Source: an uncultured Planctomycetota bacterium
GTDB taxonomy: Bacteria > Planctomycetota > Phycisphaerae > UBA1845 > Fen-1342
Reading direction: 5' to 3'
Length of the DNA stretch: 64,000 nt
Assembly: GCA_900696525.1 (NCBI GenBank)
Contig: CAADGL010000009.1
Span: 62,001-126,000, forward strand
Shown here: piece by piece, positions 1-64,000 of the stretch
Numbering within the stretch: position 1 is the stretch's first letter
Layout: each line of letters begins with the position of its first letter
The notes under the pieces: model-generated
What the model was told of the DNA's origin: nothing
Database searches by the model: none
The model's input: the letters and a program-made list of their open reading frames with translations, nothing else
Position numbers and translations under genes: made by a program

Positions 1-2592
1 GCCTGGGAGCTGATCACGCAGGTCTGGAAGCTGGATCCCGATCGCCTGCACGCGACGTACTTCGCCGGCGACCAGGCGGAGAACCTGCCGCCGGACGACG
101 AAGCCCGCGACCTGTGGCGGCGCTTTCTGCCGCCGGAGCGCATCCACCCCGGTAGCAAGAAGGACAACTTCTGGGAGATGGGCGACACGGGCCCGTGCGG
201 CCCGTGCAGCGAGATGCACATCGACCTGACGCCGGACAAGAGCGGCGGCAAGCTCGTGAACGCGGGCGACGAGCGGGTGATCGAGTTCTGGAACCTGGTG
301 TTCATCCAGTTCAACCGCGGCCCGGACGGCAAGCTGACGCCGCTGCCGGCCAAGCACGTCGACACGGGCATGGGATTCGAGCGCATCACGCGGCTGATTC
401 AGGGCAAGCGCAGCAACTACGACATCGACGTGTTCACGCCGATATTCGACGCCATTCAGCGCGTGAGCGGGGCGGCGCCGTACGGCGGATTGATGGAAGC
501 TGGGACCGGTGGCCCAGGCTGTGGCACAGGCGTCTCGCCTGTGTCGGGTGGCACAGGCGTCTCGCCTGTGACACGTTCCACGGGCGTCTCGCCCGTGGCG
601 CACAGCGACATCATGCGCGACACCGCCTACCGCGTGATCGCCGACCACATCCGCACGCTGACATTCGCGATCGCCGACGGCGCGGTCCCCGACAAGGAAG
701 GCCGCGGCTACGTCCTGCGGCGGATCCTGCGGCGGGCGGTGCGGTATGGCTGGCAGCATCTGGACCTGCACAAGCCGTTCCTGTGCGAGCTGGTGGACAC
801 GGTGGTCGCGACGATGGGCGAGGCGTTTCCGAAGCTGCGCGAGAACCCGAGGCGCATCGTCGAGCTGATCCGCGACGAGGAGACGTCGTTCGAGCGCACG
901 CTCGCGCGCGGCCTGGCGCTTTTCGAGGAAGCGGCCGAGCGCGCCCGCCGGCACCACAACGAGATTCACGGCGAAGACGCCTTCAGGCTGCACGACACGT
1001 TCGGTTTTCCGATCGATTTGACGCAGATCATGGCGGACGAGAAGGGTCTGCACGTCGATATCGGCGAGTACGAGCGGCTGATGGAGGAGGCGCGTGACCG
1101 GGCGCGCGGATCAAAACGAAACCTGGATGATGCATTCGATCGGGAAACATACGAGAAACTTGCGCAGGGTGAGCCTACGGACGACTCGCCGAAGTACGTG
1201 GAGCCGTTCGAGTGCCAGGCTCTCGTAATACAGGTCGGCGGCCCGGTATCCCACTCGGCGGGGGCGACAATCTCCTTCATGACGAATCGCACCGCGTTTT
1301 ATGCTGAGCAGGGCGGTCAGGTCGGAGATACGGGCTGGGTTGAAGGCGAGGGCGGCCTGCGGATCGAGGTCACGGGCGTCTCCCGCCATGGGGACTACGT
1401 CTTTCACCATGGCCAGGTGATTGGCGGCGAGGAGCCTCTCGGGAAGCAGGTTCGCATGCGCGTCAATCGGGCACGGCGCATGCGAATCATGCAGAACCAC
1501 ACCGCAACGCACGTTCTCAACTGGGCCCTGCGCGAAGTCCTCGGCGAGCATATCCAGCAGAAGGGCTCGCTGGTCGATCCCGAGAAGACGCGCTTCGATT
1601 TCTCGCACACGAAAGCAATGACGCCGGAGGAGATTGAGCGTATCGAGCGCCTGTGCCTGGAGCAGATCCGCCAGGCGCTGGACGTTCACACCAACAACAA
1701 CGAGCCCGTCTCGCAGCAGCAAGCGCTGGCGATCAACGGCCTGCGGGCCGTCTTCGGCGAGAAATACCCCGACCTCGTCCGCGTCGTCTCCATCGGCAAG
1801 CCCGTCGCCGACCTGCTCGCCAACCCGGATAGCCCCGAGTGGCGCAGGTACTCCATCGAGTTCTGCGGCGGCACGCACGTCAGGAACACCAGCGAGATCG
1901 GCGACTTCGTCCTCGTCGCCGAAGAGGCCGTCGCCAAGGGCGTCCGCCGGCTCGTCGGACTGAGCGGCGAGGCGGCCGCGGCGGCGCGGCGGCGCGGCCG
2001 CGAGCTCGAGGAGCGGCTTGCGCGGGCCCAGCGCGCGGCGCCGCAGCAACTCGCCCCGATGACCGCGGAGCTGCAAGCGGCGCTGGCGGGCGAGGCGGTT
2101 CCGCTGGACGTGCGCGCCCGGCTGCGAGATGGCGTCGCCGCCTTGCAGGCGCTCGTCAAGCAGCACGAGAGACAGGCCGCCGCCACCGCCGCGGGCGACG
2201 TGCTCTCGCACGCCGACCGGTTGATCGAAACGGCGGTGCGCCGCGGCGCGACGGCGGTGATCGTCGCGGAGTTACCCGAGGCGCCGCTCGACGCGCTGAA
2301 GACACTGGCCGATGCGCTCAAGCAGAAGGCCGGCAGCGCCGCGATCCTCTTCGGCGTCGTCGTCCCGGCCGATGACAAGAACCCGCCCAAGGCCATGCTG
2401 CTGGCCGCGGTCACCGACGACCTGGTCGAGCGCGGCGTCAGGGCCGGCGACTGGATCAAGGCCGTCGCGCCACTGGTCGAAGGCGGCGGCGGCGGCCCGC
2501 CGACGATGGCCCAGGCCGGCGGCAAGAACCCGGCCCGACTGTCCGAGGCGCTGGAGGCGGGGCGGGACTGGGTCGCGAAGCGGCTGGCGTGA
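1..2592 (+). CDS. alaS: Alanyl-tRNA synthetase, 5' end missing
   Basis: Charges tRNA-Ala with alanine in the cytoplasm and clears misacylated tRNA with its editing domain. The frame is open from base 1 and ends at the stop at 2590-2592, so the first part of the catalytic domain lies outside the window; 863 codons are present. Visible: the class II core segment GDTGPCGPCSE (codons 61-71), the editing-site zinc motif HTATH (1498-1512) paired with CGGTH (1864-1878), and a C-Ala-like end with the glycine-rich run VEGGGGG (about 2476-2496). Oddity: codons about 174-199 encode three TGVSPV-type repeats from a palindromic DNA repeat (521-597) inserted in frame between the catalytic core and the following helical region. 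The family assignment is certain; the effect of the insert is unknown. Confidence 0.97.
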   Translation, partial: AWELITQVWKLDPDRLHATYFAGDQAENLPPDDEARDLWRRFLPPERIHPGSKKDNFWEMGDTGPCGPCSEMHIDLTPDKSGGKLVNAGDERVIEFWNLVFIQFNRGPDGKLTPLPAKHVDTGMGFERITRLIQGKRSNYDIDVFTPIFDAIQRVSGAAPYGGLMEAGTGGPGCGTGVSPVSGGTGVSPVTRSTGVSPVAHSDIMRDTAYRVIADHIRTLTFAIADGAVPDKEGRGYVLRRILRRAVRYGWQHLDLHKPFLCELVDTVVATMGEAFPKLRENPRRIVELIRDEETSFERTLARGLALFEEAAERARRHHNEIHGEDAFRLHDTFGFPIDLTQIMADEKGLHVDIGEYERLMEEARDRARGSKRNLDDAFDRETYEKLAQGEPTDDSPKYVEPFECQALVIQVGGPVSHSAGATISFMTNRTAFYAEQGGQVGDTGWVEGEGGLRIEVTGVSRHGDYVFHHGQVIGGEEPLGKQVRMRVNRARRMRIMQNHTATHVLNWALREVLGEHIQQKGSLVDPEKTRFDFSHTKAMTPEEIERIERLCLEQIRQALDVHTNNNEPVSQQQALAINGLRAVFGEKYPDLVRVVSIGKPVADLLANPDSPEWRRYSIEFCGGTHVRNTSEIGDFVLVAEEAVAKGVRRLVGLSGEAAAAARRRGRELEERLARAQRAAPQQLAPMTAELQAALAGEAVPLDVRARLRDGVAALQALVKQHERQAAATAAGDVLSHADRLIETAVRRGATAVIVAELPEAPLDALKTLADALKQKAGSAAILFGVVVPADDKNPPKAMLLAAVTDDLVERGVRAGDWIKAVAPLVEGGGGGPPTMAQAGGKNPARLSEALEAGRDWVAKRLA
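521..597. repeat. Three REP-like palindromes inside alaS
   Basis: Three imperfect palindromes follow each other. Units at 525-543 and 552-570 have the stem CACAGGC / GCCTGTG around the 5-nt loop GTCTC, each preceded by the tetranucleotide GTGG (521-524, 548-551). The third (579-597) has the stem CCACGGGC / GCCCGTGG around the same loop. The block stays in the alaS frame and is read as TGVSPV three times. A GTGG foot, 7-bp stem and 5-nt loop is the layout of REP sequences recognised by RAYT transposases, and the same layout recurs in ileS in this window. Confidence 0.85.
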
Positions 2593-2661
2593 ACCGCCCG
2601 TCACCGCGCCGCCGTCGTCCGTGCCGTCGTCGGTCGCCGCGTCCTCGCAGCCCGCGACCGG

Positions 2662-5600
2662 TCAGCAGCCGCCGCCGCAGGTGTTGAACTCGGCCAGCAG
2701 CACGCCGAGATCGCCCTGGTCGGTGTCGCCGTCGCCGTCGACGTCTCCGGCGCATGCGCCGCCGGTGCAGCCGAAGTCGCCGAGCAGGATGCCGAGGTCG
2801 TCCTGGCAGACGCGGCCGTCGCCGGTAAGGTCGGCGGCGCACTGGGGGACGTCCGTGCAGTTGAGCCGGGTGATCTTCAGCGCGTCGAACGCCGCCTCGG
2901 TGACGGAGTTGTTCGGGTTGTCGGTCGCGCTGAAGCGCAGGCGCATCTGGGTCGTGAGCGGCACGTAGCTGGCCGGGTTGAACGAGCCGATCTGCCAACC
3001 GGTGCTGCCGCCGATCGACTCGACCAGCACCCAGGTCGAGCCGTTGTTGTTGGATATCTCGACGGTCAGGCGGTCGGCGTCGTTGTCGTCGTTGTAGAAC
3101 CAGCGTGCGTACGACACGAGGTACTGCCCCGGCGCCGACAGGTCGTACACGGGCGAGGTGGCGCGGGTCGGTCCGCCGTCCAGGTCTTCGTCGAAGCCGT
3201 TGCCCGTGACCCAGCACTGCCCGGAGCCGTCGTAGTCGGCGACCGGGTCTCCGCGGGCGCCTGCACTGCCCGCGGGCACCGCGCGCACCCAGGCGCCGGC
3301 GGTGACGCTCGTGTTGGTGACGGTCCAGCCCTGGTTGGTCTCGAAGTTGTCGTCAGCGACCGTTACCAAGTCGCCCACCTGGGCGCTGTAGAAGCTCGCC
3401 GGCGCGCCATCCGGGACGCTGACGATCGTGCCGCCGTCGCCCTGGGCGCTGACGTAGAACTGCGGCGTCGCGGCGCAGGTCGCCGGGGGGATGACGGCGG
3501 TGTACGAATCGCCGCCGTTGTGAATCAGCGGCGCGGGCTGGAACGCGCCGGCGGAGAAGCGATACCAGAGCGTGGGGCTGCCGGGGACGACGGTTTCGGA
3601 GCCGTTCTCGATCAGCACGGGGAAGCTGGTCTGGGCGCCGGGAGTGAGCACGCTGGGCGCGCCGAATGGCAGCGTGATCTTGAGGGCGGTCGGGATCATG
3701 CGCAGCTTGCCGATCCAGGTGCCCCAGATGTTTGCAGGCGACTCGGCGTACTCCTGGATGGTCCAGAGCGTGGTGTTGTCGAGCGGGTCGAGCGTGGTGA
3801 GGCTGTAGTCGCCCCAGCGGTTGCGGTTGGCGCCGTCGATGTTGTTCTGCGCGGCTTCGCCGGCCTTCATCAGGATCGGCACGGACATCTGTCCGGGCGA
3901 GTCGTTGGCCGTGCGGCCGGAGACGTAGGCGCCGACGTACTCGCTGGCGTTCGAGCCGGAGAAGCCCATGACAACGTCGCCGCTGGGGTTGGCGCAGATT
4001 CCCGGGTCGTAGTAGTGCCGGTTCGACTCGGTGACGGTGCCGAACTGCACGACGGAGTTGTTGCTGACGCGGATCTGGTACCAGCGGCAGGCCGCCCGGC
4101 TCTGGAACGAGATGCAGTGCGCCGTATAGATGAAGCCGTTCATGTACACCGCGTTCATCAGCCGCCGGTCCACCGTGTTGATGTTCGGGTTCGAGCCCAG
4201 CGCCGGGGCCGTCGGCGGGTTGCTGTATGACGTCACGGGGATCGAGCCGAGGTCTTGCAGCAGAGGCGATGTCAGCGGCGGCAGCACGCGGCGCAGCTTC
4301 AGGGCGTTGTTGGTGGTGCCGGTCGAGATCAGGTACTCGCCGCCGGGGTCGCCGTAGGTGTGCACGGGCTGGATGGCGCTCTCGTACGGCAGGCCGCGGA
4401 AGGCGGTGATGGTGCCGAGGCTCGGGTTCTGAGCGATCAGCGGGGCCTTGTCGATCGCGAACACGGTCATGCCGCCGCAGCCGGTGCCGAACATGTACGC
4501 CCCCGTGTAGATGCCGTTGGCGTCGACGCCGAGCGTCGGGTAGTCGGGGGAGCAGTTGGCGTCGGTGCCCTGCGAGACGACCCAGTTGGTCTTGAACCAC
4601 TGCCCGGTCGGGTTGTCGGTGAGCGAGACGGCCAGGAAGTTGCGCGTGCTGAAGTCCGTGACCAGCACGATCCAGCGGTTGCTGTGCTGGTCGAACACGA
4701 TGCGCGGGTCGCCGCTCGACCCGGGCAGGAACGACGTCAGCGACACGTTGCTGAGCTCGAAGCCGGTCTCGCGGTTGTAGATCGCCAGGTTGCGGTTCAC
4801 GATCTCGACGTAGTGCGTGGGGCCGATCGCGCCGCAACTGTCGGGGGGAAAGCTGCTCTGGCCCGCGTCGCCGCGGCGCACGCCCTCGAAGCTCAGCAGG
4901 ATCGTCGGCGGATCGATCACGCCGCTGACCAGTCCGCCCGCATCGCCCCGCTCGTCGAACGGCGCATCGGGTGGCGGCGCCGGGGGCGTGCGCGGCCCAG
5001 GGACGGCGTCATCCAGGCGGCGGAAACCTTCGCTGCCTTCCTCCCAGGTCAGGCCGGCGTAGTCGCTGCCCGTCAGCTCCTGTTTGAAGTACGTGTCCTC
5101 GAAGTCCAGGATCACCATCTGCGACAACGGCCGGCCGGCGGCGTCCACCGGCGTGAAACTCAGGTCGTCGAGCCCGTACCACGCCGCGTTGTGGTTCACG
5201 GGCAGCGCCTCAAGCTCGACCCGGTCGATCCCGGCCAGGTCGAACTCGAGCCATTCGGGCTCGGCGGTCAGGCCGACGAACCACCCGGTCACCTGCACGC
5301 GCTGGCCGTCGCGGTAGCCGATGGCCCGCAGGCAGGTCGCGGCCTGCGCCGGGTCGCCGTGCCCGGCCACGAACGCGCCGTGCAGATCGACGCGCGAAGG
5401 GAAGCCGATCGCCATCCGCGCCGCCCCCCATTTGTTCATGACATAGCGTTCGCCGGACGCCGCGTGCCGCGCCGCCGGCGCAGGCGGCACCTGCCACGCA
5501 CCCAGCCGCGGGCCGGGCTCCGCCGGCGGCTGCGTCAGCTCGAAGACGCGACGGAGGACGTCGCGGTCCTCGACCGCGCGCATGTCCTCGATCACCGCCG

Positions 5601-5727
5601 GCCCGTAGGTGGTCGGGTCGAGCTTCTCGCCGGCCATCGGTTCGACGGGCGGATTGGTGTCGGCGCTGACGGCGGCGGGAAACAGCAGGCCGGCAGCCAG
5701 CAGCGCTGGAATGAGACGGAGCAACAT
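2662..5727 (-). CDS. Large secreted protein with dockerin-like C-terminus
   Basis: 1021-residue exported protein of unknown function. The ATG at 5727 is chosen because it has a good ribosome site (AAGGGAGAA) and is followed at once by a signal peptide (MLLRLIPALLAAGLLFPAAV); an upstream in-frame ATG at 5829 overlaps the predicted promoter and has no such signal. The middle (about residues 270-700) looks like a beta-rich propeller or sandwich with repeated aromatic/Gly strands, followed by jelly-roll-like segments. The last about 60 residues hold two DxDGD-type calcium loops (DLTGDGRV, DVDGDGDTDQGD) separated by Cys-rich linkers and ending CGGGC. This resembles the dockerin type I / EF-hand tails common on planctomycete exoproteins. 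A structural or sorting role for the tail is inference. Confidence 0.75.
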   Translation of the reverse strand: MLLRLIPALLAAGLLFPAAVSADTNPPVEPMAGEKLDPTTYGPAVIEDMRAVEDRDVLRRVFELTQPPAEPGPRLGAWQVPPAPAARHAASGERYVMNKWGAARMAIGFPSRVDLHGAFVAGHGDPAQAATCLRAIGYRDGQRVQVTGWFVGLTAEPEWLEFDLAGIDRVELEALPVNHNAAWYGLDDLSFTPVDAAGRPLSQMVILDFEDTYFKQELTGSDYAGLTWEEGSEGFRRLDDAVPGPRTPPAPPPDAPFDERGDAGGLVSGVIDPPTILLSFEGVRRGDAGQSSFPPDSCGAIGPTHYVEIVNRNLAIYNRETGFELSNVSLTSFLPGSSGDPRIVFDQHSNRWIVLVTDFSTRNFLAVSLTDNPTGQWFKTNWVVSQGTDANCSPDYPTLGVDANGIYTGAYMFGTGCGGMTVFAIDKAPLIAQNPSLGTITAFRGLPYESAIQPVHTYGDPGGEYLISTGTTNNALKLRRVLPPLTSPLLQDLGSIPVTSYSNPPTAPALGSNPNINTVDRRLMNAVYMNGFIYTAHCISFQSRAACRWYQIRVSNNSVVQFGTVTESNRHYYDPGICANPSGDVVMGFSGSNASEYVGAYVSGRTANDSPGQMSVPILMKAGEAAQNNIDGANRNRWGDYSLTTLDPLDNTTLWTIQEYAESPANIWGTWIGKLRMIPTALKITLPFGAPSVLTPGAQTSFPVLIENGSETVVPGSPTLWYRFSAGAFQPAPLIHNGGDSYTAVIPPATCAATPQFYVSAQGDGGTIVSVPDGAPASFYSAQVGDLVTVADDNFETNQGWTVTNTSVTAGAWVRAVPAGSAGARGDPVADYDGSGQCWVTGNGFDEDLDGGPTRATSPVYDLSAPGQYLVSYARWFYNDDNDADRLTVEISNNNGSTWVLVESIGGSTGWQIGSFNPASYVPLTTQMRLRFSATDNPNNSVTEAAFDALKITRLNCTDVPQCAADLTGDGRVCQDDLGILLGDFGCTGGACAGDVDGDGDTDQGDLGVLLAEFNTCGGGC

Positions 5728-5800
5728 GGCTTCTCCCTTTTGGCGGGCGCCCGATGCGTGGGCTGAAAACAACGACGAAAAGGCGAGACTCGCTGACTGC

Positions 5801-5829
5801 ACTATAGCGGCGTGATCCAATTGCTCCAA
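5801..5829 (-). promoter_or_regulatory. Sigma70-like promoter of the dockerin-tailed gene
   Basis: On the minus strand, -35 TTGGAG (5829-5824) and -10 TATAGT (5806-5801) are separated by exactly 17 bases. The -10 matches TATAAT at five of six positions. It lies about 75 bases upstream of the chosen ATG at 5727, which supports that start over the longer reading frame. Prediction from sequence only. Confidence 0.5.
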
Positions 5830-5986
5830 CCCCTCGCCGACGCCAACCGGGAGGAATCGCCGTTATCGGCTGCGTGCCTTCGGATCGCAGGCGAGCTCCA
5901 TTCGCCGCAGGGCCCGTCGGCCGCCGCGCGAGCTCAGGCTGACGAGGGCGCGCGACCCCAGGATAAGGCCGCGGCAGAATCCGCCC

Positions 5987-7222
5987 TTACGAGCCGGACG
6001 CCAGGCTGGTGGGCCGCACGAAGATGTAATACAGCCGGCCCTCGGCGCCTGTGCGGCCTGCGAGGGCCTCGGCCTGCGGCCCGACGCCCATGTAGATGTC
6101 GCAGCGGCCGGCCGCCCGGATCGCCCCGCCCGTGTCATGATCGAGCGCGAAGCCTGCGTACGGCCGCATGGTGACGGCGTCGGACGCGGTCGCCGCGGGC
6201 GCCGGAATCCGCGTCTGCATGAACGCGAGGCAGGCGCGCGGGAAGACGTCCTTGTCGGTGGCGATGCTGTAGAAGGGCGTCACGGGCACGTTGATGCTGC
6301 CGTAGGGGCCGCCGCTGGTCTCCTTGAAGAAGACGAAGCGGTCGTTGTTCCAGGTGTAGTGCGGGACGAGATCGGGCCGGGTGGTGAAGAACCGGCGCAT
6401 GGCCTGCAAGGAGACCTCGGCGGCCTTGATGGCGCGGTCGCGAACCAGCAGCGGCGCGATCGGCGTGTATTCGTGGCCGTTGTTGGCGGCGTAGCCCAGT
6501 TCCCACAGCCCGCCGTTCTCCAGCCGCAGCTTGGCCGAGCCCTGCACCGTGACGACGTAGGCCTCGAAGGGGTCCTGGAGCCAGGCCAGCTCGCGCCCGC
6601 GCATCAGCCCCTGCTCCTCGATCTCGCGCCGCGTGTAGTAGCCGGGGACGACGCTCGCGCCGCCGGCGCGGCGGCCGATGGTGCGTCCCTCGTCGTCTTT
6701 CACGAGGTCGGCGGGGATCTTGTAGATCGGGTAGCGGAAGCGCTCGTCGGCCTGCTTGCGGCCTTCGAAGATGGGCGTGTAGTAGCCGGTGAAGTAGACG
6801 GTGCCGCGGTCGTCGCAGCCGACCGACTGGTAGACTTCGAAGCGGGCGCGGATGAGCTGGTCGAACTCGCGCGCGTCGCGCGCCGCATGCAGCACGCCCA
6901 GGAACGCGTTCAGCGATGCCACGGCGCGCTCGTGCGTGACGTCGCCGTAGGGGAAGTAGCGGCGGCTCGACGGCCGCGAGAGGTAGTCGAGGCTGTGACG
7001 AATCGCCTGCTCGAGCTCGGCGCGGCGCTCGAACCCGGGCGCGAAGTCGGGGTAGTCGCGCGGGTCGATCTTCCGCAGCGCCAGCGCCCCGGGCGGCAGG
7101 GCGCGGCCGTAGTCCTTCTCCTTCGGCCTGAAGGGCTGCATCGGCTCGGCGGGCTGGTTGCAGGACGCCAGGCCGAGCGTCGCGGCCAGCGAGGTGAGAA
7201 TGAGCGTGCGGGTTCGGAACAT
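5987..7222 (-). CDS. mltA: Membrane-bound lytic murein transglycosylase A (MltA family)
   Basis: 411-residue outer-membrane lipoprotein that cleaves peptidoglycan glycan strands to 1,6-anhydro ends. The start at 7222 has a strong GGAAGGAG site and gives a lipoprotein signal ending LASC with Cys21 as the lipidated residue. The MltA barrel domain is recognised from FTGYYTP followed by RYPIYKIP, and from RELAWLQDP...VQGSAKLRL. The C-terminal 3D domain carries [20 protein letters not shown], which holds the conserved aspartates of the active site. Length is close to usual for the family. It lies downstream of a 585-base gap containing insertion-sequence debris and is probably transcribed alone. 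Confidence 0.93.
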
Positions 7223-7339
7223 GCGCCGGCTCCTTCCGACAATGGGCCCATCCGTGTCGGCTGCTGATTCTGCGTTGGGGCGCGCCGTCTGGCAAGCCGG
7301 GGGCGCGGTTTTTGGCGGGCGCCGTAGATCGCGCCGGGC

Positions 7340-7472
7340 ACCGCTGGTAGTGAATCCAGCCGCTGCCGCCACGGCGGCCCTTCTTCACCGGCAGGCCGGG
7401 CTGCGTCCGATCGAGCGCCGGGATCTGGCTCTTCTCGTCGCAGCACAACACCAACGCGTGCTCCGGCGGACG
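7340..7472 (-). pseudogene. IS630-family transposase fragment
   Basis: A short minus-strand stretch translates to [20 protein letters not shown] followed by PGLPVKKGR. This is the highly characteristic central block of IS630-family DDE transposases, usually read as [18 protein letters not shown], including the catalytic Asp of CDEKSQ. Homology fades on both sides: the next expected segment (MTHDYKR) is replaced by unrelated GWIHYQR, and no start or first catalytic Asp is present. It is a remnant and cannot be functional. Confidence 0.8.
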
Positions 7473-7546
7473 TCGCCGGCAGTGCAAGCAGAATCTCAAA
7501 TTGGCGTCCAGACGGCCCGCGCGCACGGCGGCGTGCGCGCGCTGAG

Positions 7547-7608
7547 GCGCCCCCGCGCTGGCGCTTGGGGCTCGGATGCGCCCCCGCGCTGGCGCTTGGG
7601 GCTCGGAT
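7547..7608. repeat. 31-nt tandem duplication (GCGCTTGGGGCTCGG family)
   Basis: Two adjacent identical 31-nt units (7547-7577, 7578-7608), each containing CCCGCGCTGGCGCTTGGGGC. The same core occurs in inverted arrangement inside purL (44709-44783) and once between purM and the gluzincin lipoprotein gene (48256-48288), so this is a dispersed repeat family of this genome. Confidence 0.9.
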
Positions 7609-7807
7609 CACGCTGACCCACGCCAGCCGGTGGGCACCACCGGGTGAATTGCCGCCGGGCGGCGCCGGATGTACTCTCACACAGTTCAGGCTCCCGGAAA
7701 CGGACTCATGCGGCCCGGCAGGGTCGCCGGGTGGCAGCCGAGGGCGGCTGCGGTCCGAGGTCCGCTCGCTCCCGCAGCGGGCGGCGCGCTGGTGGAAGGA
7801 GAATGGC

Positions 7808-9526
7808 GTGAGCGTCTTGACGCAAGCTCGTGATTTGCCGGCGGCCGAAGCGCAGGGCGTTCGGCCCGTTCCGCAGGGTCGGTCGGCGCCCTCGCCGCGG
7901 CCGCTGAATCCGCTGGCCGAGCGGCTGCTGATCATCGGGCTCGACGGCGCGACCTTCGACGTGCTCGATCCGCTGATGGCCGCCGGGCACATGCCCCACC
8001 TGGCGCGGTTCATCCGCGAGGGGGTGTCGGGCGTGCTGCAATCGACGCGGCCGCCGATCACGCCGGCGGCGTGGACGACGTTCATGACGGGCAAGGGTCC
8101 GGGCAAGCACGGGATCGTCGATTTCGAGAAGTACGACGTCCGGACGCACACGCTGACCTTCAACAGCACCTACGAGATCCAGGAAAAGACGCTGTGGGAG
8201 CTGCTGAGCGAGAAGGGGCTGCGGGTGGGCAGCATCAACGTGCCGATGACCTACCCGCCGCGGCCGGTCAACGGCTTCATGATCAGCGGCTTTGAGACGC
8301 CGAGCATCGACGCGGACTTCACCTGGCCGCGCGAGCTGAAGGCGGAGATTCTGCGCGAGATCCCGAATTACTCGTACCGGACGAACTGGAAGCGGCGGGC
8401 GTTCGGAGGGTCGGCGATCCTGCGTGAGAACCTGGAGTACATCTGCAACAGCTTCGAGCAGGGGTGGGAGATCACGCGGTATTGCGGCGACAAGTACGGC
8501 TGGGACGTGCTGATGATCGTGTACAAGCTGGTGGACAACCTCCAGCACAAGGCGTGGAAGTACCTCGATCCGCGCTACCAGCACCGCTACCCCGCGCAGG
8601 CCCGCATGGCCGCGGAGTGCTTCCGCAAGCTCGACGAGGCGCTGGAGCGGCTCTTCGAGTACGCGGAGCGCTACCGCGCCACCGTGCTGATCATGTCCGA
8701 CCACGGGCACGGCAGCCTCGACGGCAAGGCCCAGCCGAACCTGCTGCTCCAGGAGTGGGGCTACCTGCACCTGCGCAGCCGCTGGCAGCAGGCGGAGACG
8801 CGCGCCGGCCACTGGCTGCACCGCCTGACCAAGGGCCGGGCCAACCGCTTCGAGCAGGGCAGCCGCGGCATCGAGCGCGACCTGGCCGTCGACTGGGAGC
8901 GCACCCGCGCCTGCGTCATGCACGCAGGCATCTACGGCTTCCTCTACATCAATCTCAAGGGCCGCGGGCCGCTCGGCATCGTCGAGCCGCAGGAGTACGA
9001 GGCCCTGCGCGACGAGATCCGCGGCCGGCTGCTGGCGGCGGAGACGACCGGCCGCGACGGCCGGCCAATGCGCATCTTCGCCGACGTCTTTCGCACCGAG
9101 CAGCTCTACGGCTGCACGCGCGAGGAGCACCCGGACCTACCCGACCTGCTGCTGTCGCCGCAGCCGGGGCTGGCGGTGGTGCGCAAGATCCGCGGCCGCC
9201 AGCCGGTGCGCTGGTGCCCGTTGCGGCGGCTCGAGGGCACGCACCGGGCCGAGGGCGTCTTCGCGATGCGCGGGCCGAAGGTGCGCCGCGGCGAGCGGCT
9301 GGAGGCGGACATCGTCGACCTGACGCCGACGGCGCTGGCGGCGCTCGGGATGCGCGTGCCGGTGGACATGGAGGGCCGCGTGCTCAGCGAGGCTTTCGTC
9401 ACGCAGCCGCTGGTCGAACGCGAGCCGCCGATCCGCAAGGCGCTCGAGGAGCACGGCGAGGTATATTCCGAGGAAGACCGCAAGGTCCTGGAGAAGCGGC
9501 TCAGCGAGCTGGGCTACCTGGAGTAG
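7808..9526 (+). CDS. Alkaline phosphatase-superfamily phosphodiesterase
   Basis: 572-residue cytoplasmic enzyme of the type I phosphodiesterase / nucleotide pyrophosphatase (PF01663-like) group. The GTG at 7808 is preferred because it follows GGAAGGAGA at good spacing; upstream in-frame codons run into the repeat region. The metal site shows LIIGLDGATFDVL near residue 40, the nucleophile region WTTFMTGKGPGKHG near residue 95, and the metal ligands SDHGHGSLDG near residue 298. No signal peptide or membrane segment is visible. In planctomycetes and Thermoplasma-type archaea, relatives are annotated only as 'alkaline phosphatase family'; the substrate is unknown. Stands alone on the plus strand. 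Confidence 0.85.
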   Translation: MSVLTQARDLPAAEAQGVRPVPQGRSAPSPRPLNPLAERLLIIGLDGATFDVLDPLMAAGHMPHLARFIREGVSGVLQSTRPPITPAAWTTFMTGKGPGKHGIVDFEKYDVRTHTLTFNSTYEIQEKTLWELLSEKGLRVGSINVPMTYPPRPVNGFMISGFETPSIDADFTWPRELKAEILREIPNYSYRTNWKRRAFGGSAILRENLEYICNSFEQGWEITRYCGDKYGWDVLMIVYKLVDNLQHKAWKYLDPRYQHRYPAQARMAAECFRKLDEALERLFEYAERYRATVLIMSDHGHGSLDGKAQPNLLLQEWGYLHLRSRWQQAETRAGHWLHRLTKGRANRFEQGSRGIERDLAVDWERTRACVMHAGIYGFLYINLKGRGPLGIVEPQEYEALRDEIRGRLLAAETTGRDGRPMRIFADVFRTEQLYGCTREEHPDLPDLLLSPQPGLAVVRKIRGRQPVRWCPLRRLEGTHRAEGVFAMRGPKVRRGERLEADIVDLTPTALAALGMRVPVDMEGRVLSEAFVTQPLVEREPPIRKALEEHGEVYSEEDRKVLEKRLSELGYLE

Positions 9527-9563
9527 GCGCGGCGGCGAGTGGTCCGCGTCGCAGCGGCCTCGA

Positions 9564-11105
9564 TCAGGCGCGCGAGAGCGGCGTCTCGCGCAGCCACGGC
9601 ATCGTCGCGAAATACAGGTCGCCGATCGCCTTCAACCCGTGGATCATCATGGCCAGGCGCTCCAGTCCGAGGCCCCAGGCGAGCACGCGCTGCCGGATGC
9701 CCAGCGGGCGCGTGACTTCGGGCCGGAAGATGCCGGAGCCGCCCATCTCGACCCATTCGTTGCGGCCTTCGAGCCAGAGGAACACCTCGGCGGAGGGCTC
9801 GGTGTAGGGGAAGAAGCTGGGACGGAAGCGCACCTTCGGAAAGCCCATCTTGCCGTAGAAGGCGCTCAGCGTGCCGAGCAGCGTCGAGAGGCTCGCCTGC
9901 GGATCGACGATGATCCCGTCGACCTGGTGGAAGACGGGGAGGTGCTTGTAATCAACCGTCTCGCGCCGGAAGACCGGGCCGATGACGAAGTACTTGCCGG
10001 GGGCGTCGGGCGTGCGCCGGGCATGATCGGCCAGGGCGCGGATCGTCGCCGCCGTCGTGTGCGTGCGCAGCACCGGCTTGTGGGCCAGCTCGCGGCTCCA
10101 GCGGTAGCGCCAGCCGGTGCTGCCGGTGTCGCCGCCGGTCTCGTGCGTGGCGCAGATGCGCTCGACGAGGGCGTCGTCGGGCAGGCGCGCGCGGTCGGGG
10201 CGCGAGACGTAGAAGGTGTCCTGCATGTCGCGGGCGGGGTGGTCCTGGGGCTGGAAGAGCGCGTCGAAATCCCAGAAGCTGCTCTCGACCCAGGGGCTGA
10301 CGATCTCGGTGAAGCCCATCTCGAGGAAGACGCGCCGCACGCGGTCGAGCGTTCGCTGAAAGGCGTGCTCCTTGCCGGGGTATAGCTTCCTGGCCGAGAG
10401 CGTCACGTCGTAGGGTTGCAGGTCCACCTCGCGCCAGCCGCCATCAGCAAGCAGCTCAGGCGAGAGCTGCGTGACCGAGCGGCGGCCCGCGAGGCCCGCC
10501 GCGAGCGCGGCGCGGCCGGCGTCGGTCAGCGCCACGGACCGGTCGGTGCGCGGCTTGACGTTCACGAAGCCCTTGCGCTTGCCGGCCAGCTCGATCGCCC
10601 GCGCGACCGGAACGCCGGCGTTTTCGAGCTCCGCCGCGCGCGCCGCGCGCCCGTCGGCCAGGGCCCGGATGAGCCGCTCGTCGGGGGTGGGGGTATCGTC
10701 CAGGGCGCGGCCGGCTTCCGTCAGCGCCAGATCGTCGCCCTGCTTGACCGCCCAGCCGCGCTGCGCCAGCCAGCGCAGCGTCTGGCCGACCTGGCCGGCG
10801 TCGAGCCCGCAATGCCGCGGTATCTCCGTGATCCGGCAGCGGCCGCCCTGCGCCCGGAGGACGCCGACGATGACGCGCTCCGGCAGGGGGGACGAGGCGT
10901 AGGCGCGCCCTTCGCCTCCGAGCGACAGCTCGTCGTAGGGCTGCTCGCTGATCGTGATCCAGCCCTGTTGCTCCAGCGCCGCGCACGCCGCCGCCACCTG
11001 CGCCTGGTCGCGTTTCAGGCGCGCGGCCAGCTCGCGAATCAGCGAGGGCGCCGCGGCCTCGGCGGCGGCGCACAGGACCTCGTACTGCATCTGCGGGATT
11101 TGCAT
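9564..11105 (-). CDS. pheS: Phenylalanyl-tRNA synthetase alpha chain, archaeal/eukaryotic type
   Basis: 513-residue catalytic subunit of the (alpha-beta)2 enzyme that charges tRNA-Phe. The N-terminal about 190 residues form tandem winged-helix segments, as in archaeal and eukaryotic PheS, rather than the bacterial coiled coil. The catalytic part shows FTEIVSPWVESSFWDFDAL, then HLPVFHQVDGIIVD, then FRPSFFPYTEPSAEV and the motif 3 segment AWGLGLERLAMM. The start ATG at 11105 lies 8 bases after the upstream stop; ATG at 11090 is an alternative. It sits directly behind a PQQ-propeller gene, and pheT is not in the window. Family certain; the archaeal-type assignment rests on the N-terminal length and the FPYTEPSAEV context. 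Confidence 0.93.
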   Translation of the reverse strand: MQIPQMQYEVLCAAAEAAAPSLIRELAARLKRDQAQVAAACAALEQQGWITISEQPYDELSLGGEGRAYASSPLPERVIVGVLRAQGGRCRITEIPRHCGLDAGQVGQTLRWLAQRGWAVKQGDDLALTEAGRALDDTPTPDERLIRALADGRAARAAELENAGVPVARAIELAGKRKGFVNVKPRTDRSVALTDAGRAALAAGLAGRRSVTQLSPELLADGGWREVDLQPYDVTLSARKLYPGKEHAFQRTLDRVRRVFLEMGFTEIVSPWVESSFWDFDALFQPQDHPARDMQDTFYVSRPDRARLPDDALVERICATHETGGDTGSTGWRYRWSRELAHKPVLRTHTTAATIRALADHARRTPDAPGKYFVIGPVFRRETVDYKHLPVFHQVDGIIVDPQASLSTLLGTLSAFYGKMGFPKVRFRPSFFPYTEPSAEVFLWLEGRNEWVEMGGSGIFRPEVTRPLGIRQRVLAWGLGLERLAMMIHGLKAIGDLYFATMPWLRETPLSRA

Positions 11106-11113
11106 GCGGTTAC

Positions 11114-12490
11114 TCAGTTCGGGCCGCCGATCGCGATCAGCTCTTTCTCCGTGCGGAAGTACAGCACGCCTTCGGAGACCGCCGGCGTGGCCATGCAGGT
11201 CTGCCCGATCTGGCCGCTGGTGATCGGCTCGAAGTCGCGGGCCGCGTTGAGGATGAACACGTCGCCCTGCTCGCTGGTGTAGTAGAGCTTGCCGTCTCCG
11301 GCGACGGGCGAGGCGGTGAAGCCGGTGCGGCCGTCGCCGAGGCGCTCGCGGAAGTGCTGCTTGCCGGTGCGCGCGTCGTACGCGGCCAGCACGCCGTTGT
11401 CGCGGCAGACGTAGAGCACGCCGCGGTAGACGATCGGCGTCTGCATGTAGGCGCCGAAGCCGGCGTCGGCCCAGGCGACGGCCTCGTGCTTCCTGTCGTC
11501 GGTCGGCAGGGCGATCTCGCCGCGGGCGTTGGCCCGCACGGCGGCGACGAAGGGCGTCGGCCGGTGGTTGGCGGTGAAGAACAGCAGGTCGCGGTCGGCG
11601 ATGGGCGTGGGCACGGGGATGCCGCCCGTGCCGGCCATCTTCCAGATTTCCTTGCCGGTGGAGAAGTCGTAGGCGCCGATGTGCCGCCAGCCGCCGACGA
11701 CGATCTGGGCCGCGGGCGCTGCGCCGTTGGTTCCGCCCGCGGCCTCGGGGAAGTAGAGCGTGGGCGTGCACCAGGTAGGGGCCTCGGCGCGGGCCGTGCG
11801 CCAGAGCTCGCGGCCGTCGCCGGCGTCGAAGGCGGCGATGAACGAGTCCTTCTGCACGTCGCACTGCACGATGACGCGGCCCTCGTGGATGATCGGCGAG
11901 CTGCCGAAGCCCCACTGCGCCGCGGGCACGGCGTGGAAGCCGGCGTCGAGCTCGCCGAGGTCCTTCGACCACAGGTGCTGGCCGCTCAGGTCGTAGCAGT
12001 GCAGCCCTTCGGGGCCGAAAAATGCCGCCACGTAGCGCCCGTCGGTCGCGGGGGTGCAGTTGGCGTGCGAGCCCTTCGGGTGGCGCTTGACGCGCGGCAC
12101 GCCCTTGTGGCAGACGCGCTCCCAGAGCACCTTGCCCGTCTTCTTGTCCAGGCAGAGCAGCTTCCATTCGAACGGCCGCGTCTCGTCCACGGGCGCGATG
12201 TCGCCATACAGCCCGACGCGAAGCTCCTGGCTCGCCTCGCTGACCGCCGTCGTGAGGAATACGCGATCGCCCCAGATCGCCGGGCACGAATGGCCAAGGC
12301 CGGCGATCGGCGTGCGCCAGCGGATGTTCTCGCCCTTCTCGACGTCCCAGCTCGTCGGCAACGCGAAGCCCTCGGCGACGCCGCTTGCGAGCGGTCCGCG
12401 GAAGCCGGGCCAGTGAACGCCGGCGGGTTCTCCGGCCCACGCCAGCGACGCGGTGACGGTCACGAGCGCCACGCATGCGAACCGTTTCAT
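11114..12490 (-). CDS. Exported PQQ-type beta-propeller protein
   Basis: 458-residue protein with a signal peptide (MKRFACVALVTVTASLAWAG) and a run of PQQ-like/quinoprotein beta-propeller blades. Blades show the repeated AYDxxTGK pattern, for example LYYTSEQGDVFILNA, GAYDFSTGKEIWKMAG and AAYDARTGKQHFRERL. Planctomycetes carry many 'outer membrane protein assembly factor BamB-like' proteins of this length next to GEPAGVHWPGFRG-type N-termini; the sequence HWPGFRG is seen here just after the signal. No catalytic residues or cofactor ligands can be assigned, so function is unknown. Good GAAGGAG site. Probably cotranscribed with pheS, eight bases downstream, which is an unusual partner. Confidence 0.82.
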   Translation of the reverse strand: MKRFACVALVTVTASLAWAGEPAGVHWPGFRGPLASGVAEGFALPTSWDVEKGENIRWRTPIAGLGHSCPAIWGDRVFLTTAVSEASQELRVGLYGDIAPVDETRPFEWKLLCLDKKTGKVLWERVCHKGVPRVKRHPKGSHANCTPATDGRYVAAFFGPEGLHCYDLSGQHLWSKDLGELDAGFHAVPAAQWGFGSSPIIHEGRVIVQCDVQKDSFIAAFDAGDGRELWRTARAEAPTWCTPTLYFPEAAGGTNGAAPAAQIVVGGWRHIGAYDFSTGKEIWKMAGTGGIPVPTPIADRDLLFFTANHRPTPFVAAVRANARGEIALPTDDRKHEAVAWADAGFGAYMQTPIVYRGVLYVCRDNGVLAAYDARTGKQHFRERLGDGRTGFTASPVAGDGKLYYTSEQGDVFILNAARDFEPITSGQIGQTCMATPAVSEGVLYFRTEKELIAIGGPN

Positions 12491-12668
12491 GGGCCGCTCC
12501 TTCTTCCCGGTGCGGATCGTACGCGAGCGGCGGCGGGCGTCAAACGCGGTGCGCTCGGCGGCGGCTGGGTCGGGCTGAGGACGGCCCGGCTGCGCTGGTT
12601 GCCGGCCAGTTGGTGCCTGGGATAATGGATGCGGCGCGGCGTTCGATTCCGCGCGGGAGGTCCAGAAC

Positions 12669-13166
12669 ATGAGCCTGCGACACTCGGGGCTGGCGTCATT
12701 CCTCGTTGCCTGCACGCTGGGCGGAGTGGCGTGCGTGTTCGTTCCTCCGCCGAACAACGGCGGCGACAACAACGACGGCGGCGACCCGAACACGACCGGC
12801 ACCATCACGATCCGCATCGTGAACACCACCGACGTCACGCTCGACCCGGAGATTTTTCTCTCCGCGACCGCCGTGTCGCGCGAGGAGCTGTTCAACCTGA
12901 ACCGCAAGTACACGGCGTTCGGCGTGGGGACGCTGGGGCTGATCGCGCGTTTCAGCAGCGACTCGTTCACGGTTCCGTGCAGCGACGCCCGCCTGATCGG
13001 CACGCTCGGCGGGCGCTTCGGCGACAACCTCAACAACCCGGACGGCGTCGGGCGCGAGATCATCCTGGCGCAGGACCTGAGCGTGTTCTGCGGCGGGCGG
13101 GTGACGTTCACCTACTCGCGCCAGGCGGGCGGCGGGTTCACAACTTCGTTCGTCGTGGAGCCGTGA
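12669..13166 (+). CDS. Small putative lipoprotein, first of a paralogous pair
   Basis: 165 residues of unknown function. A hydrophobic N-terminus ends LGGVAC, a weak lipobox with Cys22, followed by a disordered PPPNNGGDNNDGGDPN linker. The globular part begins TITIRIVNTTDVTLDPEIF and contains two cysteines (PCSDAR, VFCGG). The ribosome site GGGAGG is good. The next gene starts just downstream and repeats the same pattern (RIEFVNETALDLTPNFYY, LACERVR), so the two look like diverged tandem duplicates of one exported family. The role is not recognisable. Confidence 0.7.
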   Translation: MSLRHSGLASFLVACTLGGVACVFVPPPNNGGDNNDGGDPNTTGTITIRIVNTTDVTLDPEIFLSATAVSREELFNLNRKYTAFGVGTLGLIARFSSDSFTVPCSDARLIGTLGGRFGDNLNNPDGVGREIILAQDLSVFCGGRVTFTYSRQAGGGFTTSFVVEP

Positions 13167-13233
13167 CGTGACGGACCTGGCACAACCGGAATTCGTCTGG
13201 CGCAACCGCTTGCTTACGGGCGCGGCTCGGATC

Positions 13234-13725
13234 ATGCAGAAGCCGCGTCAGGAAGCGGGTGCGCCGGGTGGCCCGCGATTGTTCGCTGCGACAGTGGTCG
13301 CCGCCGCCGTGCTCGCCGGGCTGGTGGGCTGCGTGCCGTTGGAGCCGGCCGGTCCTCCGCCGCCGGTGCGTATCGAGTTCGTCAACGAAACGGCGCTGGA
13401 CCTGACGCCGAACTTCTACTACAGCGACAGTGCCGCGGATGCGCCGAGCCTGTTCGTGGTCGCGCACCTGAACACGAGCTTCATCCAGCGGCAGTTCGCC
13501 GAGATTCCATCGCGTGGCACGGCACACACGGTGCTGGCGTGCGAGCGCGTGCGCAGCCTGGGCGTCAGCCGGCCGCGCGTGTTCAACGCCGCGGTCCTGG
13601 AGGTGACGGACTCGACGGACGAGATCTTCCTGCTGCGCAACGCCGATTACGACTGCGGCGCGACGCTGCGGTTCGTGTATTACCTGGAGGACGAGGCGCT
13701 GCGCGTGCGGCTCGAGACGGACTGA
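13234..13725 (+). CDS. Small putative lipoprotein, second of a paralogous pair
   Basis: 163 residues of unknown function when started at the ATG at 13234; a GTG at 13168, one base after the previous stop, would add 22 residues and is a real alternative. The N-terminus reads as a signal ending LAGLVGC, a good lipobox (LVGC), followed by a Pro-rich linker. The body RIEFVNETALDLTPNFYYSD aligns by eye with the preceding gene, and both have a Cys-containing strand in the middle and a Cys near the end. Coupled to the first gene by close spacing. Export to the cell envelope is inferred; nothing indicates a ligand or enzyme activity. Confidence 0.68.
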   Translation: MQKPRQEAGAPGGPRLFAATVVAAAVLAGLVGCVPLEPAGPPPPVRIEFVNETALDLTPNFYYSDSAADAPSLFVVAHLNTSFIQRQFAEIPSRGTAHTVLACERVRSLGVSRPRVFNAAVLEVTDSTDEIFLLRNADYDCGATLRFVYYLEDEALRVRLETD

Positions 13726-13954
13726 AGCCCATCCACGCTGCTGCGGCTCCCTCGCGTCACGCCGAGCGCAGCCAGGCATCCGCCGCCGGACCGCGGATCG
13801 GTCGCGCTGCTCGCATGATCTGCGGTCGCCGCGCCGCCCCGGACCGTCACCGGGGACGAACCCCCACATCCGCTCAGCCGTCGCCCCCGAAACCGCCGAT
13901 AAGGGAGCACAGCGCGCCCGCGGGGACGCGAGCCCTCGGCGCCGGGAGCAGTCC

Positions 13955-15982
13955 ATGCGCGTCGCCGTATTCTCCGACCACGTCTGGCCAAGCGCGGCGC
14001 GTGCCCTGGCGTTTGCGACCGTGGCCGCCGGCGACAACGGGCCGGCCCATCCGTCCGAGCCTGAACTGCACCGGCGCGTCAACGCCGGCCAGCGAACCTA
14101 CGAGCGGCTCCGGCGGGCATCTCCAGACCTGCTCATGGACCTTGACGGCGACGGGCTGCTGCATCTGCTGGCGGCGGGGGCCGTTGATCCGGAAAAGCCG
14201 ATCGAGTTCAACCCCGGCTACCGTGCGCCGCTGGAGTTGAGGCCACTGCACCAGGCGCTCGGTGCGCCGCTGGCTTCGTTTTTTCCGAACGGAATCCCCA
14301 TCAGCCTGGCCGATGGGCAGCCCGGCTTCGACTGGCCGTCGCTGCACCTGGACGGCTGGTTCAAGTTCGTCGCCGACCGCGCCCAGGTCTACGAGCTTCA
14401 GCAAATGGGCGTGCCGGGGCTTTCGTACATGCCCGCGGCTGCGCCCGATTTCGAGTACGGCACGCGCCCGCTCGAACCCAACGCGGCCCGCGTCCCGATC
14501 GCCTTCGTTGGCTCGCTGCGCGGCGGCTTCTTCGGGCCCGGCCGCCAGGACGCGCTGCACGCGCTGACGCCGGGCCTGATGGCGTACGCGCATGATCGCG
14601 GCGTCGTCGGGGCGGCGTTCTACGACGTGTACCACGCGCTGCTGAAGATGGGCAAGCCCTGCGGGCCGGAGGTCGCTCCCGAGGAGAATCACCGCCGGCT
14701 ATCGGCCTATCTGCGGGCGCGGCAGGCGTACCTGGCGATCTGCGCGGTGGCCAGGCGCGACCGCTTCGTGATGCTGCTCAAGCGCCAGCTCGGCGATGTC
14801 TTCCAGCTCTTCGGAGAAGGCTGGGACGCGCAGTACGGGCTTCAATGCGGGCCGGCGCCGGCGACCCTGGCCGAAGCGCTCGAGCTGTTCCGCACGGCGC
14901 TCGTCAACATCGACCTGCCCGACGAGGGCTGCGAATGCGGCCTGAGCGCGCGCGTGTTCGAGGTGACGGCGGCGGGCGGCTTCCTGCTGGCGCTGGCGCG
15001 GCCGGAGCTGGCCGAGCACTTCGAGATCGGCATCGAGATCGAGACGTTTCACGACGAGGCCGAGCTGCTCGACAAGTGCCAGCACTACCTGGCCAACCCG
15101 CGGCGCGCCGCCGAGATCGCCGCCGCCGGCCAGCGGCGGACGCTGCAATCGCACCTCTATTCTCACCGGCTGCGCGAGATCGTGCGGCGGCTGGAGCTGC
15201 CGCGGGCGCCCTCGACAGCCAGCGCCGCCGCGAGCGAGGCATCGGCCGCGTACTTCAACCTCGGCGACTGGATCGATGAGTGCCGGCGTGTCGTCCCGCG
15301 GCCGCGCGTCATTCTCGATTGCGGGGCCTTCACGGGCACGACGGCGCGGCTGCTGCGGAGGGCGTTTCCGCAGGCGGAGATCCACAGTTTCGAGCCGGTG
15401 TCGGCCAACTTCGCCGAGCTGGAGCGGGCCGCCGCCGAGCTGCGCGTGAATGCGGTGCGGGCCGCCGTCAGCGACCAGGACGGCGAGACGACGATCAACC
15501 TGACGGCGGGGGGGCAGTCGGCGTCGCTGCTGGGTTTTCAGGAAGAGCGCAACCCGCTCGTGCTTTATCACAAGATCACCGGGGGCGAGCGGGTGCGGAC
15601 GCTCACGCTGGATCGCTGGTGCGGCGAAGCGGGGGTCGATCCGCGGTGCATCGACATCGTCAAGATGGACATCCAGGGTGCGGAGCTCCGGGCACTGGCG
15701 GGAGCGCGCGAGCTGCTGCGGCACGCGCGGGCCGTGTTTCTCGAGGTCGGCTTCCGAAGGTTCTACAAGGACATGCCGCTCTTCGAGGACGTCGAGCGCT
15801 TCATGCGGGCGGCGGGCTTCGAGCGCCGCGCCCTCTATCCGTCGGCGGCGCCCAGCGTGTGGGGAGCCGCGCTCTATGTCCGCAGCGCGACGCCCCCCGC
15901 GGCCACGGCGCCATTCGCTGCGAGCGCACCGGGGCTGGCCGGGAGCGCCCCGGGCATCGCGAGCGTTTCAACGGCATGCTGA
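13955..15982 (+). CDS. CgeB-like glycosyltransferase fused to FkbM methyltransferase
   Basis: 675-residue two-domain protein. Residues about 1-420 resemble CgeB / glycosyl transferase 1_2 proteins: a DUF-like N-terminal Rossmann part (HLDGWFKFVADRAQVYELQQ) and a C-terminal half with GLSARVFEVTAAGGFLL and IEIETFHDEAELLDKCQHYL, the typical family ending. Residues about 445-640 are an FkbM-type SAM methyltransferase: VILDCGAFTGTTARLLRR (motif I), IHSFEPVSANFAEL, IDIVKMDIQGAELRAL and VFLEVGFRRFY. Such proteins modify surface glycans or methylate sugars; the substrate is unknown. ATG at 13955 follows GGGAG. First of three genes with a methyltransferase and a paralogous glycosyltransferase behind it. 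Confidence 0.82.
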   Translation: MRVAVFSDHVWPSAARALAFATVAAGDNGPAHPSEPELHRRVNAGQRTYERLRRASPDLLMDLDGDGLLHLLAAGAVDPEKPIEFNPGYRAPLELRPLHQALGAPLASFFPNGIPISLADGQPGFDWPSLHLDGWFKFVADRAQVYELQQMGVPGLSYMPAAAPDFEYGTRPLEPNAARVPIAFVGSLRGGFFGPGRQDALHALTPGLMAYAHDRGVVGAAFYDVYHALLKMGKPCGPEVAPEENHRRLSAYLRARQAYLAICAVARRDRFVMLLKRQLGDVFQLFGEGWDAQYGLQCGPAPATLAEALELFRTALVNIDLPDEGCECGLSARVFEVTAAGGFLLALARPELAEHFEIGIEIETFHDEAELLDKCQHYLANPRRAAEIAAAGQRRTLQSHLYSHRLREIVRRLELPRAPSTASAAASEASAAYFNLGDWIDECRRVVPRPRVILDCGAFTGTTARLLRRAFPQAEIHSFEPVSANFAELERAAAELRVNAVRAAVSDQDGETTINLTAGGQSASLLGFQEERNPLVLYHKITGGERVRTLTLDRWCGEAGVDPRCIDIVKMDIQGAELRALAGARELLRHARAVFLEVGFRRFYKDMPLFEDVERFMRAAGFERRALYPSAAPSVWGAALYVRSATPPAATAPFAASAPGLAGSAPGIASVSTAC

Positions 15983-16058
15983 GCGCGGCGAAGCGCCTGC
16001 CTTCGGATCGCGGTGCGGCCGGGTTCTGCCGCGCCAGTCGCCGCACACGGGAGCAGCC

Positions 16059-16724
16059 ATGAACGCGACACTGGCAGGGTCCGGGGAAGCGCCCATCGCG
16101 CTCGATGCGGCGGGCTGGCTCGCGGAGCCGCCCGAGTTCCGCAACATGTTCAACGCCGACGGCGAGCTGGTACGGATGGTGCTCGCCTACCACCGCCGCT
16201 GCGGTTTCGCCTGCGCGGTTGAGACCGGGACGTTCGAGGGCTACACGACGCTGGGCCTGGCGCGGATCATTCCGAGGGTCTACACGATCGAGGTGGTCGA
16301 GAAGCAGTACTGCGAGGCGCTGGCGCGCCTCCGCGACCAGCCGCGCATCCGCCCGCTGCTGGGCAACTCGTCGGCCGTGCTGGCGCAGATCATGCCCGAG
16401 CTGCGCTACCCGCTGCTGGCGTTCCTCGACGCGCACTGGGGGCACTACTGGCCGCTGCGCGACGAGCTGCGCCTGCTGATGGCCGTCAAGCAGCCTAAGC
16501 TCATCATGATCCACGACTTCCAGGTGCCCGGCCGCGACTTCGGCTTCGACGCCTACCTCGGCCGGCCCTGCAACCTCGACTACATCGGCGACGTGCTCGT
16601 CCACGACGAGTGCCGCTACGTCTTCAACGAACGCACCGCGCCCGGCAGCGCCAATCGCGGCGTGCTGTTCATCGAGCACTGCCTGGAGTCGGCGCCGCAC
16701 ACGCCAGAATGGAGCCGCGCATGA
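16059..16724 (+). CDS. Class I SAM-dependent methyltransferase-like protein
   Basis: 221 residues. The start at 16059 has a GGGAG site and opens directly into a complete domain; the longer reading frame upstream only shadows the preceding gene. Motif I is CAVETGTFEGYTTLGLARII, followed by VYTIEVVEKQYCEAL (acidic residue of motif II) and LLAFLDAHWGHYWPLRDEL. The latter is like the metal-adjacent DAHW segment in cephalosporin hydroxylase / class I methyltransferases acting on sugars. The last codons overlap the next gene as ATGA, so it is translationally coupled. Probably part of glycan modification together with its neighbours; the exact methyl acceptor cannot be told. Confidence 0.75.
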   Translation: MNATLAGSGEAPIALDAAGWLAEPPEFRNMFNADGELVRMVLAYHRRCGFACAVETGTFEGYTTLGLARIIPRVYTIEVVEKQYCEALARLRDQPRIRPLLGNSSAVLAQIMPELRYPLLAFLDAHWGHYWPLRDELRLLMAVKQPKLIMIHDFQVPGRDFGFDAYLGRPCNLDYIGDVLVHDECRYVFNERTAPGSANRGVLFIEHCLESAPHTPEWSRA

Positions 16725-17920
16725 AGATCGCTCTGATCGGTGACGTATCACTGCGTCCGGCGCTGCAATCCGCCGGCCACGCGCTGCTCGAACTCACCGT
16801 GCACGCCGACGCCGACCTGGCGGGCCGGATCCAGGCCGGCACGCAGGCGGCGCAGCAGCTCCGCGGCGCCGGGCTTGACGCCCTCTTCGACCGCGACGGC
16901 GCCGGGCTGCTGCTCGTGCAGCAGGGCGGCCAAGCGCGCGTCAGCCTCCTGCACGAAGCGCTGGGCGTCCCGCTCGTCTCCGAGTTCACCCAACCGCTTC
17001 CCGTGGCGCTGGCCGCGCTCACGCCCGACGCGCTCTGGCAGTGCCTCGCCAGCCGCCGCTGGTTCAAACTCGTGGCCGACGCGCCACACGCCGACGAGCT
17101 GCGCCGCCTGGGCGTGCCGGGCGTCGTCGAGCTGCCGCCCGGCGCGGCGGCGGCGTCCGGGGCGGAGCGGGATGCGCTGTCGCTGCCGCGCGCCGTGGCG
17201 TATCACGGCGATGCGCGCGACGAGCTGTTCCTCCCCGGCCGGGCGCACCTCGGCAGCGCGCTGCGCACGGCGCTGCTGGCTCGCGCGGCCCTCGCGGACG
17301 GCCGCGACGCGCATTTCGCCGACGCCTGCGGACTGGCGCTGACGCCCGACAGCCCGCTCGATCGCCGCAGCGAGTACTACGCCGCGCGCCGGCTATACAG
17401 CGGCATGGGCGACGTTGAGCGGCGCGTGCATGCGCTGCGGCGGCTGAGCGCCGAGCTTCCCCGGCAACTGCTGGTCAGCGGCGAAGGGTGGGAGCGCAAC
17501 GGGATCAGCGCCACGCGCGAAGCGCGTCCGGCGCTGATCAACCTCGCCTTCACCCCGCCGGACGCCGAGGCCGGGCTCGAGCCGGCGGCGCTGGCGGCGG
17601 CGCTGAGCGGCGGCATGCTGCTGTGCGAGGCCGCCACGGGTGCTGCACAATGGCTGGAGCGCGGGCGCGAATGCGAGACGTTCGGCAGCGCGCCTGAGCT
17701 GATCGAGAAATGCCGGCACTATCTCGAGCACGCCGATGAGGCGCTCACGATCGGCGCCGCGGGCAGAGCGCGCTGCCTGCGGGAGCATTCGCACCGGGCG
17801 CGGCTCGGCCGGCTCGCGGCCGCGGTTGCGGAGCTGCGCGGGCTCGACGCGTCGTCGCCGCCAGGCGTGCCGGCGAGCGTCGCCCTCGACGCCGTTCAGC
17901 CGGCGGCGACGCGCTACTGA
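16721..17920 (+). CDS. CgeB-like glycosyltransferase, paralogue of the 13955 gene
   Basis: 399 residues, start ATG overlapping the previous stop. It lines up with the first 420 residues of the fusion protein at 13955: NAGQ/QAGTQ near residue 35, SRRWFKLVADAPHADELRRL against DGWFKFVADRAQVYELQQM, and ECETFGSAPELIEKCRHYLE against IETFHDEAELLDKCQHYL. It lacks the FkbM domain. Conserved positions of the nucleotide-sugar half are less clear than in the paralogue (the region equivalent to GFLLALARPEL reads GMLLCEAATGAAQ), so activity is uncertain. Likely arose by duplication within this operon. Confidence 0.72.
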   Translation: MKIALIGDVSLRPALQSAGHALLELTVHADADLAGRIQAGTQAAQQLRGAGLDALFDRDGAGLLLVQQGGQARVSLLHEALGVPLVSEFTQPLPVALAALTPDALWQCLASRRWFKLVADAPHADELRRLGVPGVVELPPGAAAASGAERDALSLPRAVAYHGDARDELFLPGRAHLGSALRTALLARAALADGRDAHFADACGLALTPDSPLDRRSEYYAARRLYSGMGDVERRVHALRRLSAELPRQLLVSGEGWERNGISATREARPALINLAFTPPDAEAGLEPAALAAALSGGMLLCEAATGAAQWLERGRECETFGSAPELIEKCRHYLEHADEALTIGAAGRARCLREHSHRARLGRLAAAVAELRGLDASSPPGVPASVALDAVQPAATRY

Positions 17921-18028
17921 CGAGCCGCACGAAAGCGCTCGGCTGCCTTTCCGCCACGCGCCCGCCTGCTATCATCTCGCTTTTCACGGCGCCGATCGGC
18001 CGCGGAGCCGGACGAGGAGGTGCGTGCG

Positions 18029-18757
18029 GTGCGCAACCACATCTACGACAACACCGGGGCGGACACCTGGCGGCTGTTCCGCATCATGGCGGAGTTCGTC
18101 GACGGCTTCGAGGTGATGGCCGACGTGTCGCCGGCGGTCTCGGTCTTCGGCTCGGCCCGCACACCGCCGAGCGACCCGTACTACCAGCGGGCGGTGGAGC
18201 TTGGGGCCAAGCTGTCGAAGCGCGGGTTCGCGATCATCACCGGCGGCGGGCCGGGGATCATGGAGGCCGCGAACAGGGGAGCGGCGGAGGCGGGCGGGCG
18301 CAGCATCGGTCTGAACATCGCGCTGCCCGAAGAGCAGCGGCCGAACCACTACCAGAACATCTCGCTGAACTTCCATTACTTCTTTGCGCGCAAGGTCATG
18401 TTCGTCAAGTACGCGACGGCGTTCGTCTGCTTCCCCGGCGGGTTCGGCACGATGGACGAATTCTTCGAGGCCATGACGCTGATCCAGACCGGCAAGGCGC
18501 CCTCGATGCAGGTCGTGCTCATCGGCACCGAGTACTGGCAGCCGCTCGTCGCATGGATGCACGACGTCCTGCTCAAACGCTTCGCCAACATCGATCCCGA
18601 AGACCTGGGTCTCTTCCACCTGACCGACGACGTGGACGCCGCGGTCGAGCTCGTCTGCGAGCACTACGCGCGCACCGGCGGTCGAACCGAAGGGCGCATG
18701 ACCGCCGAGGGGACGATGTTCGGCACGCCGCCGCGCGTGCCGCAGGAGCCGCACTGA
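18029..18757 (+). CDS. LOG-family phosphoribohydrolase
   Basis: 242-residue cytoplasmic protein of the TIGR00730/LOG family (Lonely Guy), which removes ribose 5-phosphate from nucleoside 5'-monophosphates. Both diagnostic blocks are present: GGGPGIMEAANRGA and PGGFGTMDEFFEAM, with AxxxR/K-type context before them. GTG at 18029 is chosen because GAGGAGG lies about seven bases before it; GTG at 18020 overlaps that site. The DNA encoding the RKVMFVKYATAFVCFPGG stretch is highly conserved in planctomycete members. Not linked functionally to its neighbours as far as can be seen. Confidence 0.9.
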   Translation: MRNHIYDNTGADTWRLFRIMAEFVDGFEVMADVSPAVSVFGSARTPPSDPYYQRAVELGAKLSKRGFAIITGGGPGIMEAANRGAAEAGGRSIGLNIALPEEQRPNHYQNISLNFHYFFARKVMFVKYATAFVCFPGGFGTMDEFFEAMTLIQTGKAPSMQVVLIGTEYWQPLVAWMHDVLLKRFANIDPEDLGLFHLTDDVDAAVELVCEHYARTGGRTEGRMTAEGTMFGTPPRVPQEPH

Positions 18758-18812
18758 CCACGCAATATCATCAGCGGCCCCGGCGGCCGCGCGTCAGACC
18801 GGAGAGACGACG

Positions 18813-20957
18813 ATGTCGCAAGCGCGCTCGCCGAAGGCCGGCGGAATCCTCGATTGGATCGAGTGGATCGGCAACAAGCTGCCCGACCCGGCCCTGCTCT
18901 TCGTGATCGGCGCCGTCATCGTCATGATCGCCTCGCACGCGGCCTCCGTCGGCCAATGGAGCGTGCAGCCGCGCGTCTATCGCCAGGCCTTCACCTTCGT
19001 CACCGGCCCCACAGGGCAGCCGCTGACGCACGAGGGCCAGCCGCGCGTGCGCCCCGTGCTCGACGCCGACGGAAAGCCGCGACTCGAGCTGGTCAGCGAC
19101 GCGCGGCGCATCCTGCCCGTCCACGAGCCGCCGCCCGCCGACGCCCCAACGCCCGCCTCCGGCCACGGCCCGCCGCTGCTCGACGACGAGGGCGAGGCGA
19201 TCTTCGTGCTCAGCGGCGACGCCGGCGACATCCCGCCCATTGCCCCGCGCAGCCTGCTCAGCAGCGACGGGCTCTTCTGGTGCCTCTCCACCATGGTCCG
19301 CAACTTCCTCGACTTCCCGCCGCTGGGCGTCGTGCTGGTGGCGATGCTGGGCATCGGCGTCGCGGAGAAGAGCGGCATGCTGGCGGCGGCGCTGAAGGCG
19401 ATCGTGCTGGTCGTGCCGCGCTTCCTGCTGACGCCCACCATCATCTTCGTCGGCATCAACTCGTCGCTGGCCACCGACGCCGGCTACGTCGTGCTGCCGC
19501 CGCTGGCCGCGGCCCTGTACGTCTCGCTGGGACGCTCGCCGCTCGCGGGGATCGCGGCGGCGTTCGCGGGCATCGCCGCGGGCTTCAACGCCAACCTGCT
19601 GATCACCAGCCTCGACCCGCTGCTCGCGAACCTGACGACCGCCGGAGCACAGGTGATCGACCCCGACTACGTCGTCGCGCCGACGTGCAACTGGTGGTTC
19701 ATGATCGCGTCGGTCTTCGTGATCACGCTCGCCGGCTGGGCCGCCTCCTCGTGGCTGGTCGAGCCGCGCTTCCGCCGGAAAACGCCCGACCAGGGCGGCC
19801 CGCCGGCGGTTGCCGAATTCACCGGCGAGCTCGGCCGCCCGCACACGCTCCTCAGCGCCGCCGCCGCGGCGCTGCTGTTCACGCTCTTCGTGGTTGCCGC
19901 GGTCGGCCCGCTGGCGACGCCCGCGTGCCCCCTGTTCGCCCTCGGCCCGGCTTATCAGTGGCTCAGCGAGCTGCTCAGCGGCGCCGCGGGAATGACCCGC
20001 CCGGCCGAGTGGCTCGCGCAACTGGCCCGGCACGGCGCAGACGCCGCCGCCTGCCGCGCCGCGGCCGCGCCCGATTCGCTCTGGCTCAACCCGCCGCTGT
20101 GGCTGAAACTCTGCGCGCCGGCGGTGGCAGCCAGCACCCTGCTGCCGCTGTTCATCTACGCGCTGTGCCGCGGCGGCATGCCGGAGCGCGAGGCGCGCGG
20201 GCTGGCCTGGGCGGCGGCCGCGAACGCGGTCGTCGTCGGCGGCATTGTCATCCTGGCGATGCTGCCCGGCTCGCCGCTGTTCGGCAAGGACCCGAATCCG
20301 CCCGGCTTCGACCGCTGGGTGGCGGTGATCGTGCCGCTCATCCTGCTGGCGTTCGTCTTGCCGGGAGTGGCGTACGGCGTGACGACGGGGAGCATCCGTC
20401 GCGGGGGGGACGTGGCGAAGCTGATGACCGAGACGATGGGCACGATGGCCCCGATCATCATCCTGGCGTTCTTCGCCGGCCAGTTCATCGCCTATTTCCG
20501 CTACTCGAACCTCGATCGCATGCTGGCGATGACCGGCGGGCAGGCGCTGGCGGCGGCGGACCTGCCGAGCAGCCTGCTGATCGTGGTGTTTATTCTGGTG
20601 TGCATGTTCTTCAACCTGCTGATCGCATCGATGTCGGCCAAGTACAGCATCTTCGCGCCGGTGTTCGTGCCGATGCTGATGATGGTCGGCATCAGCCCGG
20701 AGCTGACGCAGGTCGCCTACCGCATCGGCGACTCGGTGACGAACGTGCTGACGCCGCTGAACGCCTACATGGTCATCCTGCTGGTGTTCGCGCAGAAGTA
20801 CGTGCCGAAGGCGGGCATCGGCACGCTGATCTCGATGATGCTCCCGTATTCCGTCGTGTTCGGCCTGGTGTGGATCGCGATGCTCGTGGCCTGGATGGCG
20901 TCAGGCTGGGACCTCGGCCTTGGCGGCCCGCTGCACTACGTGCCGGCGGCGCGCTGA
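18813..20957 (+). CDS. AbgT-family transporter, enlarged
   Basis: 714-residue inner-membrane protein related to AbgT/MtrF (p-aminobenzoyl-glutamate import or sulfonamide export). Recognised from ILDWIEWIGNKLPDPALLF at the N-terminus, INSSLATDAGYVVLPPLAAA, IAAGFNANLLITSLDPLLA, and the C-terminal KYSIFAPVFVPMLMMVGISP and NVLTPLNAYMVILL. About 12-13 hydrophobic segments. Family members are usually near 510 residues; here a Pro/Arg-rich insert of about 90 residues follows the first helix (about residues 55-145) and another of roughly 90 lies around residue 370. Good GGAGAG ribosome site. Transcribed after the LOG gene. Substrate not predictable. Confidence 0.85.
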   Translation: MSQARSPKAGGILDWIEWIGNKLPDPALLFVIGAVIVMIASHAASVGQWSVQPRVYRQAFTFVTGPTGQPLTHEGQPRVRPVLDADGKPRLELVSDARRILPVHEPPPADAPTPASGHGPPLLDDEGEAIFVLSGDAGDIPPIAPRSLLSSDGLFWCLSTMVRNFLDFPPLGVVLVAMLGIGVAEKSGMLAAALKAIVLVVPRFLLTPTIIFVGINSSLATDAGYVVLPPLAAALYVSLGRSPLAGIAAAFAGIAAGFNANLLITSLDPLLANLTTAGAQVIDPDYVVAPTCNWWFMIASVFVITLAGWAASSWLVEPRFRRKTPDQGGPPAVAEFTGELGRPHTLLSAAAAALLFTLFVVAAVGPLATPACPLFALGPAYQWLSELLSGAAGMTRPAEWLAQLARHGADAAACRAAAAPDSLWLNPPLWLKLCAPAVAASTLLPLFIYALCRGGMPEREARGLAWAAAANAVVVGGIVILAMLPGSPLFGKDPNPPGFDRWVAVIVPLILLAFVLPGVAYGVTTGSIRRGGDVAKLMTETMGTMAPIIILAFFAGQFIAYFRYSNLDRMLAMTGGQALAAADLPSSLLIVVFILVCMFFNLLIASMSAKYSIFAPVFVPMLMMVGISPELTQVAYRIGDSVTNVLTPLNAYMVILLVFAQKYVPKAGIGTLISMMLPYSVVFGLVWIAMLVAWMASGWDLGLGGPLHYVPAAR

Positions 20958-21108
20958 GCAGGCCGCGATCACGCCGCCGGCGAGCCGTTCGGCGCCGCGT
21001 TCGGGGCGCGTTCCGCGGCGCAACCGGAGCACGTCGAAGCGGCGTTGGAGCGCGGCAGGGCGGCGGTGACGGCGATGCCGACCTCGAGGTGCTCCATGGG
21101 TGCGCCCG

Positions 21109-24100
21109 TCAGGCCAGGTCGATGCGCAGCTCGTGGCCTTCGACGGAGAGCGCGCCGCGCTCCGGCGCGACGGGCCGACGGACGACGTCGTCGCAGAGGC
21201 ACTCCTGCCGCACGAGCGCCAGGCGCCGGCCGAGGATGGCCCAGAACTCGTCGGCGCAGTCGACGTGCAGGCGGATGCGCGCCTCGTAGGCCAGTTCGCG
21301 CTCCTTCCGCAGCGCCTGCACGTGGTGGATGAACTCGCGGATCAGGCCCTCCTCGATCAGCTCGGGCGTGATCTGGCTGCTGAGCACGACGACGCCGTGC
21401 CTGCCCTGGGCCGCCGACCAGCCCGTCTTGGCCTCGAGGCGGATCTCGATCTCGTCCGGCGACAGCTCGATGCGCTCGCCGTCGATCGTCAGCGGGAGCG
21501 TGCCCTCATCGGCGAGCTGCTTGCGCGCGGCGGCGGCGTCGGGCAGGGCGGCGAGGGCTTCCTTGATCTTCGGGACAAGGGCGCGGAACTTCGCCCCGAT
21601 GGCCTTGAAGTTCGGCACGACCTTGTACGCGACGTACTGGTCGGCCTCGGCGGCGAACTCGACGCGCTTGACGTTCAGCTCGTCGGCGATGAGCTCGGCG
21701 TGCCCGGCAAGCCAGGCGGCGTGCTCGGGCCGTGCGAGGATGATCTCGACCAGCGCGGCCGGCTGACGCACCTTGCGCAGGCGGGGCTCGCTGCTGGCGG
21801 CGCGGGCGGCGCGGCCGAGCGAGCTGATCTCGCGCACGATGTCCATCTCGGCGCAGAGCGCTTCGTCGACGAGCGACTCGTCGGCCTGGGGATAGTCGCA
21901 CAAATGCACGCTGACCGGGTGTGCGGGCGCTCCTGGCCGGGCGGGCTGGTCGGCGCTACAGGCGCCGCCGCCGTCGCGGGTCAGGGTCTGATACATGGTC
22001 TCGGCGAAAAAGGGCGTGAACGGGGCGATGAGCAGGCTGAGCGTGTACAGGCAGCCGTAGAGCGTGTGATAGGCGTCCCATTTGTCCTGGTCGTTCGCGG
22101 AGTATCCCTCCTTGGCGTTTTGATCCCTCGATCCCTCGATCCCTCGCCAGAACCGCTCCCTCGACCGCCGCACGTACCAGTTCGACAGCGCCTCGACGAA
22201 CTCGCTCAGCCGCTGGGCCGCCGGGAAGTTCTCGAAGCGGTCCATCGACTCGCGCACGAAGCGGATCGTGCGATGCAGCTCGCTGATGATCCAGCGGTCG
22301 AGCTCCGAGCGCTCGGCGGTCGGGCGCTTGCCGTGGGCCGCGTCGGGGATCGCCTCGAAGCCGTCGATGCTGGCGTAGATGCTGAAGAAGCTCAGCACGT
22401 TGTAGAGCTTCACCAGGAACTCGCGCTGCGCGTCGCGGATGGCGGCCTCCTGGAAGCGGATGCTCGTCCACGGTGGCTGGCCGCTGAAGAAGTACCAGCG
22501 CATCGCGTCCGCGCCGTACTGGTCGAAGATGTATCCGGGCTCGCGGTAGTTCTTCTTCCGCTTGCTCATCTTCAGCCCGTCCTCGCCGAGGATCAGGCCC
22601 AGGACGATGCAGGTGCGGAAGGGGTGCGGGAAAGCCTCTTGCGGCGTGGCTCCGTCCGGACCGGCTAGCCATTGCGCGGCGGAGTCCGCGGTCTCACAGT
22701 CACGCGGTCCGAACAACAGCGTGCTGATGGCCAGCAGGCCGTAGAACCAGCCGCGGGTCTGGTCGATCGCCTCACTGATGAAATCGGCCGGGAACCGCTC
22801 CATGAACGTGCGAATGCTGTCGGTCGTGTGCGGATAGCCCCACTGGGCGAACGGCATGCTGCCGGCGTCCCACCAGCAGTCGATCACCTCCGGCACGCGC
22901 CGCATGAGGGTGGTGGAGGGGGTTGTGGTGGAGGGGGTTGAATAGGGGGTGGGGCAGGCATCCTGCCTGCCCTCATTCCTGTGTTGCTGCTTTTCCTCAG
23001 GACCATGCGCCTGAGCAGGCTGGAAGCCTGCCCCACCCTGGCATGCGCTGCACGCGTACGTCCACTCATCGATGTATGGCTTGTGCACCTGCAAGTGATG
23101 CGGCAGCTCGACGCCTTCGGCGCGGTGCTCGGCCACCTTCGCTTCCCAGTAGCCGCCGTCGGTCGCACCCGGCTTGCCTCTTAGTTCCGCGAATGAGCCG
23201 ACGGCTTCCATGCGGCCGCACTTCTCGCACACCCAGATCGGCAGCGGCGTGCCCCAGTAGCGCTCGCGCGAGAGGGCCCAATCGACGTTGTTGCGCAGAA
23301 AATCGCCGAAGCGGCCCTCGCGGATGTGCTCAGGCAGCCAGTTCACCGCGGCGTTGTTCCTCAGGAACTCGTCCTTGAATTCACTGGTGCGCACGAACCA
23401 GCTCTTGCGGGCGTACTGGATCAGCGGGTCGTCCTCGGCCCGCGGGCAGAACGGGTACTCGTGCCGCACGACCTCCTGGTGATACAGCAGCGGCGTGCCC
23501 CAAGGCGTCTTGCGCTCGTCGCGCAGCTCGCGGATGATCTCCTTGTCGCAGTCCTTCACCCATCGGCCGCGATACCGCGGCGGGGCGTCGTCGTTGAAGG
23601 CGCCGTCGGGGTTGACGGCGTTGAGGAGCGGGACGGCATCGGGATCTTCGAAGCGCTTGCGCTCTTCCAGCAGAAGGTTGAAGTCCACCTCGCCGAAGGC
23701 CGGCGCCTCATGCACAAGCCCGGTGCCGCTCTCGATCGTCACAAAGTCCGCCGCGACCACGCGCCAGCCCACGGGGGCCGCGCCGCCGCCGCGCAGGGCC
23801 GCCCTCGTGTCGCCGAGGCGCGCGTAGTACAGATCAGTAAAAGGCGGAACATATCGGAGTCCAAGCAGCTCAGCTCCCGTGCAGGTCGAAACGATCGACA
23901 GCTCGCGCTTGAGCTTCTTTGCGAGGGCGTCGACGAGCGCCGCGGCGACGTACAGGTGCTCATTCTCGACCGGATCATGCACCAGCGCATACTCAAGCTC
24001 CGGATGCACCGCCGCGAAGTGATTGCTGAGGAGCGTCCAGGGCGTGGTTGTCCAAACAAGCAGGCTGGTGCGGGTGGGGCAGGCATCCTGCCTGCCCGGG

Positions 24101-25596
24101 GCTGCCTCTTGGGCTCTTGGTTCAGCGTCTGGGGCCTGACCCTTCAGGGCAGGCAGGATGCCTGCCCCACCCTCGTCCCAGAGCCAGCGGTAGTCTTCCG
24201 GCAGGCCGCGCTTTGCCGGGTTCGCGAGGATGTAGTTCCGTTTCTCCTCAAAATCGGATTCGCTGCGGATGATGCGGTCAAATGACTCGTCCTGCCAGAC
24301 GGACCCGCTCCAGGCCGGATCATTCTGCCGGCGAAGTGCGCTGATCTCATTCGCGGAGACGCTCTTGATGCTGTGGAGCAGCTCACTGAGCGACCACCAT
24401 GTGCCTCTCGTCTTCTCGACCGGCGTAATCAGCAAGTGCACATGGTCTGGCATGACCACGACGTTGTGCACCAGCATGCGCTGCGCGTCGAAATGCAGGC
24501 ATGCCTTGAGCACCAGGTCGCGTTCCGCCGGAGCCAACTCCGAGGATCGCACCGTGCCATCCGGCCTTTTGCGCACGCCGAAAGTGCGGAAGGTGACGAA
24601 ATATGTGCTGCCGCCGGCCTCCCAATGCGGCAACCGCCGTTGGCGGATTTCCAGTTCGCCACCAACGCCTGCACGGGCTGGTGTGGTGGCCATCTGTGAG
24701 GGAGTTACTTGGGCAGGCTGGAAGCCTGCCCCACCCCTCACTTGGGCAGGCTGGAAGTCTGCCCCACCCCTCACTTGGGCAGGCTGGAAGTCTGCCCCAC
24801 CCCTCACTTGGGCAGGCTGGAAGCCTGCCCCACCCGGGTGGGGCAGGCTTCCAGCCTGCCCACTCTCTGATCCCTCCACCGGCGATGTCTCCACCGGCGA
24901 TGTCTCCAGGGGCGATCCCTCCACCGGCGATCCTGCCAGGGGAAACTTCACAAACACCGACGGATCATCAACCGTCTTATACCCCTCGCCCACCTCGCCC
25001 GCCGAGAGCGCCGTGCCGCCCTGCGCCCACCACCACACAACCTTGTGCCCCTGATAGAGCAGCCCGCGCTCGAACAGCGTCTTCAGCCCCCACCAAACGC
25101 TTTCGACGTAGCCCTTGTGGAACGTCGCGTAGGCGTCCTTCAGGTTCACCCAGAACCCCAGCCGACGGGTCATTTCCTCCCACTCGCGCGTGTAGCGGAA
25201 GACGCTCTGGATACAGCGCAGGTTGAAACGCTCCACGCCGTACTGCTCGATCTCCTGCTTGGTGTGGATCGAATGGCCGAGCTCCCTGGTCAGTTCTTTG
25301 CAGACCTCGACCTCCACCGGCAGGCCGTGCGTGTCCCAGCCCGCCTTGCGCTCGACCAGGTGCCCGGTCATCGTCCGATAGCGCGGAAAAACGTCCTTGA
25401 TGGCCCGGGTCAGGCAGTGCCCCGGGTGCGGCAGCCCGTTGGCCGTCGGCGGGCCTTCGTAGAACACGAACCGCGGCGCCCCGGCCTGCCGGCGCTGGGC
25501 GAGCGAAGCCCCGAACACGTCGTGCTCGTCCCAGAAGGCGAGCACGCGTTTCTCGGCGGCAGGGAAATCGAACCTGGGCGGCAGGGGTCGAAACAT
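21109..25596 (-). CDS. ileS: Isoleucyl-tRNA synthetase (IleRS2 type) with in-frame transposase insert
   Basis: 1495-residue predicted product; a normal IleRS2 is roughly 1050-1150. Start ATG at 25596 (CGGAG upstream). Class I signatures are PHPGH (HIGH equivalent, near residue 58) and KMSKRKKNY (22554-22580 region), the latter typical of the eukaryote-like IleRS2 group, many of which resist mupirocin. The CP1 editing domain starts WWWAQGGTALSAGEVGEGYK and continues TSLLVWTTTPWTLLSN, but between them lie about 288 extra in-frame residues (24073-24936) that contain a complete RAYT transposase and REP-like repeats. A second insert (about 22880-23040) follows the zinc-ribbon-like CxxC / CSAC segment, and GIEGSRDQ (22122-22145) is a third, tiny one. 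No stop or frameshift interrupts the frame. Whether the whole is translated as one chain is unknown. Confidence 0.93.
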   Translation of the reverse strand: MFRPLPPRFDFPAAEKRVLAFWDEHDVFGASLAQRRQAGAPRFVFYEGPPTANGLPHPGHCLTRAIKDVFPRYRTMTGHLVERKAGWDTHGLPVEVEVCKELTRELGHSIHTKQEIEQYGVERFNLRCIQSVFRYTREWEEMTRRLGFWVNLKDAYATFHKGYVESVWWGLKTLFERGLLYQGHKVVWWWAQGGTALSAGEVGEGYKTVDDPSVFVKFPLAGSPVEGSPLETSPVETSPVEGSESGQAGSLPHPGGAGFQPAQVRGGADFQPAQVRGGADFQPAQVRGGAGFQPAQVTPSQMATTPARAGVGGELEIRQRRLPHWEAGGSTYFVTFRTFGVRKRPDGTVRSSELAPAERDLVLKACLHFDAQRMLVHNVVVMPDHVHLLITPVEKTRGTWWSLSELLHSIKSVSANEISALRRQNDPAWSGSVWQDESFDRIIRSESDFEEKRNYILANPAKRGLPEDYRWLWDEGGAGILPALKGQAPDAEPRAQEAAPGRQDACPTRTSLLVWTTTPWTLLSNHFAAVHPELEYALVHDPVENEHLYVAAALVDALAKKLKRELSIVSTCTGAELLGLRYVPPFTDLYYARLGDTRAALRGGGAAPVGWRVVAADFVTIESGTGLVHEAPAFGEVDFNLLLEERKRFEDPDAVPLLNAVNPDGAFNDDAPPRYRGRWVKDCDKEIIRELRDERKTPWGTPLLYHQEVVRHEYPFCPRAEDDPLIQYARKSWFVRTSEFKDEFLRNNAAVNWLPEHIREGRFGDFLRNNVDWALSRERYWGTPLPIWVCEKCGRMEAVGSFAELRGKPGATDGGYWEAKVAEHRAEGVELPHHLQVHKPYIDEWTYACSACQGGAGFQPAQAHGPEEKQQHRNEGRQDACPTPYSTPSTTTPSTTLMRRVPEVIDCWWDAGSMPFAQWGYPHTTDSIRTFMERFPADFISEAIDQTRGWFYGLLAISTLLFGPRDCETADSAAQWLAGPDGATPQEAFPHPFRTCIVLGLILGEDGLKMSKRKKNYREPGYIFDQYGADAMRWYFFSGQPPWTSIRFQEAAIRDAQREFLVKLYNVLSFFSIYASIDGFEAIPDAAHGKRPTAERSELDRWIISELHRTIRFVRESMDRFENFPAAQRLSEFVEALSNWYVRRSRERFWRGIEGSRDQNAKEGYSANDQDKWDAYHTLYGCLYTLSLLIAPFTPFFAETMYQTLTRDGGGACSADQPARPGAPAHPVSVHLCDYPQADESLVDEALCAEMDIVREISSLGRAARAASSEPRLRKVRQPAALVEIILARPEHAAWLAGHAELIADELNVKRVEFAAEADQYVAYKVVPNFKAIGAKFRALVPKIKEALAALPDAAAARKQLADEGTLPLTIDGERIELSPDEIEIRLEAKTGWSAAQGRHGVVVLSSQITPELIEEGLIREFIHHVQALRKERELAYEARIRLHVDCADEFWAILGRRLALVRQECLCDDVVRRPVAPERGALSVEGHELRIDLA
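22122..22145. repeat. 8-nt tandem repeat (GATCCCTC x3) in ileS
   Basis: Three exact copies of GATCCCTC, 24 bases in all, so the ileS frame is kept. Translated on the minus strand it gives the EGSRDQ-type stretch between the anticodon-binding helices. The same words occur again at 24871-24930 in the transposase-bearing insert. Confidence 0.85.
22949..23036. repeat. Inverted REP pair inside ileS
   Basis: A REP-like unit, GTGG foot then GGCAGGC-ATCCT-GCCTGCC (22949-22971), faces an inverted relative at about 23013-23036 whose palindrome is GCAGGCTGGAAGCCTGC. About 40 bases lie between them. The pair, a BIME-like doublet, is read in the ileS frame as GGAGFQPAQ ... GRQDACPT. Next to it a Thr/Ser/Pro-coding low-complexity run (about 22905-22945) repeats GTGGTGGAGGGGGTTG. 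Confidence 0.85.
24070..24174. repeat. REP doublet downstream of the RAYT insert
   Basis: A unit GTGG-GGCAGGC-ATCCT-GCCTGCC starts at 24075 and a mirror copy (GGCAGGC-AGGAT-GCCTGCC then CCAC) ends near 24172, facing each other across about 50 bases. They border the low-coordinate side of the transposase gene and end at the codon where the IleRS editing domain resumes (TSLLVW, 24069 downward). Same family as 22949-23036 and 24834-24863. Confidence 0.85.
24175..24693 (-). mobile_element. REP-associated tyrosine transposase (RAYT), in frame within ileS
   Basis: Y1/HUH single-strand transposase domain of about 165 residues, in the same frame and strand as ileS. The N-terminus ELEIRQRRLPHWEAGGSTYF, then VVMPDHVHLL with the HUH-type metal motif HVH at 24436-24444, IKSVSANEIS, VWQDESFDRIIRS, and NYILANPAKRGL, where the Tyr at 24232-24234 is the expected nucleophile, ending YRWLW. 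All segments expected for an intact RAYT are present and no stop is seen. An internal ATG at 24693 (MATTPARAG) could start a free transposase, but no ribosome site precedes it, so as read it is a domain inside IleRS. REP-like repeats flank both sides, as is usual for RAYT genes. Confidence 0.88.
24707..24863. repeat. 33-nt tandem REP array next to RAYT
   Basis: Four direct copies of a 33-nt unit (24707-24739, 24740-24772, 24773-24805, 24806-24838) with the core GGGCAGGCTGGAAGCCTGCC, a palindrome with GCTGGAAGC centre. Two of the four differ by one base (AAGTC for AAGCC). An inverted copy with the GTGG foot follows at 24834-24863. Because 33 is a multiple of three, the array encodes RGGAGFQPAQV four times in the ileS product. 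Confidence 0.92.
24871..24944. repeat. 15-nt tandem repeat at the insert edge
   Basis: About five diverged 15-nt units built on TCCACCGGCGATG / TCCCTCCACCGGCGA lie between the REP array and the normal IleRS sequence. They encode SPVEG/SPLET pentapeptides in frame, giving a Ser-Pro-Glu linker between the editing-domain strand VFVKFPL and the repeats. Confidence 0.8.
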
Positions 25597-25871
25597 GAAC
25601 CACACTCCGTCGGGAACCGGTCGAGCCAAGCCCGTTAGTGTACCGGCTCAGGCGGGCGACGCGAGCTTTCGGGCCGTGGCGGGCGCGGCGCGGGTGCTGG
25701 TACAGCTCGGCCCAGAAAGCAAGCTGCGCCAGTACGGCGGCGCCTGGTTCCGAGCGGCGGGCGGCGCTTGCCTGCGGCGGTCATGGCCGCGAGAATAGCT
25801 TGATTGACGAGCCTTCGGCCGCGGGTGCGAGCGCCCCGCGGCGGAAGGCGCCAGCCCGAAGGACCAGCCCG

Positions 25872-27599
25872 ATGGCACGACGGCGCAAGCGGATCGGCGA
25901 AATCCTGGTCAGTTGGAACGTCGTCTCGGCGCAGAACGTCGAGGACGCGGCGGCGTACGCTCGGCAGCATGGGAAGCGCATCGGCGAAGCGCTGGTGGAG
26001 CTGGAGCTGGCGAGCGAAGACGACGTGATCAAGGCGCTGGCGACGCAGTTCGAGCTGGATTTCGTGGATCTGGACAAGAACGTGAGCGTGCCGGCGGCGC
26101 TGGGGCTGGTGCCGCAGGACATCATCACCAAGCACAAGGTCCTTCCGCTGAAGCAGGAAGGCAGCCGGATGAAGATGATCATCTCCGACCCGCTCGACCT
26201 GGAGCTGCTGGACCTGCTGCGGTTCCGGCTGGGGATGGAGATCGAGGTGGCGCTCGCGCCGCGGAGCAAGATCCAGCGCTTCATCGACCGCTTCCTGGAC
26301 AAGGTCAGCCTCGACCACAGCATGGACGCGATGATCGAGAGCATCGACCGCGACGCCGACCTGCACGCCAAGGAGCAGGAGGACCTGCTGGCGGCCAGGA
26401 CGGGCGACGACGACGACGCGCCGGTGATCCGCCTGCTGAACCTGATCATCGGCGAGGCGGTGCGGATGCGGGCCAGCGACGTGCACGTCGAGCCGATGGC
26501 GGACCGCGTGCGGGTGCGCTACCGCGTCGACGGCGTGTGCATCATCCGCGACAACATTCCGAAGGCGATGCAGGGGCCGGTGATCGCGCGCCTCAAGATC
26601 ATGTCGGGCATCGACATCGCCGAGAAGCGCCTGCCGCAGGACGGGCGCATCAAGATGAAGATCGGCGGGGGGCAGATCGACTTCCGCGTGAGCTCGTGCC
26701 CGGCGTACCACGGCGAGAGCGTGGTGCTGCGCATCCTGCGGCCGGACTCGGTGAAGGTAGGCATCACGGGCCTGGGATTCGAGGACGACGACTACAACCG
26801 CTTCCAGAAGATCATCCGCCAGCCCAACGGCATCTTCCTGGTCACGGGGCCGACGGGCTCGGGCAAGACGACGACGCTGTACGCGGCGCTCCAGGAGCTG
26901 AACCGGCCCGACCGCAAGATCATCACGGCGGAGGACCCGGTCGAGTACAACTTCACCGGGATGAACCAGGTGCAGGTGCGCGAGGAGATCGGGCTGGGCT
27001 TTGCGCGCATCCTGCGCTCGATGCTGCGCCAGGCGCCGAACATCATTCTGGTGGGCGAGATCCGCGACAAGGAGGTGGGCGAGGTGGCGGTGCAGGCGGC
27101 GCTGACCGGCCACCTGGTCTTCAGCACGCTGCACACCAACGACGCGCCCAGCGCCATCACCCGCCTGATCGACATGGGTATCAAGCCGTTCCTGGTCGCC
27201 AGCTCGATCCAGGCGATCATGGCCCAGCGGCTCATCCGCATCATCTGCAAGGAGTGCAAGACCATCGACCCGGCGCCCGACCGCTTCACGCTCCGGCTGC
27301 TGGGCATCAAGGACGAGGACCTCGTCGGACAGCACATCTACAAGGGCACCGGCTGCAACCGCTGCGGCAACATCGGCTACCGCGGACGCCAGGGCGTCTT
27401 CGAGATGCTCGAAATGAACAACGAAATCCGCGAGCTCGCCTTCCACCGCGCCCCGACCTCGCAGATCCGTCGGGCCGCGCGAGCCACCGGCATGCGCAAC
27501 ATCCTCGAGGACGGCAAGCTCAAGATCCTGCGCGGCGTCACGACGCCGGATGAGATCCTGCGCGTGGCGCAGGTCGAGGGCGTGGTCGTCGAGGAATAG
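25872..27599 (+). CDS. PilB/GspE-type secretion or pilus ATPase
   Basis: 575-residue cytoplasmic hexameric ATPase powering type IV pilus extension or type II secretion. ATG at 25872 follows AAGGA. N-terminal about 150 residues are a T2SSE_N (MshEN-like) domain (RIGEILVSWNVV, ELDFVDLDKN). Then Walker A GPTGSGKTTT (about 326-335), Asp box ITAEDPVEYN, Walker B ILVGEIRDKE and His box GHLVFSTLHTNDA. A tetracysteine zinc site follows: CKEC (near 458) and CNRCG (near 495). All catalytic motifs are intact. No other pilus genes lie next to it, although a prepilin-like gene lies at 53.5 kb. Shares the 275-base spacer with ileS, read the other way. Confidence 0.93.
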   Translation: MARRRKRIGEILVSWNVVSAQNVEDAAAYARQHGKRIGEALVELELASEDDVIKALATQFELDFVDLDKNVSVPAALGLVPQDIITKHKVLPLKQEGSRMKMIISDPLDLELLDLLRFRLGMEIEVALAPRSKIQRFIDRFLDKVSLDHSMDAMIESIDRDADLHAKEQEDLLAARTGDDDDAPVIRLLNLIIGEAVRMRASDVHVEPMADRVRVRYRVDGVCIIRDNIPKAMQGPVIARLKIMSGIDIAEKRLPQDGRIKMKIGGGQIDFRVSSCPAYHGESVVLRILRPDSVKVGITGLGFEDDDYNRFQKIIRQPNGIFLVTGPTGSGKTTTLYAALQELNRPDRKIITAEDPVEYNFTGMNQVQVREEIGLGFARILRSMLRQAPNIILVGEIRDKEVGEVAVQAALTGHLVFSTLHTNDAPSAITRLIDMGIKPFLVASSIQAIMAQRLIRIICKECKTIDPAPDRFTLRLLGIKDEDLVGQHIYKGTGCNRCGNIGYRGRQGVFEMLEMNNEIRELAFHRAPTSQIRRAARATGMRNILEDGKLKILRGVTTPDEILRVAQVEGVVVEE

Positions 27600-27675
27600 C
27601 GGCCGGCACACGGCCCAGGGGGCCGAATGCCCACAGCCGATCGCAGGGACGGGCTGAACGTCCGGGCCACGCGTG

Positions 27676-28314
27676 TCAGGGCTCGATGATCCCCTCGCGG
27701 ATGGCGTACAGGGTCAGTTCCACGCGGTCGCGGACGCCGAGCTTGCGCAGGAGCGTCGTGCGATACGAATCGGCGGTCTTGTAGCTGACCATGAGCCTGG
27801 CGGCGGCGTCGCGCAGGGACAGGCCGCTCGCCAGTAGAGGCAACAACTCCGCCTCGCGGCGCGACAGGGCGGCGCGGTGATTGCCTTGGGTCCGGCCGGC
27901 CTCGATGGCGCTCTGGACGCCCGGACTGTAGTAGCACTCGTTGGCCATGACGGCCGTCATCGCGCGGCGCAGCTCATCGACACCGCCATCTTTCACGACG
28001 TAAGCGCTGAACGGGCACTGTCCCCAGGCGCGCAGCGCGGCCGGCTCGACGGAGGCGCTGACGACGACCACGCGCGTCGCCTTCTGGAGCACGGGGATCA
28101 TCTGAAGCGCGTCGCGAATCTCGCCCGACGCGTGATCCGCCACCGCCACCACGACCTCGGGCCGGGCGCGCATTCCCGCCCACACCGACACCGGTGCGAA
28201 GCCGCTGTCCACCGCCGGTTCGGTCTGCAATTCGTGCTGAAGCAGCAGGCGGTAGGCGCGGCGGTCGAGCTCGGACGCGGCCATCAGGTACGCAACAGGC
28301 TTTCGAGCATCCAT
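27676..28314 (-). CDS. NarL/LuxR-type regulator with degenerate receiver
   Basis: 212 residues. ATG at 28314 begins MDARKPVAYL, preceded by GGAAGGTGA; the longer reading frame upstream is not protein-like. Residues 1-125 have a receiver fold, but the acidic pair normally after strand 1 is missing (MAASELD), and the position of the phospho-acceptor Asp is Val58 (PEVVVAV), with an Asp two residues later. The lysine of YVVKDGG (Lys108) is kept. The C-terminus is a good LuxR helix-turn-helix: SRREAELLPLLASGLSLRDA then LMVSYKTADSYRTTLLRKLG. Probably an atypical, phosphorylation-independent response regulator. No histidine kinase is adjacent and targets are unknown. Confidence 0.83.
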   Translation of the reverse strand: MDARKPVAYLMAASELDRRAYRLLLQHELQTEPAVDSGFAPVSVWAGMRARPEVVVAVADHASGEIRDALQMIPVLQKATRVVVVSASVEPAALRAWGQCPFSAYVVKDGGVDELRRAMTAVMANECYYSPGVQSAIEAGRTQGNHRAALSRREAELLPLLASGLSLRDAAARLMVSYKTADSYRTTLLRKLGVRDRVELTLYAIREGIIEP

Positions 28315-28589
28315 AGCGAACGTCACCTTCCCACGCGTCCGCCGGAAACGTCGGCCACGCTCCTCGTGGCGGCGGACGGCTCGACAACCCACCGCGCACC
28401 TGCGGGCCGGCGCACGGCCATGACCTGACGCCCGGAGGTGAACGCCTGACGGCAAACGCCTGCCGGGTGGCAGCATGTTAGTTGGAAGTTCGCCCCAGCG
28501 GGACCGGGCAAATACCTGTAATCTGCCGCTGAACTTCAGATTTCTCGCCGGGGAATCCGGTGGTAGCGCCGCGCGCACTCCCCGGTGGA

Positions 28590-30239
28590 TCACCGGACGT
28601 TCGCCGACCCCGCCACGGAGATGCTCGTCTCGACCGGTGCGCCAGCGTTCACGGATCGGGGGCTATAGGCCGCCGCCGCCACGCCGTCGGCGTTGCGTTT
28701 CAGCGGCGCGATCCAGAGCGTGCCGGTCAGCAGGAGGATGATGGCGCACAGGTGCAGGGCCACTTTTCCGGAGAGCGGCGCCCGCAGCGCGCCCGTCTCC
28801 TCGTATGCCCCCAGGTACATCGCCGCGACGACGCGCATGTAGTAGAAAAGGCTGAGCGCGGTGTTGATGACGACCGCCCCGGCCAGCACCCACAGAAACG
28901 GCGAGTGCAACGCCGCCGCCCCAAGCGCGTAGATCAGCCACCATTTCACGATGAACCCGCCCAGCGGCGGCAGCCCCACGAGCGATACGAGGCATACGGC
29001 GAGCGCCGCCGCGGTCGGCGCGTCGCGCCAGCCGAGCCCGCGGAACGCGTCGAGATCCTCCGAGCCCCGGTCGGCCGCCACCAGGCCCAGGGCCATGAAC
29101 GCGCCGTAGTTCATGAACATGTAGACCACCAGGTACGCCACGATCGCGCTGATCGCCCCGGCCGACGGCTGCTCAGAAGGGAAGATGATCGCCCCGGCGG
29201 CCAGCATGTAGCCCGCGTGGGCGATCGAGCTGTACGCCAGCAGCCGGCGCACGCTCGTCTGGCGGTACGCGGCCAGGTTTGCGACCGTGCAGGTCAGGAT
29301 CGCCAGCGCCCCGACTCCGTACTTGATCAGCGGCAGCACGCCGGCGACGTACGCGGCCGCGGCGGGCTCGGCGAAGATGCTGACGAGGCGCACGAGCAGC
29401 ACGACGCCGGCGGCCTTGCTGGCGACGCTGAGCCAGGTGGCGACCGGCAGCGACGCCCCCTCGAAGACATCAGGGCACCAGAAGTGAAACGGGACGGCGG
29501 AGATCTTGAAGCCGACGCCCGCGAAGACCGCCAGGAGGGCGAGGGCGGTCAGGGTGGTGGCGAAGCCGGGCACGGAGGCCTGGCCGGCGAGCACGCGGGC
29601 GATGCCGGGCACGTGAAGCGTGCCGGTGAGGCCGTAGAGAATGCTGGCGCCGAAGATCATGAAGCCGGTGGTCGCGGCGCCGAAGATCGCGTACTTGAGC
29701 GCGGCCTCGGCGGCGGCCCGGCGGGTACGGTCGAACGCGGACATGGCATAGCTCGGAAGCGAGGCGAGCTCGATCGCGATGATCATGAGCAGCAGGTTGA
29801 CGGTCGTCGTCATGAGGGCCATGCCGATCGCACTGGCGACCAGCAGCACGAGGAACTCCGTGGGGTGGCGCTCGGCGGGCGCGTCGAAGAGCGACCACAT
29901 GATCAGCACGCTCATGAGAAAGAACATCAGCAGCACGCGGAAGAACATGCCCAGGCTGTCGGCCACGAGCATGCCGGTCCCCGCCGCCGGGTCCGACGGG
30001 CCGCTTGCGCGGAAGATCTCGAGCCCGCCGGAGGGCAGACCCTCGAAGGCGAGCAGCGCCGCGACGCCTGCGGTGAGCGCCCCCAGGAGAGCAATGAGCC
30101 CGGCGGAGCGCGCGCCGCGCGGGCCGAGGAGCGGGACGATCAGCAGCGCCGCCAGCGCCCCGACCAGGACCAGCTCGGGCAGGGCCAGCCGCAGGTCCGC
30201 TCCGCTCGGCATCCACATCGAAGCCAGCGGCGGCGTCAT
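28590..30239 (-). CDS. nuoN: NADH-quinone oxidoreductase subunit N
   Basis: 549-residue antiporter-like membrane subunit of respiratory complex I. ATG at 30239 overlaps the nuoM stop (ATGA), giving coupled translation. About 14 hydrophobic segments. Family landmarks are VNLLLMIIAIELASLPSYAM (with the key Glu of the ELASLPSY segment), GVGFKISAVPFHFWCPDVFE (Lys of transmembrane 7 region) and LLAYSSIAHAGYML. The C-terminus GLPPLGGFIVKWWL is also typical. Last gene of the nuoHJKLMN operon. The track's longer reading in this frame runs through nuoM and is not real. Confidence 0.96.
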   Translation of the reverse strand: MTPPLASMWMPSGADLRLALPELVLVGALAALLIVPLLGPRGARSAGLIALLGALTAGVAALLAFEGLPSGGLEIFRASGPSDPAAGTGMLVADSLGMFFRVLLMFFLMSVLIMWSLFDAPAERHPTEFLVLLVASAIGMALMTTTVNLLLMIIAIELASLPSYAMSAFDRTRRAAAEAALKYAIFGAATTGFMIFGASILYGLTGTLHVPGIARVLAGQASVPGFATTLTALALLAVFAGVGFKISAVPFHFWCPDVFEGASLPVATWLSVASKAAGVVLLVRLVSIFAEPAAAAYVAGVLPLIKYGVGALAILTCTVANLAAYRQTSVRRLLAYSSIAHAGYMLAAGAIIFPSEQPSAGAISAIVAYLVVYMFMNYGAFMALGLVAADRGSEDLDAFRGLGWRDAPTAAALAVCLVSLVGLPPLGGFIVKWWLIYALGAAALHSPFLWVLAGAVVINTALSLFYYMRVVAAMYLGAYEETGALRAPLSGKVALHLCAIILLLTGTLWIAPLKRNADGVAAAAYSPRSVNAGAPVETSISVAGSANVR

Positions 30240-31867
30240 GATCCGGCCCCCGCCGCCGCGCCCTGCGCGAGCGTCGTCATTTGCGGCGTGATTTGCAGGA
30301 TGCCGTTGAGGGTGTTGGAGACGAAATCGAGCAGGGTCTGCTTGGGCAGCACGCCGAGCGCGACGGCCAGCAGGGCCATCGGGGCGAGAATGGCCATCTC
30401 GCGCCGGTCGGCGTCGGGGTAGCCGGCGTACTCGGGCCGTTCCGCGCCGAGGTAGACGCGCTGGACCATCCAGAGGATGTACGCGGCGGTGAGGATGGCG
30501 CCGGTGGCGGCGAGGATGCCGAAGAGCAGGTTGTAGCCGCCGGCGCGGCTGAGCACGGAGGAGTCGAAGGTTCCGAAGACGGCGTAGACCTCGCCGATGA
30601 AGCCGCAGAGCGTCGGCAATCCGAGCGAGGCGAAGAAGCCGATGGTGGCCATGCTGCCGTACCTGGGCATGCTGAGCCAGAGTCCGCCGAAGCGGTCGAT
30701 CTCGCGGTGGTGGGCGCGGTCGTAGATGACGCCGACGAGGAAGAAGCACATGGGACTGGAGATGCCGTGGGCGATCATCTGGAACATGGCGCCCTGGAAG
30801 CCGGCCTGGGTCATGGCGGCCATTCCGAGGAGGACGTAGCCCATGTGCGAGATTGAGCTGTAGGCGACGAGCTTCTTGAAGTCGTCCTGGGCCATGGCGC
30901 ACAGGGCGCCGTAGAGGATGTTGATGACGCCGAGCCAGCCGAGGAAGACGCACAGGTACTCGCCGGCGCCGGGCAGGATCGGGTAGCAGAAGCGCAGCAT
31001 GCCGTAGCCGCCCATCTTCAGCAGCACGCCGGCCAGGATCATGCTGATGGGGGTCGGGGCCTCGACGTGGGCGTCGGGCAGCCAGGTGTGGAAGGGGAAG
31101 ACGGGCACCTTGATCGCGAAGCCGATGAACAGCAGCACGAACATCGCGACGCCGAACGGATATCCGAGGAACCTCGTGGCCGGGTCGTTGAACAGGGCGT
31201 GCAGCTTCGGGTCGGTCGCGAGGCGGAGAATGTCGAAGGTGCGGTCGCCCGCGGCCGGATAGAAGTAGAACGCCAGCATCGCGATCAGCATCAGCACGCT
31301 GCCGGCCAGCGTGTAGATGAAGAACTTGATGGCGGCGTATTCCTTCCGCGGACCGCCCCAGACGCCGATGAGGAAGTACATCGGCAGCAGCATGACCTCC
31401 CAGAAGATGTAGAACAGGAAGAAGTCGAGCGCGACGAACACGCCGAGCATGCCGGTCTCGAGCAGCAGCAGCAGCGCCATGTAGCCCTTGAGCCCGCGGC
31501 GGGTCTTCCAGTGCTCGAAGTTCCAGCTCGCGCCGACCGCCAGCAGCGTGATCAGCGTGGTCAGGACCACGAGCGGCATGCTCAGGCCGTCCACCCCGAG
31601 GAAGTACTCGACGCGGAACGCCCGGTCGGACGTCTCGATCCAGGTGAGGCGCTGCTGGAAATACACGTCGCCGTAGCCGGCGCCGCGGGCGCCGACCGTG
31701 CCGTCGAGGAACGGCCCGAGCAGCAGCAGGCTCAGCCCGAAGGGAAGGGCGCTGAACAGCAGCGCGGCCCGCTTGATCTGCCCCGCGCTGCCCAGGAACA
31801 GCAATACCACCGCCCCGATCACGGGCAGAAACACGATCCAACTCAACAGCGAGCTATGTTCCCACAT
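30236..31867 (-). CDS. nuoM: NADH-quinone oxidoreductase subunit M
   Basis: 543-residue membrane subunit of complex I, one of the proton-pumping antiporter-like chains. Begins MWEHSSLLSWIVFLPVIGA. Contains DFFLFYIFWEVMLLPMYFL (transmembrane 5 Glu), AIKVPVFPFHTWLPDAHVEA (Lys and the LPDAHVEAPT signature), LVAYSSISHMGYVLLG and GVLLKMGGYGMLRF. Length close to usual. Start at 31867 has only a weak ribosome site; 61 bases separate it from nuoL. Overlaps nuoN by four bases. Confidence 0.97.
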   Translation of the reverse strand: MWEHSSLLSWIVFLPVIGAVVLLFLGSAGQIKRAALLFSALPFGLSLLLLGPFLDGTVGARGAGYGDVYFQQRLTWIETSDRAFRVEYFLGVDGLSMPLVVLTTLITLLAVGASWNFEHWKTRRGLKGYMALLLLLETGMLGVFVALDFFLFYIFWEVMLLPMYFLIGVWGGPRKEYAAIKFFIYTLAGSVLMLIAMLAFYFYPAAGDRTFDILRLATDPKLHALFNDPATRFLGYPFGVAMFVLLFIGFAIKVPVFPFHTWLPDAHVEAPTPISMILAGVLLKMGGYGMLRFCYPILPGAGEYLCVFLGWLGVINILYGALCAMAQDDFKKLVAYSSISHMGYVLLGMAAMTQAGFQGAMFQMIAHGISSPMCFFLVGVIYDRAHHREIDRFGGLWLSMPRYGSMATIGFFASLGLPTLCGFIGEVYAVFGTFDSSVLSRAGGYNLLFGILAATGAILTAAYILWMVQRVYLGAERPEYAGYPDADRREMAILAPMALLAVALGVLPKQTLLDFVSNTLNGILQITPQMTTLAQGAAAGAGS

Positions 31868-31928
31868 GGCGATCCGCCGTTCGAGGTTTCCTCGGCCGTC
31901 TCAGGCCGTACGGTTCAAGGGTCACGCC

Positions 31929-34610
31929 TCAGGCCGCCGGCTCGGCGGCGTCCTCTTCCGCGTCGCGCTGGTGTCCGAGCAGCATCAGCGCCGCGACCGC
32001 GCCGCTGAGCACGACGATCGCCGCCGCCGGCTCGCGCTGCCAGCCGGCGAAGATGGCGGTCGCGACGGCCAGCACGATCAGCAGGGTGATGTTGCGGGCG
32101 ACGACGCTCACCCCCAGCGCGGCTGCCGCGACGCCCAGCGGCACGCTCCAGCAGCTCAGCAGCAGGGCGACGGCGGCCAGGGCCGCCAGCAGCACGTAGT
32201 TGCGGATGACGCCGGTCTGCGCCTGGCGCAGCGCCCCGCCGAGCACCCAGCACAGCCGCGCGACGCCGTTGACCACGCCGTCGACGCCCCCGTTGTCCAG
32301 TGCCACGCCGGAGAAGCGCGCGATGCGCTCCGTCAGGTAGGCCAGGGCGTGCACGATACCGTCGATGATCCAGGCGTCGAACAGCCGGCACGCGACCGCG
32401 AAGACCTTCGCCCCGCCGACGAACAGCGCGCCGTAAAGGTGATCGAAGTAGAACTTGTCCGTCAGCACGGCGTGCGCCTGGCGCAGCAGCGGCAGTTGCC
32501 GCAGCCGCTCGGCGGTCGCCAGCCCGTCGCGATAGAGCAGGTACGCGCCGCCGAGCCCCAGCACCCAGGCGAATCCGACCATCAGCGGCAGAACGTCGTG
32601 GACGCCGTGCGGCACGCCGTGGTGGGCGTCGATCGCCGGCGACAGGGCGGCGGCGCCCGGCGCGGCATAGGCGACGAATGAGCGGAAGAGCGGGAGGCAA
32701 CCGCTGACGATGGTCATGCCGGCCAGCACGAGCAGCGGGCCGTACATGAGGCGCGTCTCGTGGGCGTGCTCGTGCACATGCGGGTCGCGCGGGCGGCCCA
32801 TGAAGGTCAGGACGAAACAGCGGCCCATATAGAAAGGCGTGATGTACGCCACGGCCAGCGGGACCATGAAGAGCCACCACGCAAGCGCCGAGACGCGCGG
32901 ATACCGCGCCGCCAGGTCGGTTGCCTGGTGAGCAGCGTGGGCGCCGGGCGCGTGGCCGGCGGGCGGCGCGTGGCCGGCGTCCTCCTGGACGAACGGAGCC
33001 AGCGCCCGACCGGCGTCATTCCGAGGGAGCGCTGCGGACGAGGCACCGGCCGCGGACGCGAAGGCGGGTTGCCGTCCGAAGGAAGGTACCACGCTGCGCT
33101 CGGCAGGACCGCCCTGTCCGGGGTGCGCCTTCCACTCGAACGCGCGGAAATACGTAACGGCGAGGATCTCATCCTTGCTGTAGAAGCCGCCCAGGCCGAT
33201 CGGCGTCCAGGGAATCCCCGCGCCAGAGATCGCCAGGACGGCGATGAGGAACGTCCAGGCCGTGCGCGGCATCCGGCTCCACAGGCCGCCGAAACGCCGC
33301 AGGTCCTGCTCGTGGTGCGCGCCGGCGATGACCTGGCCCGCGCCGAGGAAGAGCAGCGCCTTGAAGAACGCGTGCGTCAGGAGGTGAAACAGCGCCGCGA
33401 TCCAGGCGCCGACGCCGAGGCCGAAGATCATGTAGCCGAGCTGCGAGAGCGTCGAGTACGCCAGCACGCGCTTGATGTCAGTCTGGACGATGGCCATGAG
33501 AGCCGCAATGCCCAGCGTGATGCAGCCGATCACGGTGATGAAGGTCAGCGCCCCGGGCGTCAGCAGCGTGAAGATGCGCGCCGTCAGGTAGACGCCGGCG
33601 GCGACCATCGTGGCGGCGTGGATCAGCGCCGAGACCGGGGTGGGGCCCTCCATGGCGTCGGGCAGCCAGACCTGGAGCGGGAACTGGGCGCTCTTGCCGA
33701 TGGCGCCGCAGAACAGGCCGATGCCCAGCCAGGTGGCGAGCGTGACGCCCAGCACCGGTGTGGTGAACAGGGCCCCGGCGCGCTGCGCGTCCGCGGACAT
33801 GACGCGGGCCGCTGCGGCGCTCGGCTCGCCAGCGACCCAGCCGGCGTGGCGGGCGCCGCTCTCGAAGTGGGCCGCGGCGGTGTCGAGCGAGAGCGTGTTG
33901 AGGTAGATGACGCACAGGCCCAGGCCGACCATGAAGCCGAAGTCGCCGACGCGGTTGATTACGAAGGCCTTGATGGCGGCGTTGGAGGCGCTCTTCTTCT
34001 CGAACCAGAAGCCGATGAGCAGGTAGCTGCAAACGCCGACGAGCTCCCAGAAGATGAACAGGAACAGCAGGTTGCTGCTGATCACCAGCCCGAGCATCGA
34101 GAAGCAGAACAGGGACAGGAAGGCGAAGAAGCGCGAGAAGCGCGGGTCGCCGGCCATGTAGCCGATGCTGAAGACGTGGATGCACGTCGCGCACAGCGCC
34201 ACCATCAGGTACATGATGATGGTGAGCGAATCGAGCTTGACGCCGAAGTGGATCGGTATCGGCCCCAGGTAGGCCCACAGCCAGGCGCTCTGGCGGGCGC
34301 TTTCTTCCAGCCCCGGGCGCGTGTCCAGCGGCGCGCCGGCCCAGATCACCAGGGCGATGATGCTCATCAGCAGCGAGATCCCGATCGCCCCGCTCGCCAC
34401 CCAGCCCGCCAGCGGCTCGCCCGGGCCGGGAGCGGCGTGCCCGTGCGCGACGGCTTCCGCTGTGTGCCCGAGCCCGGGCTGGCCGTCGCGCGCGTGAGGC
34501 CAGGGCTTCCCACCCAGCCTCGCCCCGCGGAAGGCCAGGAACACGAAGCTGGCCAGCGGGACGAACACGCCCACGAGCAGCGCGACCTGAATGATGCCGG
34601 CGGTGGTCAT
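31929..34610 (-). CDS. nuoL: NADH-quinone oxidoreductase subunit L, enlarged
   Basis: 893 residues against roughly 610-650 in most bacteria. Core: MYLMVALCATCIHVFSIGYM, FIFWELVGVCSYLLIGFWFE, INRVGDFGFMVGLG, QFPLQVWLPDAMEGPTPVSA, and SQLGYMIFGLGVG. The extra length is in three loops: a His/Gly-rich N-terminal loop, a segment near residue 260 (ARHAGWVAGEPSAAAARVM), and a large loop at about 32930-33130 that reads SVVPSFGRQPAFASAAG and then a His/Ala/Pro run. The DNA of that loop contains a CGTCATTCCGAGGGAGCGCT word like a known dispersed repeat, so part is probably a repeat insertion. Last about 20 residues are acidic. Confidence 0.95.
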   Translation of the reverse strand: MTTAGIIQVALLVGVFVPLASFVFLAFRGARLGGKPWPHARDGQPGLGHTAEAVAHGHAAPGPGEPLAGWVASGAIGISLLMSIIALVIWAGAPLDTRPGLEESARQSAWLWAYLGPIPIHFGVKLDSLTIIMYLMVALCATCIHVFSIGYMAGDPRFSRFFAFLSLFCFSMLGLVISSNLLFLFIFWELVGVCSYLLIGFWFEKKSASNAAIKAFVINRVGDFGFMVGLGLCVIYLNTLSLDTAAAHFESGARHAGWVAGEPSAAAARVMSADAQRAGALFTTPVLGVTLATWLGIGLFCGAIGKSAQFPLQVWLPDAMEGPTPVSALIHAATMVAAGVYLTARIFTLLTPGALTFITVIGCITLGIAALMAIVQTDIKRVLAYSTLSQLGYMIFGLGVGAWIAALFHLLTHAFFKALLFLGAGQVIAGAHHEQDLRRFGGLWSRMPRTAWTFLIAVLAISGAGIPWTPIGLGGFYSKDEILAVTYFRAFEWKAHPGQGGPAERSVVPSFGRQPAFASAAGASSAALPRNDAGRALAPFVQEDAGHAPPAGHAPGAHAAHQATDLAARYPRVSALAWWLFMVPLAVAYITPFYMGRCFVLTFMGRPRDPHVHEHAHETRLMYGPLLVLAGMTIVSGCLPLFRSFVAYAAPGAAALSPAIDAHHGVPHGVHDVLPLMVGFAWVLGLGGAYLLYRDGLATAERLRQLPLLRQAHAVLTDKFYFDHLYGALFVGGAKVFAVACRLFDAWIIDGIVHALAYLTERIARFSGVALDNGGVDGVVNGVARLCWVLGGALRQAQTGVIRNYVLLAALAAVALLLSCWSVPLGVAAAALGVSVVARNITLLIVLAVATAIFAGWQREPAAAIVVLSGAVAALMLLGHQRDAEEDAAEPAA

Positions 34611-34620
34611 GGCCGTTGGC

Positions 34621-34932
34621 TCACCCCTTCAGGTTGTCCCCACGATCGACGTCGACCGTGGCGTGCAGCGCGTAGAAGTTCAGAAAGATCGCCAGGGCCA
34701 CGGCCGCCTCCGCCGCCGCCAGCACGATCACGAAGACCGCGGCGATCTGCCCGTCCAGCCCGCCCGCGCGGTAATGGCCGAACGCGACGAAGTTGATGCT
34801 GGCGGCGTTGAGCACCAGCTCGACGCCGATGAGCACGCCGATGGCGTTGCGCTTGAGCGTCATGGTCGCGACGCCGGCGGCGAAGACCAGCGTCGAGACG
34901 AGCAGGTAATGGGCCAGGCCGACGTCGTACAT
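34621..34932 (-). CDS. nuoK: NADH-quinone oxidoreductase subunit K
   Basis: 103 residues, three hydrophobic segments, ATG at 34932. Contains RNAIGVLIGVELVLNAASIN and AAEAAVALAIFLNFY; the two membrane Glu residues needed for proton coupling are both present (GVELVLNA, AAAEAAVAL). Ten bases separate its stop from the nuoL start and three bases separate it from nuoJ. Confidence 0.97.
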   Translation of the reverse strand: MYDVGLAHYLLVSTLVFAAGVATMTLKRNAIGVLIGVELVLNAASINFVAFGHYRAGGLDGQIAAVFVIVLAAAEAAVALAIFLNFYALHATVDVDRGDNLKG

Positions 34933-34935
34933 GTC

Positions 34936-35529
34936 TCAGCGCCTCACGGGGCGCGCCAGGTACGCGGCCCCGATCATCACGGCCAGCAGCAGCACGGACA
35001 CGACCTCAAACGGCAGCAGGTAGTCGGTCAGCAGCGCGCGGCCGATCTCGCGGACGGTGGCGGCCTGCCGGACGGGGACGGCGCCCGGCAGGGGGGGCCA
35101 TGCGCTGCCGAGCAGGACAGCGCTGAACGCCGCGAACAGCAGCACCCCCACGAGCGCCGCCAGCGCCGTTTCGGCCGGCCTGGGATCGAAGCGCAGGAAA
35201 GGGCTGCGCCCGGTCAGCATCACGCCGAAGACGATCAGCACCAGGATGCCGCCGGCGTAGACGATGAGCTGCACGACGCCGAGGAAGTTGGCGCCGAGGA
35301 GGAAGTAAAGGCCGGCGGCGGAGCTGAGCGCGCCCATGAGCCACATGGCGCTGCGGACGATGTCACGGGTGAGCACGATGGCGAGCGCCGACGTGACGAG
35401 CGCGCCGGCGAAGACGGAGAAGGCAAAGGCTTCGAGCGGGCGCGAGCTGAGCAGGGCGGCGAGGCCCATGAGCGTCACCGCCACGAGGACTGCGAGTCCG
35501 ATCAGTGCCAGCCTGATTCGTTCCGACAC
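34936..35529 (-). CDS. nuoJ: NADH-quinone oxidoreductase subunit J
   Basis: 197-residue membrane subunit with five hydrophobic segments. AGLYFLLGANFLGVVQLIVY and AGGILVLIVFGVMLTGR are the family signature. It directly follows nuoH with four bases between, where nuoI normally lies. The C-terminus EVVSVLLLAVMIGAAYLARP is typical. Confidence 0.95.
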   Translation of the reverse strand: MSERIRLALIGLAVLVAVTLMGLAALLSSRPLEAFAFSVFAGALVTSALAIVLTRDIVRSAMWLMGALSSAAGLYFLLGANFLGVVQLIVYAGGILVLIVFGVMLTGRSPFLRFDPRPAETALAALVGVLLFAAFSAVLLGSAWPPLPGAVPVRQAATVREIGRALLTDYLLPFEVVSVLLLAVMIGAAYLARPVRR

Positions 35530-35533
35530 GCGC

Positions 35534-37081
35534 TCACCCCCCCGGAAGCGGTCGCTCGACGCCCATGGTCCCGACGAGTGCGCGCCGCTGGCGCAGGCCG
35601 GCCAGCGCCACGAGCACGATCGCGACGGCGATCACGGCGCCGACCAGCGCCAGCACGAAGGATACGACCTGCGAGAAGACCCTGAAGGCGGCGCTGGATC
35701 CCAGGGCCAGCTCCCAGAACACGGACGCCAGCAGGACGATCATCGTCAGCGGCAGGATGACCTGCACGCAGGAGAACAGGACCTGGTCGATCCGCAGGCG
35801 CGGCAGCGTCCAGCGCAGCCACATCTGGAGATAGACCAGCAGCATCGCCTTCAGGATGAACCAGAACGGGCCGCTGAAGATGACGCCATAGAGCAACTGC
35901 GCTCCGAGCGGGGCGTGCGGCTCGCCCCACGCCGCCGGCGCCAGCCCGACCCACGGCGCGTCCCACCCGCCCAGGAACAGCAGCACGAGGATGCCGCTGA
36001 CGATAAACATCGCCGCGTACTCGGCGAAGAAGAACAGCGACCAGCGGAAACCGCTGTACTCGGTGTGGAAGCCGGCCACCAGCTCGCTCTCCGCCTCGGG
36101 CAGGTCGAAGGGCGCCCGCTTGCACGCCGCCAGCGAGGCGATGAAGTACGTGAACATCGCCACGAACGTCCAGGGGCTGTGCCATGCCAGCCAGTTGAAC
36201 CACCCGCCGGCCTGCCGGGCCATCACGCTGTCCTCGCCGGTCAGTTGCAGCGTGCCGGCGACCATGATCGGGATCAGCAGGCTCATGCCCATCGGAATCT
36301 CGTAGGCCACGACCTGGGCCGCCTCGCGCAGCGCCCCGAACACGCTCCACTTGTTGTTGCTGGCCCAGCCCGCCAGCAGCACGCCGATCACCTCCAGCCC
36401 CAGCATCGCCAGGATGAACAGCAGCCCCACGTCCAGGTTCCGAAAAACCCAGTACACGCCGAAGGGCAACGCCACGAACCCCATCAGCGCCGGCACGAAG
36501 TTAATGTACGGCGCCAGCCGGTACAGCATGCGGTCGGCGCCGGCTGGAATCAGGTCTTCTTTCGCGATCAGCTTGATGCCGTCGGCCAGCGACTGCGACC
36601 AGCCGTGCCAGCCGCCGACACGCATCGGACCGATGCGCGACTGGATCCAGCCGGCGACCTTGCGCTCCAGCCAGATCGCGAACATCGCCAGGATCGAGAC
36701 GAACGTGATGATGCCCAGCAGGCCCAGGGCGTCGCGCACCACCAGCATCTGGAGCGGGTAGAGCAGCACCGCCGGAACGGCCGCCCGCACCTCGACGGCG
36801 CCGGCGGCGAGCTGTTCGAGCGTCAGCCACTGGCCCGGCTGCGCCCGGGCCGTGAGCAGGAGCCGCTGCTCGACGCGCACGTATTCCTGGCAGAGGAACT
36901 GCACGCCCCAGGCGGCCAGGCACCCGCCCGCGAGCAGCGCGAAGAAGACCAGCGCCGGATGCTTTCGCACCCACGGCGCCCCGGCGCGATAGGCGCTGAC
37001 CGCCGCCCTCGCGGCGGCCCGGGACGGTCCGCGAAACTCTTTGGCCCGCGGCTGGGGCCAAGGGACGTAAACGTCCGCCAT
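35534..37081 (-). CDS. nuoH: NADH-quinone oxidoreductase subunit H
   Basis: 515 residues, longer than the usual 320-430 because of an N-terminal extension of about 100 residues with one extra hydrophobic segment and a soluble loop (VEQRLLLTARAQPGQWLTLE). Conserved core: IWLERKVAGWIQSRIGPMRV (quinone-site loop), GIKLIAKEDLIPAGADR, LAGWASNNKWSVFGALREAA, YEIPMGMSLL and ACKRAPFDLPEAESELVAGF. First gene of the operon in this window; the peripheral arm genes (nuoA-G, nuoI) are not here and must be elsewhere if the complex is complete. Confidence 0.95.
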   Translation of the reverse strand: MADVYVPWPQPRAKEFRGPSRAAARAAVSAYRAGAPWVRKHPALVFFALLAGGCLAAWGVQFLCQEYVRVEQRLLLTARAQPGQWLTLEQLAAGAVEVRAAVPAVLLYPLQMLVVRDALGLLGIITFVSILAMFAIWLERKVAGWIQSRIGPMRVGGWHGWSQSLADGIKLIAKEDLIPAGADRMLYRLAPYINFVPALMGFVALPFGVYWVFRNLDVGLLFILAMLGLEVIGVLLAGWASNNKWSVFGALREAAQVVAYEIPMGMSLLIPIMVAGTLQLTGEDSVMARQAGGWFNWLAWHSPWTFVAMFTYFIASLAACKRAPFDLPEAESELVAGFHTEYSGFRWSLFFFAEYAAMFIVSGILVLLFLGGWDAPWVGLAPAAWGEPHAPLGAQLLYGVIFSGPFWFILKAMLLVYLQMWLRWTLPRLRIDQVLFSCVQVILPLTMIVLLASVFWELALGSSAAFRVFSQVVSFVLALVGAVIAVAIVLVALAGLRQRRALVGTMGVERPLPGG

Positions 37082-37148
37082 CGCAAATCCCGTCGATCAG
37101 GCGCCGGCGTGACGCGCGCCGGCGACGACGTGGAAGGGCCCACCGCTG

Positions 37149-37853
37149 CTACGGCGCCGCGCCCTGCCGATACTCGAAACGGTACACGCCATTGGAATCT
37201 ACGGCAATCTGCGCCGTGCCGCCGCCCGGCACGCGCTCCAACGCAGCGGCGAGCTTCCGCGTGTCCACCCCGACGTCGCTCGTGTTCGGCCAGGCCTGCA
37301 TCAGCCGCACGAGACCGGCGGCGACCCAGGCATGGGCGTCGGTCGCCAAGCGCTCGCCCTGGTAGGCAACCAGGTCGGCGACGATGACGCGCAGCGTGTC
37401 GACCGGTCCGCTGGATTGAAGCTCGGCCAGGCGCGGGTCGATCTCGCCGCGCAGCGCGAAGCCCGGGTCGCCGCCCATCCACCCCTTGCGCTCGCGCCGG
37501 ACCGCGTGCATCTTGGCGGCGATCCGCCGATCCTGCGTGAGCAGCACGACGATCGCGTCGGTGCGGCCCGCCGCCGGATCGTGGCGCAGGTACGCCAGTC
37601 CCAGGTCGGTGGAGCGCGTCACCTCGCGCGGCATGACGCGGTCGTAGCTGCTGCGCTCCTGCCCGAGGCTGAGCTGGCGATAGGTCGTGCCCGCGCAGCC
37701 GCAAAGCAGCGCCAGCCCGACGGCCGTTGACGCCAGCGCCGCCGCCGGGGCGATTCGTGCCGGCGCGCGGGCGGGGCGCAAGAGAGTCGGGGCCATTCGT
37801 GCCGCAGCCAGGGGGACGCGCATCGCTGCACGCGGGTTCTGGGTGAAGATCAT
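37149..37853 (-). CDS. Putative lipoprotein of unknown function
   Basis: 234 residues when started at ATG 37853; ATGs at 37823 and 37796 are equally possible because no ribosome site is clear. A hydrophobic stretch ends LALLCGC, a good lipobox (LCGC), followed by AGTTYRQLSLGQERSSYDR. The rest (PREVTRSTDLGLAYLRHDP, ERKGWMGGDPGFALRGEID) belongs to no family I recognise. It sits between ftsY and nuoH in the same direction and may be cotranscribed with either. Envelope location is inferred from the lipobox. Confidence 0.6.
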   Translation of the reverse strand: MIFTQNPRAAMRVPLAAARMAPTLLRPARAPARIAPAAALASTAVGLALLCGCAGTTYRQLSLGQERSSYDRVMPREVTRSTDLGLAYLRHDPAAGRTDAIVVLLTQDRRIAAKMHAVRRERKGWMGGDPGFALRGEIDPRLAELQSSGPVDTLRVIVADLVAYQGERLATDAHAWVAAGLVRLMQAWPNTSDVGVDTRKLAAALERVPGGGTAQIAVDSNGVYRFEYRQGAAP

Positions 37854-37894
37854 GGTTCAGGGATCATCGGTTGCGGCGCGCCGAAACGCAAGCC

Positions 37895-37979
37895 GCTCGT
37901 GATCGCGCGCCCGCGCGGATCCGCCGGGCGAGCAGGAGGATCGCCGGGGCGTGCCGTGCTCGTGATCGCGCGCCCGCGC
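37895..37979. repeat. Spaced 22-bp direct repeat
   Basis: The 22-base word starting GCTCGTGATCGCGCGCCCGC occurs at 37895-37916 and again at 37958-37979, with 41 bases between. It lies in the spacer between ftsY and the lipoprotein gene, with no other feature nearby. Possibly part of a repeat family or a leftover duplication. Confidence 0.7.
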
Positions 37980-37997
37980 CTCTTGAAGGCGGCGCGG

Positions 37998-38933
37998 CTA
38001 TGACGCGCCGGGGCTCTCCAGGTCGGCGAACAGCGCGTCGGCGAACGCCTCCGGGTCGAACGGTTCGATGTCGTCGAACGTCTCTCCCAAGCCGACGAAC
38101 TTCACCGGAATATCGAGCTGGTCGCGGATGCCCACGACGATGCCTCCCTTGGCGCTGCCGTCGAGCTTCGCGAGGAAGAGGCCGGTGACCTTGACAACTT
38201 CGCTGAAGACCTTGGCCTGGTTGATCGCGTTCTGACCGATGGTCGCGTCGAGCACGAGCAGCACCTCGTGCGGCGCCTCGGGGATGCGCTTCTGCACCAC
38301 GCGCTGAATCTTGCCCAGCTCGCGCATCAGGTGCTCCTGCGTGTGCAGTCGACCCGCCGTGTCCACCAGCAGCACATCCGCCTTGCGGGCGATCGCCGCT
38401 TCGCACGCGTCGAACGCGACCGCCGCCGGGTCGCTGCCGGTCTGCTGCCTGACGATGTCGACGCCGAGGCGCTGCGACCAGATCGTGAGCTGCTCAACGG
38501 CCGCCGCGCGGAAGGTGTCGCAGGCGGCGAGCAGGACTTTCCGGTTCTGCTTGCGGAGGTAGTTCGCGAGCTTGGCCACGCTGGTGGTCTTGCCCGAACC
38601 GTTGATGCCGACAACGAAGATCACGGTCGGGCCGCTGGCGGCGCGGGCCAGGCTGCGGTCGCCGGCGGACCAGGTGCTGGCGATGCGGCGTTTCAGGAAG
38701 GGCAGGATTTCCTGGGCTTCCTTGATCTGTCCGGCTTTCCACGCGGCGCGCACCTCGGCCTGGAGCGCCATGACCGCGCGCGGGCCCATGTCGCCCGCGA
38801 GCATCGCGTCGGCCATTTCCTCTAGAAGCTGCTCGTCGATCTTCCTTCCGAACGGCAGCACCCGCCGCAGGACCGACGCGACTTTCTCGCGCGTCTTGCT
38901 GAGGCCCTTCTTGAACAGATCGAACAAACCCAT
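37998..38933 (-). CDS. ftsY: Signal recognition particle receptor
   Basis: 311-residue SRP GTPase that docks ribosome-SRP complexes at the inner membrane. Short NG-only version without the acidic A domain of E. coli. N-terminus MGLFDLFKKGLSKTREKVA; G1 GINGSGKTTSVAKLA (about 109-122), DTFRAAAVEQL, G3 DTAGR (191-195), then AKLDGSAKGG and the C-terminal GLGETFDDIEPFDPEAF. All nucleotide motifs are intact. It forms a group with nusB and ribH in the same direction; 55 bases separate it from nusB. Confidence 0.97.
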   Translation of the reverse strand: MGLFDLFKKGLSKTREKVASVLRRVLPFGRKIDEQLLEEMADAMLAGDMGPRAVMALQAEVRAAWKAGQIKEAQEILPFLKRRIASTWSAGDRSLARAASGPTVIFVVGINGSGKTTSVAKLANYLRKQNRKVLLAACDTFRAAAVEQLTIWSQRLGVDIVRQQTGSDPAAVAFDACEAAIARKADVLLVDTAGRLHTQEHLMRELGKIQRVVQKRIPEAPHEVLLVLDATIGQNAINQAKVFSEVVKVTGLFLAKLDGSAKGGIVVGIRDQLDIPVKFVGLGETFDDIEPFDPEAFADALFADLESPGAS

Positions 38934-38988
38934 CGACCGCGCTCCAGAATCCGCAATTCACCGCCCGCCCGCCGCGGGCTCGAACGAC

Positions 38989-39546
38989 CTACTCGGCCGG
39001 CGCCGGCCGCGGCGCTTCGGTATCTGCCGCGGGCGCCGGGCCGGCTTCGCCGGTTGCCGGTGTGCCGGCTTGCGGCGCGCCCGGCTCACAGGCGCGGCGG
39101 ATGGCGTCGAGCACGCCATTCACGAACGCGGGCGAGTCCTTGTCGCCGAACCGCCGCGCCAGCTCGACGGCTTCGTTGATGATGATCGCCGGGGCGGCCT
39201 CGCGCTGGTCGAGCAGCTCGAAGAGGCCGAGCCGCAGCACGTTGCGGTCGACCGGGGGCATGCGGCCGATGCGCCAGTGCGTGACGGTGCGGCTGAGCAG
39301 GTCGTCGTAGCCCGGCCGGCGGGCCCAGGCGCCGTCGACGAGCGTGCGGGCGAACGCGAGCAACTCGGCCGGCGGCGGTTGCTCGATCTCCAGGTCCTCG
39401 AGCACCAGCCCGTCGCGCAGGAAGTCGTTCAGGTCGGCGGCGAAGGCGTCCCCGACCGCCTCGTACACGCAAAGCGCCTGAAGCGCCAGCATGCGGGCCT
39501 GCGAGCGCGAGCGATAGCGACCGTGAAGCGACGAATGCGGCGACAC
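38989..39546 (-). CDS. nusB: Transcription antitermination factor NusB
   Basis: 185-residue all-helical RNA-binding protein that joins NusE/S10 on boxA of rRNA operons. GTG at 39546 lies four bases after the ribH stop. Recognised from RSQARMLALQALCVYE, PPVDRNVLRLGLFELL, and IIINEAVELARRFGDKDSPA followed by FVNGVLDAI. The C-terminal 30 residues are an Ala/Pro/Thr-rich tail not found in most members. The ribH-nusB pair is a conserved bacterial arrangement. Confidence 0.94.
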   Translation of the reverse strand: MSPHSSLHGRYRSRSQARMLALQALCVYEAVGDAFAADLNDFLRDGLVLEDLEIEQPPPAELLAFARTLVDGAWARRPGYDDLLSRTVTHWRIGRMPPVDRNVLRLGLFELLDQREAAPAIIINEAVELARRFGDKDSPAFVNGVLDAIRRACEPGAPQAGTPATGEAGPAPAADTEAPRPAPAE

Positions 39547-39550
39547 AAAC

Positions 39551-40027
39551 TCACGCCTGCCTGCCGATGGCCGCCAGTACGTTCACCATCTCCACCGCCG
39601 CCAGCGCCGCCTCCGCCCCCTTGTGGCCGTGCTTGCCGCCGCAGCGATCCACCGCCTGCTCGAGCGTGTCGGCGGTGATGACGCCGAAGGTCACGGGTAC
39701 GCCGGTGGCCAGCGCGACCTGGGCGATGCCCTTGGCGACTTCGGCGGCGATGAGGTCGTAGTGGGCGGTCTGGCCGCGCAGCAGGCAACCGAGGCAGACG
39801 ACGGCGTCGTAGCGGCCGCTGCGCGCCAGGGCCTGGGCGGCGAGCGGGATCTCGAACGACCCCGGCACCCACACTCGCTCGATGCGGGCGGCGTCGGCCC
39901 CATGCCGCAGCAGGGCGTCGGCGGCGCCGTCCACGAGGCGCTGCGTGATGAAGTCGTTCCAGCGCGCCGCCAGCAGCGCCAGCCGTTTGCCCGAGGCGTC
40001 GAGATTCGCCGATATCGTCCGGTTCAT
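39551..40027 (-). CDS. ribH: 6,7-dimethyl-8-ribityllumazine synthase
   Basis: 158 residues; condenses the ribityl aminouracil with the butanone phosphate in riboflavin synthesis, forming an icosahedral or pentameric shell. ATG at 40027 is chosen; GTG at 40033 is possible. Family blocks: ARWNDFITQRLVDGA, VPGSFEIPLAAQALA, AVVCLGCLLRGQTAHYD and PVTFGVITADTLEQA. The conserved catalytic His is in GQTAHYD. Operon order ribH-nusB-ftsY. Confidence 0.95.
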   Translation of the reverse strand: MNRTISANLDASGKRLALLAARWNDFITQRLVDGAADALLRHGADAARIERVWVPGSFEIPLAAQALARSGRYDAVVCLGCLLRGQTAHYDLIAAEVAKGIAQVALATGVPVTFGVITADTLEQAVDRCGGKHGHKGAEAALAAVEMVNVLAAIGRQA

Positions 40028-40160
40028 CGCCACCGTGCTCCGGGCCGGCGCAACGTGCGCCGGCCGCTACCGCCACTCACTTTATCGTGGCGCGCAAACT
40101 GCGACAAACGGCTCGGCGTCCCGACGCCCAGGGTTCCCGGCCGCGGCGCACCGCGGCGAA

Positions 40161-42539
40161 TCAGCGCGAGGCCACTGAACGACCGCCGGGCGAGTCGGCC
40201 ACCTGCGCCGCCGGCGTATCGCTGAAGCTGGCGGCGCGGTTGAGGTCGTACATGTAGACGAAGCAGAAGTAGACGCCGGCGACGGCGACGGCGGTGGAGG
40301 CGGCCCACATGCCGTATCGGCTGCCCGTGCTCCAGTTGGGCTTGATCTTGCCGAGCATCCAGACAGCCAGGGCCAGGAAGGTCCAGAACGCGACGGTCCA
40401 GACGATGGCCAGTCCGTCGAGCTGCGCGGCGAGGATGTACAGCAGCCACACCGACGTCGCCAGCAGCAGAAACGCCGACCCCTGCTTGAAGGTGATCATC
40501 CACATGCCCGGCTTCGGCACGTACTTCAGCCACGCCGGCTGGGCGCACAGCAGCAGATAGGGGCTGGCCATCCCGACGCCGGCGGCGGTGAAGAGCGCCA
40601 GGCCGACCCACCAGGGTTGCGTGAGGGCGTAACCCAGTGCGGTCGCCAGAAACGGCGCCGTGCACGCCGTGCCCAGCAGCGTGGCCAGCAGTCCCTTGAA
40701 GAACGCCCCGCTGTAGCCCTCGCGCGTGGCGAGCGTGTCCAAGGCGCCCGCCGCCCCGCCGGGCAGCGTGACCTCGAATACGCCGAAGAGGTTCAGCGCA
40801 AAGACGAAGATCAGCGACGCCAGGGCGATGATGACGGTGGGATATTGCCAGGGGATGTTGCCCGTGGCGCTGAGCGCGGCGAAGAGCCAGAACCAGACCA
40901 TGATGCCGGCGCAAAACGCCAGCCCCAACCTGAAGACACGCCGCGGGTCTTCACCGGCCTGCTGCACGAAGCTGACGATCTTGATCGATATCACCGGCAG
41001 CACGCACGGCATCACGTTCAGGATCAGCCCGCCAATGAAGCCGAACACGAGCATCCACACCAGGCTCTTCCGCCCGCCCCCCGCCGCCAGCGCCACCGGG
41101 TTGTCCAGCGCCTGCCGCACGGTCTCCTGCGTCAGCACCGCCGGCAGGATGCCCGGCCGGTCCGGCTGACCGGCGGCGTAGACCAGGTTCAGCGGCACGG
41201 TGTTGTGGCCGTGCTTCTTGATCTCCTCGAACATGACCGGGCTGCGGTTGGTGAAGTCGGCCTTGATCGGGATCACGCCGAGCTCGGCCATGCGCCGGCG
41301 GATTGGCTCGGTTTCGAGCACGGCTTTCTTGTTCACCTGGCAGGTCAGGCACCAGGTCGCGGTGTAGTCCACGTAGACTCTGTGCCCGCGGCGGGACAGC
41401 TCCTCCGCCCAGCCCGGGCTCCAGTCCTGCCAGGGGATGTTCTCGCGCCAGTCGTCCGGCGTTAGTTGCGGCGTCGCGCGGGCGGAAGCGTCGGGTTGCG
41501 GCGGTGAGGCGCCGTTGCCACCGGGTGCGGGCCGCGGGCCGGCCTGCGAATCGACCGCGATCGAGACGCCCGGGTCACGGGGCGGATTGGGCGTGTCGGC
41601 GAAGAAGGAGACGACGGCCTGGGCGGTCTCCGGGGCGTAGCACTGGCCGGCGTCGGTGCAGCACTGGTAGCTGAACAGCACCATCATCTGCACGGGGCCG
41701 GACTTGAACTCGCTGTCGATGATGCGGATCGGCACGCGAATCCGGAACTCGCCCGACTGCTCGCGCACCTTGCCGATCCCCGGCATGTCGCGGACGTGCG
41801 GTTTCGGCCAGATCCACTTGTCCGGGTCCTCGATCTTCAGTCCGTCGACCGGCTCGATGAACAAGCGCGAGGGGATGAGCATGTCCACGCCGGGGTCGCG
41901 ATCCTGGATATGGTGTCCGGGCCGAACGCGAATGGTGGCGACAATCTCGGCCTGCTCGCCGATCTTCAGTTTCTCCGCCGAGACCGCGATGGAGCTGCCC
42001 TCGATGTAGGGCGCGCGGCCCAGGGCTGGCGGGAGCGCCCCGCGCGCCTGCTCAAAGAGCTTCGAGTTTGCCGGCCCGCCCGCCTGCTGCGACACGGCCA
42101 GCTTCAGCGCCGCGGAGCCCTTGACCGGGATGCAGTTTTCGATGCAGGCCAGGCCGTCGACGTCGGCTCTGATTTCAAGGGCCGTCCCAACGGGGATCGA
42201 TTTGTCGACGTTCAGCGTGGCCAGGACGAAGATCTTGCCCTCGTAGCCCAGGTACTCGATGCCCTGGAGGCTGCCCAGCTCCGGCGTCGGCCAGCGCAGA
42301 TCGCGCACGGTTACCCCCGGAGGCGTCACGAATCTCACCGTGGTCGGGAACCCGGTATCCAGCAGGATCGGGTGATAGTAGTGCCAGCCCTTCGTGACCT
42401 CGATCTCCACCGCCAGGTCGGTCGAGCCTCCGGGCGCCACCGACTCGTGGGAGGCGTGGAGCGCCGCCTTGAGCGCCGGCGGCGGCGCCGGCTGGGCCAT
42501 CAGCATGATGAGCGAGAACAGGATCGTCGGCATCCGCAC
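40161..42539 (-). CDS. DsbD-like thiol:disulfide interchange protein with permuted domains
   Basis: 792-residue exported protein. After the signal MRMPTILFSLIMLMAQP come two beta-sandwich DsbD-N/DsbC-like regions (LACIENCIP near residue 130, SYQCCTDAGQCY near 300). A thioredoxin-like domain with VDYTATWCLTCQ follows (about 390-490), then the DsbD membrane domain (about 500-720) with NVMPCVLPVISIKIV and LLGTACTAPFLATALG, the two cysteines that carry electrons across the membrane. In classical DsbD the thioredoxin domain is at the C-terminus, after the membrane part; here it precedes it. It reduces envelope disulfides using cytoplasmic thioredoxin, by family analogy. The divergent purL lies 220 bases away. 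Confidence 0.85.
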   Translation of the reverse strand: MRMPTILFSLIMLMAQPAPPPALKAALHASHESVAPGGSTDLAVEIEVTKGWHYYHPILLDTGFPTTVRFVTPPGVTVRDLRWPTPELGSLQGIEYLGYEGKIFVLATLNVDKSIPVGTALEIRADVDGLACIENCIPVKGSAALKLAVSQQAGGPANSKLFEQARGALPPALGRAPYIEGSSIAVSAEKLKIGEQAEIVATIRVRPGHHIQDRDPGVDMLIPSRLFIEPVDGLKIEDPDKWIWPKPHVRDMPGIGKVREQSGEFRIRVPIRIIDSEFKSGPVQMMVLFSYQCCTDAGQCYAPETAQAVVSFFADTPNPPRDPGVSIAVDSQAGPRPAPGGNGASPPQPDASARATPQLTPDDWRENIPWQDWSPGWAEELSRRGHRVYVDYTATWCLTCQVNKKAVLETEPIRRRMAELGVIPIKADFTNRSPVMFEEIKKHGHNTVPLNLVYAAGQPDRPGILPAVLTQETVRQALDNPVALAAGGGRKSLVWMLVFGFIGGLILNVMPCVLPVISIKIVSFVQQAGEDPRRVFRLGLAFCAGIMVWFWLFAALSATGNIPWQYPTVIIALASLIFVFALNLFGVFEVTLPGGAAGALDTLATREGYSGAFFKGLLATLLGTACTAPFLATALGYALTQPWWVGLALFTAAGVGMASPYLLLCAQPAWLKYVPKPGMWMITFKQGSAFLLLATSVWLLYILAAQLDGLAIVWTVAFWTFLALAVWMLGKIKPNWSTGSRYGMWAASTAVAVAGVYFCFVYMYDLNRAASFSDTPAAQVADSPGGRSVASR

Positions 42540-42758
42540 TCCCTACCGAAACGGGATTGTTCCAAAAAGGCCGCCCACGCCTCCATTCGGCCCTTGTGCC
42601 GCTGGAGGCGTCGACGGGGCTGTTCATTGCTCGGATTCTACCGCGCGGCGACGGTTTCGGCGGCGGTGGCGGTGGGCGGCGGGCGCTCGCCGGCGTGAGG
42701 CGCTTGCCTGCGCGGTGGGTTCAGATTCCAATCGCGGGCGACGCAGCGTGGAGCCCCG

Positions 42759-45700
42759 ATGTCACTTTATCGGATCGAGATTATCGAGATTGAGGCCCCG
42801 GATGCGGGAGACGAGCGCCTCGCGGGACGGCTGCGCGAGGCCGGCCTGCCCGAGCTGGGCGCCGTGCACGCCAGCAGGCTGTTCTTCATCGAGTCGCCCG
42901 CGGACGCGCCGCTCGACGACGCATCGATGCGGGCTATCGCCGCCGACCTCCTCGTCGATCCGGTCGTCGAGCGCTTCGAGCTGCTCTCCGCCGGGCAGGA
43001 GGTCCGCCTGCCGCCGGGAAAGACGTGCGTCGAAGTCCACCCGCGGCCGGGCGTCATGGACCCCGTCGCCGAGAGCGTGCTGGCGGAGCTGCGCGCGGCG
43101 GGGCACGCTGTGCAGTCCGTGCGGACGGCGCGGCGGTACGTGCTGGACGGCGCGTTCGCCGCGCCGCGCGTCCGGCAGACCGTGGCGCGCGTGCTGGCGA
43201 ACGAATGCATCGAAGAGGTGGTCGTGGGCACGCTGGGCCTGCGGCCCGCGCCGCAGCCGCCGTTGCGCGAGTTCCGCGTGCGGCACGTGGAGCTGCGGGC
43301 GCTGAACGAGGCGGGGCTGGAGCGGCTGTCGCGCGAGGGACACCTGTTCCTGTCGCTGGACGAAATGCGCACGGTGAGGGCGCATTTCGACCTGCTGGGC
43401 CGCGACCCGACCGACCTGGAACTGGAGACGATCGCGCAGACCTGGTCGGAGCACTGCGTCCACAAGACGCTCAAGAGCGCGGTGGTCTATCGTGGGGCCG
43501 CCATGCCGAATTCAACGCACGGCGGGCGAACGGGCCCGACTGGCTGCGGGCCCGAAGGGGAGGCCGCGGAAGTCGAGCTGCGCTACGCCAACCTGCTGCG
43601 CGACACGATCGTGCGCGCCACCGACGCGGTCGTCGCCGCCGGCCGCGGGCCGCGATGCCTCTCAGTCTTCAAGGACAACGCCGGCATCATCGAGTTCGAC
43701 GAGGAGTACGGCGTCGCGTTCAAAGTCGAGACGCACAACCACCCGTCGGCGATCGAGCCGTACGGCGGGGCGGCGACGGGCGTTGGGGGCTGCGTGCGTG
43801 ACGTGATCGGCTGCGGCCTCGGCGCCCGGCCCATCGCCAACACCGACGTCTTCTGCGTCGCGCCGTCGGACTGGCCCGCCGACGCCGTGCCGCGCGGCGT
43901 GCTGCACCCGTGGCGCGTGCTGCGCGGCGTGGTGAGCGGCGTGGCGGATTACGGCAACCGGCTGGGCATACCGACGGTGAACGGGGCGATCTGCTTCGAC
44001 CCGCGATATCTCGGCAACCCGCTGGTGTTCTGCGGCTGCGTCGGGCTGATTCCGCGGGACAGGGTCGAGAAGGCGGCCCGGCCCGGCGACCGCATCGTGC
44101 TGATCGGCGGGCGCACCGGCCGCGACGGGATCCACGGCGCGACGTTCTCGTCCGCGGAGCTGAGCGACACGCACGCGGACGAGTTTTCGCACGCGGTGCA
44201 GATCGGCAACGCGATCACGGAAAAGCGCGTGCTGGACGCGGTGCTGGCGGCGCGTGACGACGAGCGCGGGTGCCTGTTCAGCGCCATCACCGACTGCGGC
44301 GCGGGCGGGCTCAGCAGCGCGGTCGGCGAGATGGGCGAGCACACCGGCGCAGTCGTCGATCTCGAGCGCGTCCCGCTCAAGTACGCCGGCCTGCGCTACG
44401 ACGAGATCTGGATCAGCGAGGCCCAGGAGCGCATGGTCCTCGCCGTGCCGCCGCAGAACCTCGACCGTTTTCTTGAGATCATGCGGCAGGAGGAATGCGA
44501 AGCGACGGTGATCGGGACGTTTGGCGACTCACCCGGTCGCGGTCGTGACGCCGCGCGAGGCGGGCCGCGGCTGATCGTGCGCTACGCGGGCGAGGTCGTC
44601 GGCGATCTCGACATGATGTTTCTGCACAACGGCCTGCCGCGGCGCGAGCGCGACGCGAGCTGGACGTCTGCGCACCGAGCGCCACCGAGCGGTTTGAACC
44701 CGGACGCGGACCCCGGCGCTGGCGCTTGGGGCTCGGACCGATCCGCGCCCCAAGCCCGGCCCCAAGCGCCAGCGCCGGGGTCCTCCCCTCCGGACACCCC
44801 TCTGGTTTCCGCCCTGCACGCCGTCTTATCGGACCCGAACGCCGCCAGCAAGGCCTGGGTCGTCCGCCAGTACGATCACGAGGTCCAGGGCGGCAGCGTC
44901 GTCAAACCGCTCGGCGGCCCCGGTGACGGCCCGAACGACGCCGCCGTGCTGCGCCCGCGGCTGGATCGCACGCGCGGGATCGCCGTCGCCTGCGGCCTGG
45001 CGCCCGGCCTGAGCGACCTAGACCCGTACTGGATGGCGCTGAACGCCGTGGATGAGGCGCTGCGGAACGTCGTGGCGGTGGGTGGCGACCCGCGGCGGAC
45101 AGCGGTGCTCGACAACTTCTGCTGGGGGCGCGTGGATGATCCGCGGCAGCTCGGCGGGCTGGTGCGCGCCTGCCAGGGCTGCCACGACGCGGGCGTGGCG
45201 TACGGCGTGCCGTTCATCTCCGGCAAGGACTCGCTGAACAACGAGTTCGCGCTGGACGCCGCCGACGTTGAGCCGCTGCTCACAACGATCGGGCGCTACC
45301 TCGGGGCGGATGGCGAGTCGCGCCGGACCTGGGGCGAAACGGCAGAACGCATCCGCCGGACCGGCCGGCTGTCGATTCCCGGGACCCTGCTCATCAGTGC
45401 GGTCGGCATCGTCGAAGACGTACGCCGCTGCGTGACGGCCGACCTGAAGTGCGGCGGCCACGCCCTGTTGCTCGTCGGCGGACTGCCGCGCGTCGGCTTT
45501 GATCTCCACGCGGCCCTGGCGGTGCACGTGGCCGTCGCCGACGCCATCACCGCCGGGCTGCTGCGCGCCTGCCACGACGTCAGCGACGGCGGATGGCTCA
45601 TGGGCGCGGCGGAGATGGCGATCGGCGGCGCACGGGGTTTTGACGCGTCGCCGGGGCTGCGCGCGGCGCCGGACGCGTTCTTGCCCTTGGCGGCGGCGTA

Positions 45701-45878
45701 CGTGGTGGAGGCTGCTGAGCCGGAAACGCTGCGGTCGCGGCTCGACCGGGCCGGCGTACGACACGTTCTCCTGGGGCAGGTTCGCGACGAGCGTACGTGC
45801 ATCCTCGGCGACGAGCGCACCGATGTGGCGGCGCTGCGGCGGGCGTGGTCAGTTGAGGCCGGCGATGGCCGCCTGTAG
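42759..45878 (+). CDS. purL: PurS-PurL fusion, phosphoribosylformylglycinamidine synthase
   Basis: 1039 residues; converts FGAR to FGAM with ATP and ammonia. The first about 180 residues carry PurS-like repeats ([34 protein letters not shown]). PurL proper follows with [52 protein letters not shown], and in the second half [19 protein letters not shown] and [14 protein letters not shown]. No glutaminase domain (PurQ) is fused and none lies next to it. An in-frame palindromic repeat (44709-44783) codes for GAGAWGSD and a Pro/Ala/Gln-rich loop between the two halves (about residues 630-685). ATG at 42759 has GTGGAG upstream. The last 30 bases overlap the opposing SirB1-like gene. Confidence 0.94.
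   Translation: [1039 protein letters not shown]
44709..44783. repeat. Inverted repeat insert in purL
   Basis: A forward copy (44709-44737) with GGCGCTGGCGCTTGGGGCTC faces an inverted copy (about 44758-44783) with CCCCAAGCGCCAGCGCCGGG, across a 20-base spacer. It is in frame and read as PGAGAWGSD ... PQAPAPGSS. Same family as 7547-7608 and 48256-48288. Confidence 0.88.
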
Positions 45879-46673
45879 CTGCCGCAGACTGGCCTTCAGC
45901 ACGGACTGATCGCGCTTCGCCCCGGGGGCGTGGTCGAGGTAGACGGCCAGGTGCCGGTAGGCCGAGACGAGGTCGCCCTGCCGCCAGCGCACCGCGGCCA
46001 GGTCGTGAACGTGCTGCGAATTCTCCGGCTCCAGCGCCAGCAGCCGTTGCAGGACCTGCTCCAGCCGCGACCACTCCTGCTCCGTCAGGTAGATGCTGCG
46101 CAGATTGCCCAGCAGCCGGCTCAGGAACGGGCGCGTGGCCACCGGTTCGAGCATGGCGGTGGAGAACGCGGCTTTCTTGCCGAAGCGCTCCTCGACCAGC
46201 TCGCGGCAATCGTCGAGCGAGAGCGAGCGGCCCTCGTTGAACGGATCAGCGACGATGAAGCGCTCCGGGTCGTCGACGCGGACGAGGAAGTGCCCCGGCA
46301 GGCCGACGCCCGCCACCGGCCATTTCAGCCGTCGGCCCACCTCCACCCAGACCAGCGCCAGGCTCACCGGTATGCCGCGGCGCTCTTCGAGCACCCGGTT
46401 CAGATAACTGTTGTCCGGCGCGTAGTACTCCTCCGCGTTGCCCGCGAGTTCGTACTGCTCGACCAGCACCTCGCGCAGGGCGGCGTAGCGCTGCGGCGAC
46501 GCCAGGCCGGGACGCCGCTTGGCCACGGCGTCGGCCATCTCGTCGAGCACGCCGAGCCAGCGAGGAACGTCGAGGTCCGGATACACGTCGCGCGCCAGAT
46601 GCAGCGCCGCGCAATCAAGGTGGATGTCGTCGGAGTCGAGCTCCATCAACTCATCGAACGGATGCCGCCACAT
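45849..46673 (-). CDS. SirB1/transglutaminase-like protein with TPR region
   Basis: 274 residues, homologous to the SirB1 (PF13369, Transglut_core2) family, whose members resemble transglutaminases without proven activity. Landmarks: YYAPDNSYLNRVLEERRGIP, VSLALVWVEVGRRL, VAGVGLPGHFLVR and IVADPFNEGRSLSL. The C-terminal about 90 residues have a TPR-like helical repeat (LEPENSQHVHDLAAVRWRQG). The Cys of a classical catalytic triad is not visible in the first block; the His of PGHFLVR and the Asp of DPF are. No signal peptide. Overlaps the 3' end of purL on the opposite strand by 30 bases. Confidence 0.85.
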   Translation of the reverse strand: MWRHPFDELMELDSDDIHLDCAALHLARDVYPDLDVPRWLGVLDEMADAVAKRRPGLASPQRYAALREVLVEQYELAGNAEEYYAPDNSYLNRVLEERRGIPVSLALVWVEVGRRLKWPVAGVGLPGHFLVRVDDPERFIVADPFNEGRSLSLDDCRELVEERFGKKAAFSTAMLEPVATRPFLSRLLGNLRSIYLTEQEWSRLEQVLQRLLALEPENSQHVHDLAAVRWRQGDLVSAYRHLAVYLDHAPGAKRDQSVLKASLRQLQAAIAGLN

Positions 46674-46844
46674 GCGGTCTGCGCCCCATTAGGGTTCCCA
46701 GCCGGCTCACAGAGTCCCGAAAGCGGGTTCCGCGTTCGCCTAATGATATGCACGGCGGGAAAGGGCCGTCGCGAAAACACGCGCCGGCTGGCGGCGTCCA
46801 GGGTCTTCGCACCCGCCCCTGGGCCAGAGGGTCCGGGCATCGGA

Positions 46845-47213
46845 TCAACTGACGACCGAACCTGGCGGGACGGGCCTGTCGGGGGCCAGCAGCACCACGT
46901 CGGAGCGATCGGGAGTGGAGGCCGCCAGCAGCATGCCCTGGCTCTCCTGGCCGCGCATCGTCCGCGGGGCGAGGTTCGCGACGACCACGATCTGCCGGCC
47001 GACCAGGGCCGCCGGCTCGTAGTAGCCGCGGATGCCGGCGATGATCTGGCGGCGCTCCGCGCCGAGATCGACCTGGAGCACGAGCAGGCGATCGGCCTGC
47101 GGGTGCGGCTCAGCGGCAAGGACGGTTGCGACCCGCAGGTGCACCTTGGCGAAGTCGTCGAAGGCGATGGCGGGCGCCGGCGTGTTCGACGCTGGCTGCG
47201 GCTTGTCGGACAT
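46845..47213 (-). CDS. Stand-alone tRNA-binding domain (MetRS C-terminal type)
   Basis: 122 residues starting at ATG 47213 (AGGGAG upstream). A Trbp111/CsaA-like OB fold: FAKVHLRVATVLAAEPHPQA, DRLLVLQVDLGAERRQIIAG, and NLAPRTMRGQESQGMLLAAS, which matches the C-terminal domain of methionyl-tRNA synthetase beta chain. It ends PPGSVVS, shorter than the synthetase tail, and no synthetase is attached. Probably binds structured RNA or acts as a MetRS cofactor in trans. Same direction as the gluzincin gene upstream, with 31 bases between. Confidence 0.85.
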   Translation of the reverse strand: MSDKPQPASNTPAPAIAFDDFAKVHLRVATVLAAEPHPQADRLLVLQVDLGAERRQIIAGIRGYYEPAALVGRQIVVVANLAPRTMRGQESQGMLLAASTPDRSDVVLLAPDRPVPPGSVVS

Positions 47214-47244
47214 GGCGTGTGACTCCCTGGCGGCGGCAACGGAT

Positions 47245-48240
47245 TCAGCGGCGGCCCAAGATGAGCGTCTGGTCAATGAAGCGTTCGTACTCGGCGGCGA
47301 AGGCGTCGATGTCGGTCGTGATGAAGGCGCAGAAGAGCGCCTCGCCGTAGTTGTAGTCCTGGCTGCCGGAGGTGACGTGGGCGGCGCGGGCGAACTCCTC
47401 GACATCGGGCCGGTTGAGGCTCTCGAGCAGGCGTTTGAGCCCGTCGGCATACTTGCCGTTCTCGCCATTTTGAAGGAACAGCAGCAGCGCCCAGACCTGC
47501 CCGTAGTAGGCGTCGACCCAGACGCCGGGCTTGTCGATCACGTGGCCGGCGTTGATGCGCAGCAGCTCGCGCAGCGGGAAGGTCTGCCGCCGCTGCACGG
47601 CCTGTGCCAGCCGGTTGCGGCGCAGCGGGTTGAACCACGGGTCGAACTGCCGCAGGCCCCTCTCGTCCCAGCGCTGGCCTTCGCAGAGCACGGCGAGGCC
47701 CTCGTTCAGCCAGGCAGGTACGCGCCGGTTCACGCAGACGTGCAGATACTGGTGAAAGCCCTCGTGCGTCATGATCGGGAAGGTGATCGCGTGGGACACG
47801 TACTGGGCGACCGTGATGCCCTCCATCGAGTAGCCGCCGCTGCGGATCTGCACCAGCACGTCCGACTGCTGCCCGGCGAAGCGGCGCGTGAAGTGGTCGA
47901 ACTCCGGCCGGGAGGCGAAAAGGTAAACCGGGAGGCGCTCCGCGGGCGGCGTGCTGAACGGCGCCAGCCGCTGGTAGTGCCGGAAGGCGCTTTCCATCAC
48001 CTGCGGCAGGGCCCGCAGCAGCCGCTCGTCGCCGACCGTCGTGTGGATTTCGTAGTGCTCAGAGATGACCTTGCGGCCCTTGGCCTGGCCGTAGTTCCAG
48101 TCGACGATTTCGAAGGGCACGTCCTCAAGCGGCTGGAACTTGTCCACCTTTTTCTCGGCGCAGCCCGGCCAGGCCAGGCAGCAGACCGCCAGCGGCGCCA
48201 GGGCCAGTCTGTTGAGCGCCAGAGCCATCCTGTTCAGCAA
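47245..48240 (-). CDS. Gluzincin-like metallopeptidase, possible lipoprotein
   Basis: 331 residues resembling the DUF1570 / peptidase MA group. N-terminus has a hydrophobic stretch ending AWPGC, a weak lipobox. The HExxH motif is THEGFHQYLH (residues near 165-174) and the third ligand is in WLNEGLAVLCEG, about 20 residues later, the gluzincin arrangement. The long helical C-terminal part (YYGQVWALLLFLQNGENGKY) is usual for these proteins. ATG choice between 48240 and 48228 is open. A dispersed repeat copy lies directly upstream (48256-48288). Confidence 0.8.
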   Translation of the reverse strand: MLNRMALALNRLALAPLAVCCLAWPGCAEKKVDKFQPLEDVPFEIVDWNYGQAKGRKVISEHYEIHTTVGDERLLRALPQVMESAFRHYQRLAPFSTPPAERLPVYLFASRPEFDHFTRRFAGQQSDVLVQIRSGGYSMEGITVAQYVSHAITFPIMTHEGFHQYLHVCVNRRVPAWLNEGLAVLCEGQRWDERGLRQFDPWFNPLRRNRLAQAVQRRQTFPLRELLRINAGHVIDKPGVWVDAYYGQVWALLLFLQNGENGKYADGLKRLLESLNRPDVEEFARAAHVTSGSQDYNYGEALFCAFITTDIDAFAAEYERFIDQTLILGRR

Positions 48241-48255
48241 CGTGTTCCTCCGTTC

Positions 48256-48288
48256 GATCCGAGCCCCAAGCGCCAGCGCGGGGGTCCC
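48256..48288. repeat. Single copy of the GCGCTTGGGGCTCGG repeat
   Basis: Between purM and the gluzincin gene. Contains GAGCCCCAAGCGCCAGCGCG, the reverse complement of the unit duplicated at 7547-7608 and inverted in purL. Confidence 0.9.
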
Positions 48289-48312
48289 TCCAACGATGCC
48301 ACGCTCCGCTTC

Positions 48313-49425
48313 TCAGCGCATCTCTACCCGCCCGCGGCCGCGCCGCACCCGGCCGATCGCGTACACCTGCTCGCCGCTGCGCTCCAGCGCCCGGCCCACC
48401 ACGCCCGCCGACTTCGGCCGCACCGCCAGCGCGTAGCCGATGCCCATGTTGAACACCCGGTGCATCTCCTCTTCCGCGACGCCGTAGCGGCTGATCAGCC
48501 CGAAGATCGGCGGCTGGGGCCATGATCCGCGACGGACGACGATGTCGCAATCGGGGGGGAGCATGCGCGGCAGGTTTCCGGGCAGCCCGCCGCCGGTGAT
48601 GTGCGCCATGCCGGTGATGCGCGGCCGGCCGCGATAACGCCGCAGGGCGTCGAGGACGGGGCGGACGTAGATGCGCGTCGGGCGAAGCAGCGCGTCCGCC
48701 AACGTCTCGTTCAGGCTGGGTAGCCGCTCAGACAACGAGAGTCCGGCCTCGCGCAGCAGCAGACGCCGCACCAGGGCGTAGCCGTTCGAATGCACGCCGG
48801 ACGACGCCAGCCCGAGCAGCTCATCGCCCGGCCGCACAAGTCGCGGGCTCATCATGCGGCGGCGCTCGACGACGCCGACGGCGAAGCCCGCCAGGTCGAA
48901 GTGGCCCGGCTGGTAGAGATCGGGCATCTCGGCGGTCTCGCCGCCGAGCAGCGCGCACCCGGCCTCCTCGCACCCGCGGACGACCCCCGAGACGATCTGC
49001 TCCAGCCGGGCCGGGTCGAGCTTGTTGACGGCGACGTAATCGAGGAAGAACAGCGGCTCGCCGCCGGTCGTCAGCAGATCGTTGACGCTCATCGCCACCA
49101 GGTCGATGCCCACGGTGTCGTAGCGGCCGGCGTGCGCGGCGACGAGCACCTTGCTGCCGACACCGTCCGTGCACGCCACCAACACCGGCGACCGGTAATT
49201 GCGGGCAAAGAGCCGCTCGTCGAAATCGAGCCGGAAGGCGCCGGCGAAGCCGCCCAGGTCGCCCAGTACGCGCGGACCAAACGTGCGCCGCACCAGCGGC
49301 GCGATGCGGTCGACCATCTCGTCGGCCGCGGCGAGATCGACGCCCGATGACGCGTAGGTGGTTGTAGCCGCGGCCCCGGCCGCCGTGCGGCGACCGGCGG
49401 CGCGCGATGCGCTGTCCGGCTTCAT
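48313..49425 (-). CDS. purM: Phosphoribosylformylglycinamidine cyclo-ligase
   Basis: 370-residue AIR synthetase, the step after PurL in purine synthesis. ATG at 49425 starts with a poorly conserved 25-residue Ala/Arg/Thr-rich tail before YASSGVDLAAADEMVDRIAP. Core: VACTDGVGSKVLVA, GIDLVAMSVNDLLTTGGEPL, FFLDYVAVNKL, LLGGETAEMPDLYQPGHFDL, and ITGGGLPGNLPRMLP. All typical motifs are present. On the opposite strand from purL; the two are close but not one operon. Confidence 0.96.
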   Translation of the reverse strand: MKPDSASRAAGRRTAAGAAATTTYASSGVDLAAADEMVDRIAPLVRRTFGPRVLGDLGGFAGAFRLDFDERLFARNYRSPVLVACTDGVGSKVLVAAHAGRYDTVGIDLVAMSVNDLLTTGGEPLFFLDYVAVNKLDPARLEQIVSGVVRGCEEAGCALLGGETAEMPDLYQPGHFDLAGFAVGVVERRRMMSPRLVRPGDELLGLASSGVHSNGYALVRRLLLREAGLSLSERLPSLNETLADALLRPTRIYVRPVLDALRRYRGRPRITGMAHITGGGLPGNLPRMLPPDCDIVVRRGSWPQPPIFGLISRYGVAEEEMHRVFNMGIGYALAVRPKSAGVVGRALERSGEQVYAIGRVRRGRGRVEMR

Positions 49426-49511
49426 GCGGTGTCTATTACCCGAAAGCCGCGCCGCGCGACAGGGCCGGTGCGAGCGTTCCAGGGGCGCGGCGCTGAACGG
49501 GGCGGCCCGTC

Positions 49512-51131
49512 TCAGGGCGGCGGCGCGGCGGGCACGCCGCGCGGGACGTAGCCTTGGATGTCGATCGCCTCGATGCGCCCTTCGCGCTGCTTCAGCAGCG
49601 TTCGCCGCGGCTCGCCGGCCGGCTCGAAGCGCCGCTCGATCGCGGCGCAGTACGCCGCGAACTGCGCTTCGGGAAACTCGACGCGCACGCCGCGGTACGC
49701 CAGCAGCCAGAGGCGGCCGCCCCCGGCGACGACGATGTCGTCCGGCGGCGGCGCCCAGGCGAGCGGAACAGGCGCGAGCCGGGCCACGTCGAAGACGAAC
49801 TGTCCGCCGGTGCCGCGCCAATCGCCGAGCCAGGGCGCGTAATCGACGGGCGTAACGGCGTTGAAGACGACCCAGCGGTCCGCCGGGCGCGAATCGCGCG
49901 CGAGCCGGACGATCGCGGCGCGCCCGTCGCGCTCGACGCGCGATTGGTACGGTCGCGCCACGTCGGCCGCGGCGCCGGCGAGCATCCCGGCGCACAGGAC
50001 GATCGCCAGCCCGTTGAAGGCGTGCCGCGCCGCGCCTGCGGGCCGCTTCAGCAGCCGTGCGGCGCGCAGGATGAGCCACCATGCGCCCAGCCCCGCCAGC
50101 AGGCAGAACGCCGGCGCCATGTAGATCATCGTCCGCACGGATCCGCCGTACGGGTACTTCTCCAGCGCCGCCGCCACGAGCGCCAAGGGCAGCGGCCCGA
50201 GCAGCAGAAGCAGCAAGGGCGCGTTGCGCAGCGCGAGCACTGCGGCGCCGACGATGACCAGCGCCAGCGTGCCGGCGCTGCCCGGCGCCTCGCCGCCGAC
50301 GGGGTACGCGAGCATGCGCCCGGTGTGCATGGCGACGAGCCACAGCGGAATCCGCAGCGGGTCCTCCAGCGGCGGGAAGGTCGGCTTCCACATGCCGGTG
50401 TCGACGATGCGCGCCGCGGCCTCGGCGGCCGGCCTGGCGAACGCCGCGTACATCGTCGCGAAGCTCGCGGCGAGCACGACGCCGTACGCCGCACACCAGG
50501 CGAGGGCGGCGGCGCGAGCACCCGGGCGGATGGCCGCCAGCGCCAGCAGCATGCCCACGGCGCCGGCGACAAACACCGCCGGGTATGAGCACCAGACGGC
50601 GGCGGCGGCGAACACGACCAGCGCCGTCCAGCGCGGCGCGGACTGCGGGCGGGTGTAGACCGCCCATCCGAGCAGCGTCAGCGCCAGGGAGACGAGCGCG
50701 TCGGTCGCGTAGGGCTTGATCTCGGCCCCGTGCCGCACGAGGAAATACGACGCGGCGAAGATGCCCGTGGCCAGCACGGCCGCGCGGCGCGGCGCGACGC
50801 GCACGGCGAATCGCCAGAACAGCAGCAGCGTGGCGAGTGAGGCGGCCGTCTGGACGAGCCGCAGGGACCACTCGTTGACGCCCAGCACGCGCACGACGGC
50901 CAGGTTGGCCCAGAGCGAGCCGAGCGGGACGATCTGGCCCCACTCGAGCGGACGGAACATGCCGGCGAAGTCGCGCACCAGGAAGTTCACGCCGACGAAC
51001 GCCTCGTCGCCCCAGAAGGGGAAGCCGACGGCGAAACGCGCGAGCCGCCAGAGCACGCCGCACACGAGCAGGGCGAGCAGGACGCGCCGCGGCCGAAAGC
51101 GGCGCGCGAGGCGATCGAGGCTGTGTGACAT
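49512..51131 (-). CDS. GT-C fold glycosyltransferase (GT39/ArnT-like), membrane
   Basis: 539 residues with about 10-12 hydrophobic segments. ATG at 51131 (MSHSLDRLARRFRPRRVLLA) has a good start context in that it opens at the first membrane segment. The first periplasmic loop holds FWGDEAFVGVNFLV, the acidic DE motif of lipid-linked-sugar transferases. The C-terminal soluble part (about residues 400-539) ends in FPEAQFAAYCAAIERRFEPA. The acceptor is unknown; probably exports or attaches a polyprenyl-linked sugar. Ends 86 bases before the purM start, same direction. Confidence 0.78.
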   Translation of the reverse strand: MSHSLDRLARRFRPRRVLLALLVCGVLWRLARFAVGFPFWGDEAFVGVNFLVRDFAGMFRPLEWGQIVPLGSLWANLAVVRVLGVNEWSLRLVQTAASLATLLLFWRFAVRVAPRRAAVLATGIFAASYFLVRHGAEIKPYATDALVSLALTLLGWAVYTRPQSAPRWTALVVFAAAAVWCSYPAVFVAGAVGMLLALAAIRPGARAAALAWCAAYGVVLAASFATMYAAFARPAAEAAARIVDTGMWKPTFPPLEDPLRIPLWLVAMHTGRMLAYPVGGEAPGSAGTLALVIVGAAVLALRNAPLLLLLLGPLPLALVAAALEKYPYGGSVRTMIYMAPAFCLLAGLGAWWLILRAARLLKRPAGAARHAFNGLAIVLCAGMLAGAAADVARPYQSRVERDGRAAIVRLARDSRPADRWVVFNAVTPVDYAPWLGDWRGTGGQFVFDVARLAPVPLAWAPPPDDIVVAGGGRLWLLAYRGVRVEFPEAQFAAYCAAIERRFEPAGEPRRTLLKQREGRIEAIDIQGYVPRGVPAAPPP

Positions 51132-51234
51132 GGCGGCGACGATACCGGTTGTGGCCGGCCGCGTCGAACGGGGAGATGGTATCGGGCGCGTGCAGCCGGG
51201 AGCGCAGCCGGGCGCCGGCGCCTGAGGAATGCTC

Positions 51235-51263
51235 TTGACACCGTGTCGGCCGTAGAGATTCAT
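51235..51263 (+). promoter_or_regulatory. Sigma70-like promoter before the Cys-rich gene
   Basis: Perfect -35 TTGACA (51235-51240), 17-base spacer, then ATTCAT (51258-51263), a weak -10. The transcribed leader then begins with TCAAGCCGT repeats. The -35 is the same as that at 53399, which makes the pair more credible than either alone. Confidence 0.45.
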
Positions 51264-51264
51264 C

Positions 51265-51291
51265 TCAAGCCGTTCAAGCCGTTCAAGCCGT
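51265..51291 (+). repeat. 9-nt tandem repeat (TCAAGCCGT x3)
   Basis: Three exact copies of TCAAGCCGT between the predicted promoter and the GAGGAG ribosome site of the Cys-rich gene. The same unit occurs eight times upstream of the prepilin gene (53431-53502). Confidence 0.93.
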
Positions 51292-51306
51292 TGAGAGGAG
51301 ACAACA

Positions 51307-51759
51307 ATGCGCGCGTTATTGGGCATGGTGCTGGTCAGCGCACTTCCGCACGTTGCCTTGGCGCAGCTATGCGGGGTCGTCTACAACTACTTCTGGTGCG
51401 AATGGTGTCCCGGAGTCGAGACATGCACGTGCTGGCACGGGATCACTTCGAACTGTCCCGAACGCCTGACACTGTGCGTACTGGTCAAGCAGTTCTGGGA
51501 CGACCCGAACGGTGTTCCTTACGGATACGAGTGGCAGTATTGTGACTACCAGCGGCCGTGCCGGAAGCAGGATGCGCATCTGCCTTGCCATCCGATCAGC
51601 AATCCTTGCGAGCTATTCGGCAAAGGCTACGCCGACCCTGAGCACGAGCAATGGAACCCGGTCCTGCTTGATGGAGAGTGCGAGATTACGCGAGTCGACA
51701 CGTCCGACGAGGGATGGCGTCCACCAGAGGGGCGTGGGATGTTCAGCCGTCGGCCCTGA
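51307..51759 (+). CDS. Secreted Cys-rich protein, unknown function
   Basis: 150 residues with signal peptide MRALLGMVLVSALPHVALAQ. The mature part has about 12 cysteines in the pattern CxWCPGVETCTCW, with further C near CPERLTLC, YCDYQRPC, LPCHPISNPC and GECEI, suggesting disulfide-stapled loops. Good GAGGAG ribosome site. Directly followed, after 17 bases, by the partner gene at 51777. No family recognised. Its organisation (promoter with repeat, Cys-rich secreted protein, larger partner) is repeated at 54289-55786. Confidence 0.75.
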   Translation: MRALLGMVLVSALPHVALAQLCGVVYNYFWCEWCPGVETCTCWHGITSNCPERLTLCVLVKQFWDDPNGVPYGYEWQYCDYQRPCRKQDAHLPCHPISNPCELFGKGYADPEHEQWNPVLLDGECEITRVDTSDEGWRPPEGRGMFSRRP

Positions 51760-51776
51760 CACACGGAGTACTGCAA

Positions 51777-53246
51777 ATGCTGAACGGGCTGCTGCTCGCG
51801 CTGGCCGCCATGAGCGACCCCTCCGATCGGCCGGAAGCGCTTCGGCGCGCGATTGGCTATCGGGAGGCCCTCTTCGCTGCCCATTTGGAGGTCCAGTTGA
51901 CGAGCTACCCAGAGCCGTCCGGGGAGGCGCCGGAAACGTACTTCATTACGTTCCGTGCAGCCGGCGACCGGTATCTTATGATCCACCGTGGGGACGCCGA
52001 CGGCTGCGTGATCGATGAGGGCCAGAAGGATGGCAGGCCGAATGTCACACCGAGGACCTTCGCACCTCGGCATGCGCTCTACATCGACGGTCAGGTCTGG
52101 CAGGCCAGTGATGCCGAGGCGGCGGCGCGGCTGACTCCGCCGGACATGGCGCTGTTTGATGCATGTGACCTGAGGCAGCTGGCCTTGAACCCTGCGGTAT
52201 ACAACCGCTCGGTTGACGACCTCGAACGTACCGCCGGCGCGCTTGGCGCGCCGCTCCGGTACACAGCGGGCCGGGAGGGGAGCCTCGAGGTTGTGACAGC
52301 CGTCACGGGTGACATCCGGCTGCGCTGGTGGATCGACCCGGACCGAAACTGGAATGTCGTGCGCAGCGAAGTTGAGAGCGGCGGCGCGGATGGCCTCCTC
52401 TCGCGTCACGAGGTCGAATTGGGCCTCATCGACGGATTGTGGTTTCCGAGGCGCGTTGCGCACGTCGTCGTCCGGGGTGGGCAGGCCCGGACGGTGAAGG
52501 TGTGCGAAGTGCTGGGCGGCGAGCTGAATCGGCCGGAGCTCCCGGGGGTGCTCGAACCGGACTTCATCGGCATCGAGCCGGGACGAGAGGTGCAGGTGAT
52601 CAGCAGCCCGCAGAAGGCGGAAGTCCGCTTCTGGGATGGGGCCCGACTGATTGATACGGCCGAGTACGTCGCCCGCGTGCGCGACGGCTCGCTTGTTCCC
52701 GGACCGGGAGTCAAGAGAACCATGGCGCGGATCAGAGCGTCGAACGCGCAGCGCCTGGCGCGAGAGCAGGCCGGCCTGGAGCCGGCAACGCTGAGCGCCG
52801 CCATCGAGAACATGCGGCGGTACGGAACGAATCGGCGCGGCGCCGGCTTGCGCCCGTTCGAATCCGAATGGGAGGCCTACACCCGGCGTTTCATCGAAAC
52901 GTACCGCCTGGACGAGGAGCAGAGGCAAAGGGCGTGGTCGATCTGCGACGAGTGCCAGGAGCGCGGCCGCGAATACATCGAGCGGCGCCGGTCGGAGTTA
53001 AGGGCGCTTGACGCCGAGGGCCTCGGCCTGCAAGAGCTGCCGAAAGACGTGCAACCGGCCAGAGCGCAGCAGCTCAACGAGCGCCGCGCCAGACTTCTTG
53101 AGCCGTTGCAGCGCATCTTCGATGCGCAGCTCAGGCCGCGGCTGGACAAGCTGCCGACGCGCGCCCAGCGCGCCGCTGCGGAAGCCCGGCGCACGCCGCA
53201 GGACGCGCCTGCCGTTCCGAAGGCGGCCCCCGCCGGCGGCCCATGA
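51777..53246 (+). CDS. Unknown protein with N-terminal hydrophobic start, LolA-like core possible
   Basis: 489 residues; ATG at 51777 after CACGGAG. Begins MLNGLLLALAAMSDPSDRPE, a short signal-like stretch. The central part (TYFITFRAAGDRYLMIHRGD, TVKVCEVLGGELNRPELPGV, AEVRFWDGARLIDT) reads as extended beta strands like LolA/LolB-type lipoprotein carriers, but no diagnostic motif is seen. The C-terminal 130 residues are charged and helical (SICDECQERGREYIERRRSE), ending in an Ala/Pro tail. It is the likely partner of the Cys-rich gene in front and a distant relative, in layout, of the 54707 gene. Function unknown. Confidence 0.7.
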   Translation: MLNGLLLALAAMSDPSDRPEALRRAIGYREALFAAHLEVQLTSYPEPSGEAPETYFITFRAAGDRYLMIHRGDADGCVIDEGQKDGRPNVTPRTFAPRHALYIDGQVWQASDAEAAARLTPPDMALFDACDLRQLALNPAVYNRSVDDLERTAGALGAPLRYTAGREGSLEVVTAVTGDIRLRWWIDPDRNWNVVRSEVESGGADGLLSRHEVELGLIDGLWFPRRVAHVVVRGGQARTVKVCEVLGGELNRPELPGVLEPDFIGIEPGREVQVISSPQKAEVRFWDGARLIDTAEYVARVRDGSLVPGPGVKRTMARIRASNAQRLAREQAGLEPATLSAAIENMRRYGTNRRGAGLRPFESEWEAYTRRFIETYRLDEEQRQRAWSICDECQERGREYIERRRSELRALDAEGLGLQELPKDVQPARAQQLNERRARLLEPLQRIFDAQLRPRLDKLPTRAQRAAAEARRTPQDAPAVPKAAPAGGP

Positions 53247-53398
53247 CATCGCGCCGGGAGCGGATGGGCCTGCTGACAACGAAATGCCCTTGGCGGCAAC
53301 TCCGTCGATCGGGACGGGGAACGCCGCCTTCGGCGCGCGGCGCCTCGGGATCAGGGCGCGGAGCGGTGCAAGCCCGTTATCGAAAGTCGAGAATTCCC

Positions 53399-53427
53399 TT
53401 GACACGGCACGTGCCCTGCGCTAGGAT
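53399..53427 (+). promoter_or_regulatory. Strong sigma70-like promoter before the prepilin-like gene
   Basis: TTGACA (53399-53404), exactly 17 bases, then TAGGAT (53422-53427), matching TATAAT at four of six positions including both flanking pairs. Best promoter in the window. Transcription would begin within or just before an eight-unit TTCAAGCCG tandem repeat. Confidence 0.6.
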
Positions 53428-53430
53428 GCC

Positions 53431-53502
53431 TTCAAGCCGTTCAAGCCGTTCAAGCCGTTCAAGCCGTTCAAGCCGTTCAAGCCGTTCAAGCCGTTCAAGC
53501 CG
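53431..53502 (+). repeat. 9-nt tandem repeat (TTCAAGCCG x8)
   Basis: Eight perfect copies in 72 bases, immediately downstream of a strong promoter. The same unit (three copies) lies at 51265-51291 in the same position relative to another TTGACA promoter. Copy number could vary; in the transcribed leader it might form regular stem pairing between GGC and GCC words or act as a spacer. Confidence 0.96.
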
Positions 53503-53533
53503 GATGATCGGATTGGCCGCGGAGATTGCGGGC

Positions 53534-54262
53534 ATGTCGCGGGCCTGGACGCTGATCGAGATTCTTGTCGCGGCGAGCCTCGTGCTGCTGCTCGTCGCCA
53601 TCGTCATTCCAGGAGTCCGTGGCGCGGTAGCGCGTGCGCGGTCTGCGCGCTGCGCCGGCAACCTTCGCGAAATGGGCGTGCTCATTCACGGGTTCGTGCA
53701 GTCTCATGGCGAGCGCGCGGCGCCCACCGTCTGGGGCCACGACTTTCATTGGGACCGCGAGCCGCGCCTCGGCTGGGACATTGAGACGGGCGTCTGGGCG
53801 CGCGTGCCGGGCGGAATCGGAACAATCTGGAACTGTCCCGCCGGAGGCGTCCCGTACCTGGGAAACGCCCGCGCCCTGGGGGTGGATGAGCGTCGTCGGC
53901 AGTTCCTCCCGGGCGAGAAGCCGCGAACGCGGCCGCGGGGAACGATTTATCACGTCGGCCCGCGCTGGTGGCATGAGCCCTCGCGCCTCGTGCTGGCCGT
54001 CGACTTGCAGACGAACCTCGTGGAGCCGGGCGCCCCGATGGCCCACGCCGCCGAGCCGCTGATCGGCGACCTTTCGGACGAGCTGGTGCACGGCTGGCTT
54101 CGGCCGTGGGACCCCCCGTTTCACAACCTATTCCTCGATCGCCTGGGGCCGCACCACGCGGAGACCTATGGCGCGCTGTTCGCGGACGGGCACGCGTCGG
54201 TGAAGCTGTACGTCAAGGAAAGCGAAGCCGTGCTGTGGTCAGGGCCTCGCTGGTGGGATTGA
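53534..54262 (+). CDS. Prepilin-like protein (N-methylation motif, 'DGH' C-terminus)
   Basis: 242 residues. ATG at 53534 gives a leader of four residues before WTLIEILVAASLVLLLVAIV, the type IV prepilin / type II pseudopilin N-terminal motif; the usual Gly-Phe at the cleavage site is Ala-Trp here. ATG at 53504 is in frame but directly abuts the tandem repeat and lacks a ribosome site. The mature part has the NLREMGVLIHGFVQSHGERA and LFADGHASVKLYV segments typical of the planctomycete DUF1559 / H-X9-DG family. It would need prepilin peptidase and an ATPase such as the PilB-like protein at 25872. Located inside the Cys-rich cluster. Confidence 0.82.
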   Translation: MSRAWTLIEILVAASLVLLLVAIVIPGVRGAVARARSARCAGNLREMGVLIHGFVQSHGERAAPTVWGHDFHWDREPRLGWDIETGVWARVPGGIGTIWNCPAGGVPYLGNARALGVDERRRQFLPGEKPRTRPRGTIYHVGPRWWHEPSRLVLAVDLQTNLVEPGAPMAHAAEPLIGDLSDELVHGWLRPWDPPFHNLFLDRLGPHHAETYGALFADGHASVKLYVKESEAVLWSGPRWWD

Positions 54263-54288
54263 ATAGAACCCGGCACAGGAGAACGCCC

Positions 54289-54651
54289 ATGAACAGAGTC
54301 GCCGCCGCCGGAGCCGTAGCCGGCATCGCGTTGCTGGCCGCTGGTACGCAGTTGTTTGCGTTCACCATTCCCAATGCACGCTGCGCGCCGATGATCACCT
54401 GCCAGCAAGCCAGTTCCCCATGCAGCGGCAACGGCGCCTGCACGTTCTGTCATAGCGGGACTCAGCTCTACACGCTGTGTCGGAACTTCGGCACCGGCTG
54501 CAATTCGACGGGAAACCAGGCGTGCGGCCCACAGTACAGCGGTCACTGTACCGGCGATCCGAACGATCCGAACGTCATGGGGCTCTGCTCCGGCCCGATC
54601 TCCTATGTGCAGGACAGTTGCTTCGTTCCCACGTGCCTGGTATCTCCGTGA
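54289..54651 (+). CDS. Secreted Cys-rich protein, second copy of the module
   Basis: 120 residues. Signal MNRVAAAGAVAGIALLAAGT then about 14 cysteines in the mature 95 residues, for example RCAPMITCQQASSPCSG, CTFCHSGTQ, CNSTGNQACG and DSCFVPTCLVSP. AGGAG ribosome site; 26 bases after the prepilin stop, so the same transcript. Similar in role and size, not in alignable sequence, to the 51307 gene. Unknown function; a small, heavily disulfide-bonded exported protein is the inference. Confidence 0.75.
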   Translation: MNRVAAAGAVAGIALLAAGTQLFAFTIPNARCAPMITCQQASSPCSGNGACTFCHSGTQLYTLCRNFGTGCNSTGNQACGPQYSGHCTGDPNDPNVMGLCSGPISYVQDSCFVPTCLVSP

Positions 54652-54706
54652 ACGCGCCGTGCGTACCATCGTGGCGCAGGGCCGGAATCCAGGAGGCTCC
54701 CGACGC

Positions 54707-55786
54707 GTGACCGGCCAGAACCTCGGACGCGTGTCCCTCGCAGTCTTCGCGCTCGGCGCCAGCGCGGCGTCGGCGCTGGGCGTCGAAGGCGACTTTCTGG
54801 ATCGCTTCCAACGCAGGGCGGCCGCGCTGGACAAGCTGCGGGTCGAGTTCGAATGGCGGCTGTTCCAGTTCAGCGACCGTCGCGACCCGTGGGATGCCGC
54901 GAACTGGGGTGAGCCGCTCGTCTTCGAGCGGTACAAGGCCATGTTCGTGCGGCCGGACAGCATCCGCCTCGAGGCCGATTTCGTGAAGCCGCCCCGAGGC
55001 AGCGAGCAGGCAAGCTGGTTGGATGGCGTGCTCACGCGCGCCTCGCCTTCACCCGACGGCACGTTGCATGCGACGATCGACCGCGCCCGCTCGAACCTTA
55101 CCGGGCCGTTGCCGACGCTCACGCCCCTGGAAGTGTTCCAGACCTTCGATCTCCCGGAGGACCTGTTTCACCTGGCCGGGCGAGGGGCGCTGTCGGTCGA
55201 GAGCGAAGACGACGCGGAAGTCGTGATGCGCGGCCACGTGCGGAATTACGACCTGTCGGTGCGGCTCGACAAGCAGCGCGACCTGATGCCCCTCGAGGTC
55301 CTCGCCCGCCGGGACGGCCCCGGCTCGGCGGAAATGAGGCTGCGCACGCTGCAATCGGTGCGCGTCGGCGGCACGTTCGCCATCAGCGAAGCCGTGATCG
55401 CCGAACGCTGCGGCATCGTCATGCCCGGGAAATGGCAGGTGCGGCATTACGTCGCCACGCGCGTCGAGGCGGCGCCGGAGCTGTCGAAGGAGCGGCTCCG
55501 GGTGCGGCTGCCCGATCGCGGCATCACGCTCATGGACGAGATCAAGCTCGTGGGGCGGCGGATCAACCACGCAGGCGTCGTCGAGTTCGAGAAGACCTGG
55601 ATGCCCGAGGAGCGGGCGGATGACATCGCCGGAGTGCAGCAGGCGGCCCGCATGCGCGAGGAATCAAAGACGCTCCTGAAGGACCGCCGGCGCGCCCTGG
55701 TCATCATCGCCGGCGGCGCGGTCGCGGGCGTCGCGCTCGTTGCGGGAATCTACGTATGGAGACGGCGCTCCTTGGCGCGGGCGTAG
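54707..55786 (+). CDS. Signal-peptide protein with C-terminal anchor, LolA-like core possible
   Basis: 359 residues starting at GTG 54707, which has AGGAGG about ten bases before it; upstream in-frame ATG at 54605 would run through the previous gene. The signal VSLAVFALGASAASALG is followed by a beta-rich core: LRVEFEWRLFQFSDR, DGTLHATIDRARSNL, VMRGHVRNYDLSVRLDKQ, DLMPLEVLARRDG, resembling outer-membrane lipoprotein carrier-like sandwiches. Near the C-terminus, a membrane segment ALVIIAGGAVAGVALVAGIY and basic WRRRSLARA anchor it in the inner membrane. Overlaps the next gene by 31 bases. Layout mirrors the 51777 gene. Confidence 0.7.
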   Translation: MTGQNLGRVSLAVFALGASAASALGVEGDFLDRFQRRAAALDKLRVEFEWRLFQFSDRRDPWDAANWGEPLVFERYKAMFVRPDSIRLEADFVKPPRGSEQASWLDGVLTRASPSPDGTLHATIDRARSNLTGPLPTLTPLEVFQTFDLPEDLFHLAGRGALSVESEDDAEVVMRGHVRNYDLSVRLDKQRDLMPLEVLARRDGPGSAEMRLRTLQSVRVGGTFAISEAVIAERCGIVMPGKWQVRHYVATRVEAAPELSKERLRVRLPDRGITLMDEIKLVGRRINHAGVVEFEKTWMPEERADDIAGVQQAARMREESKTLLKDRRRALVIIAGGAVAGVALVAGIYVWRRRSLARA

Positions 55787-56262
55787 GCGCCCCGCGACGG
55801 GCGGACAGGCTGAGGTGTGCGGCGCGGTGGACCGCCGCGGCGCTGCTGGCCTGGGCCGCGGGCGGCAAGCTGATCCTGTGGGGGGCGTTCGGCCAGATGC
55901 TGACGGCGCTCGGCTTGTCGCGGGCCGAACTGGTTCCTTGGGCGCAAGCCGGCGTGCCGGCGGCGGAGCTGGCGATCGCCCTGCTGCTGGCGTTGCGGCT
56001 GGCGCCGGTGCTTGCCGCGTTCGCCCTGCTGCTGCTGTCGCTGCTGTTCGCCGGGGTTCACGGGTTCGCGCTGGTGTCGGGGGAGGCGATTCCGTGCGGG
56101 TGCCTGGGTGTCGCGCTCTCGCATGCATCCTGGGCCCGCCACGCGCAGTTGCTGGCGGTCTGCGCATTGCTGGCGGCGTGCGCCCTCGTGCTCCTGTTCG
56201 CGCCCACGGCGCCTTCGCCGCGCCAGCGCAGCGCGGATGACAGCCCCGCGCCTGGCGTGTAG
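55756..56262 (+). CDS. MauE/DoxX-family redox-associated membrane protein
   Basis: 168 residues with four hydrophobic segments. Signature: LAWAAGGKLILWGAFGQMLT, VPWAQAGVPAAELAIALLLA and GEAIPCGCLGVAL, the CxC pair being the redox motif of MauE (PF07291). MauE is needed for disulfide formation in the Cys-rich small subunit of methylamine dehydrogenase. Here it follows two Cys-rich exported proteins, so a role in their oxidative folding is a reasonable inference. ATG at 55756 lies within the preceding gene, overlapping it by 31 bases; coupled translation likely. Confidence 0.78.
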   Translation: METALLGAGVGAPRRADRLRCAARWTAAALLAWAAGGKLILWGAFGQMLTALGLSRAELVPWAQAGVPAAELAIALLLALRLAPVLAAFALLLLSLLFAGVHGFALVSGEAIPCGCLGVALSHASWARHAQLLAVCALLAACALVLLFAPTAPSPRQRSADDSPAPGV

Positions 56263-56274
56263 CCTGCTGCCCGC

Positions 56275-58233
56275 ATGGGCGTCGCCAGAATCGAGAACGT
56301 CACCAAGCAGTTCGGCGGGCGCGTCGTGCTCGACGGCGTGTCGCTGGAGCTGCACGACGGCGAGATCGTCGGCCTCGTCGGGCCCAACGGCGCGGGCAAG
56401 ACGACGCTCTTCCGCCTGCTGCTGCGGCGTTTCGAGCCCGATAGCGGAAGCGTGACGCACTCCCGCGGGCTGCGCGTCGGCTACCTGCCCCAGGAGCCCG
56501 AGCTCGACTCCGCCGCCACGCTCCACGACGAGGTCATGTCCGCCTTCGACGAGCTGCTGGCCCTCGAACGCCGCATGGCCGGGCTCTCGCAGCAGATCGC
56601 CGACAGCGCCGCGGCCGGCCAAGCGGCGGGCGGGGGGCCGGCCTCGCACGAGGAGCTGCTGCGGCAGTACGACAAGCTGGACATGCAGTTCGTCGCCGCC
56701 GGGGGGTACACGTTCGAGCAGCGGCTCGATGAGATCCTGACGGGCCTGGGCTTCTCGAAAGAGCAGTACAAGCTGCCGGTGGCGGCGCTTTCGGGCGGGC
56801 AGAAGTGCCGGGCGGCGCTGGCGCAGCTCCTGCTCCAGGACAGCTCGCTGCTGCTGCTGGACGAGCCGACGAACCATCTCGACATCGACGCCGTCGCCTG
56901 GCTGGAGGGCTTCCTGAAGACGCAGCATCCGGGCGGAGCGGCGATCATCTCGCACGACCGCTACCTGCTGGACCGCGTGGCGGATCGCATCGTCGAGGTC
57001 GAGGGCGGCCGGCTGACGTCGTACCCGGGCAACTACAGCAACTATGTCAAGGCCCGCGAGCTGCGCCGCCTGACGCAGCAGCGCGAGTACGAGAAGGACC
57101 AGGCTTTCATCGCCAAGGAGCGCGACTTCATCGCCCGGCACATCGCCGGTCAGCGCACCAACGAGGCCAAGGGCCGCCGCACACGCCTCGAGCGCCGCAT
57201 CGCCGCGGGCGAGTTCACGCTCGAGCGCCCGCGCGAGCGCGCCAGGCTGAAGCTCGGCTTCGACGCCGACGTCCGCGAAGGCCGCCTGCTGCTGCGCGTG
57301 CGCGGCGTGAGCAAGGCGTACGGCGAGCTGCGGCTGTTCGATGACGTGAGCTTCGAGCTGCGCGCCGGGCAGCGGCTGGGCATCACCGGGCCGAACGGGA
57401 CGGGAAAATCGACGCTGCTCAGGATCATCGTCGGCGAGATCATGCCGGACGCGGGCGCGGTGGAGCGCGCCGCGCCGCTGACCATGGGCTATGGCGCGCA
57501 GGAAGCGGTGGACCTCGATCCGGCGCGCAGCGTTGTGCAGGAGATCATGCACGCCCGGCCAGACCTGACCGAGGCCGCGGCCCGCAACGTGCTCGGGCGC
57601 TTCCGCTTCCGCGGCGACGAGGTCTTCAAGCCGACGACGGTGTTGTCGGGCGGCGAGCAGTCGCGGCTGCGGCTGGTCAAGCTGATCCTGGGAGCGCCGG
57701 AGCTGCTGATCCTCGACGAGCCGACGAACCACCTGGACATCGACGCGCGCGAGGCGCTGGAGGGCGCGCTGCTGGACTACCCGGGCGCGGTCCTCACGGT
57801 CAGCCACGACCGCTATTTCCTCGATCGCATCGTCTCGCGCGTCCTGCTGATGCGCAGCGGTGCGCACAAGGTCTACGACGGCAACTACAGCGCGTCTCTC
57901 GCCCAGCGCGCCGCCGACGAGGAGCGCGCCCGCCTCCTGCGCGAGGCCGCGGCGCGGACCGCCCGGCCGGCGGAGCCGAGGCGGCCCGCCGCCGGAGCGC
58001 CCGCCGCGCGCAAGCCGCGTTCGCGTTTCGACAGGCTGACGCTGGAGGAGCTGGAGGCCGAGATCATCCGGCACGAGGCGCGGGTGGCGGAGCTCACGGA
58101 GCGTTTCGGCGACCCCGAAGTAGCCCGGGACCGCGCAAAGCTGGCGGGGCTGAGCGCGGAGATGGAAGCGCTCAGGGCGGAGCTGGCGGAAATGCAGGCG
58201 GCCTGGAACCGCCGGGCAGACGCGGCCGAGTGA
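56275..58233 (+). CDS. ABC-F subfamily ATPase
   Basis: 652-residue cytoplasmic twin-ATPase without membrane part, of the EttA/Uup/YheS group acting on ribosomes. First half: GLVGPNGAGKTTLFRLLL, LSGGQKCRAALAQLLLQ, LLLLDEPTNHLDIDAVAWLE. Linker rich in Arg/Glu with KEKDFIARHI-like helix (RDFIARHIAGQRTNEAKGRR). Second half: GITGPNGTGKSTLLRII, LSGGEQSRLRLVKLILG, LLILDEPTNHLDIDAREALE. C-terminus has a coiled coil (TLEELEAEIIRHEARVAELT) like Uup/YheS. The exact subtype is not resolved. 12 bases after the MauE-like gene. Confidence 0.92.
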   Translation: MGVARIENVTKQFGGRVVLDGVSLELHDGEIVGLVGPNGAGKTTLFRLLLRRFEPDSGSVTHSRGLRVGYLPQEPELDSAATLHDEVMSAFDELLALERRMAGLSQQIADSAAAGQAAGGGPASHEELLRQYDKLDMQFVAAGGYTFEQRLDEILTGLGFSKEQYKLPVAALSGGQKCRAALAQLLLQDSSLLLLDEPTNHLDIDAVAWLEGFLKTQHPGGAAIISHDRYLLDRVADRIVEVEGGRLTSYPGNYSNYVKARELRRLTQQREYEKDQAFIAKERDFIARHIAGQRTNEAKGRRTRLERRIAAGEFTLERPRERARLKLGFDADVREGRLLLRVRGVSKAYGELRLFDDVSFELRAGQRLGITGPNGTGKSTLLRIIVGEIMPDAGAVERAAPLTMGYGAQEAVDLDPARSVVQEIMHARPDLTEAAARNVLGRFRFRGDEVFKPTTVLSGGEQSRLRLVKLILGAPELLILDEPTNHLDIDAREALEGALLDYPGAVLTVSHDRYFLDRIVSRVLLMRSGAHKVYDGNYSASLAQRAADEERARLLREAAARTARPAEPRRPAAGAPAARKPRSRFDRLTLEELEAEIIRHEARVAELTERFGDPEVARDRAKLAGLSAEMEALRAELAEMQAAWNRRADAAE

Positions 58234-58328
58234 TTGGGGTCGGTGAATCCGGGAGTCGCGGGCGCTACCGCGGATCGGGGGCGCACGGCCTGCGCGTGCG
58301 TGCCGCGCAAACAACGGGCGCCGGGATA

Positions 58329-58355
58329 TAAGGCGTGGCCGTCTCGCGTCGATAA
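58329..58355 (+). promoter_or_regulatory. Sigma28 (FliA)-like promoter upstream of fliL
   Basis: TAAG (58329-58332), 15 bases, then GTCGATAA (58348-58355). The flagellar sigma28 consensus is TAAA-N15-GCCGATAA, so three of four and seven of eight positions match with exact spacing. It lies about 110 bases before the TTG start of fliL, at the head of the flagellar export operon. Confidence 0.55.
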
Positions 58356-58464
58356 CCAGATAGCTTACGTCCGAGGGGCTCGGCGGCCACGGCAACCGCG
58401 CCGGCGGCGCGGGTCTGGCGCGGGAGCCGAGCGCGAGCAGGCGGCATCGGAAGGAAGGCGACAC

Positions 58465-58989
58465 TTGGCAGCGGCACAGGAACAGGCGGCGCCGGCGCCG
58501 AAGCGCGTCCGGCTTCCAAAGACGACGCTGATCGTCGTGGTGGTGACGGTGGTCGAGGCCGCCGTGTTTGTCGGGCTGTTCATGATGTTCAGCGGCGGAC
58601 CGCAGCCGAGCTACGGCCACGGCGAGCAGCACGTGACGGAGGGACCGGACCCGACCGTGACGGCGCCGACGGTCGAGATTCCGCTGCTACAGAAGTTCCG
58701 TGTGCCGAACAACATCCAGGGCGTGACGTGGATCTACGACCTGGACCTCGTGGTGAAGGTGCCCGCGCACCTGGCGGAGGAGATGGAGCGGATCAAGGCC
58801 GCGCGGCTCAACGAGATTCAGGACAGCGTCGCGGGCATCGTCCGCCGCCTCGACCCGCGGTACCTCAACGAGCCCGACCTGCGGACGCTGCGTTTCCAGG
58901 TGGAACGCGTGCTGACGGAGATCTCGGGCAACTCGGACCTGATCGAAGCCGTGCTGATCCCGCGTTGCGTGCCGATCCGCGCGGGATGA
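58465..58989 (+). CDS. fliL: Flagellar basal body-associated protein FliL
   Basis: 174 residues; single-pass inner-membrane protein around the stator. Start TTG at 58465, chosen for GGAAGGAAGG just upstream and because no ATG gives the whole domain. Short basic cytoplasmic tail, membrane segment TTLIVVVVTVVEAAVFVGLF, His/Pro linker, then a periplasmic domain with WIYDLDLVVKVPAHLAEEME, IQDSVAGIVRRLDPRYLNEP and the C-terminal LRFQVERVLTEISGNSDLIE. Homology to FliL is moderate; position before fliN-fliO-fliP supports it. Confidence 0.78.
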   Translation: MAAAQEQAAPAPKRVRLPKTTLIVVVVTVVEAAVFVGLFMMFSGGPQPSYGHGEQHVTEGPDPTVTAPTVEIPLLQKFRVPNNIQGVTWIYDLDLVVKVPAHLAEEMERIKAARLNEIQDSVAGIVRRLDPRYLNEPDLRTLRFQVERVLTEISGNSDLIEAVLIPRCVPIRAG

Positions 58990-59088
58990 TACGCGGGCGC
59001 CGGTGATTCCCGGCGGCGGAGCCGCCAGGAGCGCGCCTGCGACAACAGGGATAGCGACGCTTCGCGCTGCGCAAGGACGTGAAACGCG

Positions 59089-59610
59089 ATGGCCACCACG
59101 CCGACACCCAATGACCACGCCGCCCAGTCCGTCGACGCGGGCCAGGCGCCCGACGCCGCGGTTGACCCGATCAGCGGAATGACTCCCGGCGAGATGAAGG
59201 CCGCGGTCGATGCCGTGCTCGATAGCGGCGCCTCCACACCCGACGACGCCCAGGCCGGCGCCGCCAGCGCCCGGACGCCCCCGTCGGCGACCGGTGAGCC
59301 GCGGCCCTTCGAGCAGCCGGAGCTGGGCGTGTCGGCCGGCGAGCAGAAGCTGGCGACGATCGAGTTGCTGGATGACGTCGAGCTGAACGTCAAGATCGAG
59401 CTTGGCCGCACGGAAATGTACATCGAGGATGTGCTGCGGCTGGGCGTCGGCTCGGTGGTCGAGCTCAACCGCTCCGCCGGCGACCCCGTCGACATTCTGG
59501 TCAACGACCGGCTCGTGGCGCGCGGCGAGGTGTTGGTGCTCAACGATAACTTCTGCGTGCGCATCAACGAGATCATCAGTCCGGTGCCCGAGTTCGCAAC
59601 GGAGAGCTGA
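59089..59610 (+). CDS. fliN: Flagellar motor switch protein FliN
   Basis: 173 residues, long disordered N-terminal half (DAGQAPDAAVDPISGMTPGE ... PPSATGEPRPFEQPEL) then the surface presentation of antigens (SpoA) domain: LLDDVELNVKIELGRTEMYI, VLRLGVGSVVELNRSAGDPV, DILVNDRLVARGEVLVLNDN, FCVRINEII. The domain is complete. fliM, normally the neighbour, is not seen between fliL and fliN. Confidence 0.93.
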   Translation: MATTPTPNDHAAQSVDAGQAPDAAVDPISGMTPGEMKAAVDAVLDSGASTPDDAQAGAASARTPPSATGEPRPFEQPELGVSAGEQKLATIELLDDVELNVKIELGRTEMYIEDVLRLGVGSVVELNRSAGDPVDILVNDRLVARGEVLVLNDNFCVRINEIISPVPEFATES

Positions 59611-59641
59611 GCGGCGCCCCTTGACGTGATGCGGAGGCCTC

Positions 59642-60442
59642 GTGGCCGGCGCGTTGCACATCCTGGCCGTGTGCCTCGCGGCGCTGCCCAGCCCCGCGCG
59701 CCAGGACGACGCTGCGCCGAATGACGTCCGGCCGCCCGACCGAACCGAGGAGCTGCCCGGACTGAAGGACCTGCTCGATCGCGCCAGCGCGGCGCTCGCA
59801 CAGTCGTGGGAGAGCGTCGAGCCCGCGACCGCGCCGGATCTCGCGGAGCCCTCGCCGGCCGTCGGCGCTGCGCCCCCTACGGCCGCCCCGCCCGACGCTG
59901 CGCCGATCCGCCGGCCCGAGCCGGCCCAGACGGTTCGCCGCGAGACGGGCGCAGCGGGCCGCGGCGGCGTGTCGTGGCTGCGGACGCTGGGGTCGCTGGC
60001 GGCGGTGGTCGGGCTGATCCTGCTGCTGGCCTGGGGCTACCGGGCGGCGGGGCGCGGCGGCCTCGCGGCGATGCGGGCGCGGCACCCGGGCGTGATCGAG
60101 GTGGTGAGCCGAGCGCCGCTATCCGCGCGGCAGGTCGTGTACCTGCTCCGCGTGGGTTCGCGGCTCGTGCTGGTGGGGCAGAGCGGCGATCGGCTGTCGG
60201 CCTTGCACGCGTTCGAGGACGCGGAGCTCGCGGCGCGCCTTGCCGGCGACGCCGCGCGGGCCGCGAGCGCCGCCGAGCACGAAGCGTTTCGCAGCAGACT
60301 TGAAGACGCGGAGCGCGACCTGGTCGATGCGGCGACCGAGCCGCCGCGGCCCGACGCCGCGGATGGCGGCCGGATCAGCGCGCTGCGCGGCGCGCTGGAG
60401 TCGGCGACCGAGCGGCTGCGAGCGCTGCGGGAGAGAATGTAG
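59642..60442 (+). CDS. fliO: Flagellar biosynthetic protein FliO
   Basis: 266 residues, start GTG at 59642 with GGAGG upstream. Signal-like start AGALHILAVCLAALPSPAR, long Pro/Ala-rich periplasmic linker, one membrane segment LGSLAAVVGLILLLAWGYRA, then the FliO cytoplasmic domain: VIEVVSRAPLSARQVVYLLR, VGSRLVLVGQSGDRLSALHA. An extra C-terminal helical tail (about 60 residues) is not standard. Assists FliP assembly in the export gate. Position before fliP supports the call. Confidence 0.85.
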   Translation: MAGALHILAVCLAALPSPARQDDAAPNDVRPPDRTEELPGLKDLLDRASAALAQSWESVEPATAPDLAEPSPAVGAAPPTAAPPDAAPIRRPEPAQTVRRETGAAGRGGVSWLRTLGSLAAVVGLILLLAWGYRAAGRGGLAAMRARHPGVIEVVSRAPLSARQVVYLLRVGSRLVLVGQSGDRLSALHAFEDAELAARLAGDAARAASAAEHEAFRSRLEDAERDLVDAATEPPRPDAADGGRISALRGALESATERLRALRERM

Positions 60443-60525
60443 GTCCTGCCGGCCAAGCGCGGGGGGCCGACGGTGATGATTCGCGCGAACCTCGTGCGGC
60501 GGAGCCGCAGCGACCGCGTTCGGCA

Positions 60526-61410
60526 ATGGAGTGCCGGGACATGGATGTCCGAAGCCAATCTGGAGCAGGCCGGCGATGGGCCGTGGCAGCGGTCGCGCTG
60601 CTGACGGTCGTTGCGCCGGGCCGCGCCAGCGCCGCGCCGCAGCAGGCGCCGCCGGCCGTGACAGCCGGCGCAGCCGACGGCGGCGCGGCGGCAGGGGAGG
60701 GGCTCTACATACCGGATGTCAGCCGGCTGCTGCCGGCGGCGCGCGATCCGCAGGCGCTGAGCGCGACGCTCCAGATCTTCGTGCTGATGACGGTGCTGGC
60801 GGTGCTGCCGAGCATCGTGCTGATGACGACCTGCTTCGTGCGCATGCTGGTGGTGCTGGTGCTGCTGCGCCAGGCGCTGGGCACGCAGACGCTTCCGCCG
60901 ACGCAGGTGCTGGTGGCGCTGGCGCTGTTCATGACCATCCTGGTGATGGCGCCACGCTGGCAGCGCGTCCACGCCGAGGCGATCGACCCGTACCTGAAAG
61001 GCCAGACGTCGCAGCTCGAGGCGATCGACCGCGCCGCGGCGGAGATGCGGCGCTTCATGTTCGACCAGATCGAGGCGGCGGGCAACGAAGAAGACGTCTA
61101 CATGATGTACGAGTACGCGGCGCAGCGCTCGCTCGCCCCGACCGACGTGCTGACGCGCGAGCAGGTGCCCCTGACGGCGCTGATGCCCGCGTTCCTGCTG
61201 AGCGAGCTGAAGACCGCCTTCGTCATCGGCTTCCGCGTCTATCTCCCGTTCTTGGTGATCGACATGGTCATTGCGACGATCCTCGTGGCCATGGGCATGA
61301 TGATGCTCCCGCCGGTGCTGATCTCGCTGCCCTTCAAGCTGCTGCTGTTCGTGCTGGCGGACGGCTGGCACCTGGTGGCGGGGGCGCTGATGGCGAGCGT
61401 GGTGATGTGA
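60526..61410 (+). CDS. fliP: Flagellar export gate protein FliP
   Basis: 294 residues. ATG at 60526 or 60541; neither has an ideal ribosome site. A signal peptide (AVAALLTVVAPGRASA-like) is followed by Ala/Pro-rich segment, then LQIFVLMTVLAVLPSIVLMT, TCFVRMLVVLVLLRQALGTQ, LVALALFMTILVMAP, LMPAFLLSELKTAFVIGFRV, LVIDMVIATILVAMGMMMLP. All typical. Central gate subunit of the type III export apparatus. Confidence 0.96.
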   Translation: MECRDMDVRSQSGAGRRWAVAAVALLTVVAPGRASAAPQQAPPAVTAGAADGGAAAGEGLYIPDVSRLLPAARDPQALSATLQIFVLMTVLAVLPSIVLMTTCFVRMLVVLVLLRQALGTQTLPPTQVLVALALFMTILVMAPRWQRVHAEAIDPYLKGQTSQLEAIDRAAAEMRRFMFDQIEAAGNEEDVYMMYEYAAQRSLAPTDVLTREQVPLTALMPAFLLSELKTAFVIGFRVYLPFLVIDMVIATILVAMGMMMLPPVLISLPFKLLLFVLADGWHLVAGALMASVVM

Positions 61411-61420
61411 GGAGTGAGCT

Positions 61421-61486
61421 AGGTAACAAGGTCGCAAGGTAACAAAGTAAGAAGGTAACAAGTAACAAGGTCGCGAAGTAACAACG
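61421..61486 (+). repeat. AACAAGGT-type imperfect repeat between fliP and fliQ
   Basis: Spacer with multiple diverged copies of AGGTAACAAGGTCGC / AAGTAACAAGGTCGC (about 61421-61486), unlike the surrounding base composition (A-rich, low G+C). No protein in frame. Possibly a low-complexity expansion, or a leader element between coupled genes. Confidence 0.85.
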
Positions 61487-61502
61487 TGACGATGGAGCAC
61501 AC

Positions 61503-61760
61503 GTGGATCTCCCCGTTGCACTCGATCTCGGCCGCGAAGCGCTGCTGACCGCCCTCCTGGTCGCCGGACCCGTGCTGGCGGCGGGGGTGATCGTCGGCGT
61601 GCTCATCAGCCTGATCCAGACCGTCACGCAGATCCAGGACCAGACGTTCGCGCTTGTGCCGAAGATCGTCGCGATGTTCGCTGCCGCCGGGTTCTTCGTC
61701 CCCTGGGTCGCGAATCAGCTTATCGCGTACGCCCGGACGATGCTCTCCGGCGGGTACTGA
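61503..61760 (+). CDS. fliQ: Flagellar export gate protein FliQ
   Basis: 85 residues, two membrane segments. GTG at 61503 preceded by GGAG. GPVLAAGVIVGVLISLIQTV then TQIQDQTFALVPKIVAMFAA is the family signature; the C-terminus is ARTMLSGGY. Part of the FliPQR core complex. Confidence 0.96.
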   Translation: MDLPVALDLGREALLTALLVAGPVLAAGVIVGVLISLIQTVTQIQDQTFALVPKIVAMFAAAGFFVPWVANQLIAYARTMLSGGY

Positions 61761-61785
61761 ACGCTCAGGGGCACGGTGAGGCCGA

Positions 61786-62559
61786 ATGCCATACGAGCTG
61801 CTCAATGCCTATCTGAACCTGCCGCTGCTGCTGCTGGTCGTCTCGCGCCTCGCCGGCATGATCATGTTCCAGCCGCTGCTGGGCTCGCTGTCGATCCCGC
61901 CGCAGGTCCGCATGCTGCTGGTGCTGGGCCTGGCGGCGATGGTGATGCCGCTGGTCGCCCTGCCCGAGCAGGCGCCGGCCGCGCCGCTGGAGCTGACGTT
62001 GGCGCTTGGCGTCGAGCTGATGCTGGGAGCGCTGCTCGGGCTGGCCGTGCGGGCCTGCTTCCTGGCGCTCGAGCTCGCCGGCCAGATCATCGCCCAGGAA
62101 TCCGGCCTGGCCTTCGCCGAGATCGTCGATCCGACGAGCGGCGGGCAGCAGGACGTGCTCAGCATGGTCTACGTGCAGCTCGGGGCGGTGGTCTTCATGA
62201 TCGTCGGCGGGCACAGGGCCGTGCTGGCGGCGTGTCTCGACAGCTTTGCCACCATCCCTTTGCTGAGCGGCCCGGACCTGGTCGAGCGCGGCGCCTGGCT
62301 GGTTCTCGATGCCCTGCGCGCCGGCGGGGAGGTGGCGCTGCGCGTAGCGGCCCCGGTGCTGCTCACGCTGTTTCTCGTGAACGTGGTGCTGGGCTTCATC
62401 GGGCGCGTCCTGCCGCAGCTCAACGTCACGGTGCTGGGATTCTCGCTCAAAGGCCTGGTCGTGTTCGTGGTGGCGGCGGTGGCGCTGCCGGCCAGCATGG
62501 AGGCGTTCGTCGGCGGGCTGGAGCTGGTGATGGACCTGGCGCGGTCGCTGCTGAACTGA
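61786..62559 (+). CDS. fliR: Flagellar export gate protein FliR
   Basis: 257 residues, about six hydrophobic segments. Starts MPYELLNAYLNLPLLLLVVS with a GAGG site. Recognised by RLAGMIMFQPLLGSLSIPPQ, GQIIAQESGLAFAEIVDPTS, and the C-terminal APVLLTLFLVNVVLGFIGRV, LPQLNVTVLGFSLKGLVVFV. Completes the FliPQR channel; 48 bases before flhB. Confidence 0.95.
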   Translation: MPYELLNAYLNLPLLLLVVSRLAGMIMFQPLLGSLSIPPQVRMLLVLGLAAMVMPLVALPEQAPAAPLELTLALGVELMLGALLGLAVRACFLALELAGQIIAQESGLAFAEIVDPTSGGQQDVLSMVYVQLGAVVFMIVGGHRAVLAACLDSFATIPLLSGPDLVERGAWLVLDALRAGGEVALRVAAPVLLTLFLVNVVLGFIGRVLPQLNVTVLGFSLKGLVVFVVAAVALPASMEAFVGGLELVMDLARSLLN

Positions 62560-62607
62560 CGGCGCGGCGGAGGCTCGGAATGTGCGGCATGAGAACCGGG
62601 AACGCGA

Positions 62608-63663
62608 ATGCCTGACGACGCCGGCGAGAGAACCGAGCAGCCGACCCCGCGCCGCCGGCAGGAGGCCCGCGAGAAAGGCAACATTCCGCGCAGCATCGAC
62701 CTGACGGGGGCAGCGGCGCTGCTGGGCGGGCTGCTGCTGCTGGCGGCGCTGGGACGCAGCATGTTCGAACGCCTGCTGACGCTGACCCGCGGCATCGAGC
62801 GCGCCTCCGACGTGCGGCTCGACGGGCTGGCGAGCTGGCTGGGCGAGACCGGGCGCATGGCGGCGGCGCTCGTGCTGCCGTTCCTGCTGCTGATCCTCGT
62901 GCTGTCGCTGGTGGTCGGCCTGGCGCAGACGGGCGGCGCGTTCGTCTGGAAACGCCTGACGCCGAAGCTCGACGCGCTGAACCCGGCCAACGGCGTGAAG
63001 CGGCTGTTCTCGATGGACGCGGTTCAGCGGCTGGGGCTGGGGCTGGTGAAGATCGCGCTGGTGGGTGTGATCGCCTGGCACACGCTCTGGGAGCACCTGC
63101 CGCACCTGCTCGCCGCGACCGGCGTCAGCGCGATGGGCGTGCTGTACGTCGGGGCCGGCGCCACCTGGACGCTGGCGCTGCGGCTGGGCGTGGTGCTGCT
63201 GATCGTCGGCGTGATCGACCTGCTGATCCAGCGCTGGAAGGTCGAGCGCAGCCTGCGCATGACCCGTCAGGAGGTGCGCGACGAGATGAAGAACATGGAC
63301 GGCGACCCGCTGCTCAAGCAGCGCCGGCGACAGCTCCAGGCCCGGCTGGCCATGCAGCGGCTCCAGGTGGACGTGCCCAAGGCCAGCGTGATCGTGACGA
63401 ACCCGACGGAGTACGCCGTGGCCCTGCGATATGACGAAGAGACGATGAGCGCGCCGCGCGTGGTGGCGAAGGGCCGCGACTGGCTGGCCTTGCGCATCCG
63501 CCAGATCGCCGAGCAGCACGATGTGCCGATCGTCGAGCGCCCGCCGCTGGCGCGGGCGCTCTACGCGAATCTCGACGTCGGCCAGGAGGTCTCACCGCAG
63601 TTCTACCGGGCCGTGGCGGAAGTGCTGGCGTACGTGCAGCGGCTCAGGCGGGCCGCCGTCTAG
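62608..63663 (+). CDS. flhB: Flagellar export switch protein FlhB, with NPTE instead of NPTH
   Basis: 351 residues. Starts MPDDAGERTEQPTPRRRQEA followed by REKGNIPRSIDL, typical. Four membrane segments, then a cytoplasmic domain with ERSLRMTRQEVRDEMKNMDG. The autocleavage motif is N265-P266-T267-E268 in VIVTNPTEYAVALRY: NPT is kept, but the almost universal His is replaced by Glu. The rest (LARALYANLDVGQEVSPQFY) is normal. Overall intact; the effect on export switching is unknown. 15 bases before flhA. Confidence 0.96.
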   Translation: MPDDAGERTEQPTPRRRQEAREKGNIPRSIDLTGAAALLGGLLLLAALGRSMFERLLTLTRGIERASDVRLDGLASWLGETGRMAAALVLPFLLLILVLSLVVGLAQTGGAFVWKRLTPKLDALNPANGVKRLFSMDAVQRLGLGLVKIALVGVIAWHTLWEHLPHLLAATGVSAMGVLYVGAGATWTLALRLGVVLLIVGVIDLLIQRWKVERSLRMTRQEVRDEMKNMDGDPLLKQRRRQLQARLAMQRLQVDVPKASVIVTNPTEYAVALRYDEETMSAPRVVAKGRDWLALRIRQIAEQHDVPIVERPPLARALYANLDVGQEVSPQFYRAVAEVLAYVQRLRRAAV

Positions 63664-63678
63664 GGGCGATCAACAGCA

Positions 63679-64000
63679 ATGCTCGACGAGAACCCCATCC
63701 TGAAGTTCATCGCGCGCCACCGCGGACTGCTGTTCCCGGCGGCGGCGGCGGGGCTGATCTTCGTCATCCTGATCCGCCTGCCGACGCCGCTGCTCGACCT
63801 GCTGCTGGTGGCGAACATCCTGCTGACCGTGGTCGTGCTGATCACGGTCATGTACATCCGCACGCCGCTGGAGTTCTCCAGCTTTCCGTCGCTGCTGCTC
63901 GCGATGACGCTGCTGCGGCTGGTGCTGAACATCGCGACCACGCGGCTGATCCTGACCAACGCCAAGGACGGGACGGGCGCGGCGGGGCACGTCGTCGAGG
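63679..64000 (+). CDS. flhA: Flagellar export gate protein FlhA, N-terminal part
   Basis: First 107 codons, running off the window end. ATG at 63679. MLDENPILKFIARHRGLLFP, then LLDLLLVANILLTVVVLITV, MYIRTPLEFSSFPSLLLAMT and RLVLNIATTRLILTNAKDGT, the FHIPEP (FlhA) family N-terminus. Last gene seen of the fliL-to-flhA operon. Confidence 0.96.
   Translation, partial: MLDENPILKFIARHRGLLFPAAAAGLIFVILIRLPTPLLDLLLVANILLTVVVLITVMYIRTPLEFSSFPSLLLAMTLLRLVLNIATTRLILTNAKDGTGAAGHVVE

Follow-up and report, generated by a model that had tools for sequence, protein, structure and literature searches.

RAYT (TnpA-REP) transposases and their REP palindromes, together termed REPtrons, are the closest described systems to the element reported here (Nunvar 2010, PMC2817692; Quentin 2018, PMC6006769). 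Two inverted REPs are said to flank RAYTs without exception (PMC2817692), and the chemistry of single-strand REP cleavage has been reported (PMC8266576). A survey of the family mentions REPs in frame inside tnpAREP genes, and it discarded a few unexpectedly long proteins as fusions or annotation errors (PMC6006769). Since long fusion proteins were discarded, RAYTs placed in frame in other genes may have been passed over. A model of REP/RAYT persistence treats a REPIN entering a gene as destroying that gene (PMC8049555). Short palindromes inside coding regions are known as well: in-frame intragenic REPs and the Rickettsia palindromic elements encode about 20-82 aa (Di Nocera 2013, PMC3733652).

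Two further kinds of element enter the comparison. The IS200/IS605 elements likewise have a Y1 transposase that works on hairpin ends. Inteins and homing endonuclease genes are mobile, lie in frame in essential genes, and are loyal to one gene and one site. A search of the open-licence literature found no published case of an entire RAYT inside the reading frame of a host gene.

This arrangement is present in the window, i.e., the whole stretch of 64,000 nt analysed here (Table 1). As the original prediction claimed, a complete RAYT lies in frame in the CP1 editing domain of isoleucyl-tRNA synthetase (IleRS). The long open frame matches TIGR00392 (IleRS) at 726.7 bits (cut-off 621.4), and residues 335-478 of its product match RAYT model NF047646 at 70.2 bits (E 1.7e-19), below the curated cut-off of 80; the product also matches Pfam Y1_Tnp at 27.2 with a cut-off of 23. 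The positions predicted for the HVH motif and the catalytic Tyr are exact, and the REP-like palindromes are indeed found on both sides of the RAYT: four direct REPs and one inverted upstream, and one direct and one inverted downstream. The run of extra codons without a stop also holds, with 296 aa between the two site A anchors versus 16-95 aa in the 18 family members that have a readable, RAYT-free site A. When folded as RNA, the 27-bp palindrome (24809-24862) forms a hairpin of -60.1 kcal/mol. mRNA hairpins as stable as this could hamper translation.

Table 1. Features of the window ileS gene and of the elements in it (window positions).
Feature	Position	Strand	Remarks
ileS open frame, 1506 codons	21109-25629	-	sole ileS detected in genome
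Likely ileS start, ATG	25594-25596	-	
Setting of site A: CP1 editing-domain loop	between VFVKFPL (24937-24957) and SLLVWTTTPWTL (24031-24066)		element in frame
15-nt tandem repeat, SPVEG/SPLET peptide	24869-24943	-	lies between host strand and REP array
RAYT/REP element, site A	24072-24862	-	outermost inverted REP to outermost inverted REP
Outermost inverted REP	24836-24862	+	with 24809-24835 a perfect 27-bp palindrome
Four direct GTGG-tagged REPs	24710-24838	-	upstream of RAYT, coding strand; 33-nt spacing (11 codons)
Internal ATG, previously proposed start	24691-24693	-	not conserved among relatives
RAYT (Y1/HUH transposase) domain	24178-24648	-	217.8 bits to embedded-RAYT profile; fold match TnpArep 4er8
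HVH (HUH) motif	24436-24444	-	both His invariant in 18 aligned rows
Candidate catalytic Tyr, YILANP	24232-24234	-	invariant in 18 aligned rows
REP downstream of RAYT	24147-24172	-	on coding strand
Terminal inverted REP downstream of RAYT	24072-24097	+	
Site B: REP/inverted-REP pair, second IleRS loop	22947-23041	-	in frame; no transposase

The likeness to REPtrons (PMC2817692; PMC6006769) is close. HVH together with YxxxN provides the HUH motif and the catalytic Tyr of the Y1 family, two inverted REPs headed by GT(A/G)G flank the RAYT, and REP arrays and the 4er8 fold are shared. However, the RAYTs known so far are encoded by free genes and their REPs number from tens to hundreds (PMC2817692), whereas the elements considered here are coding parts of essential genes. 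The window copy is not free-standing but in frame within ileS, and in the window genome, taken alone, its cognate REPs are not dispersed in many copies. Membership in IS200/IS605 was considered and rejected (transpos_IS200, 21.7 bits with a cut-off of 55, versus 70.2 for REP_Tyr_transpos).

Overlooked previously were a REP pair at a second IleRS loop (site B, Table 1), an in-frame RAYT in purH, and the recurrence of the arrangement. The site B loop is 59 aa long in the window; of 24 further loops that could be read, 13 have 18 aa and the remainder 17-50 aa. Each end of the site B pair corresponds to a different end of the RAYT element (100% and 83-93%), which fits the expectation for a non-autonomous derivative. 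In-frame REPs of the Di Nocera type are present at site B, and REPs are found also in the ValRS of the window genome. Like the Di Nocera REPs and the Rickettsia elements, these are palindromes in frame in protein genes, possibly within protein loops, and site B is of this known kind; the difference is that no transposase is mentioned in the accessible portion of that report (PMC3733652), whereas at site A the transposase itself is in frame.

The window genome (3.6 Mb in 22 contigs) is rated 93% complete. It had been proposed that the occupied ileS is tolerated because a second ileS exists; none was found in the 22 contigs, and this proposal finds no support, a missing copy being conceivable at this completeness. 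The other, weaker matches of the full query are a ValRS on contig C12, a 952-aa frame on C11 and a transposase on C18. The C18 transposase is 49% identical to that in ileS and shares its frame with the C-terminal portion of PurH. PurH is divided between two contig ends, with its N-terminal half closing C15 and the remainder opening C18, the assembly apparently having failed at the REP array. A third Y1 gene, on C17, is of another class and free-standing.

With its core left free, the ileS REP occurs six times in the window genome, each time within ileS. One mismatch adds three more occurrences in ileS and three elsewhere, none of the latter within the long frames listed. A related REP family is dispersed, with 22 exact copies. 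The purH REP has five exact copies in purH and one in valS, the last in frame in a loop of ValRS that we read as the likely counterpart of ileS site A. A similar REP pattern was located in 15, 10, 5, 2 and 0 places in five other or related genomes. Confinement of REPs to the host gene is thus not general, as the pattern is dispersed in 10-15 places in two of these genomes.

The comparison with ileS of relatives, suggested as a check, was carried out in the family (27 genomes from 24 genera). In at least seven genomes ileS contains a RAYT, at one or both of two sites, A and C. Site A is occupied in G000, G003, G017 and G026, site C in G005 and G018, and both in G009. Seven of 27 is a lower bound because ileS is split or cut at contig ends in several other genomes. 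Each of the seven has a single match to the IleRS N-terminus. Outside ileS, the family search has 11 transposase matches, and all are in host frames: eight in purH, two in gcvP and one in the RarA/MgsA ATPase gene.

A profile built from 18 embedded RAYTs was then used across the order and matched 63 of 114 genomes. The strongest 34 matches (193 bits or more; 26 of the 114 genomes) are without exception in frames of 481-1647 aa; their hosts, assigned by eye with Pfam on a sample, are purH (18), ileS (10), gcvP (3), an MmeI-like methylase (2) and rarA (1). Matches at 49-75 bits are ordinary RAYTs and serve as an internal control: nearly all lie in frames of 84-300 aa, the exceptions being frames of 308, 415 and 442 aa and a fragment of the G009 copy. 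Matches of intermediate score are mixed. A scan of named genomes, in which 80 of 248 loci were kept, adds valS, rdgB (Ham1), dnaK and several DNA-methylase families as hosts. Going by their titles, 39 of the 80 loci are from Phycisphaerae, Phycisphaerales or Phycisphaeraceae and 11 more from other planctomycetes, and the DUF1156 methylase of Desulfoferrobacter suflitae strain DRH4 carries an embedded RAYT. Free-standing relatives of the embedded RAYTs are found in several phyla; in a phylum sample, with 10 candidates scored per genome, at least 14 of 392 genomes have a match at E 1e-40, several of them free-standing.

From the fetched loci 114 distinct relatives were pooled that score at least 85 bits and span most of the profile. 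Of these, 79 are embedded and 35 are free, in what is a non-random sample of best hits. Embedding was defined via the open frame, and the in-frame count is therefore inflated for hosts outside the preset list. By the same construction, the 7,823 linker codons have 0 stops in the host frame, versus 167 and 228 in the other two frames. Hosts were named from motif patterns and by eye, and 19 first-class fusions were checked with Pfam. Two copies are broken: in a methylase locus (L223) the frame breaks just behind the RAYT, and the site C copy of G009, excluded from the 114, is interrupted by a frameshift that falls in a region with 71 N's. Thus 78 of 80 copies are clean, where readable, 19 of the 79 embedded frames being cut by a contig or locus end. 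When the 35 free loci and L223 (n=36) were searched for any known host gene, matches were found in three, and only L223 has the host gene on both sides. It should be noted that nearly all cases derive from metagenome-assembled genomes.

A second class of Y1 transposase has taken the same route. In G021, a congener of G020, the PurH loop used by RAYTs holds a different Y1 transposase, which by its YICEQ motif resembles class 3 as outlined in PMC6006769. A search for this class matched 49 of the 114 genomes of the order. Thirty-three loci were read, with embedding judged by eye: seven are embedded in purH, 12 in alaS (13 copies), four in valS, and one each in leuS and a methylase gene; Pfam confirmed all eight of the 25 embedded loci that were checked. 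The remaining eight are free-standing or ambiguous. Two copies of the second class are found within one AlaRS of G017.

In all, this arrangement was met in loops of ten kinds of host protein: IleRS (with two sites), PurH, ValRS, LeuRS, AlaRS, GcvP, RdgB, DnaK, RarA and the DNA methylases. It is real and it recurs. What the original prediction presented as a single curiosity is genuine but is not single: it is one case of an arrangement found in at least two Y1 classes and, for the first class, in 26 of 114 genomes.

In phylogenetic trees the elements group chiefly according to host gene. On the tree built from 112 RAYTs, labelling by host gene requires 25 changes versus 69.2 when the labels are shuffled, and none of 200 shuffles is as low. 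RAYTs from the same genome are in different clades and those from the same host gene are mostly together; the grouping is imperfect, with five changes for valS, three for purH, six for DUF1156 and 12 for free RAYTs. The ileS sites A and C are intermixed in one clade, with a support of 98 in this tree and a weak 69/90 in a smaller, more careful one. In the tree of host ileS genes, on which RAYT presence changes five times, G017 and G009 are sisters and three f8 genomes form one clade (each 100/100). The RAYT data reject both host groupings, with p-AU 0.0002 for G017 and G009 and p-AU 0.013 for the f8 hosts, in tests whose groups were named after the trees were seen, with 149 RAYT columns and a G009 host row joined from two pieces. 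One vertical lineage per ileS site was also tried and rejected (site A as a single clade, p-AU 0.042). The conflict between the RAYT and host trees is suggestive of mobility, a pattern that ancient paralogs with losses could mimic. At the protein level, the purH loop has a RAYT in G056 and G049 and is RAYT-free in their congeners G057 and G048; the purH match of G057 has a TGA in its N-terminal part. For ileS site C in G004 and G005, which belong to the same genus, both loops are variable and there is no clean empty-site pair.

Since the window element is in the orientation and frame of ileS and has no stop codon, ribosomes that finish ileS include the REP arrays and the transposase in the product as an inserted domain. 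A single chain follows directly from the open frame, provided that ileS is read to its end. We consider it probable that the whole is a mobile element of the RAYT/REP type residing within a protein, as a translated, unspliced and gene-loyal domain of essential enzymes. The intact catalytic motifs, low dN/dS and tagged REP ends of the embedded copies, the RAYT-free purH loops of congeners, and the confident RAYT and editing domains of the structural model count in favor of this reading. Of the three alternatives originally offered, the one in which IleRS is produced with the transposase in a surface loop has the best support. A broader reading is tentative, and we put it at slightly less than an even chance: autonomous Y1 transposases would persist as permanent unspliced domains and would invade, by homing, the corresponding loop of the corresponding gene in further lineages, their REP ends serving as translated linkers, in at least two classes and with aminoacyl-tRNA synthetases and PurH as recurrent hosts.

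We infer further that the embedded element would be active, move by homing and gain protection from its residence. REP-encoded peptides would serve as flexible linkers, and the fusion would be expressed from the host gene, making a promoter of its own unnecessary. The tethered transposase may nick and rejoin cognate single-stranded REPs, and the element would move rarely, mainly among the alleles or loops of one gene. In-frame residence in an indispensable gene would shield the element because most disabling mutations would break the host enzyme too. The element may thus be seen as a non-splicing counterpart of the intein. It shares with inteins and homing endonuclease genes the in-frame position, the essential hosts and the loyalty to a gene. 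However no splicing domain was found in the fusions scanned, the domain appears to remain in the mature enzyme, and a Y1 transposase flanked by REPs takes the place of the nuclease.

An alternative is that the RAYT acts as a separate protein, released through an internal start or by proteolysis of disordered linkers. This is unlikely, and it is partly compatible with the main reading. The AlphaFold model of window IleRS residues 12-1010 (mean pLDDT 60.8, with a poor catalytic part) shows confident editing and RAYT domains joined by long linkers of low confidence. Such linkers appear in the model of an RdgB fusion too, and they would suit proteolysis. In Foldseek comparisons the model matches IleRS editing domains at TM 0.72-0.77 and TnpArep 4er8 at TM 0.59, each by target; a PDB sequence search with the RAYT also returned 4er8 (E 1e-8). 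An internal start had been proposed at an ATG in the window. The codon is where it was said to be and is in frame, but as a start it is not conserved, and because no stop follows the RAYT an internal start would yield the RAYT joined to the rest of the host rather than a free RAYT. In the 30 codons that precede the RAYT, an ATG is rarer among embedded copies (16/79) than among free ones (23/35). An ATG with a Shine-Dalgarno-like 4-mer is found in 2/79 versus 4/35, and any start codon with such a 4-mer in 9/79 versus 6/35.

Still less probable is domestication, whereby the transposase domain was recruited as a working part of the host enzyme, e.g., for nucleic-acid binding. The recurrence of aminoacyl-tRNA synthetases as hosts and the residence in one gene across genera would be in line with this, as would the low dN/dS. 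In 13 of 18 hand-picked embedded pairs, those with a finite dS, dN/dS is 0.08-0.24, a rough range as six of the 13 dS values exceed 2; four pairs of free RAYTs have similar values (0.10-0.19). Of the 79 embedded RAYTs, 77 retain both the HUH and the Tyr motif; of the two others, one is cut by a contig end and one has YxxxNS. Embedded transposases thus look to be under purifying selection, judging from these sequence comparisons. Against domestication, no RAYT was seen in ileS of 20 of the 27 family genomes, some with an incomplete ileS, and it is absent from congeners. The hosts are many and unrelated, one gene has two sites, and one PurH loop has received two classes of transposase. The tagged inverted REPs at the ends are also retained. 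By a strict rule, a tagged GT(A/G)G stem upstream together with an inverted tagged stem downstream is found in 59/79 embedded and 18/35 free RAYTs; any tagged stem at all is found in 7/148 host control stretches.

Removal of the insert before or after translation, by intein-like splicing, an intron, or translational bypass over the palindromes, is very improbable. The strong hairpins at both ends and the essential nature of the hosts would be in its favor. However, among 27 scanned fusions no intein family (Pfam, E up to 0.001) and no Hint or splicing domain was found, and Rfam revealed no intron or ribozyme in the window, only sub-threshold matches, mostly of microRNA models to the hairpins. 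An element excised at the RNA level would moreover have no need to keep the frame. An assembly chimera, or a redundant gene copy in decay, might be suspected from the 22 contigs of the window genome and its purH broken at a REP array, but is largely refuted and scarcely credible given the first-class architecture across the order, the second class in purH of the single-contig genomes G107 and G108 (96 and 97% complete), the occupation of ileS, purH, gcvP and valS alike in G026 (7 contigs, 99% complete), the methylase case in D. suflitae DRH4, and the intact catalytic motifs and low dN/dS.

Relative to the short in-frame REPs treated in PMC3733652, what differs here is a whole transposase in frame as an extra domain of essential enzymes, and no description of such a lifestyle of a bacterial transposon was found in the open-licence literature searched. 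A mobile element that lives inside a protein places transposases within genes presumably indispensable to the cell, contrary to the gene-destroying model as set out in PMC8049555, and offers a testable answer to the question of how slow, low-copy bacterial transposases survive. It further points to a tolerance of synthetases and PurH for inserts of some 200-400 aa with a nuclease fold, and the occupied loops provide a natural set of permissive insertion sites. For the RdgB fusion L163, the AlphaFold model (mean pLDDT 76.9) keeps the RdgB fold and places the RAYT at the tip of a hairpin, the two long strands of which we take, from the model, to be the native RdgB hairpin.

The ileS loops that hold RAYTs, the REP-associated Y1/HUH transposases, seem to be used by several small repeat families, because in RAYT-free species of the family the same loops are occupied by different in-frame repeat peptides, e.g., GNREQGTG, EPRASAR and GEAPAEP (family loci L038, L041, L046, L048, L054 and L058). 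One ileS gene of the family (L045, genome G009) has RAYTs both at site A, the editing-domain loop that holds the window RAYT, and at site C, the other site in relatives; the site C copy is frameshifted, and the surrounding stretch contains 71 N's.

Two hairpins, both very stable, lie within the coding mRNA of the window ileS, an essential gene. The top fold matches of the encoded IleRS are type 2 (mupirocin-resistant) structures.

Elsewhere in the window genome, a ValRS loop with REPs seems to be the counterpart of site A. A separate, dispersed REP family, GTGGGGCGGGCTTCCAGCCCGCCC, is found at 22 places, with no identified transposase.

The same PurH loop has a RAYT in G020 and a different Y1 class in its congener G021, where the insert is bordered by the repeat peptides EEPRASARPV and RGLKSAA. 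RAYTs are also housed in DUF1156-type DNA methylases of several phyla, one named strain among them (L150, L152, L157, L170, L182, L190 and L192), in what looks like one common loop.

Coordinates of loop insertions and window ileS features
Feature	Location	Strand	Remarks
ileS mRNA hairpin	window 24072-24172		-77.0 kcal/mol
ileS mRNA hairpin	window 24806-24865		-60.1 kcal/mol
IleRS class I HIGH signature	window 25417-25428		HPGH
In-frame REPs, ValRS loop	L234 1752-1774 (G000:C12:590551-590573)		one copy identical to the purH element REP
Two in-frame Y1 transposases in one AlaRS	L328 (G017), alaS frame 2780-7837	-	1686 aa; class-3-like
purH with Y1 transposase of another class	L277 (G021) 291-3038
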